Below are positions 1-64,000 of a stretch of 64,000 bases of DNA, one piece after another (positions within the stretch are counted from its first letter, which is position 1; the number at the start of each line of letters is the position of its first letter). The DNA is from Cutibacterium granulosum. Lineage in GTDB: Bacteria > Actinomycetota > Actinomycetes > Propionibacteriales > Propionibacteriaceae. Made by a program: the position numbers and the translations under genes. The stretch spans positions 1,302,001-1,366,000 of the forward strand of contig NZ_LT906441.1 of NCBI RefSeq assembly GCF_900186975.1, in the 5' to 3' direction. The notes below the pieces were generated by a model that saw only the letters and a list, made by a program, of their open reading frames with translations, made no database searches and had not been told where the DNA came from.

Positions 1-53
1 TGCGTGGTCAGATGGTCCTGCACCGGAGGGCAGATGAGTTGGGTTTCACCCAT
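1..53 (-). CDS. start of a gene downstream of nadA, possibly nadB (partial)
   Basis: An ATG at 53-51 on the minus strand opens a frame (MGETQLICPPVQ...) that runs off the window edge. It begins 4 nt after the nadA stop, so it would be the next gene of the same operon. In many actinobacteria nadA is followed by nadB (L-aspartate oxidase), and only that context suggests the identity. The 17 visible residues contain no diagnostic motif. Confidence 0.35.
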   Translation of the reverse strand, partial: MGETQLICPPVQDHLTT

Positions 54-57
54 GAGG

Positions 58-1029
58 TCAGTGGTCACGGCCCGATCCAATCTCGATCATGCGCTCCACG
101 GCCCGGCGCGCCCGGCTGGCAATTGCCGGGTCCACCGTCACCTCGTCGGTTCCCTCGCGCAGGCAGGTGAGCAGCTTGTCGGGGGTGGTCTGCTTCATGA
201 ATGGGCAGATCGCGTGCGGGTTCACCGGGTCGAAGGTGGTGTCGGGGTTCGCGGCGCGCAGCTGGTGCAGCATCCCGACCTCGGTGGCCACCAGCACTCG
301 ATCGGCGCTGGTGGCACGGGCGGCATCGAGCATGCCACCGGTGGACAGGACATGGGTGCGCTCCTCGGGGAGCTCGCCCTGCCCAGCCAACCACAGGGCC
401 GATGTCGTGCATCCACACTCCGGGTGGACGAACAGCTCGGCATCGTGGTCGGCGCGTACTTGGTCGACGAGGTCCGACGGTGAGATGTCGGCGTGGACGT
501 GGCACTCGCCCATCCACACGTGGATGTTGCGGCGTCCGGTCACCCGACGCACATGGGCCCCGAGGAACTGGTCGGGGCAGAAGAGGATCTCCTGATCGGG
601 GGAGATGGAGTTGACGACGTCGACCGCATTGGAACTCGTGCAGCACACATCGGTCTCCGCCTTGACGGCAGCCGTGGTGTTGACGTAGCTCACCACGACC
701 GCACCGGGGTGCTCGGCCTTCCACGCTCGCAGCTGGTCGGCGGTGATGCAGTCGGCCAGGGAGCAACCGGCGGAGGCGTCCGGAATGAGCACCCGCTTGT
801 CGGGGGAGAGCAACTTGGCGGTCTCGGCCATGAAGTGCACCCCGGCGAAGACAATCGTCGAGGCGTCCGACGTGGCGGCGATCCGGGACAGCGCCAGGGA
901 ATCGCCGACGTGATCGGCGACGTCCTGGATCTGGGGATCCTGATAGTTGTGGGCAAGGATGACGGCATCCTGCCGGTCTGCCTCCCTGCGCACCTGTTGC
1001 GCCCAGGACATCGACGTCGTCGTGGTCAC
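58..1029 (-). CDS. nadA: quinolinate synthase NadA
   Basis: This 323-aa protein condenses iminoaspartate with dihydroxyacetone phosphate to quinolinate, the second step of de novo NAD synthesis in the cytoplasm. It carries the three cysteine contexts that ligate the [4Fe-4S] cluster in the family: AGCSLAD (Cys89), [10 protein letters not shown] and AICPFMK. The length is normal for NadA. The ATG at 1029 is preceded by GGAGAGG. The gene diverges from nrtR, with a strong 23-bp dyad (1049-1071) between the two starts, so NrtR repression is likely. A second gene follows after 4 nt, as expected for a nadA-led operon. Confidence 0.95.
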
Positions 1030-1048
1030 GGAACCTCTCCTTCCGACG

Positions 1049-1071
1049 GTTATTGACCGGTAGTCTATAAC
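1049..1071. promoter_or_regulatory. candidate NrtR operator between nadA and nrtR
   Basis: A 23-bp imperfect palindrome with outer arms GTTAT/ATAAC and inner arms GAC/GTC, 16 of 23 positions symmetric, stands in the 87-bp gap between the divergent nadA and nrtR starts. NrtR proteins bind such AT-ended dyads near NAD-synthesis genes and are released by ADP-ribose. Placement and symmetry are visible in the sequence; binding is inferred. Confidence 0.7.
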
Positions 1072-1116
1072 TTTTTCGACGAGGAGACGAAAACTGTCGT
1101 CGGATAGGCTCTACCC

Positions 1117-1815
1117 GTGAGGAACAGGCCCTACCGTGACCACCGTGGCGTCGCCAAGTACCGTCATGAGGTGCTGGCCGCCATCCTGCGCGTCAACGAG
1201 CGGCTCGAGGTGCTCGCCACCCCCCGCTCCCGAGACCCCTTCGCGGGGCAGTCGGCGTTGATAGGCGGACCGGTGGAGGTCGACGAGACGATGGAGCAGG
1301 CGATCGCTCGGCACATGACCGGTCAGCTGGGCGGGGCTCGGCCGGTGCACGTGGAGCAGGTGAGCACCGTCTCCGACCCGGCACGTGACCCGTTCGAGCG
1401 CACCATCGCCACCGCATATCTCGCACTCACCCCGCCCGACGGGCTTCCCGAGGTGGTCGGGAACAGCTGGTTGCCCGTCGATGACCTGCCGAACATGGCC
1501 TTCGACCATGCGCAGATCGTCTCCGCGGCCGCGCGACGGTTGCGCAGCAAGACCTCCTACACCAACATCGTCTACGCCCTGGCTCCCGAGGAGTTCACGA
1601 TGGCCCGACTGCGCGCGATCTACCAGGCCGTTCTTGGCCACGAGGTGGACGTCACGAACCTGGGTCGGGTGCTGCGCAGACGTGGCCAGATCGAGAAGAC
1701 CGGTGATGTGGCGGCGCCGGGGGAGCGGGGTGGCCGTCCGGCGTCGACCTGGCGGTTCATTGATCGTCGCTACGTCGTCACGGACCCTTTTGCGGTGCTG
1801 GCCCCCGGCAACTGA
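1117..1815 (+). CDS. nrtR: NrtR-type Nudix-related transcriptional regulator of NAD metabolism
   Basis: This 232-aa protein has an N-terminal Nudix-like domain (about residues 15-140) and a C-terminal winged-helix part (about 150-225, with FTMARLRAIYQAVLG and NLGRVLRRRGQIEKTG). The Nudix box is degenerate (around GPVEVDETMEQAIARHM): the catalytic Arg-Glu and Glu-Glu pairs are absent. That is typical of NrtR repressors, which sense ADP-ribose or related nucleotides rather than hydrolyse them. The start is GTG at 1117. Its position divergent to nadA across a dyad makes nadA and itself the likely targets. Confidence 0.85.
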   Translation: MRNRPYRDHRGVAKYRHEVLAAILRVNERLEVLATPRSRDPFAGQSALIGGPVEVDETMEQAIARHMTGQLGGARPVHVEQVSTVSDPARDPFERTIATAYLALTPPDGLPEVVGNSWLPVDDLPNMAFDHAQIVSAAARRLRSKTSYTNIVYALAPEEFTMARLRAIYQAVLGHEVDVTNLGRVLRRRGQIEKTGDVAAPGERGGRPASTWRFIDRRYVVTDPFAVLAPGN

Positions 1816-1819
1816 ACAG
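1792..1819 (+). repeat. left copy of 28-bp direct repeat flanking the ABC transporter module
   Basis: The 3' end of nrtR (1792-1819) matches 4324-4351 in the same orientation at about 23 of 28 positions, sharing GTGCTGGCCCCCGG. The pair brackets the three-gene ABC module on both sides. Confidence 0.5.
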
Positions 1820-1968
1820 CCCCCGAGTTCCAGACGTGAGGTCTGCGACGAGCCAAGAAGACACGCTTGGCGAAGATGCTGTGGTGCTTTCGTGCCGGTG
1901 GAGTCCCAGGTCGGTGGTGCTCGTCACGATGGAGAGCGGTCGCTTGCCGGGATGCGGCCACCCTTCGC

Positions 1969-2583
1969 TCACGCGTCCGGTCGATTGTCTCCTCGCCGCA
2001 GGACGTGTCGCAGACTCGCGGCAAGCCCCAGCGTCACGACGCCACCCAACTCGTAGTAGTACAGCGGACGCACCCACATGGCCAATACCTGACTGTTCGG
2101 GTCGGTGAGGAGATCGGGCGGGTACCCGAGCACCTGCGCCAGGCCTCCTGCCCCGATGATCCAGACAACTCCGGCTAGGCACGATCCCAGCACACCGGTC
2201 ATTCCGAGCCAGGAGACGAGCACGAGGCTGATGTCGGCCAGCAGCAGTCCAGAGGTCACCGTGTAGAGCCGGTAGGGCACGCTGCCCTGACCTGTGATGA
2301 CGATACCGAGGACATTGGCGATCCAGAATCCCGTCAACTCAACAGTGCGCAGGCGCCGTTCATGCAAGAACGTTGGGGAAAGTCGCGGAAAACGGTCGAC
2401 GAGGACGACTCCTGACACCGCTGGCAGGAGCGCAGCCAGGATGAGGGCCACGGTCCTGGTGCCGTCGGCGATCGGTACGCCAACCGTCACGCGGGTCGTC
2501 AGGGCGGCGATGACCAGAACGGCTACCACCACCAGAGCGGTGATGACCCACTGGCGTGCTCGTGCAATGGTGATGACGTGCAT
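1969..2583 (-). CDS. ABC transporter permease subunit (small membrane protein)
   Basis: This 204-aa hydrophobic protein begins at the ATG at 2583 (MHVITIARARQW), with about five to six membrane segments: an N-terminal helix followed by hydrophobic stretches near residues 40, 75, 105, 130 and 185. It lies 5 bp after the upstream permease gene and is the last gene of the transporter operon. Longer readings of the frame run into the upstream gene and are not needed. The family was not recognised; the role of second permease subunit is inferred from operon position. Confidence 0.65.
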   Translation of the reverse strand: MHVITIARARQWVITALVVVAVLVIAALTTRVTVGVPIADGTRTVALILAALLPAVSGVVLVDRFPRLSPTFLHERRLRTVELTGFWIANVLGIVITGQGSVPYRLYTVTSGLLLADISLVLVSWLGMTGVLGSCLAGVVWIIGAGGLAQVLGYPPDLLTDPNSQVLAMWVRPLYYYELGGVVTLGLAASLRHVLRRGDNRPDA

Positions 2584-2588
2584 GGCGA

Positions 2589-3359
2589 TCAGATGAAGAT
2601 GAGGTCGGCCGACGGATGTGTCGCCACGAGCACACAGCTGACGACCAGCGCCACCATCCCGGTGATCGACGTCGCGAGTGCACCGTGAGATCTCGCCCCA
2701 GCCGGTGACTGTTGCCAACGACATCCAGCTTTGGCGGCGACGAGGATGCCGGCATTGCCAAGAATGCTCAGCGCCATGTGGACCGGGTTCGGACGCATGG
2801 GAGACATCGGGACGGTGGCGAAATCCGGCGACAGGAGCTGAGGCAGATGCATGTCCCAGAACATCTGATGGGCCAAGAACACGGCGAGCACCATGACCGG
2901 AATCGTCATCACCGAGTCCCACAGACATGCCGCCAGCGTTCCCAGCCACGCCGACGCTCCCAGGGCGATCGGTCCGGTGAGCAGCTGCCACGGCAGGGTG
3001 AGACCGCTTGAATCGGCATGATGCACCACGCAGGAGACACACCCGATGACGAGGAACACGGCCTGGGCCGCCCATCCCCAGGCGATGACTGCCCATGTCA
3101 TGTCCGAGACGAGGTGGTGGGAGCGGCCGGTCCCGGCAAGGTCACGGCGCGTCGTGCGTGGCCACTGTCGGTGAACCATGTAGGCGCACACCCCGGCGAT
3201 GAACGGAGAGCCCAGCATCGTCGCACCCTGCACAAGCGAGATCGTCCACGACCAGTCCCGGTAGGCCTCCTGGTACCTGAACCAAGTGAGGCATTGGATG
3301 ATGATGAAGACGATGCCCAGCATCCAGGTGCGTCGCATCCACATGAGAACTGCGTTCAT
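2589..3359 (-). CDS. ABC transporter permease subunit
   Basis: This 256-aa membrane protein starts at the ATG at 3359 (MNAVLMWMRRTW), which overlaps the ATPase stop as ATGA and implies translational coupling. About six hydrophobic segments alternate with short polar loops, and there is no signal-peptide cleavage motif. Context makes it the membrane partner of the ATPase at 3356-4069. The pattern (one ATPase, two membrane proteins, no binding protein) fits a small exporter of the kind used for peptides or drugs. The substrate cannot be read from the sequence. Confidence 0.75.
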   Translation of the reverse strand: MNAVLMWMRRTWMLGIVFIIIQCLTWFRYQEAYRDWSWTISLVQGATMLGSPFIAGVCAYMVHRQWPRTTRRDLAGTGRSHHLVSDMTWAVIAWGWAAQAVFLVIGCVSCVVHHADSSGLTLPWQLLTGPIALGASAWLGTLAACLWDSVMTIPVMVLAVFLAHQMFWDMHLPQLLSPDFATVPMSPMRPNPVHMALSILGNAGILVAAKAGCRWQQSPAGARSHGALATSITGMVALVVSCVLVATHPSADLIFI

Positions 3360-4069
3360 GGACGGACTCCATCGGTGACGTCGAGGAACCACGTGGAGTC
3401 CAACGACTCCGGCATCGCTGCGTCGAAGGCGACCGTGCCATGCGTGAGGACGACGAGATGGTCTGCCAGATCGGCGACGTCCTCCAGGACGTGACTCGAC
3501 AACACGATGGTGGCCCCCGTCTCGGCTGCGCGATGCAGGGCGGTGAGCATGAGTTGACGCTGTCGGGGGTCCAGACCGGTGCTCGGCTCGTCGAGCAGCA
3601 GCACGTCCGCCTCGGATGCCAGTGCCTGTGCCAGCCAGACCCGTCGCTGCATACCACCCGACAGGGCCTTGCAACGAGTGTCAGACATCTTCTCCAGATC
3701 GACCAGTGCCAGCGCCTGACGAGCCTGTTGACGAGCGCGTGACCACGGTGTGCCGCGCATCCAGGTGAGATAGGTCACCGTCTCGAGCACCGACAGATTC
3801 CCGGGCGCGGACGCCGACTGGGGCATGAAGGCAATGCGGCGAAGCGCCTCTCGACGGGAAGGGCGAGCGGTCAGCTCCACACCGTCGATCAACACGTGAC
3901 CGCTGGTGGGTACCTGCGCACCCGAACAGACACCCAGCAACGTCGACTTGCCGGCACCATTCTCCCCGATGAGTCCGCACACACCGGTGCCGATCGTGGA
4001 CGAGACATGGTCCAAGGCGCGGTGTCTTTCGTATGAGTGGCAGACATCGTCAAGAGTGAGTGTGGTCAT
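3356..4069 (-). CDS. ABC transporter ATP-binding protein
   Basis: This 237-aa cytoplasmic ATPase has Walker A GENGAGKST (about residue 35), a Q-loop near MPQSAS, signature LSGGMQRR, Walker B VLLLDEPSTGLD and the switch His in SSHVLED. I chose the ATG at 4069 because GGAAG stands 7 nt upstream; the open frame continues further upstream to 4135 without a comparable site. It is the first gene of a three-gene exporter operon. Confidence 0.9.
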   Translation of the reverse strand: MTTLTLDDVCHSYERHRALDHVSSTIGTGVCGLIGENGAGKSTLLGVCSGAQVPTSGHVLIDGVELTARPSRREALRRIAFMPQSASAPGNLSVLETVTYLTWMRGTPWSRARQQARQALALVDLEKMSDTRCKALSGGMQRRVWLAQALASEADVLLLDEPSTGLDPRQRQLMLTALHRAAETGATIVLSSHVLEDVADLADHLVVLTHGTVAFDAAMPESLDSTWFLDVTDGVRP

Positions 4070-4416
4070 GAGATCTTCCGGTTGTCGTGGTCTTTCGTGC
4101 AGCGATGGGGGATGTCGTGTGAGCGTCTTTCGCATGATGCGTGAACCACGACCTGCAGAATAGTTTGAGAACAGCCCATGTCACATGCCGGGTACCCTCC
4201 CGCGGTACGCAGGCCAGGGCTGATCACTTCTGGGTCACGTGTGGCAAGGCGTCCCGTATGGCCCCCTCCGTGCGCCGGGAGTCGATCACCAAGCGGCTGT
4301 GACTAGGCCGTCATGGATCATTGTGCAGTGCTGGCCCCCGGTTACTGGACTGAGCTACTTATTTGCTAGTCTCCGGCTAAAGCTTCTAGCGTCAAGCTTC
4401 ACGAGGGAGTTGCTCC
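4070..4416. other. intergenic region between the ABC exporter and sdhCAB
   Basis: No coding gene is visible here. The region must hold the divergent promoters of the exporter (minus strand) and of sdhC (plus strand). Just upstream of sdhC lies GAGGGAG, a good ribosome binding site. The right copy of the 28-bp direct repeat is at 4324-4351. Confidence 0.6.
4324..4351 (+). repeat. right copy of 28-bp direct repeat flanking the ABC transporter module
   Basis: Matches 1792-1819 at about 23 of 28 positions. The left copy is the 3' end of nrtR; this copy is noncoding, so it may be a target duplication or a recombination scar left when the transporter module arrived. Confidence 0.5.
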
Positions 4417-5169
4417 ATGAGCGTCGCAACACGGACGCAACAGCGAGGGGATCAGCTGCCAGAGCTCGACCGGACGAAGGTCCGGCCGTCTCACGTCACA
4501 CTGAAAGTGACGATGGCAGTGACCGGTACGATCCTGGGCCTGTTCGTCTTCGTACACATGATTGGAAATCTCAAGGCCCTGATGGGCCCTGAGGACTACA
4601 ACGGCTATGCCAAGCTGCTGCGGACACTGTTCTACCCGCTGCTGCCCTACGAGGGGGCGTTGTGGATCTTCCGCATCGTGCTCCTCACCTGTCTGGTCCT
4701 GCACGTCTGGGCAGGTCTGACGATCTGGATCCGTGGTCGCAAGGGACGTGGGTCGTACCGTCGCAAGAGCATGCGCAGTCTGACCTTCGGATCCCGCACG
4801 ATGATTCTCAGTGGCCTGCTGATCCTGGCCTTCATCATCGTCCACATTCTGGACCTCACGATTGGCGCCGGTGTCGCGTCGTCCAGCTTCTCCGGACCGC
4901 AGAACCCGGGCCCGGATGTCCAGATGAGCGCCTACGAGAACCTCGTCGCGAGCCTCTCGCGTCCGGGTATGGCGATCTTCTACACCATCGTCATGCTGGT
5001 GGTCTGCCTGCACCTGTGCCAGGGCGGTTGGAACGCCATCAATGACCTCGGTGGTACCGGTCCGCGTCTGCGCAAGGTGTGGCTCATCGTGGCCATCCTC
5101 ATTGCCCTCGCCATCGCCGTGTGCAATGGCGCACTTCCAATGCTGATTCTTGCTGGGGTGATCTCATGA
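4417..5169 (+). CDS. sdhC: succinate dehydrogenase / fumarate reductase cytochrome b subunit
   Basis: This 250-aa membrane anchor has about five transmembrane helices (starting near residues 30, 80, 130, 180 and 220) and histidines placed for haem ligation (HMIGNLKAL, LHVWAGL, IVHILDL, CLHLCQGGW). It belongs to the single-polypeptide, di-haem b558-like family and passes electrons between menaquinone and the SdhB clusters. In propionic acid bacteria this complex also works as fumarate reductase in the Wood-Werkman cycle (family knowledge). It overlaps sdhA by ATGA. Confidence 0.93.
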   Translation: MSVATRTQQRGDQLPELDRTKVRPSHVTLKVTMAVTGTILGLFVFVHMIGNLKALMGPEDYNGYAKLLRTLFYPLLPYEGALWIFRIVLLTCLVLHVWAGLTIWIRGRKGRGSYRRKSMRSLTFGSRTMILSGLLILAFIIVHILDLTIGAGVASSSFSGPQNPGPDVQMSAYENLVASLSRPGMAIFYTIVMLVVCLHLCQGGWNAINDLGGTGPRLRKVWLIVAILIALAIAVCNGALPMLILAGVIS

Positions 5170-7265
5170 GCGGGTTGAAGGACTTCCTGCACGACAAGCT
5201 CCCACACACCGACACCGAGACCAAGGTCGAGTCGGTGCCAGCTCCCAAGGCCCCGGAACCCGCCTCGGCCTCGGAAGCTCCGAAACGACACGGCAAGCTG
5301 CCGCGCGACATCATGGGCCCGGCGCAGAAGGCTGCCGGCTACGAGATCGGTGACGAGCTCGATGGTGGCGCCCCCGCCGGAGATCCGTTGACCGCGTGGA
5401 CCCGTCGTCAGACCGAGTACAAGCTCGTCAACCCGGCCAACCGTCGCAAGATGCACGTCATCGTCGTCGGCGCCGGACTTGCTGGTTCGGGTGTGGCTGC
5501 CACCTTGGGTCAGCTGGGGTACAAGGTGGACTGCTTCGTCTTCCACGACTCCCCGCGTCGCGCCCACTCGGTGGCTGCCCAGGGCGGTATCAACGCCGCT
5601 CGTGCCCGCAAGGTGGACGGCGACTCGCTCAAGCGGTTCGTCAAGGACACCGTCAAGGGTGGCGACTACCGCGGCCGTGAGGCCGACGTGGTGCGTCTGG
5701 GTACCGAGTCGGTGCGCGTCATCGATCACATGTACTCCATCGGTGCCCCGTTCGCCCGTGAGTACGGCGGCCAGCTCGCCACCCGTTCGTTCGGTGGTGT
5801 GCAGGTCTCGCGTACCTACTACACCCGTGGCGAGACCGGTCAGCAGCTCGAGGTTGCCTGCTCGCAGGCCCTGCAGGCCCAGATCGACGCCGGCAACGTC
5901 ACGATGCACACCCGCACCGAGATGCTCGATCTCATCGTCGCCGACGGACGCGCCCAGGGCATCGTCACCCGTGACCTGCTCACCGGTGAAATTCGGCCTT
6001 GGACCGCCCACGTCGTGGCCCTGTGCACCGGTGGCTACGGCTCGGTGTACCACTGGTCCACGCTGGCCAAGGGATCCAACGCCACCGCCACGTGGCGTGC
6101 CCACCGTCAGGGTGCCTACTTCGCCAGCCCCTGCTTCGTGCAGTTCCACCCGACGGCCCTGCCGGTGAGCTCGCACTGGCAGTCCAAGACGACCCTCATG
6201 TCGGAGTCGCTGCGCAACGATGGACGTATCTGGGTGCCCAAGAAGCCCGGTGATCCGCGTGCCGCCAACGACATCCCGGAGAACGAGCGTGACTACTACC
6301 TGGAACGCAAGTACCCGGCATTCGGCAACCTCACCCCGCGTGACGTCGCCTCGCGCAACGCCCGTACCCAGATCGACTCCGGTCGTGGTGTCGGACCGCT
6401 GAAGAACTCCGTGTACCTGGACTTCCGCGACGCCATCGAGCGTCTCGGCAAGGACGTCATCAAGGAGCGCTACGGCAACCTCTTCGACATGTACCTCGAC
6501 GCCACCGGTGAGAACCCCTACGAGGTGCCAATGCGCATCGCCCCGGGTGCTCACTTCACCATGGGTGGCCTGTGGGTCAACTACGACCACATGAGCACCA
6601 TCCCCGGCCTGTTCGTGGGTGGCGAGGCGTCGAACAACTACCACGGTGCCAACCGTCTGGGTGCGAACTCGCTGCTGTCGGCCTCGGTCGACGGATGGTT
6701 CACCCTGCCGCTGTCGATCCCGAACTACCTGGCCGACTACATCAAGGCTCCGGTGCTTCCTCTGGACGCTCCCGAGGTCAAGGCCGCGTTGAACCGGGTC
6801 AACAAGCGTGTCGACAAGCTGCTGACCATCAACGGCACCCACCGTCCGGAGTGGTTCCACCGCAAGCTCGGTGACATCCTCTACGAGGGCTGTGGTGTGA
6901 GCCGTGACGAGGAGGGCCTGTCCAAGGCCCTGGCCGAGGTGCGTGCCCTGCGCGAGGAGTTCTGGAACGACGTCAAGGTCGTCGGTGGCCCCAACCGCAT
7001 CAACCAGGAGCTGGAGAAGGCCGGTCGTGTCGCCGACTTCATCGAACTCGCCGAGGTCATGGTGCTCGACGCCCTGGACCGTCGCGAGTCCGCCGGGGCC
7101 CACTTCCGCACCGAGTACTCCACCCCCGAGGGTGAGGCCAAGCGCAATGACGACGAGTGGGCATGTGTGTCGGCGTGGCAGACTCGCCCCGACGGCGTCC
7201 ACGTGCGTCACGCCGAGCCTCTTGAGTTCTCGCTGATCGATCTGCAGGTGAGGGATTACCGATGA
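5166..7265 (+). CDS. sdhA: succinate dehydrogenase / fumarate reductase flavoprotein subunit
   Basis: This 699-aa catalytic subunit interconverts succinate and fumarate on the cytoplasmic face of the membrane. It has a Rossmann motif VIVVGAGLAGSG (about residue 100), the FAD-linking His in RRAHSVAAQGG, and the substrate-site region FHPTALP. An N-terminal extension of about 90 residues rich in Pro, Ala and Lys precedes the FAD domain. The start is the ATG at 5166 overlapping the sdhC stop; the frame extends upstream into sdhC without support. The stop overlaps sdhB by ATGA. Confidence 0.95.
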   Translation: MSGLKDFLHDKLPHTDTETKVESVPAPKAPEPASASEAPKRHGKLPRDIMGPAQKAAGYEIGDELDGGAPAGDPLTAWTRRQTEYKLVNPANRRKMHVIVVGAGLAGSGVAATLGQLGYKVDCFVFHDSPRRAHSVAAQGGINAARARKVDGDSLKRFVKDTVKGGDYRGREADVVRLGTESVRVIDHMYSIGAPFAREYGGQLATRSFGGVQVSRTYYTRGETGQQLEVACSQALQAQIDAGNVTMHTRTEMLDLIVADGRAQGIVTRDLLTGEIRPWTAHVVALCTGGYGSVYHWSTLAKGSNATATWRAHRQGAYFASPCFVQFHPTALPVSSHWQSKTTLMSESLRNDGRIWVPKKPGDPRAANDIPENERDYYLERKYPAFGNLTPRDVASRNARTQIDSGRGVGPLKNSVYLDFRDAIERLGKDVIKERYGNLFDMYLDATGENPYEVPMRIAPGAHFTMGGLWVNYDHMSTIPGLFVGGEASNNYHGANRLGANSLLSASVDGWFTLPLSIPNYLADYIKAPVLPLDAPEVKAALNRVNKRVDKLLTINGTHRPEWFHRKLGDILYEGCGVSRDEEGLSKALAEVRALREEFWNDVKVVGGPNRINQELEKAGRVADFIELAEVMVLDALDRRESAGAHFRTEYSTPEGEAKRNDDEWACVSAWQTRPDGVHVRHAEPLEFSLIDLQVRDYR

Positions 7266-8017
7266 AAGTAACTCTTGAAATCTGGCGTCAGGACGGCCCG
7301 AAGGCCACTGGGCACTTCCAGAACTACGTCGTCAACGATGCCGAGGCCGAGTGGAGCATCCTCGAGCTGCTCGATCGCCTCAATGACCAGATCGTCGAGG
7401 ATGGCGGCGACCCGGTGGTCTTCGAGTCCGACTGCCGCGAGGGTGTGTGTGGCGCCTGCGGGTTCATGGTCAACGGCGTGCCGCACGGCCCGCTGGACAA
7501 CACTCCGGCCTGCCGTCAGCACCTGCGTGCCTTCCCCGGTGTGACCCACTTCAAGCTGGAGCCGTGGCGTTCCACCGCCTTCCGTGTGGTGCGCGACCTC
7601 ACCGTGGACCGTGGCCCGCTCGACGCGCTCATCCGCGCCGGTGGCACGGTGGACGTCATGACCGGCACCGCTCCGGATGCCGACACCGTTCCTCAGCCCA
7701 AGGAGCAGGCCGAGCAGGCTCTCGACTTCGCCTCCTGCATCGGTTGTGGTGCCTGTGTGGCTGCCTGCCCGAACGGCTCGGCAATGCTCTTCGCCGGTGC
7801 CAAGCTCGCTCACCTGTCCAAGATGCCTCAGGGCAGCCATGAGCGCAGCCGCCGTGCCCGTCGCATGGTTGACGCCCTGGACACCTACTTCGGGCCCTGC
7901 TCGCTGTACGGTGAGTGCGCCAAGGCCTGCCCGGTGGGCATTCCGCTGGCCGCCGTTGCCACCGTGAACAAGGAACGCATGCGTGCCGGGTTCCGTGGCA
8001 GGACCAGGGACAACTGA
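7262..8017 (+). CDS. sdhB: succinate dehydrogenase / fumarate reductase iron-sulfur subunit
   Basis: This 251-aa subunit carries the cysteine sets for three clusters: [2Fe-2S] in SDCREGVCGACGF plus ACRQH, and the two ferredoxin-type sets CIGCGACVAACPNG and CSLYGECAKACPVG. It relays electrons from the SdhA flavin to the haems of SdhC. It is the last gene of the operon and a strong hairpin terminator follows 24 bp downstream. Confidence 0.95.
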   Translation: MKVTLEIWRQDGPKATGHFQNYVVNDAEAEWSILELLDRLNDQIVEDGGDPVVFESDCREGVCGACGFMVNGVPHGPLDNTPACRQHLRAFPGVTHFKLEPWRSTAFRVVRDLTVDRGPLDALIRAGGTVDVMTGTAPDADTVPQPKEQAEQALDFASCIGCGACVAACPNGSAMLFAGAKLAHLSKMPQGSHERSRRARRMVDALDTYFGPCSLYGECAKACPVGIPLAAVATVNKERMRAGFRGRTRDN

Positions 8018-8041
8018 GTCATCTGAGACACGTTGATCCGC

Positions 8042-8079
8042 ACTGTGGGCACCGCTTCGGCGGTGCCCACAGTCTTTTT
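8042..8079 (+). terminator. rho-independent terminator of sdhCAB
   Basis: A perfect 14-bp stem (ACTGTGGGCACCGC paired with its complement) closed by a TTCG tetraloop is followed by CTTTTT. It is among the cleanest intrinsic terminators in the window. Confidence 0.92.
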
Positions 8080-8114
8080 GGGAGCTGTCGTCTGCGCGAC
8101 GTATCGTTGCGCGG

Positions 8115-9260
8115 GTGAATGTTGCCCCCCTGACACTGCGCGCCCCCTCCGGTGGGTGTGTGACGGCGCGCGTCCCGGTCGTCCTGGCCCCGATGGCAGG
8201 GGTGACGAATGCTGCCTTCCGTCAACTGTGCGCTGAGCAGGGGGCAGGGCTGTACGTGTGCGAGATGATCACCTCGCGCGGTCTGGTGTACGGCGACCAC
8301 AAAACCAAGGACATGCTGGCCTTCGCCGACAACGAGAAGATTCGTTCCGTGCAATTGTACGGTGTGGATCCACAGATGATGGCCGATGCCACCCGTATTC
8401 TGTGTACCGAGTATCACGTCGATCACGTCGACCTCAATTTCGGATGCCCGGTACCCAAGGTGACGCGTAAGGGCGGTGGGGGTGTACTGCCCTGGAAACG
8501 GGATCGATTCCGCTCCGTCGTCGCTGCTGTGGTGCAGGCCGCCGACGAGTTCGACGTACCGGTGAGTGTCAAGACGCGTATCGGCATCGACGACGACCAT
8601 GTCACCTTCATCGACTCCGCCAAGGCTGCCGAGGATGCTGGCGCCGCCGCCGTGTGTCTGCATGCTCGCAGTGTTGCCGAGGCCTATTCCGGTCACTCGC
8701 ACTGGCAGGCCATCGCCGAGCTCGTCAGTGCCGTGAACATCCCGGTGATCGGCAATGGTGACATCTGGGAAGCCCGTGACGCCGTTGACATGGTGGAACA
8801 GACCGGATGCGCCGGGGTGGAGGTCGGACGCGGCTGCTTGGGCCGTCCGTGGCTGTTCCGAGACCTTGCAGACGCCTTCTGCGGATGCCAGACCCAGACC
8901 CTGCCCACCCTGGGAGAGGTGTGTGAGATGGTTCGTCGGCATGCCGAACTGCTTGTGAAATACCAGGGAATGCACGGTCTGGTCGACATGCGCAAACACA
9001 TGGCCTGGTACTTCAAAGGCTTTCCGGTGGGTGGGGAAACTCGTCATGCACTGGGAAAGATATCCAATTTTGACGAGCTCGACGAGCTGCTTACCTCGCT
9101 CGATCATGACGCCCCATTCCCCGTCAAGGAGCTGGGCAAGGCACGGGGGCGACAAGGCACCCCGCGGCGCAAGGTCGTCATGCCGATGGGTTGGCTGGAC
9201 TCGCGCACCTTGGACGATCACGACCTCTCCGAGGCCGAGTTGGGCATCTCCGGCGGCTGA
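8115..9260 (+). CDS. dusB: tRNA-dihydrouridine synthase (DusB-like)
   Basis: This 381-aa TIM-barrel flavoenzyme reduces specific uridines in the tRNA D-loop to dihydrouridine. Motifs visible are APMAGVTNAAFRQLC (FMN site), NFGCPVPKV with the catalytic Cys, KTRIGIDDDH, and the C-terminal phosphate-binding GNGDIWEA with GRGCLGRPWLF. The length is slightly above the usual 320-350 because of a longer C-terminal helical domain, common in actinobacteria. The ATG at 8115 follows a GTTGCGCGGGTGA context with only a weak ribosome binding site. Confidence 0.92.
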   Translation: MNVAPLTLRAPSGGCVTARVPVVLAPMAGVTNAAFRQLCAEQGAGLYVCEMITSRGLVYGDHKTKDMLAFADNEKIRSVQLYGVDPQMMADATRILCTEYHVDHVDLNFGCPVPKVTRKGGGGVLPWKRDRFRSVVAAVVQAADEFDVPVSVKTRIGIDDDHVTFIDSAKAAEDAGAAAVCLHARSVAEAYSGHSHWQAIAELVSAVNIPVIGNGDIWEARDAVDMVEQTGCAGVEVGRGCLGRPWLFRDLADAFCGCQTQTLPTLGEVCEMVRRHAELLVKYQGMHGLVDMRKHMAWYFKGFPVGGETRHALGKISNFDELDELLTSLDHDAPFPVKELGKARGRQGTPRRKVVMPMGWLDSRTLDDHDLSEAELGISGG

Positions 9261-9401
9261 CCGGCCGAAGACGCCGAGTGGGTGTGTGCGGGGGCAGTGC
9301 GGCATCGTGCCGACTTCGCCTGCTGTTGATGTGCACCCCGGCCCTCCCCCGGCTGCGGCGGAGCGTTGTGTGGGGGCTGAACACGCTCATGACTGCCCTG
9401 G

Positions 9402-9435
9402 GGGGCAGGTACGTGAACTTGGGGCAGGTACGTGA
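9402..9435. repeat. two 15-bp direct repeats upstream of dgt
   Basis: GGGGCAGGTACGTGA occurs at 9402-9416 and again at 9421-9435, 19 bp apart start to start, about 70 bp before the dgt start. Spacing near two helical turns suggests a regulator bound side by side on one face. No known box was recognised. Confidence 0.5.
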
Positions 9436-9505
9436 TCGCTTCCAGCCCTGCCGTCTCGTGACCTACCGTCCGCTGCAGGTGCCGGGACCGTGCGAGGATG
9501 GAACC

Positions 9506-10621
9506 ATGCCTGAGATCTCCAATCGCGCTCGTCAGTGGGCCACCACGATGGCTGGACACGGTACGGGCGGTGTCATCCACTCCCATCGTGACGCCGGACC
9601 ACGTATCGCTGCCGGTGACACCGTGGGGCGCCTGCAGCGTGAGGAGCGGGAGCGCGAGATGCTGCGCCCGGGCGCGACCCTGGCCAGTGGTGCCGGGCAC
9701 CGAGCTCGTCCGGAGGAGCCGGATCCGGAACGCACCTGTTTCGAACGCGACCGGGACCGTATCGTCCACTCGACGGCGTTTCGACGCCTGGCCGGCAAGA
9801 CCCAGGTCGTCGTCCACCCCACGGATCACCAGCGCACCCGACTCACCCATGCTCTGGAGGTGGCGCAGGTGGCACGATCCATTGCTGCCGGAATCGGCGC
9901 CAACGTCACCCTCGCCGATGCGATGGCATTGGGGCACGACTGCGGCCACGGCCCTGGTGGGCATGCCTCCGAACAGGCCTTCGACGCCTTTCTCCCCGAG
10001 GGATTCGATCACGGGCCATGGGGCTCCGACGTCAGCCTGGAACCGCTCAACCTGTGTGCCGAGACCCTGGACGGGATTCGCAACCACTCCTGGTCACGCC
10101 CCACACCATCCACCGTGGAGGGTGAGATCGTGTCGTTCTCCGACCGGATCGCCTACTGTGCCCACGACTTGGAGGACGCCATCCATGCGGGAATCGTCAC
10201 CGTTGACGATCTGCCCTCGGTGGTGCGCGAGGTGGCGGGGGAGGATCGGCGAACCCAGCTGTCCCGATTCATCCGCTCGGTCATCGCCACCACATGCCGT
10301 ACCGGAGGAGTCGGCATGGACTCCCAGACTGCGCAGTCATTGGCCACGTTGCGGTCCTTCAACTACACGAGGATCTACACTCGTGAGGAGTCCCTGGCCC
10401 AGGCCGAGGTCGTCGTCAAGGTGTTGCAGCAGCTCGTCGAGTACTACCTGGAGCATCTCGACCTGGTGCCGCAGGAGTTTCTGGCTCGGCCGACGGACCG
10501 GGTGCATCAAGTCGTCGCCTACGTCGCCGGTATGACGGACTCCTTCGCCTTCGATCAGGCACAGATCCATCTGGGCTGGGACAAGGCGCGCGTGCCCAAG
10601 GGGCTGGGGCGCGGGTACTGA
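9506..10621 (+). CDS. dgt: deoxyguanosinetriphosphate triphosphohydrolase-like protein
   Basis: This 371-aa HD-domain protein hydrolyses dNTPs to deoxynucleosides and triphosphate. The metal motif is complete: the His in RLTHALEV, the HD pair in ALGHDCGHGP, and the Asp in SFSDRIAYCAHD. The RLAGKTQV block before the HD core is typical of the Dgt family. I placed the start at the ATG at 9506, where GAGGATGG lies just upstream; the frame is open further upstream but lacks a ribosome binding site and conserved sequence. It ends convergent to a FetB-like gene. Confidence 0.9.
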   Translation: MPEISNRARQWATTMAGHGTGGVIHSHRDAGPRIAAGDTVGRLQREEREREMLRPGATLASGAGHRARPEEPDPERTCFERDRDRIVHSTAFRRLAGKTQVVVHPTDHQRTRLTHALEVAQVARSIAAGIGANVTLADAMALGHDCGHGPGGHASEQAFDAFLPEGFDHGPWGSDVSLEPLNLCAETLDGIRNHSWSRPTPSTVEGEIVSFSDRIAYCAHDLEDAIHAGIVTVDDLPSVVREVAGEDRRTQLSRFIRSVIATTCRTGGVGMDSQTAQSLATLRSFNYTRIYTREESLAQAEVVVKVLQQLVEYYLEHLDLVPQEFLARPTDRVHQVVAYVAGMTDSFAFDQAQIHLGWDKARVPKGLGRGY

Positions 10622-10625
10622 CGCC

Positions 10626-11384
10626 TCAGTCGTGCAGTTTCTCCTTGAGGTCGCTCGGCAGCAGACGGCCCTGCATCATGAATCGGTGGGCCACGACGAT
10701 CGTCACGGCCTGCCCGGCGAGGATTCCCAGCAGGACGAGCACCTGGGAGGCACCGGCCTGCAGAGCCGACCCGCCACCCAGCAGCACACCGACGAAGGCT
10801 CCCGGCAAGGTCACCAGCCCCACGGTACGGGTGTTGTCGACGGTCGGGATGATGGCCTCGGCCACCGAGCGCTGGGTCACCATCCGGATCGCCTCCGGGC
10901 GCAGCACACCCATCGACAGGGCCGCCTCGTAGGTGCCGAGATTGTCACGCAGGGTGGGGAACAGTCGCCGTCCGGCCAGGGTGTGACCGTTCATCATGTT
11001 GCCAATGATGATTCCGGCCAGGGGGATGAGGGAAGCTGCCGTGAACGGTGAGCAACCCGTCCCGAAGACGATGAGCAGCACGGGAAGGGTGCCACAGGCC
11101 ATCGCGGCTGCCGCCCAGGGCCAGGCCCTTCCGATCTCGGTCCTCTTGGCCGTCGTGCGTACTGCCACGGCAAACATGAGCAACGTGAACAGTGCGGCAG
11201 CCCACAGATGCTTGAGGGCGTAGACCAGCACCATCGAGACCACACCCAGCTGGATGATGGCGCGTGCTGCTGCCCACACCGAGGCCTTGCCGATTCCCAG
11301 CCGTCCCCACGCCGAGAAGGCCACGGTGAGTGCGACGAGTAGGACGAGACTCAGTGCTAACTGCCATGTTGGATTGATTGACAC
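10626..11384 (-). CDS. FetB/UPF0014-family ABC transporter permease
   Basis: This 252-aa protein has about seven hydrophobic helices and the family block with IPLAGIIIGNMMNG, followed by the PTLRDNLG and VGLVTLPGAFVGVLLGG regions typical of UPF0014 (YbbM/FetB). E. coli FetB works with the ATPase FetA in iron homeostasis. No FetA-like ATPase gene is adjacent here, so its partner, if any, is encoded elsewhere. It is convergent with dgt and divergent from dnaG. Confidence 0.85.
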   Translation of the reverse strand: MSINPTWQLALSLVLLVALTVAFSAWGRLGIGKASVWAAARAIIQLGVVSMVLVYALKHLWAAALFTLLMFAVAVRTTAKRTEIGRAWPWAAAAMACGTLPVLLIVFGTGCSPFTAASLIPLAGIIIGNMMNGHTLAGRRLFPTLRDNLGTYEAALSMGVLRPEAIRMVTQRSVAEAIIPTVDNTRTVGLVTLPGAFVGVLLGGGSALQAGASQVLVLLGILAGQAVTIVVAHRFMMQGRLLPSDLKEKLHD

Positions 11385-11422
11385 AACTGTCAGTCTCTCA
11401 GATGAGTGAATAGGATCGTCAC

Positions 11423-13540
11423 ATGGCTGGACGGATCAATGAGGAAGACATTGCTCTGGTCCGCGAACGGGCTCGGATCGACGAGGTCGTCCGGGACTAT
11501 GTGCAACTGCGCAATGCTGGGGGCGGCTCGCTCAAGGGGCTGTGCCCGTTCCACGATGAGAGGACACCAAGTTTCCAGGTGACGCCGTCGCGCGGCCTGT
11601 TCTACTGCTTCGGCTGCCAGACCGGCGGCGACACCATCACCTTTCTCCAGCTCATCGAGAACCTCACCTTCGTCGAGGCAGTCCAGCGTCTTGCCGACCG
11701 CACCGGCGTGCAGCTGAGGATCATTGACGACGGCACCCCGTCCACCCCGCCGGGGATGCGTACCCAGATTCTGGCCGCCAATGATGCGGCAGCCGAGTTC
11801 TTCCGCCGCCGGATGCTCTCCGACGAGGGGGCCATTGCACGCGATTTCGTCACCGGACGGGGATTCACTCGCGAGCATGCCGAGTACTTCGGCATGGGGT
11901 ATGCCCCCAAAGGGGGCCATGTTCTGCGCGATCATCTGCTCGCCCAGGGGTTCACGCCCCAGGTGCTGGTGACCTCGGGGTTGGTCCGCGACTCGGGATG
12001 GGACTTCTTCCAGGGGCGGGTGCTCTGGCCGATCAAGGGCTCCGCGGCGTCGGTATTGGGATTCGGCGCCAGGCGGGTGTGGGACGACGACCGCATGCCG
12101 GCGAAGTACGTCAACACCCCCGAGACCCCGGTCTACAAGAAGTCCCATGTTCTCTACGGGCTTGACCTGGCTCGCACCAACATCGGCAAGAAGAACCAGG
12201 TCGTCGTCGTGGAGGGCTACACCGACGTCATGGCCATGCACGTCGCCGGGATCGACACCGCCGTGGCGTCGTGTGGTACGGCATTTGGTCCGGAGCATGC
12301 GCACCTGGTGCAGCGGCTCATGGGCAATCGCGGTGCCCTCAACGGTGAGGTGATCTTCACCTTTGACGGCGATGCGGCCGGTCGATCGGCAGCGCTCAAG
12401 GCCTACCGGGACGACGAGGAGTTCACCAGCCAGACCTATGTGGCCGTCGAACCCAACGGGTTGGATCCGTGCGACCTGCGCATGCAGGAGGGGGACGCGG
12501 CAGTTCGGGAACTCGTGGCACGGCGGGTGCCGTTGTACCGATTCGTCATGGAGAACACCGTCGGCAGGTTCGACCTCGATCGGGCTGACGGGCGACTCGC
12601 CGCGGCACGGGCTGCGGCACCACTGGTGACGAGCATTCGCGACGCCGCACTGGTCAGCGAGTTCACCCGCGAACTTGCCCAGATCATCGGGATGGACGTC
12701 GACGACGTGCGTCGTGAAGTGGTGGCTGCCCGTCGGCACCCGCACGGCGGCAACTCTGGCGGAGCCCCAACAAATCCACGAGGATCGGCAGGGCACTACG
12801 GAGCCACCCGCGGCGAGGGCACGCACGGCTACGGCACGTACCAAGGACAGGCCCCGACCGGTCTGCATGGCGGGGCCCAGCGACATCCAGATGGTGATGT
12901 GAGCCCCATCGCGTCCCGCGGGGGAGGAGCACCCGCATTACGGGTGATCGATGGTCAGGGTGCAGGTGCTCCCACCGGTTCCCCCGTCTCGCCACGAACA
13001 GTCGATTCGGATGAGTCGCTGGTCGAAGCCACCGGGGCGGGTGAGTCGGTCCCGTCCACTCCGTGGCCAGATCCGCGCGACCCCAAGCTCATGGCCGAAC
13101 GGGGACTGCTCAAGCTCATGCTGCAGTACCCGCAACTCTTCGACGCCCAGTGGGCCCTGGTGGAGCCGGAGGATTTCCGGCATCCCACCTACCGCACCGT
13201 TTTCGACCTCGTGCGCACGACGCAGCCGGGTGACGGTTGGCAACAGCGCATACAGGAAGCCACCCACGACGACGTCGTCCAACAGCTCGTCGTCGCCCTG
13301 CTCGTGGAGGCTGTTCTGCACGATGATCCGACAGCCTCCTATGCACGGGCCTACGCGGCACGAGTACGTCTGCTCTCCGTCGTCGACGACATCGCAAACC
13401 TGAAGTCACGCCTGCAGCGCACCAACCCGCAACAGGACCCCAAGGCCTACAACGCCATGTTTGCCGATCTGGTGACCTTGGAATCCCTACGCAAGGAACT
13501 CATCGCAGCACAGGCCGCAGCGCCGTGGGATGAGGACTGA
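11423..13540 (+). CDS. dnaG: DNA primase DnaG
   Basis: This 705-aa primase makes RNA primers at the replication fork. The N-terminal CHC2 zinc ribbon uses Cys41, His44, Cys62 and Cys65 (CPFHDERTPSF ... FYCFGC). The catalytic core includes the TOPRIM motifs VVVEGYTDVMAM and TFDGDAAG. A linker of about 100 residues rich in Gly, Pro, Ala and His (about 440-540) leads to a C-terminal helicase-binding domain (about 555-705). The length is somewhat above the usual 600-650 because of that linker. Confidence 0.96.
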   Translation: MAGRINEEDIALVRERARIDEVVRDYVQLRNAGGGSLKGLCPFHDERTPSFQVTPSRGLFYCFGCQTGGDTITFLQLIENLTFVEAVQRLADRTGVQLRIIDDGTPSTPPGMRTQILAANDAAAEFFRRRMLSDEGAIARDFVTGRGFTREHAEYFGMGYAPKGGHVLRDHLLAQGFTPQVLVTSGLVRDSGWDFFQGRVLWPIKGSAASVLGFGARRVWDDDRMPAKYVNTPETPVYKKSHVLYGLDLARTNIGKKNQVVVVEGYTDVMAMHVAGIDTAVASCGTAFGPEHAHLVQRLMGNRGALNGEVIFTFDGDAAGRSAALKAYRDDEEFTSQTYVAVEPNGLDPCDLRMQEGDAAVRELVARRVPLYRFVMENTVGRFDLDRADGRLAAARAAAPLVTSIRDAALVSEFTRELAQIIGMDVDDVRREVVAARRHPHGGNSGGAPTNPRGSAGHYGATRGEGTHGYGTYQGQAPTGLHGGAQRHPDGDVSPIASRGGGAPALRVIDGQGAGAPTGSPVSPRTVDSDESLVEATGAGESVPSTPWPDPRDPKLMAERGLLKLMLQYPQLFDAQWALVEPEDFRHPTYRTVFDLVRTTQPGDGWQQRIQEATHDDVVQQLVVALLVEAVLHDDPTASYARAYAARVRLLSVVDDIANLKSRLQRTNPQQDPKAYNAMFADLVTLESLRKELIAAQAAAPWDED

Positions 13541-13800
13541 CGTCGGCGTGGTTCATGGCTCTGCGCCATGCGTGAATCGATACGTATGACGTTGAAGCGG
13601 TCGATCTGGGGGTGAGTGTGGTTGCAGCGTCACGGTGATGAGTTCTCCCCTCGCCTCTCGAGAAACGCGTCAGCTCGTGTTCCTGCTTACATGATTCATT
13701 TTGGCAACTGCACGATCAACGGGTGTGGACAACCAGAAAGTTGTCCACAGTTGTCGAGAACCACTGGTCCGTTCCCGGGAGGGTTTCGCAGGATTGAGCC

Positions 13801-14637
13801 ATGAGCATCACCCCCATCCACGATCCGCTTCGGACCGAGAACCAGTCCCGAGAACGGGAGCAGCGTCTTTTTGCTGCCATCGAACTGGGCGTCATCGCCC
13901 AAGCTGCTGTCGACGGACATCTGGACACGGATGCCAGCTCCGAGGAGTTGGCCGTCATCATTGCCGAGGGTCAGCAGGCAACCGTTCAGGTGTGGACCCT
14001 CTTTCTGCCCATGGTGTGGTCCATGGCCAGACCGCATGCACGAGGAAGGACAAGTCTGGACGATCTTGTCGGGGCTGGCTGCATCGGACTCGCCGAGGCG
14101 ATCCGTCGCTACGATCCGAGTCGGGGCACCAGGTTCTCCACGCTGGCATGGACGTGGATACGCCGATACGTCTCCGAGGAATCCCTGTGCGACGGCACGA
14201 GTCGCACCATGTGGCGTCGACGTACCGAGATGGTCGTCGCCAGGACGGCGGAGAATTTGTCGACGCTGCGTGGCCACGCAGCAACCGTCGCCGAAGTGGC
14301 GGCTGAACTCGGCCGTCCCAAGGAGTGGGTGCGGCAGCGCTGGCAGATCGACAAGGACGTTCCACTGGAGGGCATTGCGTTGTTCGCCGACATGCGCATG
14401 ATGACTCACGACATCACCGACGACGGACTGGATGACGTCCGGAAACTGGTCGAGACGCTCCCCGAGCCACATCGGTCGGTGGTGCGGTTGCGGCACGGTT
14501 TCGAGGGAGCACCCATGGGCCTGGACCAGGTGGCATGCCAGTTGGGGTGCTCGGAACGATCTGTGCGGCGCATTCAGAAGCAGGCACACTCGCGGCTGCG
14601 CACCCAGCTGGGGCGAGGACTGGCTGAGGTGGCATGA
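13801..14637 (+). CDS. sigma-70 family RNA polymerase sigma factor
   Basis: This 278-aa protein has a clear region 2 (TSLDDLVGAGCIGL then AIRRYDPSRGTRFSTLAWTWI, about residues 82-120) with the -10 recognition helix. Region 3 is shorter (VAEVAAELGRPKEWV), and region 4 has an HTH (GLDQVACQLGCSERSVRRI). It lacks region 1.1 and is smaller than a primary sigma factor, so it is a group 3-like alternative factor. It lies 260 bp after dnaG, echoing the dnaG-rpoD linkage of other bacteria. It shares ATGA with a possible upstream start of the next gene. Confidence 0.82.
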   Translation: MSITPIHDPLRTENQSREREQRLFAAIELGVIAQAAVDGHLDTDASSEELAVIIAEGQQATVQVWTLFLPMVWSMARPHARGRTSLDDLVGAGCIGLAEAIRRYDPSRGTRFSTLAWTWIRRYVSEESLCDGTSRTMWRRRTEMVVARTAENLSTLRGHAATVAEVAAELGRPKEWVRQRWQIDKDVPLEGIALFADMRMMTHDITDDGLDDVRKLVETLPEPHRSVVRLRHGFEGAPMGLDQVACQLGCSERSVRRIQKQAHSRLRTQLGRGLAEVA

Positions 14638-14651
14638 GCCACAATGGGTCC

Positions 14652-15182
14652 ATGGGACTATTCAGGAAGTCACGCCCCGGCGACGACGTCATGGCGGCGG
14701 TCAGGCAGGTTCTCGGCCAGTCGATGGTGAAGGTGCTTGCGTGGGGCCACGGTCGGATGGACGGCCCTGTCACCGTCATTGCCGTTGAGGAAGGGCTGGT
14801 CGTCGTGCCCGAGCAGGCTGAGCCTGGGGCGGTGGCCTGGCACGAGATCATCCGTGGTGGCTGGCACAAGGAGAAGTCGGCGCTGTGGTGGATGGTTCTC
14901 GACCAGAGTGAGGTCAGGATCATCATGGATCAACCTGGCGACATCCCCGGGGTTTTCCAGAGTCAGGTCAACGCCACCATCCTGTGTCAGGAGGGGGTGG
15001 ATGTCCCCGGCGGGCGAGTCGTTGTTGCTGGGCGCCGCCGCGCCGGAGCACTGGGCCGACGGGATCCCTCGATCCTGTGGACGGCCATGGCCGTGGGGGA
15101 GGCCGACCTGAGCGACCCCGAAACCAAACAATTGGTCCTGGAACATTCCGAGGATCTCAAAGGACGGTGGGAGAGCCGTTGA
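14652..15182 (+). CDS. conserved hypothetical protein, PH-like fold possible
   Basis: This 176-aa soluble protein begins MGLFRKSRPGDD; an alternative ATG at 14634 overlaps the sigma-factor stop and would couple the two. No signal peptide or membrane segment is seen. The alternating beta-like segments (VTVIAVEEGLVVV, SALWWMVLDQSEVRIIM) recall small PH-like domains of actinobacterial proteins, but this is only an impression. Close spacing suggests one transcript with the sigma factor. Confidence 0.7.
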   Translation: MGLFRKSRPGDDVMAAVRQVLGQSMVKVLAWGHGRMDGPVTVIAVEEGLVVVPEQAEPGAVAWHEIIRGGWHKEKSALWWMVLDQSEVRIIMDQPGDIPGVFQSQVNATILCQEGVDVPGGRVVVAGRRRAGALGRRDPSILWTAMAVGEADLSDPETKQLVLEHSEDLKGRWESR

Positions 15183-15281
15183 AAACTGCGTCATGACAAG
15201 GGCAGAGGCAGGTTCATGGACCTCGTTTTGCATTGAACCCGGGGAGGGGTCTATAGTGATGTTTCGCGCTTGCAGTGCTGA

Positions 15282-15354
15282 TCCCCTGTAGCTCAATTGG
15301 CAGAGCATCTGACTGTTAATCAGAGGGTTACTGGTTCGAGTCCAGTCGGGGGAG
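15282..15354 (+). tRNA. tRNA-Asn (GTT)
   Basis: A 73-nt cloverleaf: acceptor TCCCCTG/CGGGGGA, D-arm GCTC/GAGC, anticodon loop CTGTTAA giving anticodon GTT, T-loop TTCGAGT. No CCA is encoded. Confidence 0.95.
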
Positions 15355-15977
15355 CTTGTTAATGTCCGTTTGACTAGGGCAAACACCGGTCACCGAAAAA
15401 GTTGTAGAACATTTGTGGCGGATTTGGCTTTGGAAAAGGTGTCAACCCGGATAGATCGGGCGGCTCCATGGGGCCTGTCATCCTTGCATTTAGCCCACTG
15501 GTGATGGTGACACGCATCGAGGAGACGCCGTCATCGGGGTGAGCCCATTATCTTGGCGGGCGTCCATGAGCGCTTGTTCCGTTGTGTTGCGCCATGGCAG
15601 ACACTGATCGTGCTGAAACTCCAAGTATGCATCTGGAGTGTTACTACCTAGCATTCATCGTTGGATGTCTATCAAGCCCCGCCCGTATCTCACTACTTCG
15701 GGTGGTTCATCTTGACGTAGTGGATGGGGAGATATTTCTCTTTGCGACAACCCTGGTCGCCATCGCCGTTCGGCAATCGGCGCGTCACTGAGTTGGATCC
15801 CCTACTGCCATGACGCGCAGAACCAGGGGACCGGAAAGAGCTTCACTCTGAGCATACCTGTATATGAACAAATGTTTGACTCGTGGCCTATCCGAGGAGG
15901 TGAATGAACCCATCAGAGGGTGATTATGAGCAGCGAACTCCTGGCCCCCAATGGCGATTTCGGTGTTTGTGATGGAT
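15355..15977. other. gene-poor stretch downstream of tRNA-Asn
   Basis: No convincing gene. A 69-codon frame at 15582-15791 has no good ribosome binding site and no recognisable domain. A LexA-like site, TGAACAAATGTTTGA, lies at 15865-15879, but no gene start is near it. The base composition is lower in GC than the flanks, as often seen beside tRNA genes used by mobile elements. Confidence 0.5.
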
Positions 15978-16711
15978 TCACCAGGGTCGGATTTTTTGTT
16001 CACCTGGGGTGGCGTGGATGTGTTGTGGTGGTTGGCCCTGAAGAAGGGTGATGAGATCAAACAGCCAGCCCAGGGCTGTGATGTCGTCAGGCATGTGCCA
16101 GTTGAGGGTTTCTTTGTTGACGCGGGGTGTGTGTCCTGGCCAAGGATATTCAGGGTCTGGTGGGAACCAGCGGCCGATGGTGGTGCGCATGAGGTGAGGG
16201 TCGAGGGCGAGATGTGTGGTGGTGGCGTGCCAGGTGTGGGTGAGGTGGGGAGACATCCACCGGCAGATCTCGTTGCTTAGGGTCCCGATCATATGCATGT
16301 GGTCATCGGGGTCTGGATTGAGGAGGTCCCAGTCGTGGGGGTTGAAATAGACGCATTCGACGTCGATGCTTTGGGGGTGGATAACCCTATGAGTCGGAGG
16401 GCGTCGGCGAGGACGAGCATGATTTTCATGCCGGGTCGTCCGATGATGTGGTGTTCCGGGTGGCAGTCGAGACGTAAGGTGAGGTATTCGGGTTGGCTTG
16501 TGTCGGATACGGCTACTCCGATGGGTTCTTCTATGAGGTATTCCCGGTTTTCTAGTGGGGGTGGGCTGAAGTAGCCATGGGATCGGGCTGATTCCATGAG
16601 GATGCGTAGCTCATCGGTGTCGGTGAATGCTCCGATGTCATTGGGTGCGAGGTGGAGCGTTGTGCTGATGGCTACGTTGCCGATGATGCATGAGGGTTGT
16701 TCTTCTACCAT
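15978..16711 (-). pseudogene. frameshifted gene of unknown function
   Basis: Two adjoining frames read as one protein of about 244 aa if a single base is restored. The first (from ATG 16711, MVEEQPSCIIGN) breaks after ADALRLIGLSTP; the second frame picks up at once with QSIDVECVYFNPHDWDLLNP and runs to a stop at 15978. The break lies in the G tract 16373-16377 (CCCCC on the coding strand), where one extra C would join them. The protein is soluble and acidic, with many His and Trp residues near its C-terminus (THTWHATTTHLAL). The family was not recognised. It could be a true pseudogene, a phase-variable tract or a sequencing error. Confidence 0.7.
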
Positions 16712-17210
16712 GGTCGACAGTTTAATTTCACGTCCTGTGAGTTGGGTCGGTTGGGTGGGTCGAGTACACCAATGATGTCCACGTCAACTTGGCCGTGATA
16801 TCATATATGCTTATCTTTCATGGCAAGGTACTGGCCTGTACCTCCCGCTGTCCGCAACTGATATGACCTGCATAGTCAACGCCACCATCGATGGCTTCTT
16901 TCAATCAGAGGATTTCAGCGATTTCTGACATCCATGTTCACGAATTTCATGGCGTATCCCATCGATGAGCGTGTCGGTGCAAATTTCGTCACGTTTTTGC
17001 ATAAAAAGAATCATAGTAAACACGAATCATTGTGGCTCAGTGAGTCATCAGCGCGGCAACTTACCTATTGGGGCCGATGAGGTTCGTGGTGCAGGCAGAT
17101 TCCCACACAGTGGCTCCAATGCCCTCCAACCAGTCGGTGACTGGTTTCCTCAACAACGTCGTGACAGGCTCAGCGACTCCACGATCCTGGTCTGGGGAGG
17201 TCACACCAAC
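16712..17210. other. AT-richer intergenic region
   Basis: No gene, RNA or repeat recognised. The stretch around 16800 and 16980-17010 is unusually AT-rich for this chromosome and may hold the promoter of the frameshifted gene on the minus strand. Confidence 0.45.
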
Positions 17211-18812
17211 TCAGGACACGATGTGTCGTTGACCGTCCCTGAATTGTCGTAGCGCTGGTGCCCCGGTCTTGTGTGCGACGGTTTGTCTCCGTGTCCCATT
17301 GGTAGATTGCGTCAGGACCGGCGCAAGAACTCTGCGTGTTCCAACATCAACCTGCTCGGCAGCGAGGTAACCGTCATCGGATGACTTGATCCCGGCCGTC
17401 TCGCTCTTACATGATTCGGATTCCTGCAGTTTCAGCGCTGCTGCTTTCGTCTGCGCGCTCCACTGCCTGGATCGTTGGGAGGTGACGGCAACCAGGGCCA
17501 GTACCGAGCACATCATGGTGAGCATCGACGTCATCGTGTGACTGGTGCTGGCCTCGATCTGCATGCCGGTGATGATGATGTGTGCCAGGAGAGCTGCCTC
17601 GAAGATCACTCGCCCGCGCGGATGTCCGCGCCACGTCGCCACTGCGGAGCAGATGAGGACACCCATCATCACGGTGCCCAGAACCCACGCAATGGGCAAT
17701 GACGCACTGCCCAACCATGGCAGCCAGGACAACTGCGCTCCGGAGGTGTCGCCGGTCACGACGTGATGCCACATCCATGACGTCCCAGCGCACAGCGTCC
17801 ACACCAAGGGAAGTATCACTCCGAAGACCAAGCTGGCCGGACGGGGTCTGCCGGTCGCTGGCGTGTCAGACGTCATCCGAGTGGTGTGGCTGGGCACCTC
17901 ACGCAGGTCGATGACTGGCAGATGACCGTCAGTGACGATGTTGTCGCCACCACCGTTGCGCGAACGGTATGAGGTCGAGAAACCTTCGATGACCCGGTGC
18001 CGCGCCTCGGGGCATGCCCACTGCACGTCCTCGACGATGTAGTCGCGTTCAGTGTCGACGTTCTCATCAATTTTGTGCGTGATCTGCCAGGTGAATGCAG
18101 ACAACCCGACCGAGCGGTCAAAGGTCCCCGCGGCGACCCATTCAACGTGGTGTCCACCGGGCAGGCACCAGCCTTCTGGCACATGCCAGAACCGCACATG
18201 GTGCCGGTTGGCTGGATTGCCGTCCGACTCCTTCTGAAAGACCAGATCCTGTTCGCGGCCGAAGAGGTACAGGTTCGACACCGGCGAAGTGGGGTAGGAG
18301 TGACGTCCCAGCGTTGCGGCAATGGTGTGCCAGGCCGTGCGAGGAGTGATCGGATCAGCAGTGCACCAACCAGCTTGGGTCATCACCTCACAGATCTGTT
18401 GCTGCGAACCCAGAAGCGCCAGGTTGACCGGATCACCGAGCAGCCCGTCACCATTGCGGGTGCGTCCGATGAAGTAGTCCGGGACGTAGAACGAGGTGAG
18501 TACCTGGTGGATCCGCGGCAGCGCGAGATAGGTGAGAACCAGCCAGAAAATCAACAGATTCGCAATGTGTGCCGGATGGGTGTCGAAACTCGATCGCAGA
18601 ACCACCCAGGTCAACCAGAGCACCGCCGCAGTTGCGGCAATGGAGAATCCCAGGTCGATGCGTTTGAAGACGCTCCAGCGGCTGATCCGAGAGCGTGCTC
18701 GACCGGCGGTGTCACTGACGTAGGTCGGGCAGTGATGTCGCGAGCTGGATGTGAACTCGATGCAGCACTCTTCGGTCACATTGACAAGTGTGCCACCTGG
18801 GGATGACGACAA
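17211..18812 (-). CDS. membrane protein with LssY C-terminal-type domain
   Basis: This protein of up to 533 aa has two N-terminal membrane helices (about residues 53-105). A soluble domain of about 200 residues follows, with the LssY_C hallmarks AGWCTADPITPRTAW, the PVSNLYLFGR block and DRSVGLSAFTWQITHKID. Four more helices lie near residues 330-450, before a polar tail. LssY_C proteins are membrane proteins of unknown role, once linked to type I secretion or lipid metabolism. The exact start is unclear; the first 45 residues are polar and may not be translated. Confidence 0.7.
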   Translation of the reverse strand: MSSSPGGTLVNVTEECCIEFTSSSRHHCPTYVSDTAGRARSRISRWSVFKRIDLGFSIAATAAVLWLTWVVLRSSFDTHPAHIANLLIFWLVLTYLALPRIHQVLTSFYVPDYFIGRTRNGDGLLGDPVNLALLGSQQQICEVMTQAGWCTADPITPRTAWHTIAATLGRHSYPTSPVSNLYLFGREQDLVFQKESDGNPANRHHVRFWHVPEGWCLPGGHHVEWVAAGTFDRSVGLSAFTWQITHKIDENVDTERDYIVEDVQWACPEARHRVIEGFSTSYRSRNGGGDNIVTDGHLPVIDLREVPSHTTRMTSDTPATGRPRPASLVFGVILPLVWTLCAGTSWMWHHVVTGDTSGAQLSWLPWLGSASLPIAWVLGTVMMGVLICSAVATWRGHPRGRVIFEAALLAHIIITGMQIEASTSHTMTSMLTMMCSVLALVAVTSQRSRQWSAQTKAAALKLQESESCKSETAGIKSSDDGYLAAEQVDVGTRRVLAPVLTQSTNGTRRQTVAHKTGAPALRQFRDGQRHIVS

Positions 18813-19193
18813 GGTTTCCTCAACTGGTCAGTTAGGTGGAGTGGTGGTCACCTTCCGGTAACTCAACTGCCCGAATTTTTCGACAGGTCTGGCAAGTCAG
18901 CTGCTCTGCCAGACAGCCACGCTCCCATCCAAAGCTTCTGCCGAGCCATCGGATCCAGCCACGACGAGGCCCCGAGATGCCTCTCATGACTCCATTCCGC
19001 CCACAATCCTCAAATGTCTCATGAAAGCTTCCCCAAGGAAATAAGTCATCCAGAGTTTGAGCAGATTCGGGTTTCATCATCACGATTTGGTCAAGAAGTG
19101 ATGGGAAAGGACGAGAAAGCGCTGTGATCCACACCTGTGCCCATATGATCCTCGATCAACACAATCAGTTGACACAGGATCGAAGGGAGTCAC
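18813..19193. other. intergenic region upstream of the subtilase
   Basis: No supported gene. GAAGGGAG at about 19183-19190 is the subtilase ribosome binding site. The rest probably holds the divergent promoters of the LssY-type gene and the subtilase. Confidence 0.5.
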
Positions 19194-22100
19194 ATGAAAC
19201 GGCTCACCGCGCTGATGCTGGTTGGAGTTCTACTCCTCGGCACCCCTCAGATGGCTTCAGCCGCTAGCACCCAGACAGATCGCATCACCCCACGCCCCGC
19301 CTCGAAGGGTGGCGTCATTGGTACTGACTTCACACCGCACGTCATGAATTCCGAGGCCGAGACAAATGTCATCGTGGAACTCAGGAAAGATCCAGTGGCG
19401 GTCATCGAGGCGAGATCAGGCACCACGATGTCGTCCAAACAACGCAGCCAACTGAGAGAAAGGATCAAGGGATCCCAGAAGTCCGTGATCTCACAGATCA
19501 ATTCATCCGGCGGACACGTCGTCAGTCAGATGGCATCTGCCTACAACGGGGTGCACGCACGAGTGCGCGGTAGCGAGCTCAAGAAGATCGAAGCCCTCCC
19601 CGAAGTTGTCGCGATCCACGGTGCACCTCGCTACAAGGCCCGACCGACGAATGACACCTCGGTACCCTTCCTGGGAGCTGACAAGGTGTGGCAGGACGTC
19701 GGATACACCGGCAAGAACGTCAAGGTTGCCGTGCTGGACACCGGGATCGACTACACCCATGCCGATTTCGGTGGTCCGGGCACTCCCGACGCATTCACAG
19801 CAGCGTCCAGGAAATCCGACCGGATTGCCGACCCTGCTCTCTTCGGTACCAAGGCCGCCAAGGTCAAGGGTGGCGTCGACCTCGTTGGCGACAAGTACGA
19901 CGCATCTGATCCCAAGAGCAAGCCTCATCCAGATCCCAACCCATTGGACTGCGCCGCTGCCGGGCATGGTTCACACGTGGCAGGCACCATCGCAGGCCTC
20001 GGCGTCACCACCAGTGGCGACACGTACCACGGACCCTACGACGGCACCACGGCAGACAAGAAGTTCAAGGTTGGCCCCGGTGTTGCCCCACATGCCGATC
20101 TCTACGCGGTGCGCGTCTTCGGATGCGCAGGTACCACCGACGTGACGACCGAGGCCATCGACTGGGCGGTCGCCAATCAGATGGACGTCGCCAACCTCTC
20201 GTTGGGAGGCACCTATGGCACGGCTGACGCCCCAGATGCCGTGGCTGCCCGCAATGCCGTCGCCAGCGGCGTCATCATGGTGGTGGCTGCCGGCAACGAA
20301 GGACACAATCCGTACCTGGTCGGTTCTCCCTCCACCGGTCACGGCGTCATCTCGGTGGCAGCCGTCGATCATGCTGAGACCTTCCCGGGAGCGGTCCTCA
20401 CCACCGCTGACGGTCACCGTATCCAAGCCATCAATGCCAACGATGCCAAGCTCGCCAGCACCTATGACGTCGTCATCCTCAAGGACGATCCCGCGACCGA
20501 GGAGGACGAGTCGCTCGGCTGCTCCGAACAGGCCTACCGATCCAACGGCATCACATCCGGAGCCAACCAACTCGCGGTGAGCACCCGTGGCAGATGTGCT
20601 CGAATAGCCCGTGCCGTCCATGCCCAGAAGGCTGGTGCCGCCGCTGCAGCCATGATCAACACCGATGACACCCTGCCGTCCTTCGAGGGCCCGATCACCG
20701 GGAACCCGGACACCGGCGAGGAGTACGAGGTCACCATCCCCTTCCTGGGGATTCGTGGACCACTCGGTGCGAAATCCGACGGGGACACCTTGCACGGAGC
20801 CGACGGAACCACCATCACCCTGCAGGGCAATTCCGCTGCGAATTCCGAGTACCGTCACCCGGCTGACTTCACTTCTTCGGGCCCCGTCACGGGAACATCC
20901 GCTGCGCACCCATCGGTGGGCGCTCCCGGCGTGTCCATCACATCCGTGGCAGTGGGCTCGGGTAGCGATGGCACGACCATGTCTGGCACGTCGATGGCCA
21001 CCCCACATGTCGCCGGGGTGGCTGCCCTGGGTGTCCAGGCGCATCCGGACTGGACCCATCAGCAGATCGGCCAGGCCATCGTCACCACGGCAGACCATGA
21101 CGGCATCAAGGGCACCGACACGCATCTCACCGGAGCGGGACTCGTCGACCCGGTGGCCTTGGTGAAGGCCACCACGTCCGCTCATGGAGACGTGACCACC
21201 ACCAAACTCGGTTCGGTCGCAGACCCCTCGTTGAGCTATGGGTTCGTCGAGATCACGGATGCGTACTCCAGCGCTCGAACGGTGAAGCTCACCAACCACT
21301 CCACGAGCGCCAAGACCTACCGGCTCACCACCCAGGCGTCAGCCAACTCCGATGCGGCCGAGGTCACCGTGAGCCCGTCCACCCTCACCATCGGCCCTGG
21401 TGCGAGCAAGAGCGCGCAGGTGTATCTGTCCACCAGCGTCGACAAGATCGGCACCTCCAGTGACAAGGACGACCAGTCCAGCTTCCATGCGATCGAAGGA
21501 ATCGTCACCGCCACCAGCGGCAGTGAGAAAACACATGTGCCGTACCTGCTCGTGCCTCGTGCCGACGCTGGTGTCACGATGGTCGGCAAACCCGTACTCA
21601 ACAAGGCCAGCAACACCATCAAACTGACCAAGCAGGCACCAGCCGTCCCAGCCACGGTCCAGACATTCACCCTGGGAACTGTGGACGCGAGAGGCCACAA
21701 GGAGACTGCGTCCGATCGCGGATGGGACGTACGAGCCATCGGGGTGGCCTCGGTCCAGAATGGTTCGGACACGACGCTGCAATTCGCCATCAACACCTAC
21801 TCCAACCACTCCAATGCCGCGTTGAACGAGTACGCCGTCATCCTCGACACCGACAACAACGGCAAGCCGGACAAGGCTGTCTTCGCGACGGATTCCGGGC
21901 TGGTCAACGAGGGGTACGCCAACGGTGTGGCCGAGGTGTTCATTGCCGACCTCGCCACCGAGGAGATCACGCCTGCTGGTCACCTCGCCATTGCGCCCAC
22001 CGATTCCAGCACTGTCATACTGCCGGTCGATGCCTCCACGGTCGGGATCAACGGCAGGTTCACCTACCGGGTGGAGACCACCTCCGGTGTCGACGACGAA

Positions 22101-22346
22101 CATCACGACCGCACTCTCAAGGCCACCTATGACCCGAACCACAAGGTCTTCGCCGATGGGCAGACCTTGACCATCGGGGCAGGGCAGCAGGACGCCGAGC
22201 TCACAGTGCCGTTCGTCCCGGCAGCATTCAAGGCTGCACCACGCAATGGGCTGGGACTGTTGCTCATAGCCCCCGACAATGCTGCGGCCAGTGAGGCGCT
22301 CATCGTTCCGAAGCTCCCACTCCGGGCAGATCTGAGGAATCCGTGA
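19194..22346 (+). CDS. secreted subtilisin-like serine protease (S8 family)
   Basis: This 1050-aa exported protease has a Sec signal peptide ([11 protein letters not shown]... to the ASA cleavage region near residue 24), an I9-type propeptide (about 50-150) and the S8 catalytic domain. The triad is Asp182 (AVLDTGIDY), His258 (GHGSHVAGT) and Ser600 ([11 protein letters not shown]). The long gap between His and Ser holds a PA-type insertion (about 400-560), as in lactocepin-like and plant subtilases. About 400 C-terminal residues form beta-rich Fn3-like repeats. No LPXTG or membrane anchor was seen, so it is probably released. A role in host protein breakdown is inferred. Confidence 0.92.
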
Positions 22347-22446
22347 TGCACATCTGCAATTCGTCAGAGCGATTCATGGCCAACCAACTCATGATTCCCG
22401 AGCTGGCATGGTCTGGACGTCTGATGCGGTGCTGAAAGCCATAATG

Positions 22447-22482
22447 CAGCTGTGGGGCCCGTCAACGACGGGCCCACAGCTG
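22447..22482. terminator. bidirectional hairpin between the subtilase and otsA
   Basis: A stem of 16 paired bases with one bulged G (CAGCTGTGG...CCACAGCTG outer arms, AAC loop) lies between the convergent 3' ends of the subtilase and otsA. No strong T-tract follows on either strand, so efficiency as an intrinsic terminator is uncertain. Confidence 0.6.
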
Positions 22483-22571
22483 TGTTCAGTTGTCAGAGGA
22501 GGATTTGGATTTCAGAGGCTGATTGGGCCAGCTTCTCCCCACACGGGTGTGCGCTCAGACGGGCAGGACGA

Positions 22572-23981
22572 TCACTCACCCAGCTCGGTGAGGAAGGAAT
22601 CCGCCCAGTCGTCAATCGTGTGGGCGAAGACCTGCTCTCGCATGGCACGCATCTTCTGTGCGCGGGCCTGCGGGGAGTCATTGATGGCCTTCATGATCGT
22701 TGCCTTCATGCCGTCGATGTCATACGGGTTGACCATGTATGCCTCGTCAAGCTCCAGAGCTGCTCCGGCGAACTCGGAGAGGATGAGGGCGGAGTTGTCG
22801 TCATCGCGGCAGGCCAAGTACTCCTTGGCGACGAGGTTCATGCCGTCGCGCAACGGGGTGACGATCATGATGTCGGCGATCTGGTACATGGCCGCCAGGG
22901 TGCTGCGCGGCACCGAGGTGTGGCGGTAGGCGATGCGGGGACGGGCCAGGGTGTCGGAGGCCGAATTGATGCGTCCCACCAGCAGGTCGATGTCGTTGCG
23001 CAGAATCTTGTACTCCTCGACTCGCTCCCTGGACGGGGTGGCCAGCTGCAGGAAGACGCAGTCGTCCTGGTCGAGTTTGCCCTCGTCGAAGAGCTCGCCG
23101 ATGGCTCGAATGCGCTGCCGAAGCCCCTTGGTGTAGTCCAGTCGATCCACACCAAAGATGATTGTCGATGGGTTGCCGAGCTCCTTGCGCATCTCCTCGG
23201 CCTCTTGGTGCACCTGGGGAGACGACGCCAGCTCGTGGAATCCCCGGGCGTCGATGGAGATGGGGAAGTCCTTGATCTTCACGACGCGACCATCGGACAG
23301 GGTGGCGATGTCGTCTGAGTCGTCTGGGCTAGTGACACCGTTGCGGTGATGGGCCAACCGGGCGAAATTGTGGGCCGCTCCCGGCGTCTGGAAACCGATG
23401 AGGTCGGCGCCAAGCAGGCCGTCGACGAGCTCACCACGCCACGGGATGTGCTGGTACAACTCGATCGGGGGGAAGGGGATGTGCAGGAAGAAACCGATCT
23501 TGAGGTCCGGGCGGGCCTCACGCAGCATCCGGGGGACCAGCTGCAGCTGGTAGTCCTGCACCCACACCGTGGCATTCTTCGCCGCCCGCTTGGCGACCTC
23601 CTCGGCGAATCGGGTGTTGACCGTGCGATAGGAGTCCCACCACTCACGGTGGAACTCGGGATCGACGACACAGTCGTGGTAGAGCGGCCACAGGCTCGCG
23701 TTGGAGAAGCCCTCGTAGTACTCGGTGACTTCCTGGGCGCTCAACGGTATTGGGACGATGTCGTACCCCTCGTGGTGGAAGGGCTCGACGGTTTCGTCCG
23801 GGGCACCGTGCCAACCGATCCACGCACCACCCTTGCGCTGCATGACGGGTTCAAGTGCCGTGACGAGGCCACCAGGTGACGTCGTCCAGTCGATGCTTCC
23901 GTCCTCATTGACAACACGGTCCACTGGGAGTCTGTTGGCGACGACGATGAATGTCGCCAGGTCATCTGATGTAGAGGTCAT
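22572..23981 (-). CDS. otsA: alpha,alpha-trehalose-6-phosphate synthase OtsA
   Basis: This 469-aa GT20 glycosyltransferase transfers glucose from a nucleotide sugar to glucose-6-phosphate, giving trehalose-6-phosphate. Visible family blocks are [37 protein letters not shown], and [14 protein letters not shown] with the Arg/Lys of the donor site, plus [15 protein letters not shown] chose the ATG at 23981 because GGAGGAGA lies directly upstream; the longer frame to 24371 overlaps otsB and lacks support. It is divergent from otsB, with a 64-bp shared promoter region. Confidence 0.94.
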
Positions 23982-24045
23982 GAGAATCTCCTCCTTTGTG
24001 TGAAGGATACCAACGGTGCGTTGCTCCGTGTGTGACGATGAAGGC

Positions 24046-24975
24046 ATGGATGATGCACAACATTTGCGCTCAGCTGAGTCTGCGGACGTCATCACCTTGC
24101 CGGACGGGGTGCGGCTCGGACCGCGCTCGTGGGTCGCCACGACCAGTGCCGGCCAGGACGTCGTGGATGCGATCGCTGCCGAACCGCAGACCACCCTGCT
24201 TGCCATGGACTTTGACGGGACGCTGGCGCCCATCGTCTCCGATCCCACCCAGAGTCGTATTCTCCCGGCGAGCCGAGACGCCATCGGCCACATTGGGGCA
24301 GCGCTGGGCGGCTGCGCGATCATCACCGGACGTCCGGTGCAGGCCGTGCGCGAGATGGCTGGACTCGACACCGATCCCCAGCTGCATCATCTCGTCGTCC
24401 TGGGCCAGTACGGGGTGGAACGCTACGACGTCGCCAGTGGGAAACTGATCGTCCCAGACGACCCGCCACAGGTGCGTCGAGCGGTGTCCGAACTCACAGA
24501 GCGCATCGATCAGATGTGCGTGGCCGACTCCCGGCTCGCTGGTACACATGTCGAGGACAAGGGGCGTGCCGTTGCGGTTCACACCCGGCGGGCACGCGAC
24601 AGCAGGGCGGCATGGCGTATCTTCGCCCCACTGTGTCACGAGGTGGCCGACCAGCACGATCTGCACGCCGAGGAAGGTCGCGAGGTCATCGAGCTCAAGG
24701 CCGAGAGCATCGGCAAGGATGATGCCTTGCGCGAACTGCAGGAGCAGACGCATGCCAGGATCATCGTCATGTGCGGCGACGACCTGGGAGACGTGCCGGC
24801 CTTCGGCGCCGTCGACGAATGGATCCGGCACGGCGGATCGGGAGCTCGTGTGGTGTCGTACTCCGTCGAGCAACCACAACTCGCCTCCCACGCAGACATC
24901 CTCTGTGATGGCCCGGAAGGAGTTGCCGCATTCCTTGACGAGATCGCCCGACGTGTGGCTACGACTTCGGAGTGA
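24046..24975 (+). CDS. otsB: trehalose-6-phosphate phosphatase OtsB
   Basis: This 309-aa HAD-superfamily phosphatase removes phosphate from trehalose-6-phosphate. The nucleophile motif is MDFDGTLAPI (about residue 61), motif II is ITGRP, and motif IV is MCGDDLGDVPAF. The ATG at 24046 gives MDDAQHLRSAE; an in-frame ATG 10 codons upstream is possible. Together with the divergent otsA it completes the two-step trehalose pathway, used as compatible solute and stress protectant. It converges with pdxR. Confidence 0.92.
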   Translation: MDDAQHLRSAESADVITLPDGVRLGPRSWVATTSAGQDVVDAIAAEPQTTLLAMDFDGTLAPIVSDPTQSRILPASRDAIGHIGAALGGCAIITGRPVQAVREMAGLDTDPQLHHLVVLGQYGVERYDVASGKLIVPDDPPQVRRAVSELTERIDQMCVADSRLAGTHVEDKGRAVAVHTRRARDSRAAWRIFAPLCHEVADQHDLHAEEGREVIELKAESIGKDDALRELQEQTHARIIVMCGDDLGDVPAFGAVDEWIRHGGSGARVVSYSVEQPQLASHADILCDGPEGVAAFLDEIARRVATTSE

Positions 24976-24987
24976 TGAGGACGCATC

Positions 24988-26430
24988 TCATCGTTCCTCT
25001 GCCCGAATGATCCTCGCCACCTGCTCCAGGGCAGCGGTGAGGACCTCGTCGCTCAGCCTTCCGAACCCCAGGACGATGCCATGCTTGGCGCCTTCGCCAC
25101 CCCAGTACCGGGACAGGGCACGTACCCCGATCCCATGGGCAGCGCAGGAACGGACCAGGGAGGCTTCCAGTTCTGAACTGGTTGCATGCGGGTCCGCTGC
25201 CCCACAGAAGGAGGCATGGCTGGTGGGATCGATGACGAGTACCGCGTGCAACCCGCCATTGATCGGCAGGAGTTCGGTGCCGTCGACGTCTGCCAAGGTG
25301 TCGATGACGAGTTGACGGCGACGGCGATACACCTGGCGTAGCCGTTGGGTTCGCCGCCGCAGTGCCCCGGTCTCCAGATAACTGGCCAGGGCATGTTGCA
25401 CCAGGGCTCCGACCGGCTGACTGGTGGCCCGCCGATGATCTCGAATCACCGGGACGAGACGGGGCGGGACGATGAGGTACCCGCAGGCCAGGGCCGACGT
25501 CATCACCGAGGAGAACGTTCCCAACAGGACGGTGTGGGAGGGCTGCAGGGTTGCCAGGGCTGGAAGCGGTTGGCCGACGTGACGCAGCTCGGAGTCGAAG
25601 TCGTCCTCGATGATCCAGCTGTGGGTACGTGCTGCCCAAGCGGCCAACTCGACTCGACGCGGTGTCGACAGGCTCCCGCCATCGGGGTACTGGTGCCCTG
25701 GGGTCACCAGGACGGCGTCCAGCTCCTGCTCCGGCAACTCATCGGTGAGCAGACCGTGCTCGTCGGTGGCCAGGTTGACGGTGTGGTGCCCCAGCGCGGG
25801 CGGCACCTTGCGCAGGCTCGGGTATCCCGGCGATTCGACACCGATGGTCTGCCGGGAACCCCGTGCAACATGCAGTAGCAGGGCAAGACCTTCCCGGGCT
25901 CCAGACGTGACGACGACCTGGCCCGGGTCACACACCAGACTGCGCATCTGACGCAGGTGTTCGCAAATCTGCCAGCGCAATTCTGGCAGCCCCAGCGGAT
26001 CGGTGTTGGTGATTCCTGGATGGGCTGCGGCCTGCCGCCATGCCGCGCGCCAGGACGGATCGGCCAGGTCGGAGGTGTCGGGGACGCCCGGGGTCAGTTC
26101 GACGAGACGACTGTGACGCACCGGGGTGCGTAGTGGGGTGGTGGTTCCCTGCGGGTGCAGGTGGGCAAGGTTCGGATTGACCATCGTCCCAGAACCGTGA
26201 CGGGCGACCAGATATCCCTCGGCGCACAGCTCCTCGTAGGCGGTGACGACCGTGCCACGGGCCACCGACAGTTCGCCGGCCAGAGCGCGTCCGCTGGGAA
26301 GTTGATCGCCGGGATTGAGCACCCCACGTCCGATGAGAGCGCGGATCTGCTGGGCCAGCTGCTGGGGGAGTGCAGTGTCATCGGTGCGATCCAGCGTCAC
26401 GGGCAGATCGACGACGAGATCCGATCGCAC
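24988..26430 (-). CDS. pdxR: MocR-family regulator PdxR of vitamin B6 synthesis, lacking the PLP lysine
   Basis: This 480-aa protein joins an N-terminal GntR winged helix (PQQLAQQIRALIGRGVL, QLPSGRALAGELSVARGTV, about residues 15-80) to a fold-type I aminotransferase-like domain. Members sense PLP and control pdxST. The PLP Schiff-base Lys normally found in the family motif GTFSK is replaced here by Ser308 (GTFSSVM), so PLP could bind only without an aldimine at this residue. The start is GTG 26430, preceded by AGGAGG; the frame reaches another GTG at 26469. It is divergent from pdxS. Confidence 0.9.
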   Translation of the reverse strand: MRSDLVVDLPVTLDRTDDTALPQQLAQQIRALIGRGVLNPGDQLPSGRALAGELSVARGTVVTAYEELCAEGYLVARHGSGTMVNPNLAHLHPQGTTTPLRTPVRHSRLVELTPGVPDTSDLADPSWRAAWRQAAAHPGITNTDPLGLPELRWQICEHLRQMRSLVCDPGQVVVTSGAREGLALLLHVARGSRQTIGVESPGYPSLRKVPPALGHHTVNLATDEHGLLTDELPEQELDAVLVTPGHQYPDGGSLSTPRRVELAAWAARTHSWIIEDDFDSELRHVGQPLPALATLQPSHTVLLGTFSSVMTSALACGYLIVPPRLVPVIRDHRRATSQPVGALVQHALASYLETGALRRRTQRLRQVYRRRRQLVIDTLADVDGTELLPINGGLHAVLVIDPTSHASFCGAADPHATSSELEASLVRSCAAHGIGVRALSRYWGGEGAKHGIVLGFGRLSDEVLTAALEQVARIIRAEER

Positions 26431-26485
26431 GGGCACCTCCTGGGAAATGGGGCGAGAACTGGACCTCACTCAGTGAACTCCCCAA

Positions 26486-26534
26486 AAGTGGTCCATTGCA
26501 ACTCGTGTGATATGGATCTTGTGATGGACCACTT
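26486..26534. promoter_or_regulatory. candidate PdxR operator: 11-bp inverted repeat with 27-bp spacer
   Basis: AAGTGGTCCAT (26486-26496) and its exact complement ATGGACCACTT (26524-26534) lie between pdxR and pdxS, centres 38 bp apart. A TATGGA box at 26511-26516, between the arms, could be the pdxS -10 element. Paired sites spaced by several helical turns are typical of dimeric MocR regulators. Function is inferred from place and symmetry. Confidence 0.65.
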
Positions 26535-26554
26535 GCCCGGCTTGGATGGAGCCC

Positions 26555-27463
26555 ATGACTGAGAACACAGAGGTTCGGACCTCACACACCGGCACGACCC
26601 GAGTCAAGCGAGGACTCGCCGACATGCTCAAGGGAGGCGTCATCATGGACGTCGTCACCCCCGACCAGGCGAGGATCGCCGAGGATTCCGGGGCGTCGGC
26701 CGTCATGGCCCTGGAGCGCGTGCCAGCAGACATTCGCGCCCAGGGCGGCGTGGCACGGATGAGCGACCCCGAGCTCATCGAGGCCATCAAGGACGCCGTG
26801 TCCATCCCGGTGATGGCCAAGGCCCGCATCGGCCACTTCGTCGAGGCACAGGTGCTGCAGGCACTCAAGGTGGACTACATCGACGAGTCCGAGGTGCTCA
26901 GCCCGGCTGACTACGCCAATCACATCAACAAGTGGGACTTCGACGTCCCCTTCGTGTGCGGCGCGACCAACCTGGGCGAGGCTCTGCGGCGCATCACCGA
27001 GGGTGCAGCCATGATTCGGTCCAAGGGGGAAGCGGGCACCGGGGACGTCTCCGAGGCCGTCAAGCACCTGCGCACCATCCGCGGCCAGATCAACAAACTC
27101 ACCAGCATGGACGACGACGAACTCTACGTCGCAGCCAAGGAGCTCCAGGCCCCCTACGATCTCGTCGCCGAGGTGGCCCACACCGGCAAGCTTCCAGTCG
27201 TCATGTTCGTCGCCGGTGGAGTCGCCACCCCGGCGGACGCCGCGCTCGTCATGCAGATGGGAGCCGAGGGCGTCTTCGTAGGATCGGGCATCTTCAAGTC
27301 CGGAAATCCTGCCAAACGTGCTGCGGCGATCGTCAAGGCCACGACGATGTTCGACGATCCCCAGGCCATCGCCGACGTGTCCCGCTGCCTGGGAGAGGCC
27401 ATGGTTGGCATCAACGTCGCCGACGTGCCCGCGCCCCACCGACTTGCCGAACGCGGATGGTGA
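26555..27463 (+). CDS. pdxS: pyridoxal 5'-phosphate synthase lyase subunit PdxS
   Basis: This 302-aa TIM-barrel subunit builds PLP from ribose-5-phosphate, glyceraldehyde-3-phosphate and ammonia supplied by PdxT; twelve copies form the core. Sequence blocks such as [27 protein letters not shown] and [18 protein letters not shown] are near-invariant in the family. Two starts are possible: ATG 26555 (MTENTEVR) and ATG 26546 three codons earlier. The stop overlaps pdxT. Confidence 0.96.
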
Positions 27464-28026
27464 GGGTCGGCATCCTTGCCCTGCAGGGAGGAGTGGACGA
27501 GCACGCCGCCAAGCTTCGGCAACTCGATGTGCAGGTGAGGAAGGTGCGGCGACCAGCCGATCTTGACGGACTGGACGGAATCGTCCTGCCAGGCGGGGAG
27601 TCGACGGTGTTCGACAAGCTGGCGCGCACTTTTCACCTCGACCAGCCGTTGCGTGACGCGATCGCCGGTGGTCTGCCCACCTTGGCGACCTGTGCCGGAC
27701 TCATCTACTGCGCACGTGAGGTTCGAGACGCCGCTGTCGGCCAGCAGACCCTCGGAGTACTCGACGTCGTCGTGGGACGCAATGCGTTCGGAAGCCAGGT
27801 GGACTCCTTCGAGACCACCCTCGACGTCAAGGGATACGGATCGGTGCCGGCCACCTTCATTCGCGCGCCTCGAGTGGTGGAACTCGGGCCTGGCGTCCAG
27901 GCCATCGCGACCGTGGGTGATGGCAGTGTGGTCGGCGTCCAGCAGGGTCGGATCACGGCATTGGCGTTTCACCCTGAGCAGAACGAGGATCTCACGATTC
28001 ACCGCACCTGGGTGACGCAGTTGTAG
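27457..28026 (+). CDS. pdxT: pyridoxal 5'-phosphate synthase glutaminase subunit PdxT
   Basis: This 189-aa class I glutaminase supplies ammonia to PdxS. It has [12 protein letters not shown] at the N-terminus, LPGGEST, the nucleophile Cys in LATCAGLIY, and the His-Glu pair in AFHPEQNED. The start ATG 27457 overlaps the pdxS 3' end by 7 bp; a GTG at 27460 is also possible. Length and motifs are normal. Confidence 0.95.
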
Positions 28027-28123
28027 AACGATGAAGTATCAGTCGGTGCAGCGCTCAACGAGGGAGATGACTCTCCGATGAACGTCCATGGCCCTGACAC
28101 ATTGTGCACCCCATGACGCATTC

Positions 28124-28149
28124 CCAGTCGGGGTTCGAACCCCGACTGG
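28124..28149. repeat. 26-bp perfect palindrome downstream of pdxT
   Basis: CCAGTCGGGG, then TTCGAA, then CCCCGACTGG is perfectly self-complementary over 26 bp, about 100 bp after pdxT. There is no T-tract, so it is not a normal terminator. The centre resembles a tRNA T-arm but lacks the 7-nt loop geometry. It could be a protein-binding dyad, a cruciform or an attachment-site relic. Confidence 0.6.
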
Positions 28150-28313
28150 ATGAGTACCGCGGGCATCCGATGAACCGCGATGAGGTGTTGATATGATGTG
28201 ATCAGGTTTTGTTTGATCGCACGGGGCTAATACAGATGACACGCTCTGTGTTCGTGATCTTGCAGACAGCTCCATAGGGGCGTCGCTCCACTTCACGGTC
28301 AAGAAGGAGTTTC

Positions 28314-28571
28314 ATGTCAAAGATAGGTCGGGTTGTGTCGATCATCCTCATGGTGGTGATCATCCCCGCTCTCGCTCGCCATGGAGTTGGTGTCATTCCC
28401 GCTGCTCTTGTTGGTGCTGGCATAGGAGGGCTCACTGCGGTTGTCGATGGGGCACGTCAGAAACGGCGGATCCAAAGGAGTGGTGTGGGTGATGCAGATG
28501 GTGGTGAGCCTGGGCAGTGCACACAGCCGTGGCAGGACGCCCCGTCTGGACAAGACCGGGGTCAGGGTTAG
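28314..28571 (+). CDS. small membrane protein, unknown function
   Basis: This 85-aa protein is preceded by an excellent ribosome binding site (AAGGAG). Its first 50 residues form two hydrophobic segments (IVSIILMV-like and ALVGAGIGGLTAVV), followed by a polar, Gln- and Gly-rich tail. No family was recognised. It lies between pdxT and a ParA remnant, in a region with signs of mobile-element decay. Confidence 0.55.
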   Translation: MSKIGRVVSIILMVVIIPALARHGVGVIPAALVGAGIGGLTAVVDGARQKRRIQRSGVGDADGGEPGQCTQPWQDAPSGQDRGQG

Positions 28572-28599
28572 TCACGCAGGATTGTGAGCGTGGTTGGGG

Positions 28600-28794
28600 C
28601 GTGGTCCCAACCCCAAAAACCATCGCCACTGGCAGGCCCGATGATTCCGAAGCGGCCGCTTTGGCTGCACACGACGCTGCCGAGCTATGCAAGGACGCAT
28701 CGGCAACACGAGCCTGGTAGCCTTGCGCATGCAGTGCGGCTGCAGAAAACATCACGGTAGTGGTCTTGCTCACCTCGCCCTTCGCGTTCGTCAC
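28600..28794 (-). pseudogene. ParA-family ATPase remnant (N-terminal part)
   Basis: The minus-strand frame from GTG 28794 reads VTNAKGEVSKTTTVMFSAAA, which matches the deviant Walker A region of ParA proteins (typically NAKGGVGKTTT), followed by a degraded second strand (QARVADA where family members read ADADPQG). Two P-loop glycines are changed to Glu and Ser, and resemblance fades after about 65 residues. It is a decayed piece of a plasmid or integrative-element partition gene. Confidence 0.55.
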
Positions 28795-29183
28795 GGACCA
28801 AGTTGGGATCCCCTCACCAAGTAAAATCCTTGGGAGGCAGGTCAGCGGAGCTCAGAGCAGGCCTTCGTCCTTGAGGCGGCGATGAACACGAAGCTGCCGC
28901 TCCATCTCCGCCTCATCCTCCACCTGGGTGGATCAACTGTAGCGGATGGGTCACCTCCGAAGGGTCCTCGTGGATCGGCATCGGGACTTCCCGGTCATGG
29001 GGGTCTTGACGACCGCCTGGTGCAGTTTCCCCGAACCGGCGCCATCTGGTGGAGCACACGTGTGGCTGGGACAGCGATTCTGCACAGATGGCCGTTCTTC
29101 TGGCGGCACTACAGTGGTGTTTTTCGTTGGTGAGGCGCGGCTCATGGCCCAGGCGTGGCACCGTGACGGAACCCACTCATCCC
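28795..29183. other. non-coding stretch between the ParA remnant and the HNH nuclease
   Basis: Several short frames occur on both strands but none has a ribosome binding site with a recognisable product. I see no RNA gene or long repeat. Confidence 0.45.
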
Positions 29184-30587
29184 TCAGCGTGGTGGTTTTT
29201 CGCAGGCGATTCCATCCCCGTCGCGGTCCAGCCCGGTTCGGTACCCGGGCTCACCGCGGTGGAGTGGGGCTGCTCCTGCAGCCCAGGCGTCCTTGCACCT
29301 TGCGTAGTACGCGCCGCCACTGGCTGGCCTGGGTTTGGTGGTGTGGCGTGTCTTTGGAGTCGTCCTGTTCCGGGGTGTCTTGGGCTTGGACGTCTTGGGC
29401 TTGGTGGCTGGGGTCTTCGTCATCCCTGTCGGAGCCTTGACGATCGGTGCGTTCGCCACGTCGGGCACGGGCTGGTTCGGGCAGCCGCGCAGCACTCGGG
29501 TCATGCCGTCCTTCTCCGTCGGCGTCACCCACAGCCGGTACTTCTTCTTCACACTCACCTGACGAGCCACATAGGCGCAACGGAACGACGTGTTCGCCGG
29601 TAGCCAGGTTGCGGCGTCCGCATCGGACTTCTGTTGATTGGCCGGACCGTCGACTGCCAGGAGGTTGAGCGGGTCGTTGGCTAGGGCCACCCGCTGCTGC
29701 AGCGGGATCTTCTGGGCGCCAGTCTGCCAGGCATTCGACAGGGCGATGACATGGTCGATCTGCACTGCCGACGAGGTTTTCTGCCCGCGGTGAAAGGTAA
29801 TCACTCGTCCGGTGTAGGGATCGGGGAGATCCCCGGAGGCGACGACACACTCGCCGGTTCCGGACTTGTACGTCTTGTTGACGAGGTCTCGGCGCAGAAT
29901 GTCGTTGCGCGTGTCGCACCCATTGCGGTCGACGTCCAACCAGGCGTCCCCGAACTGCTGGCGGGAGTACCCCGTCTTCGGCGCTCGCCCTTTCACCGGC
30001 AGGGCGGCAAGCATCTCCAGTGCGCTGCCAGCGGTGGCTCCGGACGTCCTGGCACGTGGCCTCGGGGAGGCCGATGAGCTTGTCGAAGGGTGCGCAGAGA
30101 CACTGGGGTGAGAGGTGGCACTCGGCCTGTCCACGGCATGTGGCTTCGGTGTGGCGATTGGGTCCTCGGCATCCCCAGCCGGGGACGACGCAGATGAGGG
30201 TGTCTGTGGAGCGGTCGACTCCGACTCGTCGGCCGGGGCGATGGCCCCGCCGGTGACAAGCAGGACGAAGGAGACGAGCAGACCCCACAACGACTGCTTG
30301 CGAGTGGCGTCGAACAACGGCGTGATCCAGGAGTGCCCGAAGGCCAGGTGCCACAGGGTCGAGCCCAGCAGGAACAGGGCGCACAGGATGAGCCCCAAGG
30401 ACGTCCTGCCGGCCAGGAACGGCCATCCGAAGAGGATGACGAGGACTGCAATCCCCACCCACGCCTTCATCCGAGGTGGCCGATGTGGGTCCGGCTCAGG
30501 TGAACCGGATGGCTGCTGGGAGGCAGGGAGGCTGCCGGGTTGGGGATGGGGGCGGGTGTCCCACGGCTGCTGATTCGTGCCAGGCAT
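29184..30587 (-). CDS. membrane-anchored HNH nuclease with excalibur domain
   Basis: This 467-aa protein has a Pro/Gln-rich head and three hydrophobic segments (about residues 40-125). A Ser/Pro-rich linker leads to a GmrSD/DUF1524-like HNH nuclease domain (QIDHVIALSNAWQTGAQ and NDPLNLLAVDGPANQQKSDA, about 270-345). A Thr/Pro/Lys-rich spacer follows, then a C-terminal excalibur calcium-binding motif (DRDGDGIACE). The nuclease domain lies after the membrane segments and is probably extracellular, suggesting nutrient nucleic-acid breakdown or DNA uptake. The start ATG 30587 follows GGAGAACC. Confidence 0.85.
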   Translation of the reverse strand: MPGTNQQPWDTRPHPQPGSLPASQQPSGSPEPDPHRPPRMKAWVGIAVLVILFGWPFLAGRTSLGLILCALFLLGSTLWHLAFGHSWITPLFDATRKQSLWGLLVSFVLLVTGGAIAPADESESTAPQTPSSASSPAGDAEDPIATPKPHAVDRPSATSHPSVSAHPSTSSSASPRPRARTSGATAGSALEMLAALPVKGRAPKTGYSRQQFGDAWLDVDRNGCDTRNDILRRDLVNKTYKSGTGECVVASGDLPDPYTGRVITFHRGQKTSSAVQIDHVIALSNAWQTGAQKIPLQQRVALANDPLNLLAVDGPANQQKSDADAATWLPANTSFRCAYVARQVSVKKKYRLWVTPTEKDGMTRVLRGCPNQPVPDVANAPIVKAPTGMTKTPATKPKTSKPKTPRNRTTPKTRHTTKPRPASGGAYYARCKDAWAAGAAPLHRGEPGYRTGLDRDGDGIACEKPPR

Positions 30588-30796
30588 CGGTTCTCCTGGA
30601 GGTCAAGGGCGAGGATAGGACGACAAGAATACCGTGTTGGCCTGGGCTCAGTTCCTCCCAGCGCCATGTGACTACCAGTGTCGCTCCACTCCAGCGTCAT
30701 GGTGGGTCATATGTGGAACGGTCTCGACGCCCTCGCCAGTGAGGGGAGACCTCATCGCGTCTCGGGAGTGTCTCACCCCCGCTTTAGCATCGGATC

Positions 30797-31480
30797 ATGC
30801 GGCACAGCCATGACGACAACATGTGGCAGCCAAGCTTGGAGAATTGGTGGGTTCAGGAGCAGAACCAGTCTGGGCAGGGGAGGTTTCCTGTGGCGGAGAT
30901 CAACGGGACACGACAAGGTTGGCAGGAGACGCCCGACGACATGGAGGGGTTGAGTCAGCTGGCGCGGATCGCCTGGGAAGAATGGGAGGAGTACGCCCCG
31001 ACAGCATTCGGGATGCTTCGGGACCTCAGGACGTTCTTTTCGAGACTGGGGGAGCGGGCCCAGGAACAGGAGAGCCAACTGGCAGCAGCGATGCAAGGCC
31101 CGGACAAGCCAGGGGAATCGACGATGGCCAAGGCAGGACGGATCCAGCAGGCGACGAACGCAGCCCGCGAGCAGGTGATCGTCGAGATGTGTCGTCCACC
31201 AGCCGACCTGATGGAGGACGACAACGACGACCTGCTGGACGATCGCGAGGCAGCGGAATCGTGGTCGACGGGGGTCAACTACTACCTCCTGCCGTGGATC
31301 GAGGAAGAACCCGACCCGGAGGAGGACGAGGACATGTACGACCTGTACTGGTCACTGATCGGACACTCTCTCGTGGACGCGACGAATCCATCGTCACACA
31401 TACAACTTGGTGTCGAGGGTGTGGGTCTGGACGAGGAGCGACGGAGTCGACTCGGTCTGCCTCCGGACCTCGTAGGCTGA
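30797..31480 (+). CDS. hypothetical acidic protein
   Basis: A 227-aa soluble protein with a very acidic middle and C-terminal part (MEDDNDDLLDD, EEEPDPEEDEDMYD), a central helical segment, and no signal peptide or membrane helix. An alternative start at ATG 30821 would remove eight residues. It ends 4 bp before the iminopeptidase gene, so the two are probably co-transcribed. No family recognised. Confidence 0.65.
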   Translation: MRHSHDDNMWQPSLENWWVQEQNQSGQGRFPVAEINGTRQGWQETPDDMEGLSQLARIAWEEWEEYAPTAFGMLRDLRTFFSRLGERAQEQESQLAAAMQGPDKPGESTMAKAGRIQQATNAAREQVIVEMCRPPADLMEDDNDDLLDDREAAESWSTGVNYYLLPWIEEEPDPEEDEDMYDLYWSLIGHSLVDATNPSSHIQLGVEGVGLDEERRSRLGLPPDLVG

Positions 31481-31484
31481 TGCC

Positions 31485-32732
31485 ATGACGTGGAACCGCA
31501 ACATTCCTGGCCTGCTGACCGACGACATTCGCCTCAGGGTCCCGTTGGACCACAACAACCCCGAGGACCTGCGCACCGTCGAGATTTATGCGCGTCTGGT
31601 CGCTGCTCCTGACGGCACCGACAAGCCGTACCTCGTCTTTCTGCAGGGTGGCCCGGGGTGCGAGTCTCCGCGTCCGACGCTGCGGGATCCCGGATTCCCG
31701 GGCTGGCTGGCCCGGGCTCTGCAGGACTACCAGCTCGTGCTGCTGGACCAGCGCGGCACTGGACTGTCCTCGCCGGTGAGTGAGCCAGTGGGGGACCCGG
31801 CCAGCCAGGCGGAGTACCTCACCCACCTGCGTGCCGACGAGATCGTCGAAGACTGTGAGGACATCCGTCGTCACCTTGGTGTTCAGAAATGGGCGGTGTT
31901 GGGCCAGTCCTTCGGCGGATTCACCCTGCTGAGGTACCTGTCCACCTACCCGGAGTCGCTGTCGGCTGGTTACTTCACGGGTGGTCTGTCGGCAGTCGGG
32001 CGTTCTGCTGACGAGGTCTACACCGCCTGTTACGACCAGCTGCGCGCAAAGTCGCTGGAGTACTACAAGCGATTCCCGGAGGATCGGGTGCGGTTCGCAG
32101 AGCTCATGGCGCTGGCTGAGAAGGGCGAGATCACCATTCCGAACGGTGACATCGTGACGCCGTCACGGCTGCGGTCGTTGGGACACCTGCTGGGCGCCTC
32201 GGGTGGGGCTGAGAAGCTGCACTACCTGCTGGAGTATCCGCACACCTCACGGTCGTTCCGCCATGATCTTGCCGGGCTGCTGCCTTTTGGCGGACGCAAC
32301 CCGCTGTACGCCGTCATCCACGAGTCATCCTATGCCGACGGTGTGGTCACCGACTGGTCGGCCGCGCGGATGTTGCCCGAGGACTTCCAGCAGGATCCGA
32401 CCCTGTTGACCGGTGAGCACGTCATGCCGGAGTGGTTCGACACCGACCAGGAGCTGCGGCCGTGGAAGGAGGTTGCCAATCTCATTGCGAACCATCCGTG
32501 GCCGAAGCTGTATGACGCTGACGCCCTCCGGGCTGCCGAGGTGCCCTGTGCTGCGGCGGTGTACCACGACGACGCCTATGTGCCGCGCCAGTTTTCCGTC
32601 GAAACGGCAGCCTTACTGCCGCAGATGCATGCCTGGGTGACGACTGAATATGAGCACAATGGGTCGAATGCCTCAGGCGGTGCGGTTCTCGACCGTCTCA
32701 TCAAGCTCGTCAAGGGAGAGCTCGTCAGGTGA
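31485..32732 (+). CDS. pip: proline iminopeptidase-like alpha/beta hydrolase (S33)
   Basis: This 415-aa enzyme of the larger S33 class releases N-terminal proline or similar residues from peptides. It has the oxyanion motif LQGGPGCESPRP, the block LDQRGTGLSSP, the nucleophile elbow GQSFGGFTLLRYL, and a C-terminal His context TEYEHNGSNASGG. A helical cap lies at about residues 180-320. No signal peptide is present, so it acts in the cytoplasm on imported peptides. A strong terminator follows. Confidence 0.88.
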   Translation: MTWNRNIPGLLTDDIRLRVPLDHNNPEDLRTVEIYARLVAAPDGTDKPYLVFLQGGPGCESPRPTLRDPGFPGWLARALQDYQLVLLDQRGTGLSSPVSEPVGDPASQAEYLTHLRADEIVEDCEDIRRHLGVQKWAVLGQSFGGFTLLRYLSTYPESLSAGYFTGGLSAVGRSADEVYTACYDQLRAKSLEYYKRFPEDRVRFAELMALAEKGEITIPNGDIVTPSRLRSLGHLLGASGGAEKLHYLLEYPHTSRSFRHDLAGLLPFGGRNPLYAVIHESSYADGVVTDWSAARMLPEDFQQDPTLLTGEHVMPEWFDTDQELRPWKEVANLIANHPWPKLYDADALRAAEVPCAAAVYHDDAYVPRQFSVETAALLPQMHAWVTTEYEHNGSNASGGAVLDRLIKLVKGELVR

Positions 32733-32738
32733 GGTTGC

Positions 32739-32769
32739 GGGGCGTCCGGGGTACCGGGCGCCCCTTTTT
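32739..32769 (+). terminator. rho-independent terminator after pip
   Basis: GGGGCGTCCGG pairs with CCGGGCGCCCC (one mismatch) around a GGTA loop, followed directly by TTTTT. Confidence 0.88.
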
Positions 32770-32790
32770 CCCGTGACCTTCATTTTCAGC

Positions 32791-32842
32791 TGCGCCAGCT
32801 GTGTCCCCCGTCAAGATCTGCTGGCGCAGGGGACACAACTGG
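32791..32842 (+). repeat. interleaved inverted repeats (pseudoknot-like)
   Basis: TGCGCCAG (32791-32798) is complementary to CTGGCGCA (32821-32828), while CCAGCTGTGTCCCC (32795-32808) pairs with GGGGACACAACTGG (32829-32842) at 13 of 14 positions. The order A-B-A'-B' cannot fold into nested stems and would form an H-type pseudoknot or two alternative hairpins. Confidence 0.55.
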
Positions 32843-32938
32843 TACAGGTGGACGTGGCAGGGCGGGGATTGGCCCAGGTGGCCCAACTGGGTGATCCCAG
32901 GGGCGCATTCCTCTCACAGCCTCGCTGCACGGCCTTCC

Positions 32939-33018
32939 ACTACACGGAGCTGCCAAAAAACGCTCCGAAAACCCGATGGCAACGTCACCATCCAGGTTTT
33001 CTGGCAGCTCCGTGTAGT
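32939..33018. repeat. 80-bp element with perfect 17-bp terminal inverted repeats
   Basis: ACTACACGGAGCTGCCA (32939-32955) and its exact complement (33002-33018) bound 46 bp that contain further inner complementarity (AAACC/GGTTT and GATGG/CCATC). The whole can fold as one long imperfect hairpin. It ends 59 bp before the acetyltransferase start. It could be a miniature transposable element or a structured leader RNA. Confidence 0.65.
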
Positions 33019-33077
33019 ACTAGCCGGTATTCGAGGTTCAGGGGATGCCTTCATGCCCTCCCGATACCGTTGACCCC

Positions 33078-33674
33078 ATGACTGACCACTTCGCAGGGGA
33101 CCCCCGCACGAACCGGGAACGGATGCTCGCCGGGGACCTCTACATCGCCGACGACCCGGAGAGCTCCCGGATCGCCGAGCGCGGGGCCAGGCTGGCTGAC
33201 GCCTACTACCGGGCCTTCCTCAACGATCCGGACAGCGCCATCCCTCTGCTGGCCGAACTCCTCGGAGAACTCGGAGAGGATGCCGTCATCAAGCCGCCGC
33301 TATACGTCGACTACGGTGAGAACATCCACTTCGGCGCGCGCAGCTTCGCCAACTACAACCTGACGGCTCTCGACGTCGCCGAGATTCGCATCGGCACCGA
33401 CTGTCAGATCGGCCCGAACGTCCAGTTGCTGACTCCCACCCACCCCATCGACCCGGACCTGCGTCGGGATCGCCTGGAGGCTGCCAAACCCATCACGATC
33501 GGCAATAATGTCTGGCTCGGCGGAGGCGCGATCGTCTGCCCCGGTGTCACCATCGGTGAGGACAGCGTCATCGGAGCCGGAGCGGTCGTCACCAAGGACA
33601 TCCCGGCCGGATCCATCGCCGTCGGCAATCCGGCGCGCGTCATCGGATCGGTCTATGACAGGAAAGGCGAATGA
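33078..33674 (+). CDS. maltose/galactoside O-acetyltransferase-like protein
   Basis: This 198-aa left-handed beta-helix acetyltransferase of the Maa/LacA/NodL family uses acetyl-CoA to acetylate sugars. It shows the Maa-type N-terminal helix (RERMLAGDLYIADDPE), the His of LLTPTHPIDP, and hexapeptide repeats (ITIGNNVWLGGGAIVCPGV, IGEDSVIGAGAVVTKDIP, GNPARVIG). ATG 33078 was chosen over the longer frame. The stop overlaps the next gene by ATGA. Confidence 0.9.
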   Translation: MTDHFAGDPRTNRERMLAGDLYIADDPESSRIAERGARLADAYYRAFLNDPDSAIPLLAELLGELGEDAVIKPPLYVDYGENIHFGARSFANYNLTALDVAEIRIGTDCQIGPNVQLLTPTHPIDPDLRRDRLEAAKPITIGNNVWLGGGAIVCPGVTIGEDSVIGAGAVVTKDIPAGSIAVGNPARVIGSVYDRKGE

Positions 33675-34396
33675 CCATGAACGACATCCCGGATCTCCCG
33701 GTCAACTGGTGCGATCCTGACTCCGTCGGTGCCGAGCTCCCGGAGACCGACGACGTCGAGGCCGATCCGCAATCCGTGCAGATTCCGCCGGCCGAGTCCT
33801 TCGAGGTGTTGCGCCGGGCCAGCGAAGAGGAGCTGCGAGCCCAGGAGCGGGGTGAACAGATCGACCCACTCGAGTCCGGACGAGCCGCGATCGCCATCGC
33901 CCTCACCCCGCTCTGTCAGCTCGAGGGCGCGATCATGCTCGGCGTCAGCCTGCTCGACGCCGTGGTCAAGCGGGTCGAACAGGTCGACGATGACACCGTC
34001 GAGGTGTACCTGCCCGACTGGCTCTTCGACCACGAGGGGCTCACCTCCGACGAGGTCCCCGGCCTGCTGGTTGAGCGGGTTCGTCGTGACATGGCCGACC
34101 CCGTCGTCGTCTCCACCATGGGGGAGGAGGCCGTTGAGCAGCTGCGCAGTGGTTTGTCGGCGATCCTGGCGGCACAGCAGCACGACGCCGCCGAGTTCTC
34201 CCGTCACGTCAACCCGGACGTCGACCCCGAGTGGATCATCGACGGTTGTCAGGAAATTTGCGTCGCCCTGGCCGCCCACGCCGCGACCATCGGCTGGCAG
34301 CGTCCCGAGGTGGATGTCTCCAACGTCTTCGCCACCCTTGATATGGCCGACGATCCCGACCGCGTCCGCACCCTGCTGAGGCAAGCTCGCCGATGA
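33671..34396 (+). CDS. hypothetical protein coupled to the acetyltransferase
   Basis: This 241-aa acidic soluble protein starts within the stop of the acetyltransferase gene (ATGA). It is mostly helical in appearance with many Glu/Asp/Val residues and no signal peptide, membrane helix or known motif. The coupling implies translation with the acetyltransferase, but I cannot assign a role. Confidence 0.7.
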   Translation: MTMNDIPDLPVNWCDPDSVGAELPETDDVEADPQSVQIPPAESFEVLRRASEEELRAQERGEQIDPLESGRAAIAIALTPLCQLEGAIMLGVSLLDAVVKRVEQVDDDTVEVYLPDWLFDHEGLTSDEVPGLLVERVRRDMADPVVVSTMGEEAVEQLRSGLSAILAAQQHDAAEFSRHVNPDVDPEWIIDGCQEICVALAAHAATIGWQRPEVDVSNVFATLDMADDPDRVRTLLRQARR

Positions 34397-34447
34397 CAGG
34401 GCCGCTGGCGACCGCCGCCAGGTGTGTGGAGGACCCGCCGGCAGACC

Positions 34448-37048
34448 TCACTCGGTGGCGATGGCCTTGAGGATGTTCGTGCGGGCCGCCCGGTGCGCCG
34501 GCCACAGCGCGGCGAGCACCCCGACGAGCGCCGCGGCCACGAGGAAGGCCACGAGTTGCAGCCACGGGATCGAGAGTTTGTCGATGCCCTGGTCGGCGAG
34601 CAGACGTTGCAGCACCATGCCGAAGACGGTTCCCAGACCGACCCCGACCACCGCACCCAGCAAGGCGATGACGACCGACTCCAGGGTGATCATCCGGCGC
34701 ACCTGCGGGCGGGTGAGGGCGATAGCACGCAACAGGCCCAGTTCCCGGGTGCGCTCGATGATGCTCAGACCCAGGGTGTTGACGATGCCGAGCACGGCGA
34801 TGACGATGCTGAGTCCCAGCAGTGCGTAGAGCAGTGCCATGGTCCGGTTGACGTTGACGAGGATCTGGTCGGTGTACTGGCCAACGTCCATGACGCTCAC
34901 CAACGGCATATCGGCCAATGCCGCGTCGAGGGCCCTGTGGGCCTGCTCGTGGTCGGTGCCCGGCTTGAGGTAAATCGACAGGAAGGTGTCCTTGTCGCCC
35001 AGACCGGCCGAGGTGAGGGTGCTCGTCGAGACCCACATGGTGGCGATGGGCTGTCCCTTGCCGGTCGTGTAGATGCCGACGACGGTGAGCGTCATGGGAC
35101 GCTGGGCATCCACTGACCACAACCGGTAGGACGACCCCACCTTCAGGTGATTCTTCTCTGCCGCCTTCTCGTCGACGATCATCTCGCCGTCGGTGCGGAA
35201 CATGCGTCCCTTCGTCACCTTCTGGGGGGACATCTTGTCCAGCGAGGTCGCCTCCATGCCCGCGATGCCGCGCATGTGACGTCCCGTGGCGTCGGTGAAG
35301 TACTCCTTGGGCGGGGTCGTGTGGCCGGCGGGGATCTCGAGCATCTGCGCCATCTTCATGGCGTGGACGTCCTTGACCTGCGGGACGGCGGCCACCTTGG
35401 TGCGGACTTGGTTGGGAAACCCCTCGAATCCCTGTCGGCCGACCATGAAGTCGCCACGGAGCGTGTCGGTGACCTGGCTGGTCACCGAGCGCGTCGAGGA
35501 GGCCCCGAAGACGGCCATGAGGGAGACCAGGGTGAGCCCGATCATGAGGGCCGATGCGGTCGCGGCAGTGCGTCGGGGCTGACGGATCGAGTTGAGTTCG
35601 GCCAATTTGCCGACCTCGCCGAAGGTCGCTCGGTACACCTTGCCGACGATCCAGATGACCGGACGGCCGAGCAGGGGCGAGGCCAGGGCGACGCCGATCA
35701 TCGTCAGGGCCATGCCGGCCCCGGCCCAGGCCACTGGCTTGCCCACGACGTCGAGCACCCCCAGAACGATCCCCACGACGCCCACGGCGGCCATGACGGA
35801 GCCGATGACGGCCCGTTTGCCCAATCCGACCTCGGACTCGGTTCGGGCCGAGGTCATGGCCTGGACCGGAGAGATGCGGGTGGCCCGGGCAGCCGGAAGC
35901 AGGGCGGCGACGAGCGTGACGAGGATGCCGGTGACGAGCGAGGCCACGATGGCCTTGACGCCCAGGGTGAGCGTCGTCTGCCCGATGTCCCATCCGGTTG
36001 CGGCCATGATCGCCTTGATGGCCACGGCCAGACCGAGGCCGCCGAACAGACCCAGCACTGACCCGACGGCGCCCACGACGAGGGCCTCGACCAGGACGGT
36101 CGCCCTGATCTGACCGCGACTGGCCCCCATGGCCCGGTACAGCGCCAGCTCGGAGGAGCGTTGGGCGACGAGAATGGTGAAGGTGTTGACGATGAGGAAG
36201 CTCGCGACGAGCAGGGAGATGCCCGCGAAGACGAGCAGGAAGATGTCGACGAAGCCGAGGGCCTTGCCGATGACGCTCATCTGCTCATCGGCGACGACCT
36301 TGCCGTCCTTGGCCTGGTATCCCTTCGGCAGGACCTTCTGGACGGCCTTGGCGACGGTCGCCCGGTCGGCGCCCGGTTCGACGACCGTGGCCACACCGGT
36401 GAACGCGTCGTGGCCCTTGAGGAAGAGCTGCTGGGCGCGGTGCGTTGTGAAGAACACGTAGCTGGCCCCGGCGGACCCACTCTGACCGACGGTGGCGGTG
36501 CCCACGAGCTTCGCCTGGACGGTGCCGGCTCGGCTCGTGATGACCTTGACCCTGTCGCCGACATGGTGGCCGGATTTGTCGAGGGTTTGCGGATCGACGA
36601 CCACCTCGTCGTCGGCACGCGGTTCGTGGCCCGACACGACGTGGACGCCCTGCTGGCCGCCGAGGGCCGGGGTCGTCTGCCAGCTGAAGCCCAGTTGGGG
36701 CGGCCCGAAACTGGTGATGGCCTTGCCGTCGCGGTCGATGAGGACGGTTCCCGTCTCGGTGACGGTGCCCTGGGCGTCCTTGACACCGTCGATCGTGCGA
36801 ATCCTGTCGACGACGGCCGGTGTCAACGGGTACGGTTTCGTCGCGTCGCCCTGCACCGCGTCCTCGGTGTTCTTGGACACCTCGACGTCCGAGACGGACC
36901 CCGAGACGATGGAGTTGAAGGTGGACCGGAGCATGTCGCCGAAGACGAACGATCCCGAGACGAAGGCGACGCCAAAGACGATGGCCAAGGTGGACATGAA
37001 CAGCCGAAGCTTGCGGCTCCACAGGGAGGTGAAGGTGGCCTTCCACAT
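34448..37048 (-). CDS. MacB/FtsX-type ABC transporter permease
   Basis: This 866-aa membrane protein has an N-terminal helix (about residues 15-38), a large extracytoplasmic domain (about 45-260), and a first FtsX-type block of three helices (265-400). Two to three further helices (about 430-510), a second extracytoplasmic domain (520-740) and a second FtsX block (745-860) follow. This is the duplicated layout of actinobacterial lipoprotein or peptide exporters. It lies 6 bp after its ATPase gene and so is the second gene of a two-gene operon. The substrate is unknown. Confidence 0.9.
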   Translation of the reverse strand: MWKATFTSLWSRKLRLFMSTLAIVFGVAFVSGSFVFGDMLRSTFNSIVSGSVSDVEVSKNTEDAVQGDATKPYPLTPAVVDRIRTIDGVKDAQGTVTETGTVLIDRDGKAITSFGPPQLGFSWQTTPALGGQQGVHVVSGHEPRADDEVVVDPQTLDKSGHHVGDRVKVITSRAGTVQAKLVGTATVGQSGSAGASYVFFTTHRAQQLFLKGHDAFTGVATVVEPGADRATVAKAVQKVLPKGYQAKDGKVVADEQMSVIGKALGFVDIFLLVFAGISLLVASFLIVNTFTILVAQRSSELALYRAMGASRGQIRATVLVEALVVGAVGSVLGLFGGLGLAVAIKAIMAATGWDIGQTTLTLGVKAIVASLVTGILVTLVAALLPAARATRISPVQAMTSARTESEVGLGKRAVIGSVMAAVGVVGIVLGVLDVVGKPVAWAGAGMALTMIGVALASPLLGRPVIWIVGKVYRATFGEVGKLAELNSIRQPRRTAATASALMIGLTLVSLMAVFGASSTRSVTSQVTDTLRGDFMVGRQGFEGFPNQVRTKVAAVPQVKDVHAMKMAQMLEIPAGHTTPPKEYFTDATGRHMRGIAGMEATSLDKMSPQKVTKGRMFRTDGEMIVDEKAAEKNHLKVGSSYRLWSVDAQRPMTLTVVGIYTTGKGQPIATMWVSTSTLTSAGLGDKDTFLSIYLKPGTDHEQAHRALDAALADMPLVSVMDVGQYTDQILVNVNRTMALLYALLGLSIVIAVLGIVNTLGLSIIERTRELGLLRAIALTRPQVRRMITLESVVIALLGAVVGVGLGTVFGMVLQRLLADQGIDKLSIPWLQLVAFLVAAALVGVLAALWPAHRAARTNILKAIATE

Positions 37049-37054
37049 GGTGGT

Positions 37055-37891
37055 TCAGGGCCTTTCGACACGGCGGGCGGCCGGCACGTGCTCGCCACCG
37101 GTTGTCTTCGCCCGGTGCGGGGACGGGCCGTCGTCCGGCCCGGAGTCGATCGACGGGTGGCGGCGCGGGTCCAGGCGGCTCATCGTCGTGAGCACGGCGT
37201 CATGGGTGGGATGACAGATGTCGTCGACGATGCGCCCGTCGGCAAGGAACAGCGCCCGGTCGGCATACGAGGCCGAGACGGGGTCGTGGGTGACCATGAC
37301 GATGGTCTGGCCGAACTCGTCGACCGACCGGCGCAGGAAGCCGAGCACCTCGGTGGCACTCATGGAGTCCAGATTGCCGGTGGGCTCGTCGGCGAAGATG
37401 ATCTCGGGTCGGCCCACGAGGGCGCGCGCACAGGCGACGCGCTGCTGCTGCCCACCTGACAGCTCGGAGGGCTTGTGGTCGAGCCGGTCGGCCAGTCCGA
37501 CGACGTCGATGACGGTGTCCCACCACTGCGGGTTGGGCTTGCGTCCGGCGATGGCCAGGGGAAGAAGGATGTTCTCGCGGGCCGTGAGGGTTGGCACGAG
37601 GTTGAACTGCTGGAAGATGAATCCGACCCGTTCACGTCGCAGCAGCGTCAGCTTCCTGTCGGTGAGGGTGGCGACATCGGTCTGGCCGATGAAGGCGCGG
37701 CCTGAGGTGGGGCGGTCGAGCCCGGCCATGCAGTGCATGAGCGTCGATTTGCCCGATCCCGACGGACCCATGACCGCGGTGAGGGCACCGACCTCGACGG
37801 TGACGCTCACCCCGTCGAGGGCCTTGACGACGGCATCTCCGGTTCCGTAAGTCTTGACGAGTTCATCGGCGGCAGCGGCGGTCGGCGCCAT
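37055..37891 (-). CDS. MacB/LolD-type ABC transporter ATP-binding protein
   Basis: This 278-aa ATPase has Walker A MGPSGSGKST, the LolD-type IFQQFNLVPTLTA Q-loop region, signature LSGGQQQRVACARAL, Walker B IIFADEPTGNLD and the switch His in VTHDP. A C-terminal tail of about 50 residues is polar and Pro/Arg-rich. It powers the neighbouring FtsX-type permease. It is the first gene of the operon; AGGAGAC-like sequence precedes the ATG at 37891. Confidence 0.93.
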   Translation of the reverse strand: MAPTAAAADELVKTYGTGDAVVKALDGVSVTVEVGALTAVMGPSGSGKSTLMHCMAGLDRPTSGRAFIGQTDVATLTDRKLTLLRRERVGFIFQQFNLVPTLTARENILLPLAIAGRKPNPQWWDTVIDVVGLADRLDHKPSELSGGQQQRVACARALVGRPEIIFADEPTGNLDSMSATEVLGFLRRSVDEFGQTIVMVTHDPVSASYADRALFLADGRIVDDICHPTHDAVLTTMSRLDPRRHPSIDSGPDDGPSPHRAKTTGGEHVPAARRVERP

Positions 37892-38334
37892 GACGGTCTC
37901 CTGTGACTGGATGAATGAGGTGGAATGACGTCAGACCACAGTGTACTACGTGTGCCACGATGAGCCCGCACATCTCCGTGTTCACGCTCCCATCAACGCT
38001 GTCACTATCGGCGAGAGCCGGGAGTGCACTAGGTCGATTCCCGCAACCGGGTGAGTGACACCATTCTGGGTCTGCTCGTCATCACCGAGGATGCCACTGC
38101 GCTCGTCCAGTGGCTACTGGGGCACCGCGGGCGCCTATGGCCTCAAGAAGGAGAAGTACGAGATCGCCAAGGCGGGTCGGGCATCCGGTTGAGCTGGTGC
38201 GCTACGCGCTGGAACTGTCGGACAACCTGAAGCTCTGAGGACCTGTCCAGAGCACGTGCTGGGCCTTGACTTGGCTGGGGATCCATAGCTGAATACTACC
38301 GAGAATCATTCTCAAACAGAAAGGATGTCTGTCC
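37892..38334. other. intergenic region with decayed coding traces
   Basis: No intact gene. Between about 38090 and 38240 one frame reads GYWGTAGAYGLKKEKYEIAKAGRA and another reads ELVRYALELSDNLKL before a stop, both with a normal coding look, so a small gene may have decayed here by frameshift. The family was not recognised. The promoter of the ABC operon must lie near 37892-37960. Confidence 0.4.
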
Positions 38335-38976
38335 ATGCGTAAGTTCCTCCCCGTCGTCGGTGCCCTCTCGCTGCCCCTGGGTGGTGGGGTGGCCCAGGCG
38401 GCGACCGGCGGTGAGTCCACTACCAACCCGGGCATCGTCGCGCTGAGTGCGCCCGATGGTGAGCATCGCTGCAGCGCGGTCCTGGTTGCCCCGAATGGGC
38501 GCTGACCTGGTCCGACAGCGCTCGGTGTGGGAAGAGCACCGAGGTCGTTGACGGATCCGGTCATCGGACCGCGATCACCGAGCGCCACTACTTCACCCCC
38601 AATGATCCGTCCAAGAGCCAGGCCATGTTGATTCACTTGGCCACCCCGGTCAAGGACACTCCGGTGGCGAAGCTCAGCCCACAGGCCCCGCGCGAGGGTG
38701 AGAAGCTCAGCGTCGTCGCCATCAATGGCCCGCGTGGTGCGGGCCACTTGGCATCAGTGGGCCGTGCCGAGGCCACCGTCGAGGGCCAATGGTCACTGGA
38801 TCAGTTGGTTCTCCGCGCCCCAGGGCATGGAGTTGCAGAAGTCCGACGCCGGTGCCCCGCTCATGCGTGGTGACGAGGTCGTCGGCTTCCTCGGCATCGC
38901 CGGTGCAGACGGGGGCGATGCCGAGGACATCGCCAACGTCCACCAGTGGGTGAAGCAGCTCACCCAGCAGGGCTGA
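38335..38976 (+). pseudogene. decayed secreted trypsin-like serine protease
   Basis: Three successive frames together resemble a secreted S1-family protease. Frame one (ATG 38335) gives a signal peptide (MRKFLPVVGALSLPL...AQA) and the S1 start CSAVLVAPN, then stops at 38505. The next frame resumes at NWALT, where family members continue into TAAHC, but the catalytic His segment is missing. A second frameshift near 38820-38830 leads to GMELQKSDAGAPLM, where the GDSGGPL motif has the catalytic Ser replaced by Ala. With two frameshifts, a deletion over the His and a lost Ser, the gene is dead. Confidence 0.82.
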
Positions 38977-39054
38977 GGCGCCAGGAGGGCGAGAGCCGCG
39001 TGCCGCCAGGTGCGCGGCTCTCGTGGTGCCGTCGGCCCTGGCTGCGTCCTCCTG

Positions 39055-39330
39055 TCAGGACTCGGTCTCCAAGAGCTCCACCACAATGCTGGCGGCGCGC
39101 TCACTCGCACCCTCGACGCGTTCAGGGTGCTCCTCGTTGGCAGCCGGCCCGCACAGGTCGGAGATGCCGCGGGTCGATACGAAGCCGACATCGAAGGAGC
39201 GGCAGACCTGAGCGATCGCCGTCGACTCCATGTCGACGGCGACCGCATCGGGGCAATCGGTCAGCATGGCATCGAGTCGGTCGCCCGGCACGAAGACGTC
39301 ACCCGAGGCTAAGGGGCCCACGACCACGCC
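39055..39330 (-). pseudogene. 3' fragment of an MTA/SAH nucleosidase gene, cut at a CRISPR repeat relic
   Basis: About 90 C-terminal residues of a methylthioadenosine/S-adenosylhomocysteine nucleosidase-type protein remain: GPLASGDVFVPGDRLDAML, AVDMESTAIAQVC (the substrate-binding Glu-Ser block) and FVSTRGISDLCG (catalytic Asp region). The 5' half of about 140 codons is missing. The frame reads upstream into LPRLRG, the translation of the CRISPR repeat piece at 39329-39347, so the breakpoint is inside that repeat. Confidence 0.8.
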
Positions 39331-39347
39331 GCGTAGGCGGGGAAGAC
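39329..39347 (-). repeat. 19-nt CRISPR repeat relic (outermost)
   Basis: CCGCGTAGGCGGGGAAGAC is identical to 19 nt of the array repeat, in the same orientation. It joins the truncated nucleosidase gene to the 757-bp piece on its right. Confidence 0.75.
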
Positions 39348-39412
39348 GTGCCCGCAAGGATTGGGCGAGGGAAACCGAGGAAGCCCCGCGGCCCTATGCT
39401 GCCAGGATTTGA

Positions 39413-39726
39413 ATGAGCACCTACGGCGATCTGAAGAAAGCGTGGGCTCGAGAGTGGACTCGCCTCCGCCGCGAATATCTCGATGGTAAAGTGCTCGACG
39501 CTGTGGTTCTACCCTCCCGCACTGGCGTGCGGGGGAATGCCCCGTGTGTGGCGCCGTCGGCACCAACGTGACCAGCAGCCGACTCGCTACGACTGCCGGA
39601 CGCAACCACGCACAGACCCACATCAGCGCCGACGACCGCGCCGCCCTGGACGCCCTCAAGGTCACCTATATGCCCGAGGCACTACTGACGCCCTCCCAAC
39701 GCGCCCTCCGCGACCAGCTCACGTGA
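39413..39726 (+). pseudogene. small frameshifted gene with zinc-finger-like motif
   Basis: From ATG 39413 one frame gives MSTYGDLKKAWAREWTRLRR and more, stopping near 39574. A second frame running to 39726 gives ECPVCGAVGTN, a CxxC pair, then HISADDRAALDALKV and a stop. Both halves look coding and would join with one frameshift into about 100 residues. Alternatively these are two unrelated short frames. It lies inside the DNA piece trapped between CRISPR repeats. Family not recognised. Confidence 0.4.
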
Positions 39727-39757
39727 GGAAGGACGCCCAGAGGCTTTTAGAGGGCAT

Positions 39758-39774
39758 GCGGCCCCGAGGGCCGC
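39758..39774 (-). terminator. hairpin after the antitoxin gene
   Basis: GCGGCCC/GGGCCGC with a 3-nt loop lies just beyond the antitoxin stop; on the minus strand it is followed by a short T-containing stretch (CTCTAAAAG), so it is a weak terminator candidate. Confidence 0.45.
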
Positions 39775-39789
39775 GCGGCAGTTTAGGGC

Positions 39790-40074
39790 TCAGCTGGCTT
39801 TGAGAGTCTGGGTGACCTCGCGGGTCAGCGCTTGACGGGTCCACGCGGATACGGTCATGCCCTGCCGAGACGCGTCCCGTTCGATCAGCCTCCACACGCT
39901 GGCACTCACCCGGATCGTGCGAGGCTCCAGGGGCTCAGTCTCCACTTCCTCCCAAGCTCGGCCCTCGAACGGCTCGACCTGCAACCCCTCAAAACCGGAC
40001 TCGGCCTCACTCGCCCATTGGCGAACCATCTCGTCGGTCACTCGAACACCATTGTCGGGAACAAACTCACTCAT
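39790..40074 (-). CDS. ribbon-helix-helix antitoxin-like protein
   Basis: This 94-aa acidic protein begins MSEFVPDNGVRVTDEMVRQW, a head known from actinobacterial toxin-antitoxin modules. Its C-terminal half (RTIRVSASVWRLIERDASRQ and VSAWTRQALTREV) looks like a ribbon-helix-helix DNA-binding domain. It should neutralise a toxin encoded just upstream, but only the last codons of that toxin remain (40071-40104). GAGGAGGGCGAG precedes the ATG. A shortened relative lies at 61498-61575. Confidence 0.7.
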   Translation of the reverse strand: MSEFVPDNGVRVTDEMVRQWASEAESGFEGLQVEPFEGRAWEEVETEPLEPRTIRVSASVWRLIERDASRQGMTVSAWTRQALTREVTQTLKAS

Positions 40075-40104
40075 CTCGCCCTCCTCATCTGAGTGAGTAA
40101 CTCC
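40071..40104 (-). pseudogene. last codons of a toxin gene, cut at a CRISPR repeat
   Basis: Reading upstream of the antitoxin, ELLTQMRRAR and a TGA overlapping the antitoxin ATG parallel the FLAQMRRLR stop of the toxin remnant at 61572. The frame then enters the degenerate repeat at 40105-40132, so the rest of the toxin gene is lost. Confidence 0.55.
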
Positions 40105-40132
40105 GGCTCACCCCCGCGTAGGCGGGTAAAAC
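40105..40132 (-). repeat. degenerate solitary CRISPR repeat
   Basis: Twenty-six of 28 positions match the array repeat (changes at positions 23 and 26: G to T and G to A), in the same orientation as the array. It separates the 757-bp and 1014-bp DNA pieces. Confidence 0.88.
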
Positions 40133-40291
40133 GGCAGCAGACGCCGCTTTACCGGCGCTATTTTTCGCGGCACCCCACAGCAACCCGACATCATGGACAG
40201 GGTCGAGATACGCCGCGTGACCCGACGCCCAGTCCCATGCACCTCCCCAACCGCTCATAGGAGCCAGCACTGTATTCATTACTGGTGCCAT
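40133..40291 (-). pseudogene. N-terminal fragment of a conjugative-element membrane protein
   Basis: From ATG 40291 the frame reads APMSGWGGAWDWASGHAAYLD and more for about 53 residues, then runs into the degenerate repeat and stops. It overlaps the lipoprotein stop, as genes of conjugation operons often do. The start resembles the large TrbL/VirB6-like membrane proteins of actinobacterial integrative conjugative elements; this is a resemblance, not a proof. Confidence 0.5.
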
Positions 40292-40977
40292 GGCGTGAAG
40301 TCCTCATTTGAATTCAGAACTGGAGTCGTCTTCTCATAGGCGGGCATGTCGAGCTTCCAGTCGTTGCCGACCCATACCACCGCGACAGGATCAGTCAGAC
40401 CCACGACGCGACTGCGGTCTCGCGGATCAGGACACGCGATGTGTAGATGCACGGTGACGTGCTTCCCATCGTCTGATACTTGCGCGAAATTGAATCCCAT
40501 CACCTGCACCCACGGGCCTCTTTTGGCCGTGGCAATCTCGGCTGGGGTTTGTGCCGGCTGAGCATTGTGCGTGTAGACCGACGTCCTCGTGTCACTGGTA
40601 GCAGCCTCCCGAGCCAAGAAGTTACTGGCTGCCGCTGCGGCACCAGCCAGTGACGGAGAGAAGCAGCGCTGGTCATCGCCGGATACCTCGAACGGGCCTT
40701 GGCTCGTCAGAGGTATTCCTGTCTTGCCGTCCTTGATCCACTGAACCTTGGGAGCTGTATCGACTCGTTTGAGGTCGATCTTGTCGGTCTTGACACATGC
40801 GCCACTGAACGGTGCCGCCTTCTGCGCGGTGTTTCTGCTCGCCGCCGTAGCGGGAGTGCTGGCCGCTGATCGCCCTGGGTCGCGTGGAGAGGGTGCCGGG
40901 GTGGACTGCGTATGCGAGCATCCGGTCAAGAGGCACATACCTGCCATGAGTCTGCCAATGATCCGAAGTCTGTTCAT
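40279..40977 (-). CDS. lipoprotein, probably from a conjugative element
   Basis: This 232-aa lipoprotein has a signal peptide with a lipobox (LLTGCSH, Cys about residue 20), a Ser/Pro/Ala-rich linker, and a domain containing CFSPSLAGAAAAASNFLAR and VHLHIACPDPRDRS, ending NEDFTPWHQ. Similar lipoproteins occur between small membrane proteins and TrbL-like proteins in actinobacterial conjugation operons. Here it is the only intact gene in the 1014-bp piece between two CRISPR repeats, so it is probably non-functional on its own. Confidence 0.7.
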   Translation of the reverse strand: MNRLRIIGRLMAGMCLLTGCSHTQSTPAPSPRDPGRSAASTPATAASRNTAQKAAPFSGACVKTDKIDLKRVDTAPKVQWIKDGKTGIPLTSQGPFEVSGDDQRCFSPSLAGAAAAASNFLAREAATSDTRTSVYTHNAQPAQTPAEIATAKRGPWVQVMGFNFAQVSDDGKHVTVHLHIACPDPRDRSRVVGLTDPVAVVWVGNDWKLDMPAYEKTTPVLNSNEDFTPWHQ

Positions 40978-41007
40978 TGTGCCTGTCCTTCTCCTATAGA
41001 TGATGAG

Positions 41008-41146
41008 TTACAGCAGTGCGCTAACCAGTTGAGTGATCCCTCCGATAGCGACCGCAACGACCATGACGATCAACAACGGGCCTCGTATCCGATGGGAGTC
41101 ATGATGAATGGCCAGCTCAGCGGCAGCGGTCGCCAGTGCGCCGACC
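41008..41146 (-). pseudogene. C-terminal fragment of a small membrane protein, cut at the first array repeat
   Basis: About 45 residues remain (ALATAAAELAIHHDSHRIRG, then a hydrophobic VMVVAVAIGGITQLVSALL tail and stop). Upstream the frame passes straight into the array repeat at 41147 and has no start of its own. It lies before the lipoprotein gene in the same direction, so it is the preceding gene of that conjugation-like operon. Confidence 0.55.
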
Positions 41147-43067
41147 GGCTCACCCCCGCGTAGGCGGGGAAGACTGCGAGGCGTTCCGGTGGCAGGCCGG
41201 ACAGAAGGGCTCACCCCCGCGTAGGCGGGGAAGACCTCACCAGGACGTCGTAGGCGATCGCCGGTCCGGGCTCACCCCCCCGCGTAGGCGGGGAAGACCG
41301 TGGCTGGTGGACCAGCTGCGTTCGGCGAAGGGGCTCACCCCCGCGTAGGCGGGGAAGACGAATGGCTCGCCGTGGTTGTATTTTGCTTCCAGGGCTCACC
41401 CCCGCGTAGGCGGGGAAGACTTTGGTGACGATGACGCGATACGCCGACGGTGGGGCTCACCCCCGCGTAGGCGGGGAAGACGCGATCGGAAAGGCTCCGG
41501 GATCGGTGTGGTCGGGCTCACCCCCGCGTAGGCGGGGAAGACGTTGGCCACGATGACGAACTTAGCGGCGATGCGGGCTCACCCCCGCGTAGGCGGGGAA
41601 GACAAACGCGAACGCCCCATGTCGGTGATGACACCGGGCTCACCCCCGCGTAGGCGGGGAAGACTCACCGGCATGCATCATGTCGTCGGATCGGGCGGGC
41701 TCACCCCCGCGTAGGCGGGGAAGACGTGGGTCTCAACAGGGTTTATCGCACGGGAACGGGCTCACCCCCGCGTAGGCGGGGAAGACGACAGGCGCAGCAG
41801 CTTAGGAACCGACCCCGAGGGCTCACCCCCGCGTAGGCGGGGAAGACGGTGAATGTCGACGGCTGGCCCGGTGGCCCGGGGGCTCACCCCCGCGTAGGCG
41901 GGGAAGACGTTGACACACCCCCTCGGCAGGCGATCTGATGGGCTCACCCCCGCGTAGGCGGGGAAGACGAGATTATGCCGCCGATTTCGACCTGGACGCG
42001 GGGCTCACCCCCGCGTAGGCGAGGAAGACCCCGAGGATCTGGTGATTTTCACCACACCGGAGGGCTCACCCCCGCGTAGGCGGGGAAGACTGGGACAATT
42101 GGTATGTGCCCAATGACGGCACGGGCTCACCCCCGCGTAGGCGGGGAAGACAGCCCTGCCAGTAGTTCGGCTGCCTCGGTGTCGGGCTCACCCCCGCGTA
42201 GGCGGGGAAGACGAATCTGGCTCATCTCGAGCGTGGTTGGAATGGGGCTCACCCCCGCGTAGGCGGGGAAGACATACAGGTCATTGTCAAGCTTGGTGGA
42301 CACAAGGGCTCACCCCCGCGTAGGCGGGGAAGACGAACTCACTCGGAACCGCTGGAGTCTGGACGAGGGCTCACCCCCGCGTAGGCGGGGAAGACCTGGA
42401 TGCCCAACAGGAACAGGAGGAGACGACGGGCTCACCCCCGCGTAGGCGGGGAAGACATGTATTCGGCGGTCCAATGATCCTTGTATTCGGGCTCACCCCC
42501 GCGTAGGCGGGGAAGACTCCGAGTTTCTGGTGCAGACGATGCGGTCTGGGGGCTCACCCCCGCGTAGGCGGGGAAGACGGCTGCGGACATGGAGGCGGGA
42601 CGCCTGTACCGGGGCTCACCCCCGCGTAGGCGGGGAAGACCGTCGGGTCGTGAACGTCGGGAAGCCGAAGGGGGGCTCACCCCCGCGTAGGCGGGGAAGA
42701 CGCACCGAACATGCGTCATCCACACGGCACCATGGGCTCACCCCCGCGTAGGCGGGGAAGACATCCCGGCGTGGACCTGTCCAGCGGTCGAGGTGGGCTC
42801 ACCCCCGCGTAGGCGGGGAAGACTGAATCCGTATTCATCGAACGAGCGTGCACGAGGGCTCACCCCCGCGTAGGCGGGGAAGACTTGCCCATGAGGCCAG
42901 CGACAACCTCACCACGGGGCTCACCCCCGCGTAGGCGGGGAAGACTTGCTGCGTGCATGTTTTCGATATCCTTTTCTGGGCTCACCCCCGCGTAGGCGGG
43001 GAAGACTCCTGATTCCAGTAATGACGGATGATCTTACGGGGCTCACCCCCGCGTAGGCGGGGAAGAC
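41147..43067 (-). CRISPR. type I-E CRISPR array, 32 repeats and 31 spacers
   Basis: The 28-nt core on the plus strand starts GGCTCACCCCCGCG and ends GGGAAGAC; CCCCGC and GCGGGG form the crRNA hairpin around GTAG. The base before each core is G in all repeats except the first (41147), so the true unit is a 29-nt repeat plus 32-nt spacer, period 61. Orientation of the hairpin and cas genes puts the leader at the right end (43068 onward) and crRNA on the minus strand. Repeat 3 (41269) has two extra C residues; repeat 15 (42002) has a G-to-A change. All spacers differ. Confidence 0.98.
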
Positions 43068-43121
43068 ACCAGCCGACTACGGCTGATGCAGGAGCTTTGC
43101 CTAGATACAAGTGTACTCGAT
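43068..43121 (-). promoter_or_regulatory. short CRISPR leader region
   Basis: Only 54 bp separate the leader-side repeat from the cas2 stop codon. The stretch contains a small hairpin (AGCCG/CGGCT, 43071-43084) and an inverted CTAGAT/ATCTAG pair. crRNA is made either from a promoter reaching into cas2 or by read-through from the cas operon. Confidence 0.6.
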
Positions 43122-43478
43122 CTAGCGCTTGGTCGTCCTACGTCGCCGCGCGGCTGAGCTCCATCCTGGCCGCAGTGTCGAGGTGTGTGCCCTATTGTTT
43201 GGCCTCTGCATGAGTTTCAGCCCGTCGAAGTCGACGACGTCCCAGTCATGTCGATGCACGCGGAACTCGAAGTGCTGCTCGCCGCGCACCGAATACACGA
43301 GGATCGCCCGCCCGTCGTGGCACATTTCAACGACTCGGCTCCAGAGGGCATCCCTGATCCGTGCAGGAACATGCCCGACGAACACGCCGGGACTGATCTC
43401 GAGCAGCCACCGCGTGAGATGACCGCGCAGCCCTGCAGGGCAGGCAGTGAGGACGAGCACGACCACGGCTATGCCCAC
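43122..43478 (-). CDS. cas2: CRISPR-associated endoribonuclease Cas2e
   Basis: This 118-aa protein has the Cas2e core (VLVLTACPAGLRGHLTRWL, EISPGVFVGHVPARIRDALW). It forms the Cas1-Cas2 integrase that adds spacers. I chose GTG 43478 (VGIAVVVLVL), preceded by AGGGAG and overlapping the cas1 stop by 10 nt; GTG 43466 is the alternative. A C-terminal basic tail (ARRRRTTKR) extends beyond the usual end, and the gene ends 54 bp before the array. Confidence 0.92.
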   Translation of the reverse strand: MGIAVVVLVLTACPAGLRGHLTRWLLEISPGVFVGHVPARIRDALWSRVVEMCHDGRAILVYSVRGEQHFEFRVHRHDWDVVDFDGLKLMQRPNNRAHTSTLRPGWSSAARRRRTTKR

Positions 43479-44407
43479 GATCTCCCTGAGGCGACCGTAC
43501 CCACGCGGTCGTCCCACAGGTCGACGACGTCCCACCCGTATCCGTCATCGGGATCTCCCGGAGCGTCGAGAAGGGTATGGATGTCTTCCACGCACCTGCT
43601 CAGGAGCTTCGACTCGTGAATGGCGTCGCGCATGGCTCGTCGCGTCGCGCCAGGGATGTCGTCAACGTCCCCGTTCGCTGCACATTCGAACGCGACTGGT
43701 ACCGCCAGCGACGTCTTGTACAGATCGGCGACGTCATAGACGAGCGACCGATCATGGCCCGTGTGCACAAACCCGAGCCCGGGGGACAGCCCCAGCGCCG
43801 CGATGACGGAATGGACGACTCCGTAGAGGCAGGTCGTCGCTGCGGTGAGAGCCTGGTTCGCCGGGTCGGATGACTCGAAATCCTCCACCTTATAGCTGCG
43901 TTTGTCCCAGTCGACGCCGAACTTGACCGCTGCGTCCCGATACGCCTGACGGACTCGAGCTCCCTCATGGCCTCGGAGTTCCTGCAGCGTTAGTCCCGTG
44001 GCAACATCGTCGGGAAACCTCATCTCGTACATGCGCCGCGCAACCGCCAACCGCTTCTTGCGGTCGGTGACGGCCTCGGCCTGGAGCTGGAGTAGCCGGG
44101 TGGTTCGGGCGAGAGGACGCCCGTGGGCATAGTAACGGACGCCTTGTTCGCCGACCCACAGCGTCGTCGCGCCGGACTCGGCCAGCAGCACCATCGCCTG
44201 GTGGGTGACGTTCGTTCCCGGGCCCAACAACAGCGCTCCGATCATGGACGCCGGAACATGCACGGTGCCCTGCTGATTCGACGCCGTGATGGCATTCGAG
44301 TCGCGGTTGACGATGCAATGCTCCATGTAGATGAAGCTGAGCCGATCCTGGGCGCGCGCCAACTCCTGGACCTCGGCAGGTCTCGCGCCCGGGATCGATT
44401 TGCCCAT
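43469..44407 (-). CDS. cas1: CRISPR integrase Cas1e
   Basis: This 312-aa integrase has the Cas1e N-terminal beta domain with LSFIYMEHCIVNRDSNAI and the catalytic helical domain with CLYGVVHSVIAALGLSPGLG and FVHTGHDRSLVYDVADLYK, which holds the metal-binding His and Asp. With Cas2 it inserts new spacers at the leader end. It starts 3 bp after the cas6e stop. Length is normal for I-E. Confidence 0.96.
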   Translation of the reverse strand: MGKSIPGARPAEVQELARAQDRLSFIYMEHCIVNRDSNAITASNQQGTVHVPASMIGALLLGPGTNVTHQAMVLLAESGATTLWVGEQGVRYYAHGRPLARTTRLLQLQAEAVTDRKKRLAVARRMYEMRFPDDVATGLTLQELRGHEGARVRQAYRDAAVKFGVDWDKRSYKVEDFESSDPANQALTAATTCLYGVVHSVIAALGLSPGLGFVHTGHDRSLVYDVADLYKTSLAVPVAFECAANGDVDDIPGATRRAMRDAIHESKLLSRCVEDIHTLLDAPGDPDDGYGWDVVDLWDDRVGTVASGRSWA

Positions 44408-44410
44408 CGC

Positions 44411-45067
44411 TCAACTCACGACCGGTGCCAGGGTCATGAGGCCACAGCCGTATCCCTTGGCCGGACCAATCCCGCAGGTCAGCGCCACACGGGCGGCATC
44501 GGCGTCAGCCACATGGATGACGCCGTCCACCTGTGTCACCGCCAGCGTCACAATGGACCCCCGACGACGGAACCGCAGGACCTCGCGTCGGGTCACCCTG
44601 GCTTGGTCCTTGACTGGCACAGCGAAACCGTGGCGCTCTGCGCGGCCGATGAACCAGGCCAACTGTTGCTCTGCGGTGACCTCGGCGACCCGTTTACCTC
44701 GCGATCCGGAAGCTGTACGAATGGCGGTGGTGGGATTGACGGTACACCGGAATTGCCACGTTGATCCGGGCTGCAGACCCCTCAGAAAGGGATCGTAGTC
44801 GGCGGACCGGCCGGGAACACCCGTAGACCATCCTGCCTGCTCATTGAGAGTCGTCAGATCTGGTTGTAACGGGCTGACGATCATAAGGCGCGCATCATGC
44901 TTAGCTGGCCCCCGATCCAGCCGCCACAGGGTACGTGTGTCGTCGGATGTGGATTGACCAGGGGGAAAGGCGCTGAGCACCGCGGCGTGGAGCCGTTCCG
45001 GTGACGCCAGCAGGCGCATGGCGTCGCGCCGGGCCACGTTGATGTCGAACTGGGTGAGAAACATCAA
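44411..45067 (-). CDS. cas6e: CRISPR RNA endonuclease Cas6e (CasE)
   Basis: This 218-aa protein cuts precursor crRNA at the base of the repeat hairpin and stays bound to the crRNA 3' end in Cascade. It has the catalytic-type His in ERLHAAVLSAF near residue 28 and the C-terminal Gly-rich loop GIGPAKGYGCGLMTLAPV. ATGA overlap with cas5. Confidence 0.95.
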   Translation of the reverse strand: MMFLTQFDINVARRDAMRLLASPERLHAAVLSAFPPGQSTSDDTRTLWRLDRGPAKHDARLMIVSPLQPDLTTLNEQAGWSTGVPGRSADYDPFLRGLQPGSTWQFRCTVNPTTAIRTASGSRGKRVAEVTAEQQLAWFIGRAERHGFAVPVKDQARVTRREVLRFRRRGSIVTLAVTQVDGVIHVADADAARVALTCGIGPAKGYGCGLMTLAPVVS

Positions 45068-45771
45068 GCTCCTTCCAGACCTGCGAACCAGTCGGGCTCG
45101 TCGTTTCCGTTGGGATTGTCGACGATGATTGTCGTCGTCGCGACGTCACGCCAGCCGTATTCGCGCCGCTCCGGGTTGAAGCTCAGCGGGATGTCGCGGA
45201 CGGTGTCGCCGGGTTGTCCTGGCGCGGCGTCATATGCGATGGGAAGCCGGACAGATCGTCCTAACCGGCGCTGGTGCCATGGCTTGCCATGCCACGGCTC
45301 AGCTTCCAAAACCGTCATCAGCTCACCCTCCCGGATACCTAGGGACACCTGCCCTTCTGTGGGGCAGGACCTTCGGCCGAGGTAGAGCGGGAACTGTGGG
45401 TCGTTGATCGCTTCGTCTAGCGCCTCGAGCAAGGATGGATCGCCCTCAACAGCTGCGATGAAAACAGCATCAGCGAGGTAGTAGCGGTTCGACAGGGGCA
45501 TGGCGTTGACGCTGCCGTCTTTTTTAGGGTGAGCCCAATCCATAGCCGTCTGAAAGTCCCGGACAACTGACCCCGGCTGGTCGGTGCGCACGCCAAATCG
45601 CAGCGTGAGGAGATCCTCAATACTGTCGGTGCGACGTCGCCCCTGCGCGGCCGCTAAAAGACCGATAACACCAGATTTCGTCGGTTCTCTTCGCGTCGCC
45701 CGGGTGGTGAACCGACTGGAGTCTCCCCAGGACTGTAAGGGTCCGGCTAAGCGTAGGAGTAGGACACTCAC
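45064..45771 (-). CDS. cas5: Cascade subunit Cas5e (CasD)
   Basis: This 235-aa RAMP protein caps the 5' handle of the crRNA in Cascade. It begins with the conserved LLLRLAGPLQSWGDSSRF and TRREPTKSGVIGLLAAAQG. ATGA overlaps at both ends show tight coupling to cas7 and cas6e. Confidence 0.96.
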   Translation of the reverse strand: MSVLLLRLAGPLQSWGDSSRFTTRATRREPTKSGVIGLLAAAQGRRRTDSIEDLLTLRFGVRTDQPGSVVRDFQTAMDWAHPKKDGSVNAMPLSNRYYLADAVFIAAVEGDPSLLEALDEAINDPQFPLYLGRRSCPTEGQVSLGIREGELMTVLEAEPWHGKPWHQRRLGRSVRLPIAYDAAPGQPGDTVRDIPLSFNPERREYGWRDVATTTIIVDNPNGNDEPDWFAGLEGA

Positions 45772-46892
45772 GACTCGTCCCGCAACAGTGACGCGACCTG
45801 CTCACGAACAGACGAGACAAGGTCATCGACGCGCATCTCAGTGCCCATTGATGCTACGGCCTCGGTGCGTGCCCCGATGCGGGTGACAAAGGATGCCACG
45901 GGTTCACCGAGGAATGCTTGCTCGCACTCATGCGCATAGTCGGAGAGAGCGCGACACGACGGCTCAACATAGCCCCCATCTGCGGGCTTGACGGCGTTCT
46001 CGAATGCCCCGATGAAGCTTGCGGACCGCCCCTTACGGATCTGGACGACGACGGCATCCGGGATCGTATTGTTGGCGAAAGTATTTTGCTTGCCAGTGGG
46101 CATAGACATGAGGAACCCACGGACGAAGGCTGAGGCGGCCTGGGCTGTCAGGTCGACATCACCAAGGTTGTTCTCAAGCGTGGACACTGCAACAGTCGCG
46201 AACCGGTACAGTGTCTCGGAAGTGAACTCGACGGTGCCGATCATGCCGGCTCCGGCGTCGTCCTCGTCGAGTTTGTAGTCGTCGACGGCAGTGAAGTAGT
46301 CAGACTCGATCTCGACAGCGTGCGTGCTCAGCGCGTGAGCAACTTGCACGGCGGAGTCGACGTTGAGATCCTTCGAGTCGGCTACCATGCGCCCGAACAG
46401 CGCCACCTCGATCCCGTGGTCAGAATCGGCCACCTTCTTGGCGTCAGTTGCGCTGATCTTGCCATCAGTCGTCGCGGCGAGTTCCGCGAGCCGATCGAGC
46501 TGCTGGTTCGAATAGAACACGAGGTACTGCGTGCGCTCGACTCCTTCAGCCCCCGATTCGTCCTTCTTGCGGGGCTTCTTGGTTTTGAGTCCGAGCGCCT
46601 TGACGACCGCGAGAGCCCGTTGCTGAGCGTTTTCCGTGGAGAGTTCATACGGGGCCGCAGTCAACCGATTCATGAGCAGCTCGACGACCCGCAGGGTCCG
46701 CGAACCAGTCTGGTCCGCAGGCAGGAACTCTTTGAAGGAGGTCCGCACGGCTTTCTTCCACGCCTGGGAACTCACTCGTGCTCGCCGCACACCGCCGTAG
46801 AGTGCCGATTTCGGCGAGCCGGTGTCGTCGCGGTTGACGTTAGACGGCGGAACGCTCTGGATGACGTGGATGTCGACGTAGTACGAGCTCAT
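45768..46892 (-). CDS. cas7: Cascade backbone subunit Cas7e (CasC)
   Basis: This 374-aa protein forms the six-copy backbone along the crRNA. The family start VIQSVPPSNVNRDDTGSPKS and RARVSSQAWKKAVR are clear, and FVRGFLMSMPTGKQNTFANN follows at about residue 260. Length is normal. ATGA overlaps on both sides. Confidence 0.96.
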   Translation of the reverse strand: MSSYYVDIHVIQSVPPSNVNRDDTGSPKSALYGGVRRARVSSQAWKKAVRTSFKEFLPADQTGSRTLRVVELLMNRLTAAPYELSTENAQQRALAVVKALGLKTKKPRKKDESGAEGVERTQYLVFYSNQQLDRLAELAATTDGKISATDAKKVADSDHGIEVALFGRMVADSKDLNVDSAVQVAHALSTHAVEIESDYFTAVDDYKLDEDDAGAGMIGTVEFTSETLYRFATVAVSTLENNLGDVDLTAQAASAFVRGFLMSMPTGKQNTFANNTIPDAVVVQIRKGRSASFIGAFENAVKPADGGYVEPSCRALSDYAHECEQAFLGEPVASFVTRIGARTEAVASMGTEMRVDDLVSSVREQVASLLRDES

Positions 46893-47509
46893 TGGGCTTC
46901 TCCTTGGTCTGTTGTAGTGGGGTCGGTGGGTGGAATGCGGTGAAGCTGGCGTCCCCAGTCCAGGAGGACGTCATCGGACGCCGAGGTTTGGATGCGCCAC
47001 AGATCGGCAGCCAACCGTCCGTGGTCGAGGGGTACGCCCTCCGATCTCATGAAGGCGATGAGGCCGCGAAGGTTCTCGATGCGAATGCCCCATTGCTGGG
47101 CGCGACACAGGTGTTGGAACCGTGAGATCGTGCCAGGGTCCCACTCTGGGCCCCCGGAACGACGGGCAGATAGGGTGCGGACGGCCTGACCTAAGCCGAT
47201 GCCCGGCACGTGCATGGGCTCAGATCGGGATTGTTGATGGATGGCATACAGGACGACTGCGGCATGGACCGCTCGTTCAGCGGCGGTCGCCGGAGCAGCG
47301 CCGCGGCCCAACAGATCGTCAGGGAGATGTCTTAAGGTGACCTCCCACACCTCGGGGTCGGCTCCTGGCGTCGCGGCGTCGGCATGGCGCAGCGCCGCCA
47401 TGGTGCGCACTGACCATGCATCACGGGGAGCCTCTAAGTACCCCCGTTGTAGATGATTGACGACGTCCAGCGTCGCCTTGGTGACGTCGTTCCAAGGTTC
47501 TGGCATCAC
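46889..47509 (-). CDS. cse2: Cascade small subunit Cse2 (CasB, Cas11)
   Basis: This 206-aa helical protein has the Cse2 pattern of YAIHQQSRSEPMHVPGIGLGQAVR and ISRFQHLCRAQQWGIRIENLRGL. Two copies form the belly of Cascade and stabilise the R-loop. It couples by ATGA to cse1 and cas7. Confidence 0.93.
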   Translation of the reverse strand: MMPEPWNDVTKATLDVVNHLQRGYLEAPRDAWSVRTMAALRHADAATPGADPEVWEVTLRHLPDDLLGRGAAPATAAERAVHAAVVLYAIHQQSRSEPMHVPGIGLGQAVRTLSARRSGGPEWDPGTISRFQHLCRAQQWGIRIENLRGLIAFMRSEGVPLDHGRLAADLWRIQTSASDDVLLDWGRQLHRIPPTDPTTTDQGEAQ

Positions 47510-49164
47510 TGCTCCTTCCGGGATGTCTTGGTCTCACGTTGCGGGTCTTCTGGCAGCGGGGCCGAGGTGCGTAAGCGAGCCGCGAAGCGCTGCCAGGCGC
47601 GGGCGAGATCCATGAGGTCTTCTCGTGCGGTGTTGGGAACCGGAACCATGCGACCCGTAAGGGCTGCAGGGCCGGCATCCCGGCATAGCTGCTCACCGAC
47701 TGTGTGCATTACCTGTCGCGCCCGTCGCCGCCATGACAGCGTTGCGGCGCCGATATCGGTAGCTGTCGACAAGAGGCTGAACCACTCGCGATAGGCGGGG
47801 TCGAGCGCTGCGTAGCCCATCTCCGAGGCGCGTGGTCGTATGCCTTCCGATTCACTTCCGGTGGCTGCTGCTAGGTCGGTGGCGAGGTTCTGGAGCGCGA
47901 AGACCAGGGAGTCCGCCGTTCGTGCGGAGTCGACGGCCAGTCGACCGAGCTGTTCATCGGTGATGACGGCTACCGAGGCGGGCATGGCGTCGTCGATCGT
48001 TGTCGTTACCATCGAACTCTGCGATCCATACTCCATACCGATCGTTCGAATTCGAGTCACGTGATCGCCAGGTAAGGCTCCATCGCTGGAAAGGGTTGCG
48101 AGTTGCTCGAAAATCTCAGGTCGTAACCATAGGTCGTCCGGTTCCCCCGCCTTTCTCCGGCGGCGGTCGTCTGGGGCTGGTTCACGTACCAGCAGCGGCT
48201 CAAGCCCCCGCCACATGGCCTTCGTGGAATCGTGGCTTCGAGGCATGTACACGGTTTCACCCGCCGCCTTCGTCTGGGGGGCACTGAAGCGCCAGGCGGT
48301 CATTGAGTCGTTGTGGAGGAGGTATTTCCATTCGACCTTGTCGCCATTGCACAGCAAGACATCGACGACCCGATTACCATCGGTGATGAGGCGCGCTCGC
48401 CGGCTTTGCCAGGTGAATAGGTCAGCACATCCGGTAGGCACTGGGTGCTCCCGATCGGGCGCGGCAACTTGCGGAGGACGCTCCCAGACGGGCAAGTCAT
48501 CTTGAGGGTCGTTTTCGAGGAAAAGGTTGAGCAATAAGGTCTCGGCTAACGACGCGCCCTCGACGATGACGATTCCCATCGGACCGCTAATGCCGGTGCC
48601 AATCGGGTAGCCCCTGCCTCCCTTGACTCGGGGATCTCCGATAGCGCCTGACTTGATGCCAGAGACGTCGAAGGCGTGAGCATGGATGAGCCAGCGCGCT
48701 GCTTCAGCGAAATCCAGCGAAGAGGTACCGGCCCCATCCCGCGTCGTGAAGAATCTGTCGTTTGCAGGCACCTCGCTGATGATCTTCGTGAGACCGGAAT
48801 ATCCGCCTTTGGCGGTGCGGAGATCAGCGACCTGCATGAACGGGGTTTTGTTGTCGACGAGGTTGAACTTATCATGCCAGCGGTCCAGATAAGTGTCGAT
48901 CTCGTCGAGCGGTAACCCAGACTGCCACCACTCGCCCCAGTCGTCGACCTTCTCGTCGTCACTGCGGAATCGAGCCGTCGCTCGAATGGCAATAGCTAGG
49001 AGGAGACGCAGGATCGCAGCTTCCTGGGTGGGAATCTCGCCGGCGAGCCCGCGGAACTCGGTCCCTCGGTGAAAGGCGTCTCGGATCGAGACCTCGGTGA
49101 CGTCGTTGTCCGGCGTTCTTACGGATATCCATGGCTCATCCACAAGGTTGAATGCGCTCGTCAT
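47506..49164 (-). CDS. cse1: Cascade large subunit Cse1 (CasA, Cas8e)
   Basis: This 552-aa subunit recognises the PAM and recruits Cas3. The family start FNLVDEPWISVRTPDNDVTEV and the LDRWHDKFNLVDNKTPFMQV block are visible, with a C-terminal four-helix bundle. It overlaps cas3 by ATGA. Normal length. Confidence 0.95.
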   Translation of the reverse strand: MTSAFNLVDEPWISVRTPDNDVTEVSIRDAFHRGTEFRGLAGEIPTQEAAILRLLLAIAIRATARFRSDDEKVDDWGEWWQSGLPLDEIDTYLDRWHDKFNLVDNKTPFMQVADLRTAKGGYSGLTKIISEVPANDRFFTTRDGAGTSSLDFAEAARWLIHAHAFDVSGIKSGAIGDPRVKGGRGYPIGTGISGPMGIVIVEGASLAETLLLNLFLENDPQDDLPVWERPPQVAAPDREHPVPTGCADLFTWQSRRARLITDGNRVVDVLLCNGDKVEWKYLLHNDSMTAWRFSAPQTKAAGETVYMPRSHDSTKAMWRGLEPLLVREPAPDDRRRRKAGEPDDLWLRPEIFEQLATLSSDGALPGDHVTRIRTIGMEYGSQSSMVTTTIDDAMPASVAVITDEQLGRLAVDSARTADSLVFALQNLATDLAAATGSESEGIRPRASEMGYAALDPAYREWFSLLSTATDIGAATLSWRRRARQVMHTVGEQLCRDAGPAALTGRMVPVPNTAREDLMDLARAWQRFAARLRTSAPLPEDPQRETKTSRKEQ

Positions 49165-51953
49165 GCCGGTACTCCATTCTGGGGACGGGGTTCGACCGTG
49201 AGTCCCCGATGAGGATCGTAGTGGATCGGACGGTCAAGAAGGGTCGTATTGCCATCGGAGTCAAGGACAAGGACGAGTTGTCCACGCAGCCATGGTGACG
49301 ACTGCCATGAACTCAGATCGATTGGTGCGTTCTCGAGTTCGGCAATTGTCTGGTCGATGTCCCACGGACTCGACAGCGACCGGGGCAGAGTGACTGTGCA
49401 CGATGCGACTGCCCGAGCGAGGTCGCCGTCAGGGGCGCCGAAGAGCGGAAGGTTAGCTCCCGAAAACTTTCCGATGCCGTCCATAAGGCGGTACCCGCCG
49501 GACTCGTTCTGCTGCACAACAATGACCTCGATAGAGTCTTCGGAGTCGCGGACCGAGGCCTGACCGCGCGTATTCTCCGGATCGACGGTCTTCATATCGG
49601 TGAGCCCCTTCATGAGGCTTGAGGCAGAGAAGGGGTCGGAAAGGCGGTATGTCATCGCTCGGGACATGGCCGCTTTGTGGAGCGATCGAGATTCGAGGGT
49701 CGCCTCTTCTCCGCGGCTTAGCCATGGTTCAGGCCAGGTGAAGCTCTCATCGTAGGCGGTTCGAACCAGCCGAGGAATGTCGTGAGGCAAGGTGACATTG
49801 CCGTCGTCGAGGGCCTGGAGAATAGCCGCCGTACAGAGCAGAGCGCTGGGTTCATAAACCAGGTCGACGCCCTGACTGAACTGAGGGCCATCCTCCTGCC
49901 AGGCATCGACCCCGGTAACCAGGCAGGTTGCCTCGCGCATGGGTAGCGGGCGTTGCCGGTCGTGCCGGTGAAGGCGACCGATACGCTGGAGTAGCAGGTC
50001 CATCGGCGCGATGTCGCTGATGAGCAGGTCAAAGTCGACGTCGAGCGACTGTTCTAGTACCTGCGTCCCGACGACCACGATCCGGTTGGGTCGGTCGCCC
50101 CCTGAGCGTCCGAGACGCCGGACCAAATCGGCTTCGCGTCGGGCCCGTTGCGGGGCCAAGAAGCGGGAATGGACGAGCATGACCTCACAGTTGAGTTGGC
50201 TGTTGAGGATATCGAAGGTCTCCTGGGCCCGAGCGACGGTGTCGCGAATGATGCCGACGCACCCGCCGTCGGACATCCGGTCCTTGATAAGCTCGATAAG
50301 CTCATCGAGGGAGTCGTCCATGAACTGCAGCGTAACCTGGCGTGCCGTGGCCGACGCTGAGGTGCCTCGTTGAGCGATACCGTCGGACACCGAGGTCATG
50401 AGCGGGTACTCGTCGGTTGTTGTTAGGGCTACGTTTGCGTCTCTTCCGTTCCGGCCCTTGGCATACGCCAGCGCAAGTTCATGGCGTTGAGCTGGCGGCA
50501 GCGTCGCGGACATGAGGATGACGGGGGCGCGGTAAACGCCGAGCCATTCGAGGACAACCTTGAGGTACTCGCGCATGTAGACGTCAGCTGCGTGAACCTC
50601 ATCGATGATGACGACCTTGCTCGCCAGACCGAGGTGGCGCAGGACGACGTGCTTGGCCTTGAGTCCGGTGAACAACGCCTGGTCGATGGTGCCGATGACG
50701 TGATCGGCCAGGATCGCGCGTTTTCGGCCGAGGAACCACTCGTGGACGATCGCCGAGGCTTCGCGCTGTGAGGTGCCCTCGTCATAGACGGCCATCGACG
50801 CATTCCAGGGCATGAGCTGCTGGTAGTCATCGTTGAGCCCGGCCTTCGAGTGGGCCAAAGTGATGCTGGATTGGTCCTCAGCTGGTACGGCGTCCAGCCA
50901 TTCCCGGACGCGACCGAACATGGGATTGGATGTGGCCATCGTCGGCAGACCAAAGAAGATGCCGCCGAGCCCGAATTTGTCGGCGAGTACATGGGCGCAC
51001 ATGAGAGCTGCTTCAGTCTTGCCCTGCCCCATGGGGGCTTCGATGATGAGCAGGCCGGGCTCCACCATCGAGGATGCGGCTTCGACTGCTGCACGCTGCA
51101 TGGCGTTGGGTTCTCCGTGGACGAGGGAAGGGAAGCTGGTGTGGAACAGCTCGTTCACGGAGTTGGGGCAGGGGTAGGGCTGCCAGGGGCGAGGGAGCTG
51201 CAGCCTGGCGATAGCTCGTCGGACTCGATCCGGTGTTGGTGTCGTGAGATCGTAGGGAAACAGTGATTCCGAACTGGCGATCCAGTCAGCGACGATGACG
51301 AGCGCCTCGGAGATCACCTGCGTCTGGATGGGGATCGGGGTGCTCATCCAGCTGGGTAAGAATTTCTCGGCACCGGTATGCGCGGCAATAGCGTCGAGGA
51401 TCTCGTCGCGGGTGGTCTTCCAGAGGCGGTCCTCGCGATCCAGGGACAGCTTGAATTTCTCCATGTCCGCGGCCGTGGGATTTGACCCGTGGTGTCCTCC
51501 GATGATGGAGGCGATGTTGCGAGCGTGACGGCGTGCCTTGGGTGCATCAGGGTAGCGATTCACCAACCAGCTAGTGACGTGAGCCTGTCCCAGGGCGCCG
51601 TGGGGGATGGAAGCGTCCGGCTTCTCAATGACAAACCCCTGCCGTTCCATCTGATCGCACAGGTAGCTCGTTGATGTTCCGTTGGTGCGGGGGAACCGCG
51701 CTTTGTGTGCGAAGTCGGCGCTGACCTTTCCGACGTCATGGATCCCCGCTAGAAAGCATTCGAACGTTTGGGCGGCGCGTTCTCCGCCAAGGCTGTCGGC
51801 TAGGAGTGATCGGATGGATCGCGGTTGGAGGCTCCATATCTCGGCCATGACACCGGCGGCGTCCTCGAGGTGTTGGACGACCGGGAGCCAGTCTCCTGCC
51901 TCGTTTGTCTTGCCCCAGCAGGACTGTGCCGGTGGGGACCAGGTGTTGAGCAT
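49161..51953 (-). CDS. cas3: CRISPR-associated helicase/nuclease Cas3
   Basis: This 930-aa effector unwinds and degrades target DNA. The N-terminal HD nuclease shows His28, the His72-Asp73 pair (AGIHDVGKVS) and ARNIASIIGGHHG. The SF2 helicase has motif I APMGQGKTEAA, DEVH in VIIDEVHAADV, SATLP, and motif VI QRIGRLHRHD. A C-terminal domain follows. ATG 51953 is preceded by AAGGAAG; the frame continues upstream through repeat-like DNA that should not be translated. It is the first gene of the cas operon. Confidence 0.96.
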   Translation of the reverse strand: MLNTWSPPAQSCWGKTNEAGDWLPVVQHLEDAAGVMAEIWSLQPRSIRSLLADSLGGERAAQTFECFLAGIHDVGKVSADFAHKARFPRTNGTSTSYLCDQMERQGFVIEKPDASIPHGALGQAHVTSWLVNRYPDAPKARRHARNIASIIGGHHGSNPTAADMEKFKLSLDREDRLWKTTRDEILDAIAAHTGAEKFLPSWMSTPIPIQTQVISEALVIVADWIASSESLFPYDLTTPTPDRVRRAIARLQLPRPWQPYPCPNSVNELFHTSFPSLVHGEPNAMQRAAVEAASSMVEPGLLIIEAPMGQGKTEAALMCAHVLADKFGLGGIFFGLPTMATSNPMFGRVREWLDAVPAEDQSSITLAHSKAGLNDDYQQLMPWNASMAVYDEGTSQREASAIVHEWFLGRKRAILADHVIGTIDQALFTGLKAKHVVLRHLGLASKVVIIDEVHAADVYMREYLKVVLEWLGVYRAPVILMSATLPPAQRHELALAYAKGRNGRDANVALTTTDEYPLMTSVSDGIAQRGTSASATARQVTLQFMDDSLDELIELIKDRMSDGGCVGIIRDTVARAQETFDILNSQLNCEVMLVHSRFLAPQRARREADLVRRLGRSGGDRPNRIVVVGTQVLEQSLDVDFDLLISDIAPMDLLLQRIGRLHRHDRQRPLPMREATCLVTGVDAWQEDGPQFSQGVDLVYEPSALLCTAAILQALDDGNVTLPHDIPRLVRTAYDESFTWPEPWLSRGEEATLESRSLHKAAMSRAMTYRLSDPFSASSLMKGLTDMKTVDPENTRGQASVRDSEDSIEVIVVQQNESGGYRLMDGIGKFSGANLPLFGAPDGDLARAVASCTVTLPRSLSSPWDIDQTIAELENAPIDLSSWQSSPWLRGQLVLVLDSDGNTTLLDRPIHYDPHRGLTVEPRPQNGVPA

Positions 51954-51989
51954 TGTCGCTTCCTTGCGGTTGATGTTGACAAGAACCTT

Positions 51990-52017
51990 AACATAAGAAT
52001 GTGACGCAACTGAACAA
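51990..52017 (-). promoter_or_regulatory. candidate promoter of the cas operon
   Basis: On the minus strand TTGTTC (52017-52012) and TATGTT (51995-51990) are separated by 16 bp, in an AT-rich patch about 40 bp upstream of cas3. The match to the consensus is moderate. Confidence 0.4.
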
Positions 52018-52052
52018 GTTGGAAAATAACTGCAGGACGCCCACAGTTGATC

Positions 52053-52140
52053 ACCGACCCCCGCAACGGCGGGGAGGATCGGGCCAGAAGCACGTCCTGC
52101 CCTACGCCCGCGCACCCCCGCAACGGCGGGGAAGGACATC
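52053..52140 (-). repeat. two copies of a second CRISPR-like repeat upstream of cas3
   Basis: CCCCCGCAACGGCGGGGA occurs at 52058-52075 and 52115-52132, 57 bp apart, with weaker similarity outside this core. It has the CCCCGC/GCGGGG-type stem of I-E repeats, but the loop region reads CAAC rather than the GTAG of the main array. It looks like a one-spacer relic of a different I-E array. Confidence 0.6.
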
Positions 52141-52236
52141 CGAGATGCGGACGACACGCAACTCAACAATGGCTCACCTCTGCATGGGCAGAGCACACCC
52201 CACGCTACAGGAGCCATGTACACGAATCGTGCGTGG

Positions 52237-53772
52237 TCAACTCACCTCCACCTGCTGACGCACGACCTCGAGGAGCTCACCGGAAGTTACCAAGCGGTGC
52301 GCTTCGTCGATTTCGGGGGCAAGGAAGCGGTCCGGTCCGGGACCGGGAATGGTCTGGCGCATCCGGGCGATGACGTCGGCTACCGGTTTCGACGGCTCCA
52401 GACCTCGCATCTGAATAGCCCTCGCGGCGGTCAGGATCTCGATGCCAATGACGGCTCCCATGCCGTCAATCCCGCGGCGCAGCTTGCGGGCGGCCGACCA
52501 ACCCATCGAGACGTGGTCCTCCTGCATGGCTGAGGTTGGAATGGAGTCCACCGACGCCGGGACGGCCAGCCGCTTCATCTCCGAGACGATGCCGGCCTGG
52601 GTGTATTGAGCAATCATGTGACCGGAGTCGACACCGGGGTCGTCGGCGAGGAAGGGGTGAAGGTCGCGGTTGCGTGCCGGATCGAGCATGCGGTCAGTGC
52701 GGCGCTCGCTCATCGACGCGAGGTCGGCTGCGGCAATCGCCAGGAAATCGAGCACATATGCCACCGGCGCACCGTGGAAGTTGCCATTGGACTCCACGCG
52801 CATGTCGTCGGTGATGACCGGGTTGTCGACGGCCGAGGCCAACTCGGCCTTCGCCACCTGAAGGGCGTGGGCCATGGTGTCGCGCACGGCTCCGTGAACC
52901 TGCGGGGCGCACCGCAGCGAGTAAGCATCCTGGACGTGCTTGGCCGCACCTTCACGACCAGCCTGGATGAGGTCGGACCCCTCCAGCAGGGCGAGGATGT
53001 TGGCAGCTGAAACCCCCTGTCCGGGGTGGGGACGCAAGGCCTGCAGGTCGGGGGCGAAAACTCGGTCGATGCCGCAGAGAGCCTGGACAGTCATGGCGGT
53101 GGCCAGGTCAGCCGTCGGGACGAGGACGTCGAGGTCGGCGAGGGCCATGATCAGCTGGCCGAGCATACCGTCGGTCCCGTTGATGAGGGCCAGCCCCTCC
53201 TTCTCACGCAGCGCGATCGGGGTCAGTCCGGCCTGGGCAAGACCAGTGGCGGCGTCGACCTCACCACCGTCGGGGGTCAGGACAGTCCCTTCCCCGGTGA
53301 GGACGAGGGCACAGTGGGCCAGCGGTGCAAGATCTCCCGAGCACCCCAGCGACCCGTACTCCCCGACGACCGGGACGAGTCCTGAGTTCAGCAGGTCAGC
53401 GTAGGCAGTGACGACCTCCGGGCGCACTCCGGTGTGGCCAGATGCCATGGTCTTGAGACGCAGAGTCATCATGGCGCGGATGACTTCGGTCTCCACCCGT
53501 GGCCCGGTCGAGGCGGCGTGGGAACGGATGAGGGAGTGCTGCAGGGCCACGCGATGGTCACGGGGCACTCGGGTGGAGGCCAAGGCGCCGAAGCCGGTGG
53601 AGATGCCGTAGTGGGGCTGGGGGTCGTCGGCCAGGCTCTCGACGAGGTCGGAGGCTCGCTTCACCCGCTCCATCGCGTCGTCTCCGACCGTCACCTGGGC
53701 TCCTGATCGGGCGACGGCGATGATGTCGTGGGGAGTGAGCGGGGCACCGACGTCAATGGTGGCTGGATTCAT
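52237..53772 (-). CDS. hutH: histidine ammonia-lyase HutH
   Basis: This 511-aa lyase deaminates L-histidine to urocanate. The MIO-forming tripeptide lies in GSLGCSGDLAPLAH, reading Cys-Ser-Gly instead of the usual Ala-Ser-Gly. YGISTGFGALAS near the N-terminus and GNFHGAPVAYVLDFLAIAAA are family hallmarks, and the catalytic Ser of the tripeptide is present. It lies 133 bp downstream of hutI, enough for its own promoter. It is intact, unlike the three genes before it. Confidence 0.95.
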   Translation of the reverse strand: MNPATIDVGAPLTPHDIIAVARSGAQVTVGDDAMERVKRASDLVESLADDPQPHYGISTGFGALASTRVPRDHRVALQHSLIRSHAASTGPRVETEVIRAMMTLRLKTMASGHTGVRPEVVTAYADLLNSGLVPVVGEYGSLGCSGDLAPLAHCALVLTGEGTVLTPDGGEVDAATGLAQAGLTPIALREKEGLALINGTDGMLGQLIMALADLDVLVPTADLATAMTVQALCGIDRVFAPDLQALRPHPGQGVSAANILALLEGSDLIQAGREGAAKHVQDAYSLRCAPQVHGAVRDTMAHALQVAKAELASAVDNPVITDDMRVESNGNFHGAPVAYVLDFLAIAAADLASMSERRTDRMLDPARNRDLHPFLADDPGVDSGHMIAQYTQAGIVSEMKRLAVPASVDSIPTSAMQEDHVSMGWSAARKLRRGIDGMGAVIGIEILTAARAIQMRGLEPSKPVADVIARMRQTIPGPGPDRFLAPEIDEAHRLVTSGELLEVVRQQVEVS

Positions 53773-53905
53773 GGTCGTCCTTCCTTGTCGTGAGTGCCAC
53801 GGTGTCGTGGCGATCGCGTGTATTCGGGTATGTCTTCTGGGCAGTCGCCATGGCTGACCTCGTGTTGAGCACGAATGGGGTCAGGGGCGACGGTGGTCGT
53901 GCCAG

Positions 53906-55095
53906 TCAACCGTCGAGTCTCAGCCGTGGTTGGGTCAACGTGAGCAGTCGTCCGCTCCGGCAAACCTTGTCGATGAGAGGGACTCCTGGGCGGTACATGA
54001 GGTGCAGCCACGACGGGGCCGCCAAACCCACCAGATCCGCACGGGCTCCCGGCTTGATGACGCCGACGTCGTCACGGTGAAGGGCGGCTGCGCCTCCCGC
54101 CGTCGCCGACCAGAGGGCCTGCTCCGGCGTCATGCCCATCTCCCGCACCGCGATGGCAAGGCAGAACGGCATGGACGAGGTGAAGGCGGTGCCCGGATTG
54201 CAGTCGGTGGCCAGCGCCACCGTCACTCCGGCGTCGAGGAGTCGTCTGGTGTCGGGGTAGGGCTGTTTGGTGCTGAACTCGGCGGCCGGAAGCAGAGTAG
54301 CCACAGTGTCGGTGGCCTTCATGGCGTCGATGTCCTCATCGCTCAAAAACGTGCAGTGGTCTACTGAAGCCAGACCCAGCTCGCAGGCCTGCGGAATGAC
54401 CTCGGAGGGCCCCAACTGAGCGGCATGGAGACGAAGCCCCAACCCGGCATCCTTGCCTGCGCGCAGGATCTCCATGGTTTGGTCGGGGTCGAAGGCGCCG
54501 GTCTCGCAGAAGGCGTCTATCCAGTGCACATAGGGACGTACGGCTTGCAGCATCTCCCCGCACACCAGACGGACGTACTCGTCCGGCTCGTACTCGGGCC
54601 CGACGACGTGGGCGCCCAGGAAGGCACCTCGTCGGTGTGAGAACTGGCCACTCGCGCCAGCTTGACCTCCGTCTCAATGTCGAGCCCGTACCCCGTCTTG
54701 GCCTCAACAGTCGTCGTTCCACCGAGCGCCATTTCGTCGAGGATCCCGGTCATGACGGCATCGAGCAGCCCGACGGACGCCTCCCGGGTGCGTCGAACGG
54801 TGCGCAGGATTCCGCCGGCCTCGTACTTCTGACCGTTCATCCGTGCGTCGAACTCGTCACTACGATCCCCTGCGAAGACCGGATGGCTGTGGGAATCGAC
54901 GAAGCCGGGGATGATGCAGGCTCCCGTCATGTCAGCCTGGTAATCGGCTGCGGGAGCCTCGGCACAGCGCCCCACCCAGACGATTCGATCTCCGTCGATG
55001 ACGACGGCTGCGTCACGGATCTGTCCGAGGCCATCACCGCCGACGGATGGATCGTTGGTGACCAGCAGACCGATGTTGTTGATGACGACGCTCAC
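53906..55095 (-). pseudogene. hutI: imidazolonepropionase HutI, broken by a 1-nt deletion
   Basis: The N-terminal part (GTG 55095, VINNIGLLVTN to SSHTDEV) contains the metal site PGFVDSHSHPVFAGD. The next frame then continues with [18 protein letters not shown] through [10 protein letters not shown] to the stop at 53906. One missing base between 54624 and 54625 would restore a continuous protein of about 397 aa, normal for HutI, which opens the imidazolone ring to formimino-glutamate. The start overlaps the hutF stop. It is either inactivated or a sequencing error. Confidence 0.88.
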
Positions 55096-56431
55096 GAGTC
55101 ACGACCTCTCAGCTCGTTCAGTACATGGCGCAGATCCTCGGCGGTGGCGTCGTCGCGTCGGATCCACTCGCCCGCAATGATGGTGGCGGTGACGTCCTCG
55201 GCGGTTGCCGTCAGCGGCCAGCGTGTCGGGTCCACCCCGGCCAAGCGAGCCGACGACGGATCGACGACGACGACGTCAGCAGGATCACCCACGCTCAGCC
55301 CGGCGAGGTCGGAAGCGGGTGTGGAAACTTGGTGCGGGCGTGGTCCCGCTGCCGGGCGCAGGCTCGCCACCCCGTATCGAAAACCGATCTTCCACAGGGA
55401 GTTGCAGCCGATGACTCCTCGGGTCCCGGTGGCCAGCCGAGTGGTGGACTCGAGCATGCGCAACTCGGCGAAGGGGTCGGTGACGACGTCCTCGTCGGTG
55501 CCGATCGTCAGACGCACCTCGGCGTCGAGCAGATCCTTGACCCGCGCGATGCCGTCCCCCAGATCGGCCTCGGTGGTCGGGCACAGCGAGACGATGGTGT
55601 CCGTGCGAGCAATCATGGCGATGTCGTCGTCGCTCAGGTGCGTGGCATGGACGACGGTGGTGCGATCGGAGAGCACTCCAGCACGTTCCAGGACGGCGGT
55701 GGGCGTCAGTCCGTGGGCGGCCAGACACTCCTCGTTCTCACGGGGCTGCTCGGAGACATGGACGTGGATCGGGGTGCGGTCCGGCAAGCCCGAGATAGCT
55801 GTGGCCATCTCGTCAGGACTGACGGCTCGCACCGAGTGCAGGGCCGCTCCCGGCGTCACCAAGGGGGAATCCGGCAGGGCATCAGTGAGAGCGTTCCAGC
55901 GCTCCAACCATCCCTTGACACTGCCGTCACCAAACCTCGTCTGGTCCTCGCCGAGTGGAGCTCCCGGTCCGGCGTGCAGGTAGCAGGTGTCGAGCAGGGT
56001 GATCCGGATACCCGCGTCGACGGCAGCGTTGACAACGGCCAACTCCATGTCGTGGTGCGGGTAGGGGGTGCCGTCGGGCCGGTGGTGGACATAGTGGAAC
56101 TCGCCCACGCTGGTGTACCCGGCAGCCACCATCTCGGCGAAGGCCGCTCGTGCCAGGCGGTGGTAGGAGTCCGGGTCGAGGCGGTTGGCCAGCCGGTACA
56201 TCTCGGTCCGCCAGGACCAGAAGTCCTCACCTTCCCCGGCTCCTCGAGTCCGCGGTGGAAGACGTGGGAGTGCGTGTTGGCGAATCCGGGAACAGCGACG
56301 CCGCTGAAGCTGTGGCGATCGTGCTGGGCGTCAACCGTGACTTCGGTGATGACGCCAGCATCACTCGAAACGCGCACATTGTGCGCAACCCGTCCCTCGA
56401 CGAGGGCCTTCGGGAAGAACCACTCACTCAC
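55092..56431 (-). pseudogene. hutF: formimidoylglutamate deiminase HutF, broken by a 1-nt deletion
   Basis: From ATG 56431 the frame reads SEWFFPKALVEGRV and PGFANTHSHVFHRGLEEPG, then shifts; the next frame continues EDFWSWRTEMYRLANRLDPD to the stop at 55092. One extra base in the C4 tract 56234-56237 (GGGG on the coding strand) would give PGEGEDFWSW and a normal protein of about 446 aa. HutF converts formimino-glutamate to N-formyl-glutamate. Metal-site residues (HSH, HVHVSEQ, GTDEDV) are present. Overlaps its neighbours by ATGA or GTGA. Confidence 0.88.
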
Positions 56432-57630
56432 TTGACCAGCTCCTCCAACACGGCTCGCAGAGCCTCCGCTCCCGCCTCGCAGTCCTCGTCGCTGGCTGAT
56501 TCGGCCGGGCAGTGGGACGCTCCGGTGGGATTGCGGACGAAGAGCATCCCGGTGGGCAGCGTCGCGGCCAAGGTGGCAGCGTCGTGACCCGCTCCCGTCG
56601 ACAGCTGCGGGGTCTCCTCACCGAGGACCTGCAGCATCCGATGACGCAGGTCGTCGTCGAAGGCGGTGCGGTCGGTCCATGACTCACGGGCCCAGACGAC
56701 CTGGCACCCCTGCTTGTCAGCAGCCTCTGCTGAGATCTTCTGGATCTCCTCGACGACCTTGGTGACGGTGCCGGGGTCCTCGGCTCGGCAATCCAGCCAC
56801 ATCGTCGTGGCCGAGGCGATGACATTCGTCCCGCCTGGCTCGACGTTGATCCGCCCAACCGTCGTCACACAGCCCTCCCGCTCAGCGGCCTCACGGGACG
56901 CCAGGATGGTTTCGGCCACTGGGATGACGGGGTCGTGGCGATCGGGGATGAGGGTGGTCCCGGCATGGTTCCCCTGCCCGGTGAACTCGGCACGCCAGCG
57001 GCCGTGCGGCCGCACCGCTGTGGCAATCGCGACCGGGTGGTCGAGGTCGGCCAGCCCGCGCCCTTGCTCGACGTGCAACTCGATGAAGCAGGAGGCATCG
57101 AGCAGGACATCGTCAGGCTCGATGAGATCAGGGTCCAGGCCGGCCTCCCGCCAGGCGTCCGGCAGACTCTGTCCGTCCCGGGCGACGAGCCTGCGGGCGT
57201 CGTCCTTGCTGAGCTTGCCCGAGGCCAAGCGTGACCCCAGACAGGGCATGCCGAATCGTGCGCCCTCCTCATCAGCCATGGCGACGACGGCAAAGGGTTT
57301 CGACGGCTCGACCCCGGCTTCCTTCATCTTCGCCACGGCCACGAGGGAGGAGACGACGCCGAGCGGCCCGTCGTAGGCACCGCCGCCAGGGACTGAGTCC
57401 AGGTGGGACCCCGTCAGGACGGCCTCCGGGCCCGGCATTCCCCACCACGCCCAGATGTTGGCATTCATGTCCGTGACGATCGTCAGAGCCAACTCGGTGG
57501 CCTTCGTGACGAACCATTCCCGCAAGGCCACCTCGTCAGGGCGGAAGCAGAACCGCGAGTAGGAGCCGTCCTCGTTGCGTCCGATCCCGGCGATCTCGTC
57601 GAGCAGGGCTGCCGCTGTCTAGGTCGTCAT
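56428..57630 (-). pseudogene. M20-family amidohydrolase of the hut cluster, nonsense codon at position 4
   Basis: The expected start, ATG 57630, overlaps the hutU stop, but codon 4 is TAG (57621-57619). Beyond it the frame is open and conserved: LLDEIAGIGRNEDGSYSRF, GSHLDSVPGGGAYDG, MADEEGARFG, FIELHVEQG and AGHDAATLA, the marks of allantoate/carbamoyl-amino-acid amidohydrolases. In this cluster it may act as N-formylglutamate deformylase, the last step to glutamate (inference). A later GTG at 57531 would lose about 33 conserved residues. Confidence 0.8.
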
Positions 57631-59636
57631 CACTTCACCAATCCGTCGATGAGGGCGTCATCGACCAGGTAGGGCAGGGTGATCTGGGCGTCGTCGTGTT
57701 CCTGGTTGAACTCGGTGGCCGTCTCGATGGAGTGGTCGTTGCGGGCCCAGCCGCGTCGGGCCACACCGCACATGACGTCCCACAGCAACCCACTGCGGAT
57801 GACGGCGTCGACCCGCTCGGAGCCGTCCAGGACCAGCCCGAAACCACCATTGATGGCATTGCCGATTCCCGTGCCGCCGCCATTGTGCAGGGTCACCAGG
57901 CTCATGCCGCGAGCGGCATTGCCGGCGAAGCACTGGGTGGCCATGTCCGCCATGACGTTGGAACCGTCCTTGATGTTCGCGGTCTCGCGGAAGGGGGAGT
58001 CGGTGCCGGACACGTCGTGGTGGTCGCGGCCCAGCATGACCGGGCCGATCTCGCCGTTGCGCACCATCTCGTTGAACCGCAACGCGATGTCCCTACGGCC
58101 CTTGGCGTCCTGGTAGAGGATTCGGGCCTGGGTGCCGACGACGAGGTCGTTGGCCTCGGCGTCCCGAATCCAGATGTAGTTGTCGCGATCCTGACCGCGG
58201 CGATTCGGGTCGATGCAGCTCATTGCAGCCTGGTCGGTGGCGACGAGGTCCTCGTGACGGCCCGACAGGCACACCCAGCGGAAGGGGCCGTAGCCGTAGT
58301 CGAAGAGCTCGGGGCCCATGATGTCCTCGACGTAGGAGGGCCAGATGAACCCATTTCGGGAGTCCCCGTCCTTGGCGATCTCGGTGACACCGGACTCGTA
58401 GATGGCGTTCATGAAGGCGTTGCCGTAGTCGAAGAAGTACGTGCCGCGCTCGGTGAGGGTGCGCACCAGCTCGAAGTGCTTGCGCAGGGTGGCGTCGACC
58501 CGGCGGCGGTACTCGTCACGGTCGGTGGCCAGCAGCTCGGTGCGTTGTTCGAAACTCAGCCCCTGGGGGCAGTAGCCGCCGTCATAGGCTGCATGGCAGC
58601 TTGTCTGGTCGGACAGTAGCGGGATGTCGATGTCGTGGTCGACGGCGTACTGCAGCAGGTCGACGATGTTGCCGTGGTAGGCGATGGAGATCGGGGTGCG
58701 CTCGGCGATGTGTTTCTGCGCCAGGGCGAAGACCTCGTCGAGGTCCTCGGAGACGTGCCCCACCCAGCCCTGGTCGAGACGGGTCTGGATGCGCGACATG
58801 TCGACCTCGGCGATGATTCCGACGGCGTGGGCGATCTCGGCAGCCTTGGGTTGGGCCCCGGACATTCCGCCCAGTCCCGACGACACGAAGAGCACTCCTG
58901 AGAGGTCACCGTCAGCGGGGATCCCGAGACGGATGCGCCCGGCGTTGAGGATGGTGTTGAAGGTGCCGTGGACGATGCCCTGCGGGCCGATGTACATCCA
59001 TCCGCCGGCGGTCATCTGGCCGTAGTTGGCGACTCCCATCTCCTCACAGATCTCCCAGTCCCTCTGGTTGTCGAAGCGGCCGACCATGAGCCCATTGGTG
59101 ATGATGACGCGTGGGGCCTCCGGGCGCGACGGGAACAGGCCCAGCGGGTGACCGCTCATGACGACCAGGGTGGTGTCCTCGGTGAGCTGCTCGAGGTATT
59201 TCTTGATGAGTCGGTACTGCAGCCAGTTCTGGCAGACGCTGCCGGTTTCGCCATAGGTGACGAGTTCGTAGGGATACAGCGCGACGTCGAAGTCGAGGTT
59301 GTTGTCGATCTGCACCTGGAAGGCCTTGCCCTCGGTGCAGCGGCCTTCGTACTCGTCGATGGGACGGCCCTTGAGATGACCAGCCGGACGCCAGCGGTAG
59401 GCGTAGATGCGGCCGAAGGTGCGAAGTTCCTCGAGGAACTCTGGTGCGGCCTTCTCGTGCAGTTCCGGGGGAAGGTAACGCAGGGCATTGCGCAGCGCGA
59501 TCTTGGTCTGATCCGGGGTGAGGTGGAATCCACGTGAGGGTGCTCGTCGGATTCCGGGCTGGAAGACCGGGTCGGGTGGGAACTCGGCGTCGAGCTTGAT
59601 CGTCATGGCTGCGGCAGTGCTGCTGTTGTCGTACAT
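57630..59636 (-). CDS. hutU: urocanate hydratase HutU
   Basis: This 668-aa enzyme uses NAD+ to hydrate urocanate to imidazolonepropionate. It has the NAD-binding SSGLGGMSGAQPKAA, the block MLGRDHHDVSGTDSPFRET, and LHNGGGTGIGNAINGG. It is about 100 residues longer than the E. coli-type enzyme, matching the long subclass. First gene of the hut operon; a start at MTIKLDAEF 10 residues later is also possible. Confidence 0.94.
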   Translation of the reverse strand: MYDNSSTAAAMTIKLDAEFPPDPVFQPGIRRAPSRGFHLTPDQTKIALRNALRYLPPELHEKAAPEFLEELRTFGRIYAYRWRPAGHLKGRPIDEYEGRCTEGKAFQVQIDNNLDFDVALYPYELVTYGETGSVCQNWLQYRLIKKYLEQLTEDTTLVVMSGHPLGLFPSRPEAPRVIITNGLMVGRFDNQRDWEICEEMGVANYGQMTAGGWMYIGPQGIVHGTFNTILNAGRIRLGIPADGDLSGVLFVSSGLGGMSGAQPKAAEIAHAVGIIAEVDMSRIQTRLDQGWVGHVSEDLDEVFALAQKHIAERTPISIAYHGNIVDLLQYAVDHDIDIPLLSDQTSCHAAYDGGYCPQGLSFEQRTELLATDRDEYRRRVDATLRKHFELVRTLTERGTYFFDYGNAFMNAIYESGVTEIAKDGDSRNGFIWPSYVEDIMGPELFDYGYGPFRWVCLSGRHEDLVATDQAAMSCIDPNRRGQDRDNYIWIRDAEANDLVVGTQARILYQDAKGRRDIALRFNEMVRNGEIGPVMLGRDHHDVSGTDSPFRETANIKDGSNVMADMATQCFAGNAARGMSLVTLHNGGGTGIGNAINGGFGLVLDGSERVDAVIRSGLLWDVMCGVARRGWARNDHSIETATEFNQEHDDAQITLPYLVDDALIDGLVK

Positions 59637-59864
59637 CGTTTAGTTCCCCCAGATGCATTCTCGGTGTGATGTTGTTGTGGCACGATGGTCGTGACGAGGT
59701 CGCACACACAATTGCCATGGGCGGATCGCACCGGTGTGATCGCCGTTGGTTGCCTCGCTAGGGAGACATCACTGACCGTATCACTGCGGGGGTACCTGCT
59801 TAGCCGGGTTAGGACCAGCCGTTGGCACAACTCCGAGTGAGAACACAATGCGAGGAGAAGTACC

Positions 59865-59894
59865 GTGAAAAGACGCACCGTCATGACCGCTGGA
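59865..59894 (+). pseudogene. start of a gene interrupted by the IS256-family element
   Basis: GAGGAGAAG precedes GTG 59865, which opens VKRRTVMTAG, ten codons with the look of a signal-peptide head. The frame then enters the left inverted repeat of the insertion sequence at 59895 and soon ends. The gene faces away from hutU. No continuation is visible on the far side of the element. Confidence 0.5.
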
Positions 59895-61331
59895 GGGTGT
59901 CAGGAAGTTTGTGTGTGAGGCTCTGATCTAGAAGGAGTTTCACCGATAATGACTTCGGTGTCACCGAAGAAAAACCATGACCCGGCGAGGGTCAACGAGA
60001 TCAGCGAGAAGCTGATGGAAAATCCTGAGCTCGCCAGCTTGATCAGCGAGCTGTCGACCTCCGCTGATGATGCCAGCGAGCTGGTCAAAGGCCTGCTGCA
60101 GGCATCGATCAACGCTGGTCTGCAGGCAGAGATGGATGCGCATTTGGGCTATAGCCATTCTGACCGCAAGACCAAAGCCCAAGTGGAAACCGCACAGGCG
60201 AACAATCACCGCAATGGGTCGTACACCAAGACCGTCAATTCTGGCTACGGCGCGGTGGAAGTGACCGTGCCCAGGGATCGTGCCGGCACGTTTACGCCCC
60301 GGATGGTGCCCAAGGGCGCACGCCGGCTCACAGAACTCGACGACATGATCGTCTCGCTATACGCCGGCGGGATGACAGTGCGCGATATCCAGCATCACCT
60401 CGCGACCACGCTCGGGGTGGATATGAGCCCGGATACGATCAGCACCATTACCGATGCGGTGTTAGACGAGGTCATGATCTGGCAAAACCGCCAGCTCGAC
60501 GAGTTTTACCCGGTGATCTTCCTCGACGCGCTACGCGTCAAGATCCGTGACGGCCACCGCGTGGTCAACAAAGCCTGCTACATGGCGGTTGGTGTCGACA
60601 TGGACGGCATCAAGCACATCCTGGGATTGTGGATCGCCGACAACGAAGGCGCTGCATTCTGGGCATCGGTGTGCGCGGATCTGGCCAACCGCGGTGTCCA
60701 GGACGTGTTCATCGTGTGCTGCGACGGGCTCAAAGGCTTGCCGGAAGCCGTGGAAGCCACCTGGCCGAATTCCATGGTGCAGACCTGCATTGTGCACCTG
60801 ATTCGGGCTGCGAACCGGTGGGTGTCCTACCAGGACCGCAAACCCGTCTCCCGGGCGCTGCGTGAGGTCTACACGGCCGCAAACGAGGACACCGCCCGTG
60901 CCGCCTTGGATGCGTTCGAAGCCAGTGAACTGGGCCGGAAATACCCGCAGTTGGTCAAAGTCTGGCGCGACGCTTGGGAGCGGTTCGTGCCGTTTCTACA
61001 GTTTCCGCCGGCGGCACGCCGGGTGCTCTACACCACCAATTCAATCGAGTCGCTCAACGCTGAACTGCGTAAAGCTACCCGCAACAGGGGCCAGTTCCCG
61101 AACGATACCGCGGCGCTGAAGACGCTTTGGCTGATGATCTGCAACATCGAAGACAAGCGCGCTGCGCAGCGAGCGAAGAAAGCAAAGCGCGACGTTGAGT
61201 GCAACGGCTATATTGAAGGAGCGAAAGCCACCGGGTGGAAACAAGCCATCAACCAACTAGCCGTGGCTTACCTCGACCGATTCGCGGACTACTTGTAAAC
61301 CAACCCCCCGCACACAAAGAATCGGACACTC
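59895..61331 (+). mobile_element. IS256-family insertion sequence
   Basis: A 1437-bp element bounded by imperfect inverted repeats that begin GGGTGTC (left) and GAGTGTC (right, complement strand), matching at about 18 of 26 positions and sharing a TTTGTGTG block. It carries one transposase gene. No 8-9-bp target duplication is evident: left flank ACCGCTGGA, right flank TCGCTCCGT. Confidence 0.75.
59949..61298 (+). CDS. IS256-family mutator-type transposase
   Basis: This 449-aa DDE transposase carries LVKGLLQASINAGLQAEMDAH, the NHRNGSYTKTV motif, VPRDRAGTF, the first Asp in VIFLDALRVKIRDG, the second in VCCDGLKGLPEA with the following CIVHLIRAA, and the Glu in TTNSIESLNAELRK. The frame is complete, so the element may be active. 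It has AAGGAG upstream. Confidence 0.95.
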   Translation: MTSVSPKKNHDPARVNEISEKLMENPELASLISELSTSADDASELVKGLLQASINAGLQAEMDAHLGYSHSDRKTKAQVETAQANNHRNGSYTKTVNSGYGAVEVTVPRDRAGTFTPRMVPKGARRLTELDDMIVSLYAGGMTVRDIQHHLATTLGVDMSPDTISTITDAVLDEVMIWQNRQLDEFYPVIFLDALRVKIRDGHRVVNKACYMAVGVDMDGIKHILGLWIADNEGAAFWASVCADLANRGVQDVFIVCCDGLKGLPEAVEATWPNSMVQTCIVHLIRAANRWVSYQDRKPVSRALREVYTAANEDTARAALDAFEASELGRKYPQLVKVWRDAWERFVPFLQFPPAARRVLYTTNSIESLNAELRKATRNRGQFPNDTAALKTLWLMICNIEDKRAAQRAKKAKRDVECNGYIEGAKATGWKQAINQLAVAYLDRFADYL

Positions 61332-61497
61332 TCGCTCCGTGTCCTGGCCACCCTCGACACCCACCATTTCAAGCCCCGACTCGGTACCGACCGCGATCAT
61401 CGAACGCTCGACGCCCTCCTACCACAAGCGGTCGGGGAACACGTCTACGGAAACCACGATCTCAGAACGACTCCAAGACCCCCGGTTCTTGGGGTCC
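61332..61497 (+). pseudogene. decayed fragment, perhaps a PIN-domain (VapC) toxin end
   Basis: Right after the insertion sequence a frame without a start reads LRVLATLDTHHFKPRLGTD and EHVYGNHDL. The ATLDxxHF piece resembles the end of VapC-type PIN nucleases, but the match is short. It is joined on the right to a shortened antitoxin gene. Confidence 0.35.
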
Positions 61498-61575
61498 TCA
61501 GCTGGCTTCACGTGCCCACTGCCGCACCATCTCGTCGGTGACACGAACACCGTTGTCGGCAACAAACTCACTCAT
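61498..61575 (-). pseudogene. shortened antitoxin gene related to the one at 39790
   Basis: ATG 61575 gives MSEFVADNGVRVTDEMVRQW, nearly identical to the antitoxin at 39790-40074, followed by only AREAS and a stop. The last codons and stop (around CTCAGCTGGCTT on the plus strand) match the true 3' end of the intact gene, so the middle of about 68 codons appears deleted in frame. Confidence 0.65.
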
Positions 61576-61880
61576 CTCAACCTCCTCATCTGAGCCAGAA
61601 ACCCTTTTGTCAACCAGTTCGCGTGGATCACCAATACTGACCTGCCAGTGCCACGGACAAACACCATCTCGATTGGCCGCCCTGAACTATCAAATCCGAT
61701 TGTGGCCCATCGCGCCGGCTCAACATCCTCAGCACCCCGACGTACCCGAGCACCACTCGAACCCGTCTCATACGCCTGCCGAACCTGCCTACACTTGACC
61801 CGTGTTTCAACGCATTCGGGTGAACCACTGACGCACACAGCAGAATACGCACGCGACATCACTTGGAGAACACGCTGCAG
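61572..61880 (-). pseudogene. frameshifted toxin gene of the same toxin-antitoxin family
   Basis: The 3' two thirds read VRQAYETGSSGARVRRGAED, ATIGFDSSGRPIEMVFVRG and TKGFLAQMRRLR, ending in an ATGA overlap with the antitoxin start. The conserved NALKHG motif expected nearer the N-terminus is in a different frame (VVHPNALKHGS), so at least one frameshift near 61795-61810 breaks the gene. The layout resembles BrnT-like small RNase toxins preceding a ribbon-helix-helix antitoxin. Confidence 0.55.
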
Positions 61881-62008
61881 ACGACAACCAGAACAAGACA
61901 CTCCGCCCAAGCCTCATTCCGCTCCTGCTTCTTCATTTCCGGTAATCGTGTTTCAGACGATGCCTGCACGTAAGCGCTGCACCGATGCGATCTGAGGGGA
62001 GGCCTGTG

Positions 62009-62476
62009 ATGACGGACATGGATGCCCGTGATGAGGCGGCTGCTGCTGATTTCGAGCAGGGGTGGTCGGGTGAGCGTATTGCGGCTGCTCGGCGTGCTTG
62101 GGGTCCTGCGGTGTCTGATGGGCTACCGGTGTGGTTGAACAGGCAGCTCGCCGAGCGGGCTCATGCTGAGGGGCGCAGTGAGTTGGGGATCATCCAGGAA
62201 GCCCTCACTCGCTACTTCACCTCCGAAGGAGTGGAAGTGATGGACACGACCGTGGAAAGTGGGACGACCTATGAAGTGGTCACCCATCGTGAGGTCTCGG
62301 CTGAGGCGAATTTCTGGGTGTTCGAGATTCCGGCCCTCGGGGTTGTCGGGCAGGCAGCGGAATTGGGTCAGGTCGCAGACGAGGCCCGCGGGATCATTGC
62401 TGCTTGGAATGAGGACGGACCCGATGAGGATTCGGTCACAGTCCAGGTTCGTTTGGATGGCGAGGCTGGAGCGTAA
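62009..62476 (+). CDS. antitoxin-like protein with HicB-like C-terminal domain
   Basis: This 155-aa protein starts at ATG 62009 behind GGGGAGG. Its N-terminal part (SDGLPVWLNRQLAERAHAEG and IIQEALTRYFTSEG) looks like a ribbon-helix-helix domain. The C-terminal part (YEVVTHREVSAEANFWVFEI and GVVGQAAELGQVADEARGII) resembles the HicB-type antitoxin fold. No matching toxin gene is adjacent, so it may be an orphan. Confidence 0.55.
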   Translation: MTDMDARDEAAAADFEQGWSGERIAAARRAWGPAVSDGLPVWLNRQLAERAHAEGRSELGIIQEALTRYFTSEGVEVMDTTVESGTTYEVVTHREVSAEANFWVFEIPALGVVGQAAELGQVADEARGIIAAWNEDGPDEDSVTVQVRLDGEAGA

Positions 62477-63238
62477 CGCATGTGAGAAAAGGTGCAAGGG
62501 AAGAGTGCCACGCCCGCAAGGCACTGGAGCACGCACGCGGCCGCACGCAAGCGGAAGGCCATCGCTCTGCTGAGGGCCGAGAGGAAGACAGTGTCAGTGA
62601 CACCGCTTTCACCGACGAGGACGCACATCGGCCACCAGACATTCACCACAGGACTCCATGCCGACCTGGGCTTTTAGGGCACCACGGAGCACGTGGGGTA
62701 AGCCAACTTCAACGCGCCCCGTTCCTGGCCAACCTCGGCATCCAAAAGCGGGCCACCGCCCCGCGACAATCTGCCAGTCGCTTGCCGTCATGGCAGGCCG
62801 GCAGCCCCACAGTTACCGCAGCCACGCACCCCAGCCGCCCTGTCGCGACCATGGGCAAGACAGGGGACGTACACGGTGACCACACCGTCACCGTCCAGAT
62901 ACAAGGAATCCCCCGGCTTCGGTCCGCATCCGCTAGACATCCCACCGGGGGCCGTGTGGGCAATCCGCAGACTCCCACTCCGTTTTTCCTACGTCCCACT
63001 ATAGACCATGGAAAACTCAACGACCACCGGCGTGGCTTGGTCAATGGTGCGGCCCCACACGTTCCATGCTGTCTCTGCAGCTGAGTGGCATGGGAGACCA
63101 CTCCACGTCTCAATCCTTGGGAACTGGTGGACGTGTTCCTTTCGGAGGGATCCACGGTGATGACTGTCGCAGAGGGGCAGGCGTCGGCCCCCATGCCGAT
63201 CACATCGCAGCCCGCGCCGACCGAGTCGCAGTAAAAGG
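62477..63238. other. gene-poor scarred region before the tRNA
   Basis: Open frames occur but none has a credible product or ribosome binding site. I could not identify remnants with confidence. The stretch lies between toxin-antitoxin debris and a tRNA gene, a usual landing zone for mobile elements. Confidence 0.45.
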
Positions 63239-63312
63239 TGGGGCGTGCGGGGCTCGAACCCGCGACCCAGGGATTATGAGTCCCCTGCTCTGACCTGCTG
63301 AGCTAACGCCCC
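63239..63312 (-). tRNA. tRNA with CAT anticodon (elongator Met or Ile2)
   Basis: On the minus strand a 74-nt cloverleaf: acceptor GGGGCGT/ACGCCCC, D-arm GCTC/GAGC, anticodon arm GGGGA-CTCATAA-TCCCT with anticodon CAT, T-arm GCGGG-TTCGAGC-CCCGC. The loop CTCATAA fits both elongator tRNA-Met and the lysidine-modified tRNA-Ile2; the initiator type lacks this pattern. No CCA is encoded. Confidence 0.88.
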
Positions 63313-63357
63313 CGACAGTCCTCAAGGCAGTGGGCTGCCTCGAAGGTCTTGTGTGTC

Positions 63358-64000
63358 TCAGGACACTGTAGCGGGTTGTCGTCCATCGAGCAGATCGAGG
63401 ATCGCATGTCCCACCGCTGAGGTGTCGTGGTGCCCGATGACGGGGAAACCCTCCTGCAGGACGCGGCGGTGTGCATTGGACACGACGAACGGGTGGCCCA
63501 CCAGTCGCAGCATCGACAGATCGTTGGGCATGTCGCCGAAGGCAGCAGCGTCAGCCAGATCGACACCGAGCTGCTCGGCCGTAGCGCTCAGGGCTGCCCC
63601 CTTGGACACCCCGATCGGGGCGAGTTCGATGAGCCCGTCGTCCAGCTGCACCGAGAATGTGGTGGACACCCTGCCGTCGACGAGACCGTCCACGATCTCG
63701 AAGAGCTCCTCGGTGGGGATGCCGAAGGCGCGTACCAGCATCTTCACCGGCCGTGAATCTGGCGTGAGGAACTCGCGTATCGGCCCCCGATGGGTGACGG
63801 GCCGGCCGTGGTCCACCCGATCGAACCCCGGTTCCACGTAGCAGCTTCGCGCCTCCTCGAGGCTGAACTTGGCCTCGGGTAGTTCAGAGGAAATGTCGTT
63901 CACCACGTCCGTGATGAGGTCAACGGGAAATGGTGTGTCCGAGATCACCCGATGATTGCGCAGATCGTAGGTGACGGCACCATTGGAGGCGATCACCGTC
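63358..64000 (-). CDS. Cof-type HAD-family sugar phosphatase (partial)
   Basis: The 3' part of a HAD phosphatase, with its 5' end beyond the window. Visible are the early motif ASNGAVTYDL, the C2 cap domain, Lys of the third motif in GVSKGAALSATAEQLGV, and the metal motif AAAFGDMPNDLSMLRLVG with VSNAH. Such Cof/YbjI-type enzymes dephosphorylate sugar phosphates or flavin precursors; the substrate is not clear. At least 70 N-terminal residues with the DxDGT nucleophile motif should lie outside the window. Confidence 0.88.
   Translation of the reverse strand, partial: TVIASNGAVTYDLRNHRVISDTPFPVDLITDVVNDISSELPEAKFSLEEARSCYVEPGFDRVDHGRPVTHRGPIREFLTPDSRPVKMLVRAFGIPTEELFEIVDGLVDGRVSTTFSVQLDDGLIELAPIGVSKGAALSATAEQLGVDLADAAAFGDMPNDLSMLRLVGHPFVVSNAHRRVLQEGFPVIGHHDTSAVGHAILDLLDGRQPATVS

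Follow-up and report, generated by a model that had tools for sequence, protein, structure and literature searches.

The regulator encoded beside pdxST in Cutibacterium granulosum is, by sequence and genomic context, a PdxR, yet it is without the lysine that is a feature of the PLP-aldimine MocR regulators. Judged from the sequences compared, this loss is wider than the initial annotation had stated and is common to a large and old group of PdxR proteins, to which the characterised regulator of C. glutamicum apparently belongs. In the accessible part of PMC6677901 (the papers cited below by PMC number were likewise available in part), the Schiff-base lysine of MocR regulators is stated to be conserved across all clusters, and no mention of a PdxR lacking it was found in the literature searched, most subscription papers being beyond reach. 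The reading that we favour, at a probability of about 0.5, is that of a pdxST activator whose aminotransferase-like domain would bind PLP, or a B6 compound related to it, with no Schiff base involved. It is an even bet that the whole branch, including the C. glutamicum protein, constitutes a non-covalent B6 receptor derived from a PLP enzyme fold, in which case a covalent aldimine would be unneeded for feedback on pdxST and the label "PLP-Schiff-base sensor" would be wrong for the branch. If the characterised C. glutamicum PdxR and a large group of its relatives lack the lysine, a laboratory strain could be used to test whether B6 feedback by MocR regulators needs a covalent bond. The absence of the residue is not reflected in family names such as PLP_TF_PdxR.

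The window protein and its operator

The window, that is the whole stretch of 64,000 nucleotides analysed, carries pdxR, preceded by the sequence AGGAGGT upstream of its GTG start, together with its presumed target genes (Table 1). The protein scores 435.5 bits on the PdxR equivalog model NF052282 of NCBIfam (cut-off 320) and is matched by phmmer to B. clausii PdxR (7pq9, E 1.7e-49) and B. subtilis GabR (4n0b, E 1e-45). It has the MocR/GabR layout of a GntR winged helix-turn-helix (PF00392) combined with a fold-type I aminotransferase-like domain, the latter recognised by comparing its AlphaFold model (mean pLDDT 90.2) with GabR and PdxR structures. The model superimposes on GabR with Z 43.0 and on B. 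clausii PdxR with Z 42.9, in each case with an rmsd of 2.1 over 357 residues, and the same two proteins are the top two Foldseek matches. Despite this fold, Pfam PF00155 (Aminotran_1_2) is not listed up to E 10 for the window protein or for the presumed C. glutamicum PdxR described below; it matches relatives both without the lysine (L041, L042) and with it (L027, L037).

Table 1. Positions of the main features in the window
Feature	Position	Strand	Remarks
pdxR, PdxR without the lysine	24988..26430	-	480 aa; GTG start 26430, stop codon ends at 24988
Winged helix-turn-helix (GntR) domain, residues 23-84	26179..26364	-	Pfam PF00392, E 4.8e-15
Asp276 codon, kept	25603..25605	-	equivalent to GabR Asp279 (pyridine nitrogen); alignment
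Phe278 codon	25597..25599	-	equivalent to GabR Tyr281; alignment
Ser308 codon, TCG	25507..25509	-	equivalent to GabR Lys312 (Schiff-base lysine); phmmer and family alignments
Putative PdxR operator, 49 bp, gapless	26486..26534	+	direct boxes AAGTGGTCCA and TGGATCT, inverted third box TGGACCACTT; predicted to bind PdxR
Putative -10 element of pdxST, TTGGAT	26542..26547	+	7 bases before ATG 26555; candidate promoter element
pdxS (PLP synthase lyase subunit)	26555..27463	+	Pfam PF01680, E 2.7e-107; NCBIfam PRK04180, 516.7 bits
pdxT (PLP synthase glutaminase subunit)	27457..28026	+	Pfam PF01174, E 3.3e-48; start 27457
Trehalose-phosphatase gene (otsB-like)	24016-24975	+	convergent with pdxR

Over the lysine site the phmmer alignment is free of gaps, with GTFSSVMTSALACGYL in the window protein facing GTFSKSLLPGLRISYM in GabR. 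The replacement of the GTFSK lysine by Ser308, which the initial annotation had read from the window alone, is thereby confirmed: the position of the internal aldimine of MocR regulators, Lys312 in GabR, is occupied by serine. Two further changes had escaped it, Tyr281 to Phe278 and Arg319 to Ala315 (GabR residues named first). By analogy with aspartate aminotransferase, Arg319 is the arginine that holds the phosphate of the cofactor. Asp279, Tyr281 and Lys312 of GabR are numbered as in PMC6677901, and the position of Arg319 was counted out from that numbering. The whole window protein has two lysines only, at 208 and 449.

B. clausii PdxR (7pq9, 7zla, 7zn5, 7zpa, 7zth), of which the cryo-EM entries carry the title holo-PdxR, shares the fold and the two-domain architecture, but retains the lysine and arginine of the PLP site (AFSKSLIPSVR). 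GabR (4n0b, 5t4j) likewise shares the fold and has the aspartate, Asp279, that is kept in the window protein, and differs from it in the triad Lys312/Tyr281/Arg319, which is Ser308/Phe278/Ala315 in the window; it requires PLP and GABA in order to activate, according to PMC5320631.

The initial annotation had also noted that pdxST is divergent from pdxR and that an inverted repeat lies nearby. The repeat is real, with arms at 26486-26496 (AAGTGGTCCAT) and 26524-26534 (ATGGACCACTT), and proves to be part of a conserved 49-bp element. In 92 of 93 loci the leave-one-out score of this element was higher than that of any shuffle of the same group, the search being seeded with the window's own element and the null consisting of 20 plain base shuffles for each sequence, on rows thinned at 88% identity and on loci with at most 320 bases between matches. 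It was recovered in 48/48 loci of the main clade without the lysine, 12/12 of the Thr clade, 7/7 of the Ala/Gly clade and 25/26 of the lysine-bearing PdxRs. Mixed direct and inverted boxes, as in the window, are also described for the operator of B. clausii PdxR in the accessible part of PMC5320631.

The window operator ends 20 bases before the pdxS ATG (26555; an alternative in-frame ATG lies at 26546). A start codon 20 or 21 bases past the operator, usually with a hexamer ending in AT, is found in 47 of 67 loci without the lysine and in 18 of 26 with it. This spacing of operator, hexamer and start codon, common to most loci, suggests that the third box covers the -35 region of pdxST and that translation may begin on a leaderless pdxST mRNA. 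An RNA element near pdxST is not indicated, as 22000-31000 gave no match to Rfam at gathering scores. On the other side of pdxR, 22572-24975 contains an otsA-like gene (- strand; glycosyltransferase family 20, trehalose-6-phosphate synthase type) and the otsB-like gene on the opposite strand.

Breadth and descent of the lysine loss

Serine occupies the lysine site in 9/9 Cutibacterium genomes among the matches listed. The loss as a trait of one genome is therefore rejected, since serine recurs in all nine and a small residue is present in many relatives. Sequencing error and gene decay are likewise rejected as unlikely, because serine is found in all nine matched genomes of the genus and because dN/dS in six pairs of pdxR genes without the lysine is low (0.07-0.26).

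In the first loci compared (L011-L042, n=32), 19 were without the lysine and 13 had it. The sample was then one of 120 aligned loci with a divergent pdxS, among which 91 have a small residue (Ser 57, Thr 24, Ala 8, Cys 1, Gly 1) and 29 a lysine; these shares should not be read as prevalences, since PdxRs without the lysine served as queries, which biases the sample to the window query, and one gene is doubled (C. avidum locus L041 is identical in coordinates and protein to L021). The 37 other aligned rows, outside this set, gave 35 Lys, 1 Thr and 1 Arg. Conversely, pdxS is divergent in 91 of the 93 sampled rows without the lysine. Two control sets, both composed of best matches to the window protein, were dominated by lysine: 70 of 76 readable loci in genome contigs (exceptions Ser 2, Arg 3, Thr 1) and 27 of 28 in the class sample (exception Thr 1). 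Thr or Arg at the site (SSFTT, GTFSR, GSFSR) was also seen in the MocR-like proteins L060, L084, L089, L108 and L237, for instance in Nitrincola.

The initial annotation had proposed asking whether serine is conserved in the PdxRs of Propionibacteriaceae. The answer is mixed by genus: it holds for Cutibacterium and fails for several other genera. One genus (g4) has Ser in 4/5 and Cys in 1/5, another (g27) Thr in 4/4, and further genera of the family carry Ala, Gly, Ser, Arg or Lys. In L016, a member of the main clade without the lysine, a cysteine stands at the lysine site itself (GTFSC). Corynebacterium contributed 75 loci, 70 from matches in 106 of 201 genomes and 5 more. Those with a divergent pdxS (68) have Ser in 41, Thr in 19, Ala in 3 and Lys in 5, and 5 further loci, with no pdxS in the stretch, have Lys in 4 and Thr in 1; L156 and L157, both with Ser and with open reading frames, were left out of the 68-locus counts, the alignments and the trees.

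In a tree of 123 rows, calculated with the lysine site itself excluded, parsimony requires 2 changes for the PdxRs with a small residue when L237 is left out and 3 when it is included. Constraining all 70 small-residue rows to group together improved the tree slightly, by 6.11 log units (p-AU 0.584). A single ancient loss of the lysine may thus account for the sequences. Many separate losses are disfavoured by the low number of changes and by the acceptance of the constrained tree. The main clade, of 50 representatives, includes both the window protein and the presumed C. glutamicum PdxR and has an SH-aLRT value of 93; the tree that gave this value contained a wrongly trimmed L238.

The cofactor pocket

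Apart from the lysine, much of the cofactor site is retained, its aromatic and polar residues included. The equivalent of Asp276 is Asp in 99/99 representatives (50/50, 13/13 and 7/7 in the main, Thr and Ala/Gly clades, 29/29 in the lysine-bearing PdxRs), Arg179 of the phosphate loop is likewise invariant in 99/99, Gly177 is invariant in every group and Thr305 is present in all rows without the lysine. Mean entropy over 10 cofactor-site positions, as against the rest of the domain, is 0.17 versus 1.43 bits in the main clade, 0.32 versus 1.12 in the Thr clade, 0.16 versus 0.98 in the Ala/Gly clade and 0.29 versus 1.27 in the lysine-bearing PdxRs. By this measure, on sites picked by us, pockets without the lysine are no looser than those with it, the Thr clade being about equal; the contrast with the rest of the domain is partly built in, because the ten sites were picked from motifs known to be conserved. 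Pocket entropy is a weak test of ligand binding, as conservation can also serve folding.

The two additional changes have histories of their own. At the Phe278 position the main clade has Phe in 41, Tyr in 7 and His in 2 of 50, as against Tyr in 28 and Phe in 1 of the 29 lysine-bearing PdxRs adjacent to pdxS. This substitution marks the loss of the lysine only in part: Phe occurs together with Lys in Proteobacteria (loci drawn with a pattern containing WIIEDDFD), and the Ala/Gly clade keeps Tyr. The position of the phosphate arginine is occupied by Ala in 16, Gly in 12 and Ser in 1 of the same 29 lysine-bearing proteins, and its loss as a partner of lysine loss is accordingly rejected. Since it is missing in both kinds of PdxR, the arginine would have gone first or have never been present. 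For the same reason, the ligand seems to have been anchored elsewhere, perhaps at Arg179, already before the loss of the lysine.

Ligand sensing and the regulator of C. glutamicum

The diaminopimelate dehydrogenase (Ddh) of one Corynebacterium genome, G801, is identical over 320/320 residues to PDB 1dap, which we take to be the Ddh of C. glutamicum ATCC 13032. This genome is apparently that of C. glutamicum, so that its PdxR would be the characterised pdxST activator and be without the Schiff-base lysine. Its lysine site reads GTFSSVITPQVACGYL, with Ser. It shares 55% identity with the window protein (242/442 aligned) and scores 446.9 bits on NF052282, within the range of 425.7-451.4 bits given by the G801, C. 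flavescens and C. avidum proteins. The two regulators are thus alike as PdxR equivalogs with Ser at the lysine site and, as read from G801, in the 49-bp three-box element upstream. The accessible part of PMC7775120 lists the pdxR gene of C. glutamicum (cg0897) as acting positively on the genes of PLP synthase. That of PMC5320631 names C. glutamicum among the species in which pdxST is activated by apo-PdxR, with PLP as anti-activator. Both papers cite Jochmann et al. 2011 for the activator. The activator role is published for C. glutamicum, whereas for the window protein we infer it. One of the regulators underlying the description of apo-activator and PLP anti-activator therefore appears to have no Schiff-base lysine and, if C. 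glutamicum is itself a species in which anti-activation was measured, PLP acts on a PdxR without that lysine.

It seems possible to outline how such a switch could operate. When B6 is low, apo-PdxR would sit on an operator of two direct boxes and one inverted box, the latter lying over the -35 region of pdxST, and activate transcription. With ample B6, PLP or a closely related compound (either PMP or a PLP-amine adduct, for which no lysine is required) would enter the pocket non-covalently, and an alteration of the ligand-bound dimer would bring activation of pdxST to an end. Both suggestions of the initial annotation are borne out as far as sequences can show. That the protein still regulates B6 synthesis is supported by the equivalog score, the recurrent divergent pdxS, the retention of the operator and purifying selection, all of them sequence evidence. 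That PLP may be bound non-covalently, or another ligand used, agrees with a pocket that is kept and with the lack of a conserved substitute lysine in the window's clade; as the pocket is otherwise conserved, a ligand, if there is one, may be PLP or B6-like. Switches without the lysine probably either sense B6 by different means or do not sense it.

The strongest point against non-covalent binding is EnuR, in which the Lys302His substitution loses PLP and freezes the regulator (PMC8739950, accessible part), so that a MocR protein without the lysine may simply not hold PLP. That mutant, a constitutive repressor, also lends substance to the rather unlikely idea that PdxR is blind to PLP and locked in the apo form, pdxST being constitutively on and B6 output set at the level of the enzymes. 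The changes in three cofactor contacts (Lys312, Tyr281 and Arg319) would fit this idea, and those in the latter two count against non-covalent binding as well. A dead sensor should however drift, and the pocket is conserved as in lysine-bearing PdxRs across an old group. Moreover, C. glutamicum PdxR is counted as PLP-controlled (PMC5320631), and the EnuR variant, though also a MocR protein without the lysine, is engineered, has lost PLP and is stuck as a repressor, in contrast to a natural group kept by selection. It is unlikely, to a slightly greater degree, that the pocket now responds to PMP, to an adduct of PLP with an amino acid or to another small amine and not to free PLP. The frequent change of Tyr281 to Phe in the main clade would suit another effector, as would the lack of a PdxH match in the genome at E 0.001, so that the route from PMP to PLP by PdxH may be absent (the Phos_pyr_kin family has four genomic places above cut-off). 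Fold-type I enzymes that use PMP and have no aldimine lysine are known, the ColD and E1 type sugar dehydratases, and offer a precedent for the scaffold; there the lysine is replaced by His and the proteins are catalytic, whereas the window group has Ser, Thr or Ala in a regulator. The operator and target are nevertheless like those of the compared lysine-bearing PdxRs, and the invariant aspartate facing the pyridine nitrogen argues for a pyridine vitamer as the ligand here too.

Besides non-covalent binding of PLP or a related compound, two covalent alternatives must be considered. Cys316 (codon 25483-25485, ACGY), eight residues past the lost lysine, is Cys in 43/50 of the main clade and in 0/29 of the lysine-bearing proteins and is a possible thiol contact with the ligand. 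That it holds the PLP aldehyde as a hemithioacetal is highly improbable, even with the cysteine at the lysine site of L016 in its favour, as the position is Ala in 13/13 of the Thr clade and Thr in 7/7 of the Ala/Gly clade. An internal aldimine with another lysine is hardly credible. Some domain lysine exists in 42/50 of the main clade, which is a point against the non-covalent reading, but at differing positions: over residues 90-480 of the 50 representatives no alignment column reaches at least 40% Lys. Lys208 of the window protein, just past the pocket residue Tyr203, is shared by 8/50. Counted from the conserved start, four of the 50 (L018, L019, L230, L234) have no lysine in the whole protein, and in the Ala/Gly clade the same holds for L239, L240 and L244; L238 (Ala at the site, in a 1217-residue frame) was kept out of this count. 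A replacement aldimine is thus excluded in the lysine-free members, the N-terminal amine apart, and, to judge from the alignments, is very unlikely in the rest of the main clade, because no lysine is conserved and 4/50 have none. The neighbouring lysine envisaged by the initial annotation as an aldimine partner is accordingly rejected for the window's clade. In the Thr clade (13 representatives), which is not that of the window, residue 113 is Lys in 10 and Arg in 3, which speaks both for a substitute lysine and against the non-covalent reading; as Arg is also found there in 25/29 lysine-bearing PdxRs, this lysine may be a plain basic contact. Lysines at residues 145 and 362 occur in about half of the Thr clade. 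The Corynebacterium PdxRs of this clade that share the residue-113 lysine are L204-L207, L210, L212 and L214-L217.
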